From a virus: 25,449 nucleotides of DNA. The notes below the pieces were generated by a model. It saw only the letters and a list, made by a program, of their open reading frames with translations, was not told the origin of the DNA and searched no databases. The stretch covers positions 1 to 25,449 of IMG/VR virus record IMGVR_UViG_3300037076_000064. One strand, written 5' to 3'. Both the position numbers and the translations under genes were made by a program. This document shows positions 1 through 25,449 of the stretch, piece by piece (within the stretch, counting starts at the first letter, position 1; each line of letters opens with the position of its first letter).

Positions 1-324
1 GACCAGAGTGCTGCCACCAACACGGGCGACCGGAGTGCTGCCACCAACACTGGCTACCAGAGTGCTGCCACCAACACTGGCGACCAGAGTGCTGCCACCA
101 ACACGGGCGACCAGAGTGCTGCCACCAACACTGGCTACCAGAGTGCTGCCACCAACACTGGCTACCAGAGTGCTGCCACCAACACTGGCTACTGGAGTGC
201 TGCCACCAACACTGGCTACCAGAGTGCTGCCACCAACACTGGCGACCAGAGTGCTGCCACCAACACTGGCGACCAGAGTGCTGCCACCAACACTGGCGAC
301 CAGAGTGCTGCCACCAACACGGGC
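1..324 (+). repeat. Tandem array of a 27-bp coding repeat, 12 copies
   Basis: Twelve adjoining 27-bp units begin GACCAG, TACCAG or variants and end AACACTGGC or AACACGGGC. All stay in frame with the protein ending at 540. Differences are confined mainly to the first base (G/T), the CAG/CGG/TGG codon and one T/G near the end. The array runs off the window start, so the true copy number is unknown and may be collapsed by assembly. Confidence 0.95.
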
Positions 325-540
325 GACTGGAGTGCTGCCACAGTAGAGGGTAAAGATAGTATCGCTATAATTACCGGCTACGATAGTTCAGCAAGTGGCA
401 AAAAAGGTTGTTGGCTAGTCCTCACTGAACGAGACAACGATTACAAAATCTTAGACGTGAAAGCTGTAAAAGTTGATGGCAAAACTATCAAAGCAGGTGT
501 GTTCTACAAACTAGTCAATGGTGAGGTTGTCAAAGCATGA
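1..540 (+). CDS. Repeat protein with DUF7666-type C-terminus (5' truncated)
   Basis: The frame is open from base 1 to the TGA at 538-540, giving 179 residues with the N-terminus outside the window. The first 108 residues are twelve copies of a 9-residue unit, consensus D/Y-Q-S-A-A-T-N-T-G. A thirteenth unit (DWSAATVEG) leads into a globular C-terminus containing GKKGCWLVL and VKVDGKTIKAGVFYKL. From memory this tail is the pattern of the DUF7666 family, which often follows SAATNTG repeats in phage proteins. No function is known for the family. The repeat probably forms an elongated or solenoid-like stalk (inference). Only repeat positions 1 (D/Y) and 2 (Q/R/W) vary. The stop overlaps the next start as ATGA, so the two genes are probably translated together. 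Confidence 0.8.
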   Translation, partial: DQSAATNTGDRSAATNTGYQSAATNTGDQSAATNTGDQSAATNTGYQSAATNTGYQSAATNTGYWSAATNTGYQSAATNTGDQSAATNTGDQSAATNTGDQSAATNTGDWSAATVEGKDSIAIITGYDSSASGKKGCWLVLTERDNDYKILDVKAVKVDGKTIKAGVFYKLVNGEVVKA

Positions 541-893
541 CAGAAACCTTGGAGCCTAACCAAATCTTCGTTTTTGGTTCCAATAAAATGGGCAACCACT
601 ATAGCGGAGCCGCACAACAAGCCTACGACAAGTTCGGGGCACTCTGGGGCGCTGGATGGGGTCTGTACGGTCAATCCTACGCGTTCCCCACCCTCGGGTA
701 CAAGATGGAGCAACTACCTCTATCTAACCTAGAAACAGAGCGTGATAACCTCTACGACTGCTGTAACCGAAATAAGCACCTGACATTCTTGCTCACCAAA
801 GTGGGCTGTGGGATTGCCGGATACCCTGAGGAAGATATCAAACCATTGTTTACCAATGCACCGGATAATTTGATTAAGCCTAAGGGCTGGTAG
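537..893 (+). CDS. A1S_2505-family phage non-structural protein (macro-like)
   Basis: 118 residues. The N-terminus reads QIFVFGSNKMGNHYSGAAQQA, followed by FGALWGAGWGLYGQSYAFPT. The C-terminal half has LTFLLTKVGCGIAGY followed by EEDIKPLF. This layout (FGSN, GxGAA, GQSYAxPT, T-x-x-GCGxAGY) is what I know as the A1S_2505 phage non-structural family, which is distantly macro-domain-like. A nucleotide or ADP-ribose ligand is possible but unproven. The length suits a complete single-domain protein. The ATG lies inside the ATGA overlap with the repeat-protein gene, and the pair probably forms one transcription unit. Its stop codon abuts a boxA-like sequence. Confidence 0.8.
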   Translation: MTETLEPNQIFVFGSNKMGNHYSGAAQQAYDKFGALWGAGWGLYGQSYAFPTLGYKMEQLPLSNLETERDNLYDCCNRNKHLTFLLTKVGCGIAGYPEEDIKPLFTNAPDNLIKPKGW

Positions 894-909
894 CTCTTTA
901 ACAATCTGG
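893..909 (+). promoter_or_regulatory. boxA-like antitermination sequence
   Basis: The sequence GCTCTTTAACAATCTGG starts at the last base of the A1S_2505 stop codon. It contains GCTCTTTA, the core of the boxA element of bacterial rRNA leaders and lambdoid nut sites, bound as RNA by NusB/NusE. It is followed by two long-range stems, as in an antitermination leader. A chance match is possible because the core is short. Confidence 0.4.
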
Positions 910-1049
910 GTGTCAGCGTAAGTGGCGTTCACGAGCCTAGTTGCTCATTGAGTGGATTGCAGCAGCCCAGAACAAATTAGGGGATAACGTTGCTCTGTGG
1001 TCGGCTGAAATAATGTCGTGTAATCAAAAACGCGGAGCAACGCCCCTAA
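906..1049 (+). other. Structured non-coding segment with nested stems
   Basis: CTGGG (906-910) can pair with CCCAG (966-970). A much stronger structure follows. TTAGGGG (977-983) pairs with CCCCTAA (1043-1049), and inside it CGTTGCTC (988-995) pairs perfectly with GAGCAACG (1035-1042), with a 4-nt bulge on the 5' side and a 39-nt apical region. No convincing ORF covers this stretch. It is probably a leader or non-coding RNA domain between the upstream genes and the tRNA-like element. I cannot assign it to a known RNA family. Confidence 0.55.
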
Positions 1050-1140
1050 CATGTAAACCGGTGTAAAAAATAAGTAAGTTCTGTATCTGTTGAACATTAA
1101 AAATTATGTAAGTAATTGGAAAATGACATGTAAGTGGAGA

Positions 1141-1259
1141 GTTAGAAGATGGGAGTGAGTGGCGGAATAGGTAGACGCATGTTGCTGTGCAACGCTTAGT
1201 CAACACAGCTTCGTACCAAATGCAAGGCGCAAATCCTTGCCTTGCTCCCATCTTCTAGC
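1141..1259 (+). ncRNA. tRNA-like element (Leu-type D-arm) closed by a 19-bp helix
   Basis: Bases 1160-1178 (TGGCGGAATAGGTAGACGC) look exactly like the D-arm of a leucine tRNA. Bases 1222-1240 form a T-arm-like hairpin (GCAAGG/CCTTGC with a 7-nt loop CGCAAAT), but the usual TTC of the loop is CGC. The acceptor position is not 7 bp: bases 1141-1159 pair with 1241-1259 for 19 bp, counting three G-T wobbles. The anticodon region is irregular. GTTGC/GCAAC can form a 3-nt-loop hairpin (1181-1193), or TGTTG can pair with CAACA across a 16-nt loop. No trustworthy anticodon can be read, and no ordinary 3' CCA end is placed correctly. It may be a decayed tRNA-Leu, a split or interrupted tRNA, or a tRNA mimic. 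It sits 33 bp upstream of a GTG-start gene. Confidence 0.5.
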
Positions 1260-1292
1260 CCTCCAACCAATAACGTAATAAGGAGATATATT

Positions 1293-1556
1293 GTGAGCAA
1301 AATTGTAAAACGTGAAGATTTCACAGATATGGTCGAACTTTGGTTTACCGATGATGAAAAGATTGGCACATTCCAAATTATGCAGTGTGAAGAGCATGGT
1401 AATGTTTGGCATTTTACTGATAAGTCTGGTGCTGATAACTGTATCGACTGCATAAAGGATATGTGTGAACCTCATATTAAATATGAAATACCAGGGTTTG
1501 AGTTCAAGGATTTAGACGATAAACTATCTAAGCTCACAATTAGGAAGCAATCATGA
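1293..1556 (+). CDS. Hypothetical protein, 87 aa
   Basis: The start is set at GTG 1293, 7 nt after an AAGGAG ribosome-binding site (1280-1285). An upstream in-frame TTG would lie inside the tRNA-like helix and is unlikely. The protein (VSKIVKREDF...) is acidic and small, with four cysteines and a C-terminal stretch rich in charged residues. I do not recognise it. It opens a run of small genes joined by overlaps: its TGA overlaps the next ATG. Confidence 0.75.
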   Translation: MSKIVKREDFTDMVELWFTDDEKIGTFQIMQCEEHGNVWHFTDKSGADNCIDCIKDMCEPHIKYEIPGFEFKDLDDKLSKLTIRKQS

Positions 1557-1960
1557 CCTGTAGAGCTACACCCGAAAGCCCATGTTTATGTTCATGCCAC
1601 CGCATAGAAGATGAAGACAGTAATCCATTAAAAGGATGCGATAAGTGCCCAGTTGCCACCAAACACACCCAACCTGTAGGGGATATAAATGAGCAGCTTA
1701 GCCGACTGATTATTGAAAACCAAAGTCTTGACGGGGCTATAGATATATCAGACCAATCTTGCATGAAAGATGAAATATTAGTTCTCATCGCACAATCAAA
1801 CCTAGCTCTACTTGATAGGCTAGAGGAAGAACTCCCAATATCTGAGCGTATGGCATGGAGTGATGAAGATGGACTTGTGATGGAAACGGTTGTATTCCGC
1901 ACAAATATGAAAGCATGGCTTCAATCAGAACGAGCCTTAATAGAAAAGAGGATGATGTGA
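1553..1960 (+). CDS. Hypothetical protein with Cys-rich N-terminus, 135 aa
   Basis: The start overlaps the previous stop (ATGA) and has AGGAAG just upstream. The first 35 residues contain CLCSCH and GCDKCP, a spacing that could bind one zinc ion. The rest is acidic and probably helical (INEQLSRLIIENQSL, LLDRLEEELPISER). I do not recognise the family. It is translationally coupled to genes on both sides. Confidence 0.7.
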   Translation: MTCRATPESPCLCSCHRIEDEDSNPLKGCDKCPVATKHTQPVGDINEQLSRLIIENQSLDGAIDISDQSCMKDEILVLIAQSNLALLDRLEEELPISERMAWSDEDGLVMETVVFRTNMKAWLQSERALIEKRMM

Positions 1961-2178
1961 GCAAAAACAAGCAGATATATGAATTATGGAAATTGATTGA
2001 TGATATTGATACAGCCACCGATGCGTACAAGATAGATGCTGCTGGCTTTCAGAGATATACCACACGAAAAATTAAAGAGCGTTTCATTATTGTGGGCAAT
2101 AGGAAGGTAGAAAAACTTTATAACAAGTATTACCCCTCACAAACCACTAATACCACCACAAGAAACGAGCAATCATGA
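1957..2178 (+). CDS. Hypothetical protein, 73 aa
   Basis: The likely start is GTG 1957, overlapping the previous TGA as GTGA and preceded by AGAGG. The frame is also open upstream to an ATG at 1915, but that would overlap the previous gene by 46 nt. The product is lysine-rich and helical (NKQIYELWKLIDDIDTATDA) with a Thr/Asn-rich tail. Its family is unknown. The stop overlaps the next start. Confidence 0.65.
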   Translation: MSKNKQIYELWKLIDDIDTATDAYKIDAAGFQRYTTRKIKERFIIVGNRKVEKLYNKYYPSQTTNTTTRNEQS

Positions 2179-2465
2179 GCGATACGACTTTAGATACCAT
2201 ATTGGTTGACACGCTAAAAACAAATGGATTTGCAGACATTCTTGCGCACAATATCGCTGCTCAGTACGGTGAAAAACTGATGGACGAGTTTGGTAATCAG
2301 ATTACAAAAGCTCTGGGTAACTATGTAGAAAAGACGGTAGAGCAGTATGTCAAGGACTGGGAGCTAGATAGCAACATCAAGCGACGAGTTGGAGCTGTAT
2401 TTCGTACTATAGATAAAGTTGAACTACTAGAAGCATTAAAAGAAAAGGACTGGAGGGACTTATGA
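2175..2465 (+). CDS. Hypothetical protein, 96 aa
   Basis: This gene starts in an ATGA overlap. It encodes a mostly helical acidic protein (TILVDTLKTNGFADILAH, KTVEQYVKDWELDSNIKRR). I see no recognisable domain, signal peptide or membrane segment. It belongs to the coupled small-gene run that begins at 1293, and its TGA overlaps another ATG. Confidence 0.7.
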   Translation: MSDTTLDTILVDTLKTNGFADILAHNIAAQYGEKLMDEFGNQITKALGNYVEKTVEQYVKDWELDSNIKRRVGAVFRTIDKVELLEALKEKDWRDL

Positions 2466-2557
2466 CCCCACAATCTAAACCTACACCAGACACAATAAAT
2501 CTTGATAAATGGAAATGGTTGCGTGAAGTGAGTGGATTAGACGGTGACCGTACTTGA
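2462..2557 (+). CDS. Short hypothetical ORF, 31 aa
   Basis: It starts at an ATGA overlap like its neighbours and ends at TGA 2555-2557. The peptide contains LDKWKWLREVSGL. It overlaps a second short frame (2544-2663) that stays open to a TAG. It may be a real small protein or the 5' part of one gene split by a frameshift. Confidence 0.4.
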   Translation: MTPQSKPTPDTINLDKWKWLREVSGLDGDRT

Positions 2558-2663
2558 TAAGTTTGAGTATGAAGATGAGGGCTATATTATAACGCCCGTA
2601 ATAATTGAGTTTCGTGCCGAGCTTCGTAAGGCAATTGGGGAATGGGCTGGGATTAAGGACTAG
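2544..2663 (+). CDS. Short hypothetical ORF, 39 aa
   Basis: The frame is open from 2541 to the TAG at 2661-2663, with GTG 2544 as the only plausible start and no clear ribosome-binding site. The product (VLDKFEYEDEGYIITPVIIEF) looks protein-like and could be the continuation of the 2462 frame after a +1 shift. Confidence 0.4.
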   Translation: MTVLDKFEYEDEGYIITPVIIEFRAELRKAIGEWAGIKD

Positions 2664-2698
2664 ACCGCTAGCTTGTTCTAAATATAATGGAGACTATT

Positions 2699-2821
2699 AT
2701 GACTGAGAATATTAGTGAAATGTGGAAACTACTTCAAGCATTAAAAAGCAAAGAAGAGTTTAATGCACTAACGCTTGAAGAAAAACTAGAGGCTTTGAGA
2801 ATAGCTGCAATACAGAAGTAG
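2699..2821 (+). CDS. Small hypothetical protein, 40 aa
   Basis: The ATG at 2699 follows a GGAG (2689-2692) at a suitable distance, and the frame ends at TAG 2819-2821. The product is a charged helix-forming peptide (SEMWKLLQALKSKEEF). Its WKLL start resembles the ELWKLI of the protein at 1957, though the similarity is short. Function unknown. Confidence 0.55.
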   Translation: MTENISEMWKLLQALKSKEEFNALTLEEKLEALRIAAIQK

Positions 2822-2845
2822 CATCTATAATTTGCATCGTGTTTG

Positions 2846-2854
2846 TGATATAAT
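2846..2854 (+). promoter_or_regulatory. Extended -10 promoter (TGATATAAT)
   Basis: A perfect TATAAT preceded by TGn, the extended -10 form of sigma70 promoters, with no good -35. It lies just after the small-gene run and points to the stem-loop array and the packaging genes. Confidence 0.6.
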
Positions 2855-2873
2855 GTAAGCAAGTTCAACAGAT

Positions 2874-2901
2874 AAGGCGCTGCTATAATGTGGCGCCTTT
2901 T
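2874..2901 (+). terminator. Terminator-like hairpin with TTTT tail
   Basis: AAGGCGC (2874-2880) pairs with GCGCCTT (2893-2899), and the 3' arm runs into TTTT (2898-2901). It would end a transcript started at the promoter at 2846-2854 after only about 40 nt, or end the upstream small-gene operon. The 12-nt loop contains another promoter -10 box. Confidence 0.55.
2881..2889 (+). promoter_or_regulatory. Extended -10 promoter inside the hairpin loop (TGCTATAAT)
   Basis: TGCTATAATG is identical to the extended -10 boxes at 11104 and 20726. It occupies the loop of the terminator-like hairpin, so transcription would start near the 3' arm and escape the terminator. Confidence 0.55.
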
Positions 2902-2913
2902 CATATCTCTTTG

Positions 2914-3037
2914 AGGCTTTAACGCCTTACTCAATAGCCGTAGTTAACGGCTCGTACATCACCCATTATATTAGCGGATTATATCCGTTGAACTAGAGAC
3001 CACCAGCTTACATTACTTTTCTTCTGTAAGCGGTCTC
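2914..3037 (+). ncRNA. Array of four stem-loops in an untranslated region
   Basis: No gene covers 2822-3112. Four hairpins follow one another: AGGC/GCCT (2914-2927), AGCCGT/ACGGCT (2936-2952), AGCGGAT/ATCCGTT (2973-2989), and a compound helix with GAGACC (2996-3001) pairing with GGTCTC (3032-3037) around GCTTACA (3006-3012) pairing with TGTAAGC (3025-3031). The density of perfect stems suggests a folded leader or a separate small RNA transcribed from the promoters at 2846 or 2881. I do not recognise an RNA family. Confidence 0.5.
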
Positions 3038-3112
3038 AAAGAGCTATGAAACCCGTACTTTAATAATTTATATCCCTATCTGCAGCCAAGTTTAGTTTAG
3101 AGGAGTTTAGTT

Positions 3113-3427
3113 ATGCAAATACCAGTCGGAGCAACCAAAGAAAGTTTCGTCTTTAATGAGGTCCAAGCGAGCATTGCCTATGCGATTGTGTCACAGAATA
3201 GAAACCATGGGAACTACACCCTTGGCGTTCTACTTACAGCAGTTGAAGCAGCACTTGGTGACTCAAAGCAGTCAGAAGCGCTCAAGGCAATCGTTCGCAG
3301 AGAAATGTTCGCACTGATGGATAGAAACCAAGGTGAAATATACGAATCGGTCGATATGCAACGTCCTGGATTGTACCCGAAAGAAACCAGGGTCGATGGA
3401 CAAGACGGAAACGATTTACCAAATTAA
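3113..3427 (+). CDS. Hypothetical protein, 104 aa
   Basis: An AGAGGAG lies 7 nt before the ATG, a strong ribosome-binding site. The protein is soluble, with helical segments (EVQASIAYAIVSQ, LTAVEAALGDSKQSEALKAIV) and a polar C-terminus that is probably disordered. No known domain is recognised. It is the first gene after the stem-loop array and probably the first of the packaging operon. Confidence 0.7.
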   Translation: MQIPVGATKESFVFNEVQASIAYAIVSQNRNHGNYTLGVLLTAVEAALGDSKQSEALKAIVRREMFALMDRNQGEIYESVDMQRPGLYPKETRVDGQDGNDLPN

Positions 3428-3431
3428 ATAA

Positions 3432-3454
3432 ATAACCATCTTGGCTGTGGTTAT
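3432..3454 (+). other. Intergenic hairpin
   Basis: ATAACCA (3432-3438) pairs perfectly with TGGTTAT (3448-3454) over a 9-nt loop, directly after the stop of the upstream gene. There is no U-run, so it is not a standard terminator. It may stabilise the mRNA end or process the transcript. Confidence 0.4.
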
Positions 3455-3470
3455 GGGATATAGATTTCAA

Positions 3471-3506
3471 ATGAATACTTATAAACCTAATCAGAGGTAT
3501 AGATGA
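3471..3506 (+). CDS. Possible 11-residue leader peptide
   Basis: ATG 3471 opens a peptide MNTYKPNQRYR whose TGA overlaps the metallopeptidase ATG as ATGA. No clear ribosome-binding site precedes it, so it may be chance. Confidence 0.2.
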   Translation: MNTYKPNQRYR

Positions 3507-3865
3507 AAACTACCAACAAAGACTTTGCTTCATTTAAGGATTACTGTTTGTACTGGCAAAAAGAGTTAGGACTTAATGATTGGCATATTTATTTCAAGCA
3601 CACAAAGCTCAATAATTCATTCGCCGATTGTGATTGCAGCCCTAGCGGTCGTGGCGCGATGATACAGTTCAGCACTAGCTGGGAAGATAGAGAGATAAAC
3701 GATAAAGAGCTGCGTGAATGCGCCCTACATGAAGTTATGCACGTTGTTACAGCTGATTTCGCGAATGAAGCACGGTCTAGGTCCGCTGATGAATATACCC
3801 TTGAATCAGCTGAGCATTCAATCGTTACCAGAATGACAAACTATATTATGGCAAAGGAAAAGTAG
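3503..3865 (+). CDS. Putative zinc metallopeptidase (HExxH), 120 aa
   Basis: The segment ECALHEVMHVVTADF carries the HExxH zinc motif (H76, E77, H80). A downstream glutamate in LESAEHSIVTRM (near E104) could be the third ligand, as in gluzincin-type peptidases. The N-terminus (YWQKELGLNDWHIYFKH) and the short length resemble small SprT- or ImmA-like phage metallopeptidases. There is no signal peptide, so it should act in the cytoplasm or the capsid. It precedes the terminase genes and could process head proteins or disable a host factor, but nothing in the sequence decides this. AGAGG upstream supports the start. Confidence 0.65.
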   Translation: MKTTNKDFASFKDYCLYWQKELGLNDWHIYFKHTKLNNSFADCDCSPSGRGAMIQFSTSWEDREINDKELRECALHEVMHVVTADFANEARSRSADEYTLESAEHSIVTRMTNYIMAKEK

Positions 3866-4084
3866 ATGACGCCCCACTGTTACAAATGCGGCACAACCGA
3901 GAACCTAACCAAGCAGAAGATACGAAACGGTATTAGATCTTATCGCTGTACTGACTGCAACAGAATCCAAAGGCAAAAGACCATGATGAGCGACTTTGTT
4001 TACAAGTCTCCTGAATACCTAGAGTGGGAGAGAAAGTCTAACGAGAGTATTAAACGGATAACGGCGAGGTTCACTAATGCCTAA
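3866..4084 (+). CDS. Small zinc-ribbon protein, 72 aa
   Basis: The protein has CYKCG near the N-terminus and CTDC about 20 residues later, a CxxC/CxxC zinc ribbon (C5, C8, C28, C31). A basic, helical C-terminal half follows (EYLEWERKSNESIKRITARF). The start directly follows the metallopeptidase stop and has AAGGAA upstream. It resembles phage zinc-ribbon or transposase-like ribbon proteins and may bind nucleic acid. The stop overlaps the small terminase start. Confidence 0.65.
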   Translation: MTPHCYKCGTTENLTKQKIRNGIRSYRCTDCNRIQRQKTMMSDFVYKSPEYLEWERKSNESIKRITARFTNA

Positions 4085-4490
4085 AAACGTAGGCGGAAGG
4101 CCAACAAAGCTCACACCAGAGCTTATGGTGAAAGCTAATCAGTACCTAGCGAGCTGCACGGACAGTAGCGAATTAGTTGGAGATAACAGGCCTACAGTTA
4201 TATGGAAAGTTAAGCTCCCTACCATTGAGGGATTGGCTAATTACCTCGATGTAAGCAGAGATATTCTTTACGATTGGGAGAAAGATAATGAAGGGTTTTC
4301 TTACATCTTAACGCGTGTGCGTAACGAACAAGCCGAAAGATTGATAAATAACTCCTTAGCTGGAAACTACAATCCTGTCATTTCTAAACTGTTACTGAGC
4401 AAGCATGGCTACATTGAGAAGAGCGAGCAAGACCTTAATCATAGTGGTGAGGTTACGTTTACCAACGATTTACCGAGGCCTAAAAAATAG
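4077..4490 (+). CDS. terS: Terminase small subunit
   Basis: The N-terminus GGRPTKLTPELMVKANQYL is typical of small terminases. A helix-turn-helix follows (LPTIEGLANYLDVSRDILYDW, about residues 45-65). The region FSYILTRVRNEQAERLINNSLAGNYNP and the motif SKLLLSKHGY match the GP3-type DNA-packaging family. The subunit recognises the packaging site and recruits the large subunit. At 137 residues it is of normal length. It overlaps the zinc-ribbon gene by 8 nt and normally lies directly before the large subunit, but here an HNH gene separates the two. Confidence 0.88.
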   Translation: MPKNVGGRPTKLTPELMVKANQYLASCTDSSELVGDNRPTVIWKVKLPTIEGLANYLDVSRDILYDWEKDNEGFSYILTRVRNEQAERLINNSLAGNYNPVISKLLLSKHGYIEKSEQDLNHSGEVTFTNDLPRPKK

Positions 4491-4491
4491 T

Positions 4492-4593
4492 ATGACATAT
4501 GTTTGTTCGCCACTCGGGGGTATGCTGACCAATGTTGAGGTGCCAATTTTGCGAGCCTGGTACAACCTAATCACAGAAAAACATATTTTATAA
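4492..4593 (+). CDS. Doubtful 33-residue ORF between terS and the HNH gene
   Basis: The ORF starts next to the terS stop and ends at TAA 4591-4593, just before the HNH start, giving a peptide with LGGMLTNVEVPILRAWYNLI. No ribosome-binding site is visible. It may be a remnant carried in with the HNH gene. Confidence 0.25.
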   Translation: MTYVCSPLGGMLTNVEVPILRAWYNLITEKHIL

Positions 4594-4594
4594 T

Positions 4595-5077
4595 ATGATA
4601 AGAAAACAATGCATCGTTTGTAACAAAGATTTCAATACCTACCCATCAAGGGTGAAACTGGGTCGCGGTAAGTATTGCAGCCGAAATTGTAGCGATACAG
4701 TAACTCTTATTCGACCTGATAGACTTATCGGAAGCAACACACAATTCATTAAAGGCCAGACACCACACAATTACAAAGGGTGGCGTTTTACTAAGTCACG
4801 CGCCAATGGCCGCATTTACAAAGAGATATACATGCCTGAACATCCTAATGCTACAAAGTCAGGATATGTTAGGGAACATCGGTTAGTTATGGAAAAGGAA
4901 CTTGGTAGGCTTCTCGAAGCAGACGAAGTTGTAGACCATATTAGTCGTTTTGATACATTGAACAATTCCCCGTCCAACCTAAGAGTCATGAAAAAGGTCG
5001 AACATGACAGGATGAACGTAGCACTTAACATTCATAGGAGATGGTATGCCAACAACAATACGTGTGCCAGAGTATAG
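4595..5077 (+). CDS. HNH homing-type endonuclease
   Basis: 160 residues. An N-terminal zinc finger uses C6, C9, C28 and C32 (CIVC...CSRNC). The HNH_3 core is at about residues 92-132: REHRLVMEKELGR, then VDHI with H115, then LNNSPSNLRVM. This is the usual layout of free-standing phage HNH homing endonucleases. It lies between small and large terminase genes, a common site for such elements. Its last 32 nt overlap the large terminase start, and the terminase ribosome-binding site lies inside its coding sequence. The start has no clear ribosome-binding site. Its position just before a disrupted terminase P-loop codon run may be significant. Confidence 0.88.
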   Translation: MIRKQCIVCNKDFNTYPSRVKLGRGKYCSRNCSDTVTLIRPDRLIGSNTQFIKGQTPHNYKGWRFTKSRANGRIYKEIYMPEHPNATKSGYVREHRLVMEKELGRLLEADEVVDHISRFDTLNNSPSNLRVMKKVEHDRMNVALNIHRRWYANNNTCARV

Positions 5078-6398
5078 CCCGTCAATCCGTCAGACGGCTT
5101 TTCACACCACAATCGCTGATGAAAAGCTTTATGGCGGTGCGGCGGGCGGTTAAGGTGGCAAGACTGCTGCATTAGTTGCTGAGTCAATTACCCTAGCCCT
5201 AGAGTACCCAGGCATACCAGTAAACCTATTCCGTCGCACAATACCTGAGTTAAAAGCTACGATCATACCTGAGATACAGAAGCAAGCCGGGGCATACATT
5301 CGTGCCGGTCACATGGAGTGGAAGGGTCAAGACCGTATGTTCCAACTAACTAACGGTTCAACCATAAGCCTAAACTACTTAGACAACGATAATGATATCT
5401 ACCGCTACCAAGGTGCAGAGATGCCTATCATCGGCGTGGATGAGCTAACTCAGTTCCCTCAAGCATGGATAGAATACCTGCTTACCCGTAACCGTACCGC
5501 TAACCCTGACTGGCCTGTGATGTTCTTTGCAGGCACAAACCCTGGTGGAGTAGGCCACGGATGGGTTAAGACACGCTTCATTGACCCTGTGCCACCAGAG
5601 ACTATCAACACAGTTAAACTCGAAGAAGGCGAAACAGTTACTCGTGTATTTATCCCTGCTAAAGTAGATGACCACCCTATCAAGAAGTTCCGAGATGACT
5701 ACAAGCGTAAATTATCGGCAATTAGCGACCCACAACTTCGTAGAGCCTTGAGAGATGGTGATTGGGATGTATTTGCTGGTCAGGTGTTCAAAGAGTTTAG
5801 ACGAGACATACACGTTATTGACCCGATTACTATTCCTGCTCACTGGCAAAGATGGCGAGCTATGGACCATGGCAACCACAACTCGGTCGGTTGGTTTTCC
5901 CGTGACCCTAACCTAGAGCGCATCTACATGTACCGGGAATATCACATAGACGAGTATAAAAAGATTAGTGAGAAAGCTCAAACGATCAAGCAACTCGAAG
6001 CTGGCGAGAATATATCCTACGGCCTAGCCGACCCGTCTATATGGGCTTCAGGACAAGGCGACCATGCCACGGGGCGCTCTATCGCTGAGTTATATCAGGA
6101 TGAGGGTGTTACATGGATGCCAGCCAACAATGACCGTATGGCCGGGCTAAACAACGTACATGAGCATCTAGGCATTGCCAAAGACGGATTACCACGACTG
6201 CAATTCTTCTCTACATGCGTTAGCACAATTCGTACCTTGCCGAGCCTACCTTACGACAAGACAAAGGTTGATGACGTTGATACTAATGCCGATGACCACG
6301 ATTACGACATGCTGCGCTATGGGTTAATGGCGTTCAGTAAAGATGGTAAAGATGACTTCAAGCAGCAGGAAGACTTTAGTTATGAGTTTGGTATCTAA
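5046..6398 (+). CDS. terL: Terminase large subunit, with an in-frame TAA in the Walker A motif
   Basis: ATG 5046 follows AGGAG (5036-5040). The N-terminus MPTTIRVPEYSPSIRQTAFH leads to LYGGAAGG, then TAA (5151-5153), then GGKTAALVAE in the same frame, open to 6398. The rest is clearly a packaging ATPase-nuclease: Walker B IIGVDE (about residue 132), then an RNase H-like nuclease with acidic residues in RAMDHGNH, LADPSIW and DHDYDMLRY. Without the stop and one Gly codon the P-loop would read GGAAGGGKT, which is canonical. Translation restarting at ATG 5313 would give 361 residues lacking the P-loop, so could not pump DNA. Either a translational hop, a real mutation or a sequence error must explain the stop. 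The subunit normally docks on the portal. Confidence 0.9.
5148..5156 (+). promoter_or_regulatory. Candidate translational hop site GGT-TAA-GGT
   Basis: The stop codon is flanked by two identical glycine codons in the terminase frame. A peptidyl-tRNA-Gly leaving the first GGT and re-pairing with the second would skip 6 nt and give an exact Walker A motif. Matching take-off and landing codons with a stop next to the take-off site are the hallmark of T4 gene 60 bypassing. The role here is inferred. Confidence 0.45.
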
Positions 6399-6414
6399 AA
6401 ATAAAGGGGGAACT

Positions 6415-6672
6415 ATGGGTTTTGGTCGAACCACAGTAGAAACAATCGAACATGAGGGGCACTGTATTGTCATCACAAACAAACGAATGCCTATTGTAGT
6501 CGATGATGATTACCAATCAATGCTTGCAGTTTGTATGGAAGCAATCCGTACTGCATACGATGCAGGCAAGCTTGGTGACTTCGGTATTCACTTCACTGTC
6601 GATACTCACAAACGCACCGTAAAACGAGCTGAGAAATACTGGGTAGCAGAAATTGTGGATAATAACGTATGA
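6415..6672 (+). CDS. Hypothetical protein, 85 aa
   Basis: The start is ATG 6415 after AAAGGGGG, which is preferred over an upstream in-frame ATG lying inside the terminase gene. The protein is small and soluble (MGFGRTTVETIEHEGHC...), probably mixed alpha/beta, with no recognised domain. It lies between terminase and portal. A promoter follows its stop, so it probably ends the packaging transcript. Confidence 0.65.
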   Translation: MGFGRTTVETIEHEGHCIVITNKRMPIVVDDDYQSMLAVCMEAIRTAYDAGKLGDFGIHFTVDTHKRTVKRAEKYWVAEIVDNNV

Positions 6673-6678
6673 ATAGTG

Positions 6679-6684
6679 TATAAT
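6679..6684 (+). promoter_or_regulatory. -10 box (TATAAT) upstream of the portal gene
   Basis: A perfect TATAAT in the context AGTGTATAATGTATAG, with no good -35 at normal spacing. It lies in the only real gap before the head operon and is followed 20 nt later by the hairpin shared with the promoters at 13577 and 20726. Confidence 0.55.
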
Positions 6685-6703
6685 GTATAGTACTAAGAAA
6701 GCC

Positions 6704-6723
6704 ACTGTTTACCACAGCGTTTT
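6704..6723 (+). promoter_or_regulatory. Conserved 5'-leader hairpin, copy 1
   Basis: The 20-nt ACTGTTTACCACAGCGTTTT is repeated with one difference at 20749-20768. CTGT and ACAG form a 4-bp stem with a TTACC loop. It lies between the -10 box and the portal start, so it should be in the mRNA leader. Confidence 0.55.
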
Positions 6724-6744
6724 CCGTCAAGGACACGCAAACAG

Positions 6745-8787
6745 TTGGGATATTATCTAGATGAAAAAGAAGTTGTCGAAGCTTTTAGCGGCGACGAAAA
6801 AGACGCAAAGCTCATCTTCGAGAGTTATGATGAGATTGAACGCCTTTCAAACAACAAACCAAAAGCAAAACTCCCCTCTGGCTTTTCAAACGTAACCGAC
6901 GGCTCATTCGCTGCGACTTTGAGGGAACTGCCAAAGCGCTATCTCGCTCAATTATTCACAGGTAACGTCACTTCGACTGATCGTGATGAAGCATGGGTTG
7001 CAGAGTTAGCAAATCTTGTATGGTCAAAGAAGATTATACCGAATGCCAATCAAGACGACTTATTCTTCAACAAGCAGATGGACTGGTCATACCGTGCGAA
7101 TAAGTACGGCTCGCAGCCTATGTTTGCGTTCTACAAGACTACTGAGGCGTATTCTGGTGCAGATTGTGTCCTTCCGTATATCCGTAACGTCATACTCGAA
7201 AAGGGCAAGGTCTCTGACCTCGCTGCTAATCGCTCATACCTCGTACAGTTTTATGACAAGTACACACTCAAATCCATCATTGACTCAGCCGAAAAAGAAC
7301 ACAGCACTGCCAAAAAAGATAAGCGCGAAACCCTTAGTCCATGGGATGTTAAGCAGCTCAAGAAACTACTCGATGCTTCGCCTAGCACAAAAGACGTTAC
7401 CGAACAGACCGAAACAGAACGTGAAAAAGGTTTAGATACTGGTGGAACATTCAAGATTATTCACTGTTTCCAACGTGGCAGTGAAGCACCGTTTTATTCC
7501 TTTGCTCCTGCTCTCGGACACGAGAAAAATATTGTGCGACATGACGAAAACCGTAACCCAACGGGTGACATGCCCCTTATTCTCCTTTATTCAGACATCG
7601 AACGAGAAAACCCCTACGGTTTAGGGCTAGGCCATCTTGTTGGCCCGAACCAGAACGTGCAAGACTTTCTTACCCAGGCACACATGTTTGCGACACAGTA
7701 CGGTTTACGTCCGGCTATTGATGTACATGGCCCCCGTGATACCGCCAAACTTGACACAATCAAATGGAAGTCTGACCACCTTATCTTTACTGGCAACACA
7801 GACATCAAGCCATTCATGCCACCCAGTAGCATATATGCACAGTTTCCAACCTCAATAGGGCTATACAAGACACAACAGCAAGAACTTGTTGGCTCAAAAA
7901 ATGGCTCAGTCGGTTCACAGTCCGGTAACCCTAGCTACTCCAAGACAAATGCCGGTGTGAAGATGCAGGAAGCATCTAATGGAACCAACGACGGCTTCTT
8001 GCAGATGCGCCACGAGCAAGCCTATGAACGACTTGTCACCACGATGCTTAACATTCACATGGCGAACATGGAAGGTGAAGAAATACTGAAGATTATTGAC
8101 GAGGAAGCTATTAAATTAGACAGAGCCGGTATGGAACTCGACCACGACCAAGATGGCAATATAACCTCACAAGAAGCGCTTGTTGAATATGACAAGATGC
8201 GCGGTAAGTTTGCCTTTGAAGTTGATGCGAACTCATCGAAAGAAAAGAGCGACAACGATGATGCTGATGCAATGGAAAAGGAAGTCGTATTTATACAGAC
8301 TGCCTCGCAAATGCCCCCACAGATACCAATGGGTGAGTACGTCTTCAATACTGGTGAATATATGGCAGCTATTCTCCGCAAAAAGGGTATGAAAGACCTC
8401 GACAAAATACTTGTCAAACAGACACCCCAAGAACAACAGGGCCAGCAAGGTATAGACCCAACAACTGGTCAACCTATCCCACCAGTAGACCCGAACCAAC
8501 CAGACCCGAATAACCCAGGGTTTGATGTAAATGGACAACCATTAGACAAAACACCACAAGGAACTACAGACCCTACAGGTGGTGTACCTACACAAGCCCC
8601 GAATGCTATGCAACCGGCACAGCCACAACAGCCTCAACCTGATGTCATGGCACTTGCTCAACGAGCCAAGCAATTAGACCAAACCCACCAACTTGGCCCA
8701 CAACTCGCTGCTGAAATAGCAAAGATGGAAGCCCAGGGTGTAGACCCACAACAAATCATGCAAATGATAACAGGAGGTCAGCAATGA
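6745..8787 (+). CDS. Portal protein
   Basis: 680 residues from TTG 6745, with AAGGA (6729-6733) upstream. No in-frame ATG fits, and a TAA at 6694 closes the frame. Position after the terminase and before scaffold and capsid genes, the length, and a core with PLILLYSDIERENPYGLGL and MPPSSIYAQFP identify a portal, the dodecameric ring through which DNA is packaged and ejected. Residues about 466-477 (DHDQDGNITSQE) form a perfect EF-hand calcium loop flanked by helices. The C-terminus (about 555-640) is Pro/Gln-rich and probably disordered, ending in a helix (QQIMQMITGGQQ). The stop overlaps the next start. Confidence 0.85.
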   Translation: MGYYLDEKEVVEAFSGDEKDAKLIFESYDEIERLSNNKPKAKLPSGFSNVTDGSFAATLRELPKRYLAQLFTGNVTSTDRDEAWVAELANLVWSKKIIPNANQDDLFFNKQMDWSYRANKYGSQPMFAFYKTTEAYSGADCVLPYIRNVILEKGKVSDLAANRSYLVQFYDKYTLKSIIDSAEKEHSTAKKDKRETLSPWDVKQLKKLLDASPSTKDVTEQTETEREKGLDTGGTFKIIHCFQRGSEAPFYSFAPALGHEKNIVRHDENRNPTGDMPLILLYSDIERENPYGLGLGHLVGPNQNVQDFLTQAHMFATQYGLRPAIDVHGPRDTAKLDTIKWKSDHLIFTGNTDIKPFMPPSSIYAQFPTSIGLYKTQQQELVGSKNGSVGSQSGNPSYSKTNAGVKMQEASNGTNDGFLQMRHEQAYERLVTTMLNIHMANMEGEEILKIIDEEAIKLDRAGMELDHDQDGNITSQEALVEYDKMRGKFAFEVDANSSKEKSDNDDADAMEKEVVFIQTASQMPPQIPMGEYVFNTGEYMAAILRKKGMKDLDKILVKQTPQEQQGQQGIDPTTGQPIPPVDPNQPDPNNPGFDVNGQPLDKTPQGTTDPTGGVPTQAPNAMQPAQPQQPQPDVMALAQRAKQLDQTHQLGPQLAAEIAKMEAQGVDPQQIMQMITGGQQ

Positions 8788-9050
8788 ACGACAACGGAAT
8801 ATATACCGGTATCAATGAACCTGAGCAAGAAATCCAGCAAGAAGTAGCAGAGCAAGTTGAAACAAAGCACGTCCTCAAAGCATCTGAGAAGAAAATCAAG
8901 GCAATCATCGAGAATGAAAAGACCGCTGTTGCCAATATTCTCGATCTACCCGCACTTAAAGATTGCAACATGGATGTCGAAGTAGAGGCTCGCCGTCGCT
9001 ACATTAACTTCTTGAACATATTACTGGGGCAGTTCGATGACATCGCTTAA
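8784..9050 (+). CDS. Small helical protein between portal and scaffold, 88 aa
   Basis: The start overlaps the portal stop (ATGA), after AGGAGG at 8773-8778. The product is acidic and strongly helical (EPEQEIQQEVAEQVETKHV, SEKKIKAIIENEKTAVANIL), with coiled-coil character. It could be a head-assembly accessory protein. No family is recognised. Confidence 0.65.
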   Translation: MNDNGIYTGINEPEQEIQQEVAEQVETKHVLKASEKKIKAIIENEKTAVANILDLPALKDCNMDVEVEARRRYINFLNILLGQFDDIA

Positions 9051-9252
9051 CCAACGAGTCATCGAGACTGAAGAGGGTGCAGTCCATGAGGTAGACATCA
9101 CTGAATTGCCACCCCCACAAAACCATGACTTTTACCAAGAAGGGCCATATATCAAATGCACTTGCCACCCTCATACAAGCAAGCGCATACCCTACGGCAA
9201 ACAACTAACTATGAAAGATGGGAGGTTAGCATTCACTGAGGTATCGCTGTAA
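9037..9252 (+). CDS. Small hypothetical protein, 71 aa
   Basis: The gene overlaps the previous one by 14 nt. The product carries YIKCTCHPHTSKRIPYGKQL, with a CxCHxH cluster that might bind metal. It has the size and place of small unknown proteins found in head operons. No function is assigned. Confidence 0.55.
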   Translation: MTSLNQRVIETEEGAVHEVDITELPPPQNHDFYQEGPYIKCTCHPHTSKRIPYGKQLTMKDGRLAFTEVSL

Positions 9253-9289
9253 GCCCTTACGCGAGGGTTTACAAGGACACCTCCGTCCT
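9251..9289 (+). other. Two intergenic hairpins before the scaffold gene
   Basis: AAGCCCT (9251-9257) pairs with AGGGTTT (9264-9270), and AGGAC (9274-9278) pairs with GTCCT (9285-9289). Neither is followed by a long U-run, so partial termination or mRNA processing before the highly expressed scaffold and capsid genes is possible. Confidence 0.4.
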
Positions 9290-9338
9290 ACCGGCTCGCC
9301 ACCGTGATTTATAAAGGCTGTAAACAAGGAGTGATCTA

Positions 9339-10148
9339 ATGGCTGAAGAAGATGCAACAAATGTCCAAACGGACGAAACAAAAACCGCTGAAGTAGCGGA
9401 AAGTCACGAACTGACCGATGCTGATGGCATAAGAGAGTTACCTGTTAAGGATGAAACTGAAGCAGTGGCATCTGATAAGCAAGAGCAATCCGATGAAACC
9501 GAGGAAGCCGAAACAGATAAAACTGAGGGAGCAACCGAGGAGACAGAGGAAAATGCGGACGACGCTCGCAAGCGCCACAACGATGAGATGGCACAACGCC
9601 GCATTGCCGAGCGAGACCAACGAAAAGTCCTACGCGAAGCTCAGCAAGAGTTTCAGAAGACTGTAGACCCTGATGACCTAGAAAGTCGCCTGGTATCTAT
9701 GGAGAATGAGCGCTTTGTTGAAAAGGTTGAGAATAATATCTCAAACGCAAAACGGGATGTACAAGACAGTCTCGCATTACCTGTTTTCAAAGAAGACCCC
9801 GAACTGTTTACCGATTTTATGCGCGAAACGATTGATACCTTTGGTATCTTTCACGACACGTTAAAAGAGGATGACGGTTCACCGGCATTCTTAGGGTTTT
9901 ATAACCCGAAAACAGGCGCACCAATATCAATAAAAGAACTATCTGAACGCGAAGCTGCTCGACTCAACCGAGTGCGAACAAAAGAAGCGACAACTGCTAC
10001 GGTGAAAGCCCAACAGAACGAACAAAAAATGCGCGCCCGGTCAGATGTAGTCGGAGGTGGTAAGAATGTCACTGATGATAGAGACGACAAAAAACTTACT
10101 GCTGATGAATACGCCGAAAAACACGGCTTGAAAAGCGTTCGGTACTAA
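9339..10148 (+). CDS. Scaffold-like head assembly protein
   Basis: AAGGAG precedes the ATG. The 269-residue product has a very acidic Glu/Asp/Thr-rich first 75 residues. A charged helical middle follows (RIAERDQRKVLREAQQEF, about 90-135), then a short folded part and a basic tail. This composition and the place directly before the capsid gene match phage scaffolding proteins, which shape the procapsid and then leave. Direct sequence similarity to a named family is not evident to me, so the call rests on position and composition. Confidence 0.75.
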   Translation: MAEEDATNVQTDETKTAEVAESHELTDADGIRELPVKDETEAVASDKQEQSDETEEAETDKTEGATEETEENADDARKRHNDEMAQRRIAERDQRKVLREAQQEFQKTVDPDDLESRLVSMENERFVEKVENNISNAKRDVQDSLALPVFKEDPELFTDFMRETIDTFGIFHDTLKEDDGSPAFLGFYNPKTGAPISIKELSEREAARLNRVRTKEATTATVKAQQNEQKMRARSDVVGGGKNVTDDRDDKKLTADEYAEKHGLKSVRY

Positions 10149-10160
10149 AGGGAGACTTAA

Positions 10161-11081
10161 ATGTCTGCAAACACAACTGGTACTCTTACCCAAGAGGCCA
10201 TAACCTACTACGAAAAGAAGTTCCTTGGTCGCAAAGAATACGAAAGTATCTTCGAGCAAGGCGCACAGTTCCGCACCGCCCCTAAAAATGGTGGTAACAC
10301 GATTGTATTTACTCGTCACACACCTCTCGCAACGGTCACTACCTACTTAACTGAAGGTACAAACCCTGCTGAAGTCTCAATGACGGCTGCAAACGTGTCT
10401 GCTGTACTCCATGAGTACGGTACAACTGCTAAGATTTCACGCTTCCTTACCCTTAACGGTATCGACGCTAACAACGCTGAGAAAATTGAAGTTGTTGGTC
10501 AAAACATGCGTGAAACTTTGGACGAATTAGTCCGAAACGAATTGTTTACAGGTGCAACTGCTGCCTACACTGGCGGTAAGTCTGCTCTGTCTGCTCTGTC
10601 TGCAAGTGATGTTATCACTGTCAAAGACATTCAGAAAGTTGTCAGAACCCTTAAGAAAAACAAGGCTCGCCGTCTTACCGATGGTGTTGCGCCTTGGATG
10701 GGTAAACTGTCACCTGACACAAGCTTCGACTTGCAAAACGATACGACATGGATTAACGCTGATATTTACGGCAATGCAGGTTCAAAACTGTATCGTGGTG
10801 AACTCGGTAAAATCGCTGGCGTTCGCTTGCTCGAAAGTGCTAACCCAAAAACAGAAAGCTCGACCGTTACTGTTTACAGCAACTTCTTCCATGGTGCTGA
10901 AGCCTTTGGTGTTATCGACCTAGACGGTGACGCACCACAGCTTTACATCATCCCTCACACGAAGATTGACAGCGGCAACCCTGCTGGTCGATTTAGTAAT
11001 GTGTCATGGGCTGCAAGCTATGTTGCGAAGACCCTTAACGCTGATTGGCTAGTTAATTTAAAATGCGGTGTTACAGCGTAA
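10161..11081 (+). CDS. Major capsid protein, N4-gp56 family
   Basis: 306 residues, start after GGGAGAC. The N-terminus YYEKKFLGRKEYESIFEQGA, then PKNGGNTIVFTRHTPL and TYLTEGTNPAEVSM, then VSAVLHEYGTTAKISRFLTL and ETLDELVRNELFTGATAAY, are the signature of the N4-gp56 major capsid family (HK97 fold). The later part has the variable domain and a C-terminal IPHTKIDSGNPAGRF. It is the main shell protein. Despite the family name, the neighbouring genes do not include the giant virion RNA polymerase of phage N4. A promoter lies 23 bp after the stop. Confidence 0.92.
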   Translation: MSANTTGTLTQEAITYYEKKFLGRKEYESIFEQGAQFRTAPKNGGNTIVFTRHTPLATVTTYLTEGTNPAEVSMTAANVSAVLHEYGTTAKISRFLTLNGIDANNAEKIEVVGQNMRETLDELVRNELFTGATAAYTGGKSALSALSASDVITVKDIQKVVRTLKKNKARRLTDGVAPWMGKLSPDTSFDLQNDTTWINADIYGNAGSKLYRGELGKIAGVRLLESANPKTESSTVTVYSNFFHGAEAFGVIDLDGDAPQLYIIPHTKIDSGNPAGRFSNVSWAASYVAKTLNADWLVNLKCGVTA

Positions 11082-11103
11082 TCTGTTAATCGGCTAAGAA
11101 TAG

Positions 11104-11112
11104 TGCTATAAT
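11104..11112 (+). promoter_or_regulatory. Extended -10 promoter (TGCTATAAT)
   Basis: TGCTATAATGTG lies between the capsid and HNH genes and is identical in its TGCTATAATG core to those at 2881 and 20726. No good -35 is visible. It should drive the HNH gene and perhaps the small genes after it. Confidence 0.6.
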
Positions 11113-11146
11113 GTGATGAGTATGTAAGAAATATAGAAAGGCACAC

Positions 11147-11671
11147 ATGGCACTAATATTAGAAACCAAGAAACAGAAAAGTACTTATGCGGCAGTACAC
11201 ATGTGGATGCGTTACCATCATGGTAAACCTCAGAAATGTGAAAACTGCGAGACAACCGAGAAACGTATGTACCATTGGGCAAACGTCAGTGGTACATACA
11301 AAAGAGAGCGTGAAGATTGGTTACGATTATGCGTACCATGTCACAAAAGCAACGACATTAAAGCACTTGGCGGAAAAATAAAGGCTAGACCTAAAAAGGT
11401 TCAACCGACAAAGATATGCACTGAGTGTGGAAATGAGTTCTTTAAAAACCCCCATCTAAGTAGAAAACAGTGGGAAGCCGCTGAACTCTGTAGCTTAGAA
11501 TGTTCAATTAAACGTACTGGCAGGAAACTAAAAGGTACGAAACAGTCAGAACAAACCAAAGCTCTAAAGTCAAAACTACTTAAAGAGAGATGGGCGACAA
11601 ACGAACAATGGCGTGAACATGTTACGAAGAAGATGATAGGTAACCAATTTGCACGTAAAACTGAGAAGTAG
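11147..11671 (+). CDS. HNH-type endonuclease with NUMOD3-like tail
   Basis: 174 residues. A first zinc-bound HNH-like core spans about residues 31-70: C31/C34, HWANVSGTYKREREDWLRLC and CVPCHKSND. A second C4 zinc finger follows (C91, C94, C115, C119). The C-terminus GRKLKGTKQSEQTKALKSK resembles the NUMOD3 DNA-binding motif of homing endonucleases. It has its own extended -10 promoter and a strong 3' hairpin, so looks like an inserted mobile gene downstream of the capsid gene. The HNH core lacks a fully classic second histidine pattern, so activity is uncertain. Confidence 0.7.
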   Translation: MALILETKKQKSTYAAVHMWMRYHHGKPQKCENCETTEKRMYHWANVSGTYKREREDWLRLCVPCHKSNDIKALGGKIKARPKKVQPTKICTECGNEFFKNPHLSRKQWEAAELCSLECSIKRTGRKLKGTKQSEQTKALKSKLLKERWATNEQWREHVTKKMIGNQFARKTEK

Positions 11672-11718
11672 CCCCCACAGATAGCGTAGATCACGAATCG
11701 TAGCGCTACGGGGGCTAC
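11668..11718 (+). other. Strong hairpin at the end of the second HNH gene
   Basis: GTAGCCCCC (11668-11676) pairs perfectly with GGGGGCTAC (11710-11718), and TAGCG (11682-11686) with CGCTA (11704-11708). GTAGCGCTAC (11700-11709) is also a perfect palindrome. The stem covers the stop codon. No U-run follows, so it may be an RNA stabiliser or an element boundary. Confidence 0.5.
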
Positions 11719-11748
11719 ACCTCACCAAGTAATTTAATAAGGAGAGAT

Positions 11749-11979
11749 ATGAACGACAAAACTATCAAAGCAATCAAAGAGTACTACCAACTTGGTAGGC
11801 CAATTCAAACAATCGCTCGTTCCTATAGGCTCTCTGTTGAAGAAGTCTTAGACGTCCTCGGACTGAATGACATTAGAACCGTTACAAGCTCCGGTGATTT
11901 AGTTGGTCAAGACGAAACGGGCGAAGACATAAAAATCAAAACTGAAACAATCTATAAGGCTGCTTTTACTACTGACTAG
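11749..11979 (+). CDS. Small helix-turn-helix protein, 76 aa
   Basis: AAGGAG lies upstream of the ATG. Residues about 6-40 (AIKEYYQLGRPIQTIARSYR then LSVEEVLDVLGL) form a helix-turn-helix of the sigma-region-4/transposase type. The C-terminal half is polar and has no recognised domain. It could regulate late transcription or act in assembly; the sequence does not tell. It begins a short run that leads to the glycosyltransferase. Confidence 0.6.
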   Translation: MNDKTIKAIKEYYQLGRPIQTIARSYRLSVEEVLDVLGLNDIRTVTSSGDLVGQDETGEDIKIKTETIYKAAFTTD

Positions 11980-11980
11980 C

Positions 11981-12235
11981 ATGGACGAGGGCAGATACTA
12001 CGACCTACGAAACCTACAAGCCGTTATAGACAGTCGCCTGAAGCCACATGATGTTCGCAGAGCTGCATATAAGTCAAAGGTACTCATTCTACGGCAGGTA
12101 AATGACAAAGGGCTTACACGACTTCGTGAGCGTCTTATCAAAGCAGCAAAAGCCGGTGACGAAAAAGAAGAGTGGAAAATATCAAACCAGATTAAAGACT
12201 ACTTACACGAGAAAAAGTTAGATAAGCCAGTATGA
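11981..12235 (+). CDS. Basic helical hypothetical protein, 84 aa
   Basis: It starts one base after the previous stop, without a clear ribosome-binding site, so is probably read by coupling. The product is rich in Arg and Lys and predicted helical (LRNLQAVIDSRLKPHDVRRA, LTRLRERLIKAAKAGDEKEE). Possibly a nucleic-acid-binding or structural protein; the family is unknown. Confidence 0.6.
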   Translation: MDEGRYYDLRNLQAVIDSRLKPHDVRRAAYKSKVLILRQVNDKGLTRLRERLIKAAKAGDEKEEWKISNQIKDYLHEKKLDKPV

Positions 12236-12300
12236 AGAAACTAAAAGACTGTTCAATAGATGACTGTATCGCAATAGCCGTTAAGGCGAAAATATGCTGA
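12232..12300 (+). CDS. Possible 22-residue coupled ORF
   Basis: ATGA overlap with the upstream stop and 7-nt overlap with the glycosyltransferase start. The peptide is MKKLKDCSIDDCIAIAVKAK plus two residues. It may only keep ribosomes moving to the next gene. Confidence 0.3.
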   Translation: MKKLKDCSIDDCIAIAVKAKIC

Positions 12301-13400
12301 AGCTTAAGGTGCTTGCCATCCATAATATAACATTTGAGGGTTCTAAAAAAGAGTCAGCCGTACAGATATGGCGTGTCTGGCGACCACTAGAGGAACTGAA
12401 AAAACATGTTGACTGGCAGATTGACTACCAGAAAACTTTTATAAAAAACCACGCAAATCTCGACAAACTCGAAAACTTTACACACAAAGAAATCGAAGAA
12501 GCTGGTGAGAATCTAGGCCAGTATGACATTATCTTTAGTTCATATCATGCCGACGGTGGTGCTGACGCATTGATTGAAGCCGTCTGTCATAAGTACGGTA
12601 CTAAGTACATCATCGACGACGATGACAACTCATTCGCTATAGACGAATCAAATCCGTATTGGACTGTCATGAACCACGACAATACATTTATCATGCAAGA
12701 AATTATCCGCACAGCTAAATACATTTGTACCACGAATGACATACTCTCTGATGTTATTAAAGTAAGAAACACTGAGAATGTAAAACTATTTACCATCCCG
12801 AACTACATAGCAGATTGTTACCAAGAGACTGAACCTGATAACGGTGATAGAGTAGTCATCGGGTATTTTGGTGGTTCATCTCATTATGACGACATGCACG
12901 AAACTAACTTCTTGCCCGCCCTGCAAAAGGTTATGAATGAGCATAAAAACGTCTACTTCAAGTCTTGTGGCATACCAGTTAAATATTCACTCCCAACACA
13001 AAGAAAAGAGATCATAGATGTAGCCTATGGGCGTGACTGGTACTCTAAACTGTTCCCAACGCTCAAGTTTGACATAGCCGTTGCACCACTCCGAGACACC
13101 ATATTTAATAACTGCAAATCAAACATCAAGTGGCAAGAGAGTACCCGAATGGGCGCTGCCTTTGTTTGCTCTGATGTCGGGCCTTATAGCAGCCTACCGG
13201 TAAGCGTAGCATCCAAGGTAGAGAACACTGTTGATGATTGGTATATAGCGCTTACCGAACTGGTCGAGAACGCAGAGAAGCGCAAGGGATTAGTCAAGTC
13301 TGCTAGAAAAGAGTTGAAAGACAACTGGCGGTTAGAAAAGAATTGGTCTAAATATCGGGATATGTTCGTCAAAGTCTATAACGATAAGAGGAGCGAGTAA
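12294..13400 (+). CDS. GT-B glycosyltransferase (GT4-like)
   Basis: 368 residues, start after AAGGCG. The N-terminal half has IWRVWRPLEEL, a YDIIFSSYHADGGADALIEA stretch and an acidic run DDDD at about 108-111. The C-terminal half has VIGYFGGSSHYDDM, FDIAVAPLRDTIFNNCKSNI and KWQESTRMGAAFVCSDVGPY, the donor-binding layout of GT4-type enzymes including the glutamate near the C-terminal helix. It should move an activated sugar to an acceptor. Its place in the late operon suggests virion-protein or host-surface glycosylation (inference). There is no signal peptide or membrane segment. Confidence 0.82.
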   Translation: MLKLKVLAIHNITFEGSKKESAVQIWRVWRPLEELKKHVDWQIDYQKTFIKNHANLDKLENFTHKEIEEAGENLGQYDIIFSSYHADGGADALIEAVCHKYGTKYIIDDDDNSFAIDESNPYWTVMNHDNTFIMQEIIRTAKYICTTNDILSDVIKVRNTENVKLFTIPNYIADCYQETEPDNGDRVVIGYFGGSSHYDDMHETNFLPALQKVMNEHKNVYFKSCGIPVKYSLPTQRKEIIDVAYGRDWYSKLFPTLKFDIAVAPLRDTIFNNCKSNIKWQESTRMGAAFVCSDVGPYSSLPVSVASKVENTVDDWYIALTELVENAEKRKGLVKSARKELKDNWRLEKNWSKYRDMFVKVYNDKRSE

Positions 13401-13552
13401 TGGCAAATGTATTAAAAATTAACAGAGGCACACTAGACGAACACAACGCACTTCAGACGGCGTTAAAAACTGTGAGTGATGCTCTCGCGCCCAAAGAAGA
13501 ACCAAAAGGACAACCCAGTGACCCTACTGAGGGAGTAACAGTTGGGAAGTAG
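13400..13552 (+). CDS. Small hypothetical protein, 50 aa
   Basis: The ATG shares its A with the glycosyltransferase TAA, and GAGGAG lies 7 nt upstream. The product starts MANVLKINRGTLDEHNALQT and ends in a Pro/Lys/Glu-rich tail. Strong coupling and a good ribosome-binding site argue that it is real. Function unknown. Confidence 0.6.
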   Translation: MANVLKINRGTLDEHNALQTALKTVSDALAPKEEPKGQPSDPTEGVTVGK

Positions 13553-13576
13553 CTCGTAATTTAATGGGTTTTGGAG

Positions 13577-13582
13577 TATAAT
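13577..13582 (+). promoter_or_regulatory. -10 box (TATAAT) of a promoter without a downstream ORF
   Basis: Perfect TATAAT in GGAGTATAATACAC, weak -35. The third copy of the conserved leader hairpin lies 24 nt downstream, but no credible + strand gene follows before 14092. Confidence 0.5.
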
Positions 13583-13803
13583 ACACATTAGCACATCGAT
13601 TTACTTACTGGATACCCCAGAACGAGTAACGAACCACCTTATACAAAGGCGTTCACTGGTCTACCCGACACACGGGCGAAAGAGATTATAAGGCTACCTT
13701 TGTTCAATCCTGACACTGTATAAAACAACTCTTGATGCGAATGAAGCTTTTACAAGCAACTAAACATCAGGTTTAGAGGTATTTTACAACTTGGTTAGAT
13801 GTT
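13583..13803 (+). other. Gene-free stretch, possibly a small RNA
   Basis: All three forward frames have frequent stops and no ribosome-binding site with an ORF. It holds the leader hairpin copy 3, a CCCG/CGGG hairpin near 13660, and ends against the tail of the minus-strand membrane-protein gene. A transcript from the promoter at 13577 would run into that gene antisense. Confidence 0.35.
13607..13620 (+). promoter_or_regulatory. Conserved 5'-leader hairpin, copy 3 (covarying stem)
   Basis: ACTGGATACCCCAG has the form of the copies at 6704 and 20749, with the same TACC loop end. The stem pair T-A is replaced by G-C on both sides (CTGG/CCAG), a compensatory change. Confidence 0.45.
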
Positions 13804-13995
13804 TTAAGAGTCAGACTTCTTACCCTTAACGTTATCGTAATAGTACATAATGACTACACCGCCCAGAAAGAGTACGGCGGCTTGCTTAACGTAATCTGGT
13901 ACATCTCCGTACAGTATTATGCTTATCTGCCATAACCCGCCAAAACAAACTCCGAACGCACCAAGCGAATAGATAAGATTGTCTAGTTTTCCCAT
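13804..13995 (-). CDS. Small membrane protein, holin-like
   Basis: 63 residues starting at the ATG at 13995 on the - strand. Two hydrophobic segments (about 8-28, LIYSLGAFGVCFGGLWQISII, and 37-53, QAAVLFLGGVVIMYYY) are joined by a short acidic turn, and a lysine-rich tail follows. The size and two-pass layout suit a holin or a small accessory membrane protein, but no specific holin family is recognised and no endolysin is adjacent. It is the only clear gene on the - strand. It is divergent to the CAP gene, with its own TGATATAAT promoter, and probably has a leaderless mRNA. Confidence 0.6.
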   Translation of the reverse strand: MGKLDNLIYSLGAFGVCFGGLWQISIILYGDVPDYVKQAAVLFLGGVVIMYYYDNVKGKKSDS

Positions 13996-14001
13996 ATCTG
14001 G

Positions 14002-14010
14002 ATTATATCA
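14002..14010 (-). promoter_or_regulatory. Extended -10 promoter for the minus-strand gene
   Basis: Read on the - strand this is TGATATAAT, followed by CCAGAT and the ATG. Only 6 nt separate the box from the start codon, which puts the expected first transcribed base at the A of ATG. Confidence 0.6.
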
Positions 14011-14056
14011 GTTTATTTGTTATGAGGGGATAGTCACCCAAAAGTGTACTACTGCA

Positions 14057-14085
14057 TTGACTTTCGTACAACGATGTTGTATAAT
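14057..14085 (+). promoter_or_regulatory. Sigma70 promoter of the CAP gene
   Basis: TTGACT (14057-14062), a 17-nt spacer and TATAAT (14080-14085): the best full promoter in the window. The ATG follows 6 nt after the -10 box. Confidence 0.8.
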
Positions 14086-14091
14086 GGGGAT

Positions 14092-14652
14092 ATGCGAAAG
14101 ATTGTAGTATTTACCATTTCAGCCGTTCTGCTCATCACATTGAGTGTTAGTGCTGCTTTTGCCGTAAACAAGTCTACAACGCCTGTTACGACTCGTACTA
14201 AGAGCGTTACCGCCAACGTACAGGTTACAAAGTTTGACCCATCTCCAGTAATTGATTTGAACCTAGTGGGGCAACTTGTTAATGGTGAGCGTGAAAAAGT
14301 TGGGTTACAGCCACTAGTGCGTGACCCATTGCTTGATAGATCTGCACAGGATAAATGTACCGATATGATTACAAAAGATTATTGGGCGCACAATGCACCG
14401 GATGGAAGTACCCCGTGGCACTTCATTAGTAAATACAATGTCTATAAATTGGCTGGCGAGAACCTTGCGTATGGTCAAAAAAACTCTCAGAGGGTAGTTT
14501 CTAGCTGGATGAATAGCCCAGACCACCGATCAAATATATTAGATATAAACTTTACAAACGTAGGTTATGCCCAGTGTGAATACGCTAAAGACTCAAAAGA
14601 AGGTGACAATACACTTATAGTCCAATACTTTACTGATAATCCAACAAATTAA
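14092..14652 (+). CDS. Secreted CAP-domain (SCP/YkwD-like) protein
   Basis: 186 residues from ATG 14092. An upstream in-frame start at 14044 would lie before the promoter. Residues 1-24 form a classic signal peptide (MRKIVVFTISAVLLI..., cleavage likely after AFA), followed by a Thr-rich linker. The CAP domain spans about 58-182: LVNGEREKVGLQPLVRD, DKCTDMITKDYWAHNAPDG, LAGENLAYG, VSSWMNSPDHRSNIL and FTNVGYAQC. Two cysteines could form a disulfide outside the cell. CAP proteins of bacteria are secreted, with diverse or unknown roles. A full promoter before it and a terminator after it make it an autonomous cargo (moron) gene, probably acquired from a host. Confidence 0.87.
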   Translation: MRKIVVFTISAVLLITLSVSAAFAVNKSTTPVTTRTKSVTANVQVTKFDPSPVIDLNLVGQLVNGEREKVGLQPLVRDPLLDRSAQDKCTDMITKDYWAHNAPDGSTPWHFISKYNVYKLAGENLAYGQKNSQRVVSSWMNSPDHRSNILDINFTNVGYAQCEYAKDSKEGDNTLIVQYFTDNPTN

Positions 14653-14674
14653 ATAAAACTCCTAACCAAGTTGT

Positions 14675-14702
14675 AAACTCCTCAAACCAAAAGAGGAGTT
14701 TT
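14675..14702 (+). terminator. Terminator hairpin that contains the next gene's ribosome-binding site
   Basis: AAACTCCTC (14675-14683) pairs perfectly with GAGGAGTTT (14693-14701), 9-nt loop, with TTTT at 14699-14702. GAGGAG is also the ribosome-binding site for ATG 14705. A second AAACTCCT at 14656-14663 could pair with the same strand. Confidence 0.7.
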
Positions 14703-14704
14703 AT

Positions 14705-15907
14705 ATGTCAGTAAGTGCCACATTCGGAGCTGGCTCCCAATACAATTCGGTTCTCAATAATACCCCAACTACGGGTACGTATCGCAATTATCTTCAGTCA
14801 ATTGCAAACACGGGTGGAATAAACGCCCAAGAAGCTGGCGCGCTTCTGCAAGTTGCTGGTGATGACGGCAAACTTAACTCACAATTTCTATCTGACCCTT
14901 ACGGATATACTAATACCTCAACAGGTCATATCGTAAGTAATGGAACGGGTTACGGGCCACAGGGCGCGTCTTCTCTAAATGATATTTATTACGGAGCATA
15001 CTCAGATGGGCAGAATGGTAAGGTGTTAGGAGCTAGTACTGCGTCCAGTAATGGCTCTGGCTCAGGCTCCGGCTCCGGTACAAGCAATGGCTACACCGCA
15101 GCAGATGTAACCTACCTACAAGGACAACTAGCACAGTATGACCGCCTACTTGCATCTCTCGGCGTCACAGAACAAACAGGTTTACAAAATCTTGGCAACG
15201 ATTATGCGACGACCAACAGCCGTGCCCTCCAAGACCAAGCAGTCGCTGACAAAGCCTACAATACCCAAGACCAACAGAACCAAACATCAAAGCTCAATTC
15301 ACTCAACAAGATAAACGACTCAGCGGACAATACCTACAACGGTATCATGCGTAACCTCGGTATTCATGGTGCTGGCGTATCAAGCGCAGCTCAAATCCTC
15401 GCACCGTATGCCGTATCAAAGCAAGCCGGTTCACAACGTGCCGACCAGTTCCAAACATTCGGTGACAACGCCGCAACTATCGCCGCATCACGCGAAGCAA
15501 ACAAAACGAAGTACCAACGTCTCTTTGAAGACCTAACCGGGCAAAGAGATAAGGCTACCAGTGACTTCAAGCAAGGTTTAGTAAACCAACAGAATACTAT
15601 CCTTGGTTCTAAGGCTCAGGCAGATGTACAACTTGCAAACGCTCAGGGTGGTAATGCTAAGACCGCTATGTCTGACTACTACAGTAAAATGGCAATCAAC
15701 CAGAATACCCTTGATAACCTTATCCGTCAGTACACAACTAACGCATATACCTATGCACCAATCAGCACTGACCCAGCCAACCAAGCACAGTACACTACTG
15801 ACCCACAGGCACTCGCTGGTAACTCAATCGCTACTGACCCAACCGCTACGGATGTAAACGCATACTTACCATACTTCCAGCAGAAAAAAGATTTAGGGCT
15901 ACTTTAG
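14705..15907 (+). CDS. Putative virion protein, 400 aa
   Basis: The start follows GAGGAG within the upstream hairpin. The protein has a Gly/Asn/Ser/Thr-rich N-terminus, a low-complexity linker of Ser-Gly repeats (about residues 117-125) and then a Gln/Asn/Ala-rich helical half (DVTYLQGQLAQYDRLLASL; QKKDLGLL at the end). No enzyme motif is seen. Position right before the 1,599-residue protein suggests an internal or ejection virion protein (inference). No homologous family is recognised. Confidence 0.65.
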   Translation: MSVSATFGAGSQYNSVLNNTPTTGTYRNYLQSIANTGGINAQEAGALLQVAGDDGKLNSQFLSDPYGYTNTSTGHIVSNGTGYGPQGASSLNDIYYGAYSDGQNGKVLGASTASSNGSGSGSGSGTSNGYTAADVTYLQGQLAQYDRLLASLGVTEQTGLQNLGNDYATTNSRALQDQAVADKAYNTQDQQNQTSKLNSLNKINDSADNTYNGIMRNLGIHGAGVSSAAQILAPYAVSKQAGSQRADQFQTFGDNAATIAASREANKTKYQRLFEDLTGQRDKATSDFKQGLVNQQNTILGSKAQADVQLANAQGGNAKTAMSDYYSKMAINQNTLDNLIRQYTTNAYTYAPISTDPANQAQYTTDPQALAGNSIATDPTATDVNAYLPYFQQKKDLGLL

Positions 15908-15920
15908 AAAGGAGCTTGAG

Positions 15921-18900
15921 ATGGCTTCCTTCTGGAGTAAACTCAAAGATCAAATTATTCCTTGGGATGGTGGTAAATCGTGGAGCAATCAGAATGTTAA
16001 ACCACAACCTGCTCGCGCACCATCAGTTCAGGCAAGTTCGCAAAACGTCATAAAATCTAGCCCGATGCAGATAAGTGCAATCAGTAAACTTAGCACTCCG
16101 AGTATGAGAGTGCCAACATTCAACGCACCTAAAATAAATATGCCTACAATATCGAGCAATCCAATTGCAAGGGTGGCGAATACTCTACATAACGACATTG
16201 TTCAACCAATCAAGCGTGATGTAGTGGCTCCTGTTTCTCATGCCGTAGGTAATATCGTAACCGCTGGAGTAACCCCAGGTGGCGCAGCTAATCCTCTTGG
16301 CTTAGGTGTGCAACGCTCACTCATTGGAACCGCCCAAGCAGCATCAGGACTTTATGACCTTGCTTCTCCTGGTACAGGTACAAATAGATTTAGCCAATAC
16401 TTGAATAAGCAAGCACTCTCCACAGATAAACAAGGCGCTGCCTCAATTCACCCTAACTTGTACAAGGCGGGTCAGTTAGTTGGTGACTTGGCGACATTCA
16501 ACATGGCAGGAAGGGCAGCAAAAGCAGTCGGAGTAATCCCACGAGTATCGCGAGTAGTCGCGCCTGTTTCTAGGGTCATAGCGCCTGTCGAAAATGCAGT
16601 GGCACGAACTGTAGCACCTCTCGCCGAAAAAGGCTTTGGCGGGCGCGTAGTAGCTGGAGCAGCGAAGAATATCGCTAATCCTGCATACCAAGGTGCAAAC
16701 GCAGCATACACAGCCCTACAAGTAGGTAAAGATGCCTCTCGTGGCACAAAGATAACCCCTCAAAACGTCGCTATACAAAACACTATAGGTGGTGTGGGGT
16801 TCCCAGTTGCAGGTTCACTTGGTAAAGAAGTCGTCGCACCAGTCGTTAAAGCGGGTGAAAATGCCATAAGAAGTACCGGACTGATCGCGCCATCACGATT
16901 GAACCCTACTGAGGTTATGCACCTAGGTAACTTCATGGATGCTCGCGGAACAAGGGCAATGACAAACGATGTATATAACAAGGGTATCGCAGCAGCACAA
17001 AAAGCCGGTGTAGACACTAATAACGTTGCAGCCGTAGACCAACTTCTCGGCGCACATCGAACCTTTGAAACACAGAAAGCTCAACGCGCAGCCTCTATAC
17101 AAGGGTTGAAAACTCAAGCTAAAGCTATGCTTCCACAAAATGAACGTGGTTCAGCACCTCTTAATAGCCCACTTATGCCCTTGAATAAGATTGTTGCTAA
17201 AGGTGCAGCCAAGCAACCCGAAACAATACTGTTCAATGGTAAGCCTCACGAAGTTGTACAAACCATCAAATCAGGGAACGATACCAAGTATCAACTACGC
17301 GATAGCAAAGGCAATGAAATATGGACGAATCAGGCCGGACTTGACACTGCTCGTAAAACACCTAAAAACTCAACAGTTCCTCAAGACCTGGTGCAAAAAG
17401 ATGTATCAACTGCAAAACCCCAACAAGTACTAGACCAATCAGTACCGCAGCAACCGTTACCATCACAAGCCCCACTAGAAACCCCAAAAAATCTTTCAGG
17501 AAATGTCTCATCTGTCGATAATGTAACACCACTTGGAAAGAATGTCGAGCGCATCATAAACAACGGCGCGCAGGTAAAAGATAAATCCCTTAATGCTCGT
17601 CTTGCTAATCAGGATAAATACCCCCAGGGTGTAAAAGATATGCTCAGTGGTACTTATGTCGAGCAGACTAACGCACAAACTATTAAAGATGCTAAGGCAC
17701 TTATATACCATGACCCTCAAGCGGCAGAAATACGCGCACTTGCCCCGAAGAACGCCGTAGATGTACAGATAGGTGCTGAACTATTTACCAAGTACACATC
17801 AGAGGGGAACTTTGCTAAGGCTGTAGACTTCGTAAACGCGGCAGACTCTACCACTCATGGTCAGATGATTCAGATACTTTCACAGTACGATCGGACTACC
17901 CCACAGGGCGCAGTCAAGTATGCTCAAGCTGCAATCAAGAACTACAACAAGGTACACGCTAACTCACCACTTGAACTAGACACAAAGACCATCGAGGACA
18001 TCGTAAAACAAGCAGAAGCTATCCAAAAAATGCCACAAGGTAAAGAGAGAAATATAGCCTCTCAAACTCTGATGCAAACTGTAGACAAGTTGATACCGTC
18101 AACAAAAACTGATAAAGCTATTACTCTATGGAAAGCTGGACTTCTTACTTCCCCAAGAACCCATCTAAGAAACATTGTAGGGAACGCAGTCCACGGTGCA
18201 GCAGAACTAGCCAAAGACCCGATTGCTGCTGCTAACGATATGCTACTAAAGACAAAGACTGGCAAGCGTACCCTTACCGCAACAGCTCGCGGAACCATCA
18301 GTGGCGCAGGAGAGGGTCTATCTGTCGCCAAAACAATCATGCAAACAGGCTTCGACCCGTCAAATGATATATCTAAGTTCGATATTCATAAGGTGAACTG
18401 GGGTACTGGCCCAATGGGTAAAGCAGCAAAGGCGTACACCAACTTTGTATTTAATACGCTATCCGTCGAAGATAAAGTGTTCTACCACTCCTCATTTAGA
18501 CGCTCTATGTACGACCAAGCTGGAGCAGCCGCAATCAATGTCGGCAAACGTGGAGACAGAGCGTTCATACAGAACCTTGTAGACAACCCTACGGCTGACA
18601 TGCTCAAAAACGCGACTCAAGACGCGTCTGTTGCTGTATTCAAGGATAAGAACGCCCTATCGACTGCCGTACAAGGTTTCAAAAAAGGGCTTAAAAAAGG
18701 TGGTGCAGTAGGTAATGCTGCCGGCGAACTAACCATGCCGTTCACTGGTGTGCCATCAAGCATAGCAGGACAGATGCTTGCTTACTCACCTATAGGACTT
18801 GGTAAGGGTATGTTTCATGATGCCCGATTGCTTCGTGGTAAAGTAACAGCTAAAGATGTGCCAGCATTGCAGCGTAAGGCTTCCCAAGAAGTTGGCCGTG

Positions 18901-20720
18901 GTGTTGTCGGTTCAGGCATACTCGGACTTGGTGCTTACCTTACTTCCCAAGGTTTAATGACTGGTAATGCTAAAGACGCAGCCGAAGCTGACCAATGGAA
19001 ACTTGAGGGCAAACAAGCTAACTCTATCCTTATAGGTGGCAAGTGGCGCTCAATTAACTCGATAGGCCCAGAAGCTATGATTATGCTTGCCGGTTCGAAG
19101 GTTCAGAATGACCCTAACTCAGCTCTCGGTAACATAGGTAAGGACTTTACTAACCAGACATTCCTAGCAGGTGTACAAGCCCCATTAAACGCCATAAACG
19201 ACCCGGCACGGTACGCCGGTAGTTATGTACCAAATCAAATAGCCTCGCTCATACCTAACATCGTAAAAGATACCTCCAAGGCTTTTGACTCAACTGCGCG
19301 TGAAACAAAAGTTACTAAGAACATGCCAGCCACAACCTTGAACACACTCAAGAGTGGTATACCATTCTTACGCAATAACCTGTTGCCATCTCGTGATGTT
19401 CTAGGTAACCCAATCAAGCAGGAGCCAACAGGCGTAGGTGCATATATAGACCTGTTCAACTCGAAGACACCTATAAAAACACCAGTCGTGAATGAACTAT
19501 CTCGGTTGTTTAATGTTGGTTCAAGTGCTACTCCAAGCGCTCTCGGCCCAGATAACACTATCTATGGGAACAAAGTAAACCTTACCCCACAGCAATTGAA
19601 TACGCTCGAATCAACTGGTGGTCAACAAGTACGCAGCCAATTAGACACTCTAATTACAACTACAGACTACAAAGCTCTTGACGATTCAGGCAAGCAGAAA
19701 GCAATACAAGACCTAGTAACTAAACTTCAGACTGGTGCGAAGAAAGATCTATTTGTACAAGGTGGTCTAACGTCAAGTAATAAATATGCTACTTCTAAAG
19801 ATGCACCGAAAAACCCACTAGAACGTCTTGGGTTATATGGTAGTGCAATAATACACGACCCAAAGAACAACATCGCTAACGTCGCAAGAGGTATCTTCAC
19901 GACTGACCGCGCTAGGAAAATGACGGGCAATACTTTAATCCTTGAGAGAAACAACGGACTATCCACGATGGACGGTGGCAATACGAACGCTCAAGTAGAT
20001 CATAAAGTACCACTCTCACTCGGTGGCTCGAACGACAAAAGCAACATACAGTACCTAACTACTACCGACAACCAAAAGAAAGCACAGTATGAAGTCCAAC
20101 TAGGCAAGAGGCTTGCCAACAAAGAGATAGACAAAGCCGAAGCTGTTCGTTTAATGACTGAGTACAACAAGAAACTAACCCCTGTAAGCCCTGGGGTAGA
20201 CATCAGTAAAATAAACACGACATCACCACTTGATGCGACAACCTACAGCATAGTAAAAGACCTCTACGCGAAAGATAATAAAACCTATGAGAATATTACG
20301 AATCCCAAAGGTAACACTGTCCATCTTAACAGCGATGGCAAATGGGTTTCTACTGGGAAAACTGACCTTGCCAAAACAAAGGCAAAAGACACCATAACCG
20401 CTAAATATCCGAAAGATGTACAAGATTTCTATAACCTAACTAAAGCTGAACAGAGTGCCTACTTCGCTAAAGATAGCGCAACTGCTACAAAACTGTACAA
20501 CCAGGCGAAACAGATGGACGGTGAACTTGTCGCTCAGGGTGCTTCGAGTAAGTTCGGAGCGACTAAGAGTACAGCAAAGAGTTCAGGTACTTCAAGTAAG
20601 AAAACAGCTAGCGCCAAAAAAGCAACAAAATCAAAACTCACATTCAAACCAATAGCAACTTCAACAAACAGTGCCATGTTTGCACTTCTTAAATCCGCTA
20701 AGATAGGGAAAAAGTCGTGA
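15921..20720 (+). CDS. Giant internal virion / polyvalent-type protein with C-terminal HNH motif
   Basis: 1,599 residues, AAAGGAG before the ATG. The N-terminal 300 residues are Pro/Val/Ala-rich with amphipathic repeats (VSRVVAPVSRVIAPVENAVA). Residues about 1150-1195 (NNLLPSRDVLGNPI, VVNELSRLF) resemble the LPD38-type segment of large phage polyvalent proteins, from memory. Residues about 1340-1400 contain QVDHKVPLSLGGSNDKSNIQYL, an HNH nuclease core with the DH and N-x-x-x-L parts. The C-terminus is Ser/Lys/Thr-rich. Such proteins are packed in the head and injected with DNA, sometimes acting against host functions. No RNA-polymerase motifs were noticed. Confidence 0.65.
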   Translation: MASFWSKLKDQIIPWDGGKSWSNQNVKPQPARAPSVQASSQNVIKSSPMQISAISKLSTPSMRVPTFNAPKINMPTISSNPIARVANTLHNDIVQPIKRDVVAPVSHAVGNIVTAGVTPGGAANPLGLGVQRSLIGTAQAASGLYDLASPGTGTNRFSQYLNKQALSTDKQGAASIHPNLYKAGQLVGDLATFNMAGRAAKAVGVIPRVSRVVAPVSRVIAPVENAVARTVAPLAEKGFGGRVVAGAAKNIANPAYQGANAAYTALQVGKDASRGTKITPQNVAIQNTIGGVGFPVAGSLGKEVVAPVVKAGENAIRSTGLIAPSRLNPTEVMHLGNFMDARGTRAMTNDVYNKGIAAAQKAGVDTNNVAAVDQLLGAHRTFETQKAQRAASIQGLKTQAKAMLPQNERGSAPLNSPLMPLNKIVAKGAAKQPETILFNGKPHEVVQTIKSGNDTKYQLRDSKGNEIWTNQAGLDTARKTPKNSTVPQDLVQKDVSTAKPQQVLDQSVPQQPLPSQAPLETPKNLSGNVSSVDNVTPLGKNVERIINNGAQVKDKSLNARLANQDKYPQGVKDMLSGTYVEQTNAQTIKDAKALIYHDPQAAEIRALAPKNAVDVQIGAELFTKYTSEGNFAKAVDFVNAADSTTHGQMIQILSQYDRTTPQGAVKYAQAAIKNYNKVHANSPLELDTKTIEDIVKQAEAIQKMPQGKERNIASQTLMQTVDKLIPSTKTDKAITLWKAGLLTSPRTHLRNIVGNAVHGAAELAKDPIAAANDMLLKTKTGKRTLTATARGTISGAGEGLSVAKTIMQTGFDPSNDISKFDIHKVNWGTGPMGKAAKAYTNFVFNTLSVEDKVFYHSSFRRSMYDQAGAAAINVGKRGDRAFIQNLVDNPTADMLKNATQDASVAVFKDKNALSTAVQGFKKGLKKGGAVGNAAGELTMPFTGVPSSIAGQMLAYSPIGLGKGMFHDARLLRGKVTAKDVPALQRKASQEVGRGVVGSGILGLGAYLTSQGLMTGNAKDAAEADQWKLEGKQANSILIGGKWRSINSIGPEAMIMLAGSKVQNDPNSALGNIGKDFTNQTFLAGVQAPLNAINDPARYAGSYVPNQIASLIPNIVKDTSKAFDSTARETKVTKNMPATTLNTLKSGIPFLRNNLLPSRDVLGNPIKQEPTGVGAYIDLFNSKTPIKTPVVNELSRLFNVGSSATPSALGPDNTIYGNKVNLTPQQLNTLESTGGQQVRSQLDTLITTTDYKALDDSGKQKAIQDLVTKLQTGAKKDLFVQGGLTSSNKYATSKDAPKNPLERLGLYGSAIIHDPKNNIANVARGIFTTDRARKMTGNTLILERNNGLSTMDGGNTNAQVDHKVPLSLGGSNDKSNIQYLTTTDNQKKAQYEVQLGKRLANKEIDKAEAVRLMTEYNKKLTPVSPGVDISKINTTSPLDATTYSIVKDLYAKDNKTYENITNPKGNTVHLNSDGKWVSTGKTDLAKTKAKDTITAKYPKDVQDFYNLTKAEQSAYFAKDSATATKLYNQAKQMDGELVAQGASSKFGATKSTAKSSGTSSKKTASAKKATKSKLTFKPIATSTNSAMFALLKSAKIGKKS

Positions 20721-20725
20721 GAATA

Positions 20726-20734
20726 TGCTATAAT
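20726..20734 (+). promoter_or_regulatory. Extended -10 promoter (TGCTATAAT)
   Basis: TGCTATAATGTAACC lies just after the giant virion gene, identical in its TGCTATAATG core to 2881 and 11104. It should drive the tail genes. The conserved leader hairpin follows 15 nt downstream. Confidence 0.65.
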
Positions 20735-20748
20735 GTAACCAATAAACT

Positions 20749-20768
20749 ACTGTATACCACAGCGTTTT
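20749..20768 (+). promoter_or_regulatory. Conserved 5'-leader hairpin, copy 2
   Basis: ACTGTATACCACAGCGTTTT differs from the copy at 6704-6723 at one loop position. The stem is CTGT/ACAG and the loop ATACC. Confidence 0.55.
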
Positions 20769-20786
20769 TGAAAGAAAGCGCTCAAT

Positions 20787-21434
20787 ATGCAGTTCTCCGA
20801 ATTCGTAGCACTTGTATGGCTAAAATACAGAGGTAAAGGTGCAGACAAATCACCATCCAACGGCGAACCGCGCTGGAATAACATACTTGCTATCACTAAC
20901 CAAAAAGTCTGTGAGAAGTGGGCGAAAGACCCTGATAATAACTGGGGTTCACTATTCCGCATAGATACCCTTGTCGCTGCTGATGTCGTAAACCTCTCGG
21001 CCGACTTTGCCAAAGTATCTGACACTATCTCTGTTGTACTAAATGGTAACACTTACTACTTTGCCTGTGTTCCTCCACAGAAACGCAATGTATATGCAGA
21101 TTCTTGCTATGTATCAGGGCTAGACGGGGCGAAGACTCTTACCTTTACTAAAGGTATACCGACGCTATTTGTGGGCGGTTCACTCTCTGTACCCATAAAC
21201 TACAAACCCGCAAAAATTGTAGACGGAACTAGCACTGTTATTTGCGATAGTCTCGAATGGCTAAAGTGTGAAGTCGCAGCAGAGATGGCACAAGGCGACC
21301 CATCAAAAGACGACAAATACCCTGACCTCGTAGCTGAAGCATCAAACGAATACACAAAAATGGTTCTAGCCAATCAGGGTGTAGGTTTTGACCAACCGCT
21401 TGAGGCTACCACTGATATGGAAGACATGGCTTAA
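20787..21434 (+). CDS. Putative head-tail connector or tail protein, 215 aa
   Basis: The gene starts shortly after the conserved leader hairpin, with only a weak GAAAGAAAG upstream. The helical N-terminus (SEFVALVWLKYRGKGADKSP, ITNQKVCEKWAKD) is followed by a beta-rich middle (SVVLNGNTYYFACVPPQKR, TLFVGGSLSVPINY) and an acidic tail. Order just before the tail-hub-like gene suggests a connector or tail adaptor (inference). No family is recognised. The next gene begins after only 3 nt. Confidence 0.55.
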   Translation: MQFSEFVALVWLKYRGKGADKSPSNGEPRWNNILAITNQKVCEKWAKDPDNNWGSLFRIDTLVAADVVNLSADFAKVSDTISVVLNGNTYYFACVPPQKRNVYADSCYVSGLDGAKTLTFTKGIPTLFVGGSLSVPINYKPAKIVDGTSTVICDSLEWLKCEVAAEMAQGDPSKDDKYPDLVAEASNEYTKMVLANQGVGFDQPLEATTDMEDMA

Positions 21435-21437
21435 GAG

Positions 21438-23399
21438 ATGTACAAGGCGCGTGCTAAAGCCACCAAACCGCCTATCAGGCTAGAGCAAACCTCTTATAAG
21501 GGGTATGCATCTTTTTATTCTGGTTCAATCATGCCTAAGAACTTCTTGGAAGATATGCTCAATATGGACTTAGTTATGGACGCTCGGCCACGACCACGAC
21601 CCTCTACGGTGCAGTATGGTGCAGCCTTTCTCGGCACATGTATTGGCATAGATACGTTCATCCGTATGGTACTTGGGAAACCGGAGCACTGGGAAATCAG
21701 TATGCAGGTTATAGGTGGGGTAGGGCATATCTGTACCCGAAAAGACGGTGGCACATGGAATGACCTCGGTGGCTCATACTCAACTACTCACTGGGTCAAC
21801 TTCTGTATGGGCAATGGCCGGGTGATGATATCGAACAAAACCGACACAATGAGTTACTACGATATAGTCGCTAACTCACTCGTCACCTACGTTGCGCTGA
21901 CTGACCCTGTAACCCCGACTGGTGTGGCTACGGTTATTGGTGGAACGACACAGTATTATTACTACCGCTATACAGGTGAGAACGCAAACGGCGAAACTGC
22001 CCGCTCTGCCTCTGTTGCAGTTGGAGTTACGAAGACTAGGGATAAGTGGGCTGCTGCAACTGAATACGTGACGATTACCGGAACAACTATTACAAATGCT
22101 GTTCGATACAACTGGTATATCGGTGACGTATCAGGTCAGGAACGCTACGCTGGTACTACAAACACAGCTGTATTCAAAGACGACGGAACCGCCGACATAA
22201 ATCCAATCAGAACTGCGCCACTCGGTAACTCGACTAAAGGCCCAATCCTTGGCTATATGTGGAACGACAACGGGCAATTCTACGGCGTAGACGATAAAGA
22301 CAACCCCTCATACCTGTGGTATTCAGGAACAGGTACAGACGCTGGTAGCTGGTCACCATTCCTCGGCGGTGGGTATGTTGGTATAAATTATGGTGGCGAT
22401 AGTATCCCCGTAGGTGGACTCGCATATCGAGACGGTAAAGGAACGGCTGCTGTGACTGTCCTCACGCGTGGCTCGGCCGGTGGTGGAGGTATGTACCACA
22501 TTGTATTTAATACGCAGACTGTCGGCACAACAACCTTTGCATATCCCGAAGTGTACCCTGCGAACGGTCAGGCTGGCGCATATGGTTCACGGGTTATTAT
22601 CCAGTCAAACAACGACGTTCACTATATGACTGGTCTTGATTTCAAAAAGACCGGCACAACTACGAATATCGTTAACGTCCTCGATACAAGATCTACCTCA
22701 CAACTTATATCTGAAGACCTTAAAGGGCTTAATCTTTCAGCACTAGATAACTCTTGTGGCGTTGAGTTTGAGGGTGCGAATTACTGGGCTTTGCCTAATG
22801 GCTCAAGTACGAATAATGAAATATGGAAGCAAGACCTTACCCGTGGTGGTATATGGATTTTGCGCTGGACTATCGCCGCACAACACCTATGGAAATATGA
22901 AGATAACTCAGGCTACACCCACTTACTCGCCCTTGTGAATAACAAACCGATGGAGTTTACGAGAAACGTCTTAACGCAAGATGATGGCGTGGTGTTTCCT
23001 ACTCGATTAGCTTCCGGTGGGCTTACCTTTGGAAATACAGGGCAAGAACTCGGTTCAATTCAAACTACTACGCATAAACTTCTTAACCCAGTAGGAGCTA
23101 TCAACGCTTCTACGTCTGGGCTAGACGAAGACCTAAACCCAACGAATACGCTTTCAAGCGACACATTCACTCAAACAACTTCAAATACAGGCTGGAATGA
23201 GGCAGTGTATAACCTACTTGAATGGAACCACGACAGAGTACCTCAGAGTACCTCGGCTGCTGTTGGATATATTCGTCTTGAGCCAGACGAGACATTAAAC
23301 CAACTTGACTGGGAGATTACTACAAATACTCCATCGGATTACATTCTTGCTTCATCACTAACAATAGGCTCGTTAACAAAAGGACGGATAGGAGACTAA
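21438..23399 (+). CDS. Tail hub-like structural protein, 653 aa
   Basis: The product is almost entirely beta-rich, with repeated Gly/Trp/Tyr turns (GGTWNDLGGSYSTTHWVNF, WYSGTGTDAGSWSPFLGG, NYWALPNGSS). A fibronectin-like segment (TPTGVATVIGGTTQYYYYRY) falls at about residues 155-195. This pattern resembles tail-hub or DNA-stabilisation proteins with a beta-propeller in podoviruses. The length is in the usual range. It lies between a small connector-like gene and the fibre and should be part of the tail. A specific gene name cannot be given. Confidence 0.6.
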   Translation: MYKARAKATKPPIRLEQTSYKGYASFYSGSIMPKNFLEDMLNMDLVMDARPRPRPSTVQYGAAFLGTCIGIDTFIRMVLGKPEHWEISMQVIGGVGHICTRKDGGTWNDLGGSYSTTHWVNFCMGNGRVMISNKTDTMSYYDIVANSLVTYVALTDPVTPTGVATVIGGTTQYYYYRYTGENANGETARSASVAVGVTKTRDKWAAATEYVTITGTTITNAVRYNWYIGDVSGQERYAGTTNTAVFKDDGTADINPIRTAPLGNSTKGPILGYMWNDNGQFYGVDDKDNPSYLWYSGTGTDAGSWSPFLGGGYVGINYGGDSIPVGGLAYRDGKGTAAVTVLTRGSAGGGGMYHIVFNTQTVGTTTFAYPEVYPANGQAGAYGSRVIIQSNNDVHYMTGLDFKKTGTTTNIVNVLDTRSTSQLISEDLKGLNLSALDNSCGVEFEGANYWALPNGSSTNNEIWKQDLTRGGIWILRWTIAAQHLWKYEDNSGYTHLLALVNNKPMEFTRNVLTQDDGVVFPTRLASGGLTFGNTGQELGSIQTTTHKLLNPVGAINASTSGLDEDLNPTNTLSSDTFTQTTSNTGWNEAVYNLLEWNHDRVPQSTSAAVGYIRLEPDETLNQLDWEITTNTPSDYILASSLTIGSLTKGRIGD

Positions 23400-23400
23400 T

Positions 23401-25230
23401 ATGCCCGTAATTACAGAAAAGTTCACTAAAGTAGGTTTGCCAGGCTCAGCTACATATATGGCTGGTTCAGGCCACTCAATCGGTGGGGTATCAATCACAC
23501 TTAACTCAGCTACAAACTGGGAAGTAACTACATCGGTACACTTTGATATTTATACTACAACGACAGTAGGAACTACTGAAACGGAAAATGCTAATAGTCG
23601 TACCCAGTGGAAGGGAATAGTTACTGGAACAACTATCAGTAGTATGCAACTTAAAAATGGTGCTGATCAAAGCTATTCCGCTGGAACTGCAACGAAAATT
23701 GTCATAACCCATTCAGCAATTCGTGAAAACGAGGTTATTGATGGCATTCTCATCCACGCCAATCAAGACGGTTCCCTCATAACCTCAGCAGTGCAAGCTG
23801 CTCTAAACATACCTACTACACCTACGGCCGATTGGACAACTTTGGCTACGCCCCCTAACTCAGTTGTTAACAACGGGAATAGGTCATATACTCTAACTTT
23901 CCCAGGGGTTGACTATACTGATAGATTAAACCCTGGCACCAGACTTCGAACTACTAGAACAGTTGCAGCCCCCACACAATGTACTTCACTAAACGGTACT
24001 ACACAGTATTACTCTAAGACTACACCAGCTGGTATGACGTTTACTAATAACTTCGTAGCAGGGGCGTGGGTGAAGCTGAGTAGCTATGCGGCTGTTGGTG
24101 CTATTGTATCTCGAAGCGATGGTACGAATGGGTGGCAGTTATATATAGATACTACTGGACAAGTAAACCTAGTCGGTTATAACGGCTCTACTAGCAATAA
24201 CAGTAAGGTAGTCACCCATCAATCAATCCCATTAAATAAGTGGGTACATATTGCTGCTCAGCTTGATATGCTGACATTTACGTCAACACCAACAACTAGT
24301 TACATAATGATTGACGGTGTAGATGTCCCAACTAGTTCTGTTCGAGGAGGTACGTTACCAACAGCCCTAATCCAAGCGGGAAACCTAGAGGTTGGCGGTT
24401 GGAATGGAGCATTGGAACTGTTTAACGGCAAAATCGCCCAAGCCTTCGTCACCTCAGCTAAAATTACTCAAGCGGTTATCCGCTCAAACTACTACGCTCA
24501 GAGTATCAGCCCTACTGAGGCAAATGTTATATCAGCCTACTCATTCAACAACGTCATTACTGACCTCAACACCACAAATGCTAACAACCTCATAGCTAAC
24601 GGTTCAGCCGTTGCTACGAACGCGGACAGTCCATTTGGTGGACAAGCTGATGGCACAATCAGCTCAATTTTAGATTACGGTATTGTTCAATCAGTTACAT
24701 TCTCAACGAACACGACTGTCGTAGTTCAAATATCAGAGGGCTGTACTATCCCTACTTCTGGTGGGGTGAGTGCGGTGAGTTATTCAAGTGCTAAAGCTCC
24801 GTTTGGGTTTCCAGGGCAGAGAGGGAAGTGGCTAGTACAATCGCTTATAAGAACTGCACAAGGGCAGAATACTCCGACTAACGGCACATGGTATAACTTA
24901 GGGTCAACCCAAGTTTCAATTCCAATCGGCGAATGGGTGATAGGTTATGAAATAAACCTGTTTGCAAATCCTAGTTCGAGCGGTGGTTCAATATTTGGTA
25001 CTCTTTCAACATCAAATAATGGTGAAAATGATGCTGAGCTTTCAACTCGCCTTTACAGCATTGGAGGTATGGTAGTCGCTACAGTTTCTCGTCAAAAACG
25101 CTGCGGTTCATCTTTAAATGCCGCCACAATCTATTACTTAAACTCCAAAACAGATACCGCTACGATGTCATCTATAAACTTTTCTGGTGATAACCCAACA
25201 ATTATTTATGCTGAAAATGCTTACCTCTAA
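23401..25230 (+). CDS. Tail fibre / receptor-binding protein with LamG-like domain
   Basis: 609 residues, GGATAGGAG before the ATG. The N-terminus is Thr/Ser-rich and beta-structured. Residues about 195-385 have the concanavalin/LamG-like signature: NGTTQYYSKTTP, FTNNFVAGAWVKLSSYAAVG, GWQLYIDTTGQVNLVGY, LNKWVHIAAQLD, YIMIDGVDV and NLEVGGWNG. That fold often binds sugars. The C-terminal module (from about residue 400, NGSAVATNADSPFGGQADG) reappears at the start of the next ORF. It is probably the host-recognition protein. The C-terminus is beta-rich and ends INFSGDNPTIIYAENAYL. Confidence 0.78.
   Translation: MPVITEKFTKVGLPGSATYMAGSGHSIGGVSITLNSATNWEVTTSVHFDIYTTTTVGTTETENANSRTQWKGIVTGTTISSMQLKNGADQSYSAGTATKIVITHSAIRENEVIDGILIHANQDGSLITSAVQAALNIPTTPTADWTTLATPPNSVVNNGNRSYTLTFPGVDYTDRLNPGTRLRTTRTVAAPTQCTSLNGTTQYYSKTTPAGMTFTNNFVAGAWVKLSSYAAVGAIVSRSDGTNGWQLYIDTTGQVNLVGYNGSTSNNSKVVTHQSIPLNKWVHIAAQLDMLTFTSTPTTSYIMIDGVDVPTSSVRGGTLPTALIQAGNLEVGGWNGALELFNGKIAQAFVTSAKITQAVIRSNYYAQSISPTEANVISAYSFNNVITDLNTTNANNLIANGSAVATNADSPFGGQADGTISSILDYGIVQSVTFSTNTTVVVQISEGCTIPTSGGVSAVSYSSAKAPFGFPGQRGKWLVQSLIRTAQGQNTPTNGTWYNLGSTQVSIPIGEWVIGYEINLFANPSSSGGSIFGTLSTSNNGENDAELSTRLYSIGGMVVATVSRQKRCGSSLNAATIYYLNSKTDTATMSSINFSGDNPTIIYAENAYL
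24598..24739 (+). repeat. Direct repeat, copy 1 (inside the fibre gene)
   Basis: 142 nt that recur at 25308-25449 with a single difference (T 24612 against C 25322). The last 127 nt (24613-24739) are identical. It encodes the start of the C-terminal fibre module. Confidence 0.97.
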
Positions 25231-25280
25231 CACTATGACACACAACACAACAACAGACACAATCGGGGACGGAATATAAA

Positions 25281-25449
25281 ATGGATTTCAACCAAACACT
25301 CACACCCAACGGTTCAGCCGTCGCTACGAACGCGGACAGTCCATTTGGTGGACAAGCTGATGGCACAATCAGCTCAATTTTAGATTACGGTATTGTTCAA
25401 TCAGTTACATTCTCAACGAACACGACTGTCGTAGTTCAAATATCAGAGG
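25281..25449 (+). CDS. Second fibre-module gene (3' truncated)
   Basis: ATG 25281 follows GGGGACGGA. The first ten residues (MDFNQTLTPN) are unique; the rest repeats the fibre module NGSAVATNADSPFGGQADG onwards, in frame to the window end. It could encode a separate copy of the fibre C-terminal module or an alternative receptor-binding tip. Because the contig stops inside the repeat, the continuation is unknown. Confidence 0.55.
   Translation, partial: MDFNQTLTPNGSAVATNADSPFGGQADGTISSILDYGIVQSVTFSTNTTVVVQISE
25308..25449 (+). repeat. Direct repeat, copy 2 (contig end)
   Basis: This is the copy of 24598-24739 at the extreme end of the window. The contig terminates after exactly 127 identical bases, a common assembler k-mer length. 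Confidence 0.97.

Follow-up and report, generated by a model that had tools for sequence, protein, structure and literature searches.

Introduction

Natural translational bypassing has very rarely been documented apart from bacteriophage T4 gene 60 and yeast mitochondria, and gene 60 is the only proven phage bypass. Gene 60 has a 50-nt gap, a take-off stem-loop and a nascent-peptide signal; its take-off and landing codons are matched glycine codons, a stop codon lies right after the take-off codon (PMC5009743), and the gene of an HNH homing endonuclease, mobA, lies upstream (PMC3014915). In synthetic stop-hops, which are reporters in E. coli, matched codons flank a stop and 9 nt yield one residue (Weiss et al. 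1987, as cited in PMC5009743). According to a 2016 review, no natural in-frame stop-hop was known (PMC5009743). For terminases, a putative bypass in the large-subunit gene (terL) of Streptomyces phage phiHau3 and of prophage StrepC.1 was put forward by Smith et al. 2013 (as cited in PMC5009743), and Atkins et al. 2016 described probable bypassing in the phiHau3 terminase beside KGWG and a UUA codon (PMC5009743); UUA (bldA) control has been proposed for this phage (cited in PMC5009743). Besides phiHau3, we found nothing on terminase and bypassing in the open-licence literature. The P-loop of TerL is also where terL inteins occur most often, and their nucleases have been shown experimentally to cut terL alleles that lack the intein (PMC5050341).

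The locus reported here lies in a viral stretch of 25,449 nt (IMG/VR record IMGVR_UViG_3300037076_000064), referred to as the window. An earlier note, made from the sequence alone, had claimed that terL of the window carries an in-frame stop in its P-loop, that a hop between the flanking GGT codons would repair the protein, and that the arrangement parallels T4 gene 60. The parallel held for the matched glycine codons, the stop and the upstream HNH gene; it did not hold for gap length and stem-loop, as only 3 nt separate the matched codons of the window and no take-off structure was detected. The upstream peptide is the TerL N-terminus. The design of the window is exactly that of the synthetic stop-hops. 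Similar to phiHau3, the window has a gap in the terL Walker A motif between glycine codons, and the P-loop is restored when the gap is skipped. However, phiHau3 combines a GGC take-off codon, a slow codon in the A site and a GGT landing codon in a 7-nt out-of-frame gap that opens with the sense codon UUA and is read as host-specific UUA control, whereas the window carries the in-frame stop TAA, belongs to another TerL family, gives no hint of a Streptomyces host, and has an HNH gene directly upstream.

Results

terL of the window is interrupted by a clean 6-nt insertion

Based on the sequence, terL starts at ATG 5046-5048, preceded by GGAGATGGT, and its frame reads MPTTIRVPEYSPSIRQTAFHTTIADEKLYGGAAGG, then TAA, then GGKTAAL, remaining open to 6398 (Table 1). 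The P-loop thus reads LYGGAAGG-TAA-GGKTAAL with an open frame on both sides of the stop. The take-off codon GGT (5148-5150) is followed by TAA (5151-5153) and GGT (5154-5156), and the next codons are GGC AAG ACT. The claim of an in-frame stop between identical GGT codons therefore held, with coordinates and open frame confirmed. The resumed segment matches PF03237 Terminase_6N (E=1.9e-11) as well as phrog_979 and phrog_2 (terminase large subunit), and the 414 codons 3' of the stop contain no further lesion.

Table 1. Features of the terminase region of the window
Feature	Positions	Strand	Remarks
terS, terminase small subunit	4077..4490	+	PF16677 GP3_package E=1.9e-22; phrog_606 terminase small subunit
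HNH endonuclease gene, 160 aa	4595..5077	+	between terS and terL; PF13392 HNH_3 E=2.6e-9
terL N-terminal coding segment	5046..5150	+	includes take-off codon GGT; encodes ...LYGGAAGG; aligns with intact TerLs
6-nt coding gap	5151..5156	+	stop TAA 5151-5153 and landing GGT 5154-5156
terL resumed coding segment	5157..6398	+	GKTAAL... to stop TAA 6396-6398; TerL ATPase and nuclease domains

The earlier note had proposed a search of metagenomes for relatives at this site. It was run, and it returned both intact close relatives and the same interruption in other TerLs. Six relatives (L002 and L004-L008; L numbers label individual loci) have TerL proteins 63-80% identical to that of the window, and none has the stop. 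In the alignment with them, the sole indel is a clean 6-nt insertion, TAAGGT. A separate UViG, IMGVR_3300037155_000049 (6366 bp, L014), is identical to window positions 1-6324 except for a single mismatch at position 11, and it carries the identical stop, which makes an error peculiar to the window contig improbable. This contig represents the same strain, possibly from the same study, and is not independent evolution. A tandem repeat at the contig start of the window (1-341, 27 bp × 12.6 copies) is shared by this contig.

The same stop insert recurs in distantly related TerLs

Viral contigs (2.9 million) were scanned with a degenerate GAAGG-stop-GGK pattern and then with a wider version. These scans returned 25 stretches, of which about 13 were noise outside terL, around the chance level estimated by hand. 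The Walker A motif of TerL is interrupted as in the window in L011, L012, L013/L015, L021/L034, L023, L025, L028 and L033, in addition to L014. A third scan for GGAAGGG-stop-GK added three TerLs (L097, L098 and L099). The stop-insert class thus comprises 12 distinct TerLs, the window and 11 others, with identical position and design. Their pairwise identity is mostly 20-45% and at most 63% (L097-L099 were left out of this comparison). TAA, TAG and TGA are all used. The flanking codons are GGT-GGC in six, GGT-GGT in five and GGA-GGA in one (GGA-TAA-GGA), and in 12 of 12 the pair can be read by one tRNA-Gly. In other words, the stop-hop criterion of matched one-tRNA codons directly flanking a stop is met in the window and throughout the set.

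In a control scan of the 2.9 million contigs for a plain nonsense codon in the same loop, only two matches were obtained, L053 and L054, both with TGA. The strict pattern gave one match over 257 Gb of cellular genomes, and it was not in terL. A search with PF03237 for a second terL in the stop-insert records yielded at most one match each, and no spare terL was seen.

Two side observations concern these loci. In L053 (946-974) and L054 (9070-9098), TGA replaces a Gly codon of the TerL P-loop and nearby frames cross further TGAs; judging from these neighbouring frames, the phages may read TGA as Gly. The TerL of L033 (2-2257, minus strand), the one with GGA-TAA-GGA, additionally contains a LAGLIDADG intein within the NPGGPGH motif, and its N-terminus bears an in-frame fused extension that resembles a zinc finger.

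HK97-type TerLs carry short gaps at the same motif

In phiHau3 (NC_018836), KGWG is the Walker A motif of an HK97-type TerL and reads KGWG(GGC) TTACTCC (GGT)KDP. We scanned for KGWG-gap-GKDP with gaps of up to 30 nt and unconstrained gap sequence. The scan returned 41 stretches, corresponding to about 37 distinct TerLs, phiHau3 among them, after duplicates and one non-terL match were dropped. Although 30 nt was permitted, all 37 gaps are 1-10 nt long. The first gap codon, which would occupy the A site, is most often TTA (16) or a stop (15); the rare codons AGA, AGG and CCA account for 5 and GAT for 1. TTA or a stop thus opens 31 of the 37 gaps, and the number of stops alone has a chance probability of P=4e-11. 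A hop from Gly to Gly would yield KGWGKDP in every case.

In 28 of the 37, the insert is not a multiple of three and the frame is broken, so neither readthrough nor ordinary decoding can join the two frames. The codon pairs are mismatched at the wobble base in 4 of 37. In actinophages, GGY is so frequent that GGY-GGY matching carries little weight as evidence. More generally, the scan patterns demanded a landing Gly codon, which means that matching at the GGN level is partly by construction and that inserts without a landing Gly were outside the scope. Gap length, A-site codon and frame are independent signals, free of the scan pattern. The A-site codons CCA, AGA and AGG (L083, L093, L085, L094 and L073) are rare in high-GC hosts, which suggests that any slow codon may serve.

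Four isolated, viable Streptomyces phages carry the Walker A gap, namely phiHau3, GreenWeasel, BroPlease and Triumph. All four are of the UUA type and not of the stop type. Yosif and phiScoe1 have a clean empty site. Additionally, phiHau3 and GreenWeasel share another insert of 10 nt, TCT-TTAACGG-TCC, immediately upstream of Walker B, and BroPlease does not have it. Counting these two phages and three contigs, short TTA inserts between matched Ser codons (TCY-TTA..-TCC) just upstream of the Walker B sequence VLNETHHW were observed at L055 (2880-2980), L100, L078, L095 and L088.

Tested pairs of interrupted genes show purifying selection past the gap

Four diverged pairs of TerLs that share a gap gave omega values 3' of the gap of 0.092 (453 codons), 0.103 (459 codons), 0.081 (118 codons) and 0.125 (470 codons, dS 0.8). 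Downstream of shared gaps, the genes are under strong purifying selection (omega 0.08-0.125) in the pairs where this could be tested. Furthermore, the gap sequence drifts between sister TerLs while the protein is kept: L078 has TTAT and L095 has TGACC at 93% TerL amino-acid identity, and L058 has TAATCA and L060 has TAACTA at 92%.

These data bear on the explanation that terL of this contig is merely inactivated by the stop, through a null allele, a dead virus or a sequence error. In its favor, there are no expression data, the window is a 25-kb metagenomic contig and not a cultured phage, and the close relatives (L002-L008) have no stop. Against it, the stop is present in a second contig, 11 other distinct TerLs share the design, and plain nonsense codons are nearly absent from the loop. 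The downstream codons are also free of other lesions, isolated phages live with equivalent gaps, and selection persists past shared gaps. The earlier note had named a null allele and a sequence error as the alternatives; both are now unlikely as a general explanation.

Another explanation is switching at the DNA level, in which the short GGT..GGT repeat would drop out and reappear in the population, leaving a subpopulation with an intact terL. The insert is indeed flanked by matched triplets, and near-identical phages can differ by one gap, as BroPlease does in the second gap of phiHau3. However, repeats of 3 nt are too short to slip frequently, and take-off and landing codons are in many cases not identical (GGT/GGC). 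Moreover, intact genomes would outgrow the others, and diverged pairs share gaps. We regard switching as very unlikely.

An HNH gene adjoins three of the interrupted terL genes

The HNH protein of the window scores 37 bits against HNH_3 (cut-off 24.8) and matches PHROG HNH families down to E=4e-18. Its ORF overlaps the start of terL by 32 nt, and its 3' end provides the region of the terL ribosome-binding site. Homologs with 54-70% identity occupy the same place upstream of terL in L011 and L025. Of the loci recovered with an alignment of these HNH proteins, only three adjoin terL (window, L011 and L025), and all three terL genes are interrupted; they span two unrelated TerL families. Within the window's own TerL family, the HNH gene is present at 2 of 2 interrupted and 0 of 6 intact terL genes (Fisher P=0.036). 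The intact loci were scored as lacking the gene on the basis of sequence and ORF lists, using the stretches before terL for L002 and L004-L007 (for L006, only around the P-loop) and the listed ORFs for L008, and the comparison is weak.

An endonuclease neighbor is clear at only 3 of the 12 stop inserts, and 8 of the 12 have no clear one. Upstream of terL in L013, there is a weak GIY-YIG candidate (E=0.007, below the cut-off). AlphaFold models of this candidate and of the window HNH protein reached a pLDDT of about 50, too low for a fold search. The link to an HNH gene drawn in the earlier note thus held for the window, L011 and L025.

Elsewhere in the window, positions 11147-11671, directly after the capsid gene, encode a 174-aa cysteine-rich protein with a GTKQSEQTKALKSK tail that resembles a second free-standing endonuclease and has no Pfam match. 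The protein encoded at positions 15921-20720 (1599 aa) is virion-like and contains an HNH-like motif, QVDHKVPLSLGGSNDKSNIQYL, in its interior.

Discussion

The position of the insert, the design of the interruption, its recurrence in unrelated TerLs, the coding integrity on both sides and, where testable, the selection are shown by the comparisons above. That the TAAGGT insert is a minimal ribosomal bypass element, a stop-hop, is the likely reading; it rests on comparative evidence, and bypass itself has not been demonstrated experimentally. The claim that a hop from GGT to GGT skips 6 nt and restores GGAAGGGKT is likewise strongly supported by comparison, without an experiment on the locus. 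The support consists of the 12 stop inserts, the roughly 37 further gaps, the purifying selection and the four isolated gap phages.

In the proposed mechanism, peptidyl-tRNA-Gly would sit on GGU 5148-5150 with the stop in the A site. It would then detach, the mRNA would slide by 6 nt, and the same tRNA would re-pair at GGU 5154-5156. Decoding would restart at GGC and give GGAAGGGKT, an exact canonical P-loop. Some ribosomes would terminate after 35 residues, and the resulting lower yield of TerL may be tolerable for a low-abundance motor protein.

Several other routes were considered and rejected. Reinitiation downstream would start at the first ATG, at 5313, and Walker A would be lost. Stop reassignment does not fit, as the genes of the window end in TAA (9), TAG (6) and TGA (2) and the stop-insert set uses three stops. 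For a suppressor tRNA encoded in the contig, no tRNA gene was found in the window or the loci. An intron remnant was also rejected, because the insert lacks a final G where one would be required and because the sequence differs between relatives. GGT|TAA resembles the start of the T4 td intron.

Ordinary stop-codon readthrough would produce a TerL with two extra P-loop residues (X-Gly). The frame is identical before and after the stop, and readthrough is a common phage strategy. However, it would turn the P-loop from GxxxxGK into Gx6GK, which should destroy ATP binding, and three different stops across the set leave no single suppressor. The absence of a tRNA gene from the window and loci and of stop reassignment from the window also speaks against it, as do the HK97-type gaps, most of which are out of frame. 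Readthrough is therefore very unlikely.

For the stop-hop, a search for stimulatory RNA structure around the stop inserts gave no common signal (z about 0 for the window; only L028 was strong, z=-6). Since no tRNA gene, reassignment or common RNA structure was found, the element seems to require no more than an A site that is slow or empty, together with a matched Gly codon close by, like the synthetic stop-hops. Against bypass, no peptide, reporter or ribosome-profiling data exist for any stop insert, and low efficiency is expected of synthetic stop-hops. To the extent that sequence comparison allows this inference, natural in-frame stop-hops and the terL Walker A motif as a recurrent bypass hot spot are new.

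Why the inserts exist is a separate and weaker inference. The TerL P-loop inteins share their target, the Walker A coding sequence of terL, with the inserts, whereas the inteins are spliced proteins of >100 residues and the inserts are 4-13 nt and encode no enzyme. An insert may persist by destroying the target of a homing endonuclease in the most conserved terL DNA, whether that enzyme is the adjacent HNH protein or belongs to a P-loop-homing intein, and matched Gly codons would keep the insert harmless at the protein level. Protection is plausible because 3 of 3 terL-adjoining HNH genes precede an interrupted terL and because P-loop DNA is a known intein endonuclease target. It remains an inference, as it was in the earlier note, because a clear endonuclease neighbor is missing at 8 of the 12 stop inserts; cleavage by the HNH protein is itself inferred.

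Alternatively, the same hop might serve regulation, with the slow or stop codon limiting or timing TerL synthesis. This possibility overlaps with the stop-hop reading and concerns the reason for the hop, not the hop. In its favor, actinophage gaps have TTA in the A site more often than any other codon (16/37), a second TTA gap is present in phiHau3 and GreenWeasel, and packaging is late and needs TerL in small amounts. In contrast, the sister phages L078 and L095 swap TTA for TGA, which speaks against a purely UUA-based reason, and outside Streptomyces stops or other rare codons serve equally. Moreover, both gap sites, Walker A and just before Walker B, are intein-favored sites of terL, which timing alone would not predict. 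We modestly favor protection from homing nucleases over regulation.

A bolder reading is that the Walker A coding DNA is a battlefield in which homing nucleases cut and many lineages escape through hopped inserts of 4-13 nt. The in-frame members, the window among them, would then be stop-hops that occur in nature, and bypassing over short distances would be far more widespread than T4 gene 60 suggests. We offer this reading tentatively, as the balance of evidence falls slightly short of it.

Collectively, the survey yields about 50 compact bypass candidates in one essential gene and one codon neighborhood, and four isolated phages carry the UUA type. Short-distance bypassing thereby becomes testable with ordinary reporters and phage proteomics. 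Interrupted terL genes are wrongly annotated as split or dead genes. Should the inserts also block homing nucleases, conflict between parasite and host can select changes that only the ribosome undoes.
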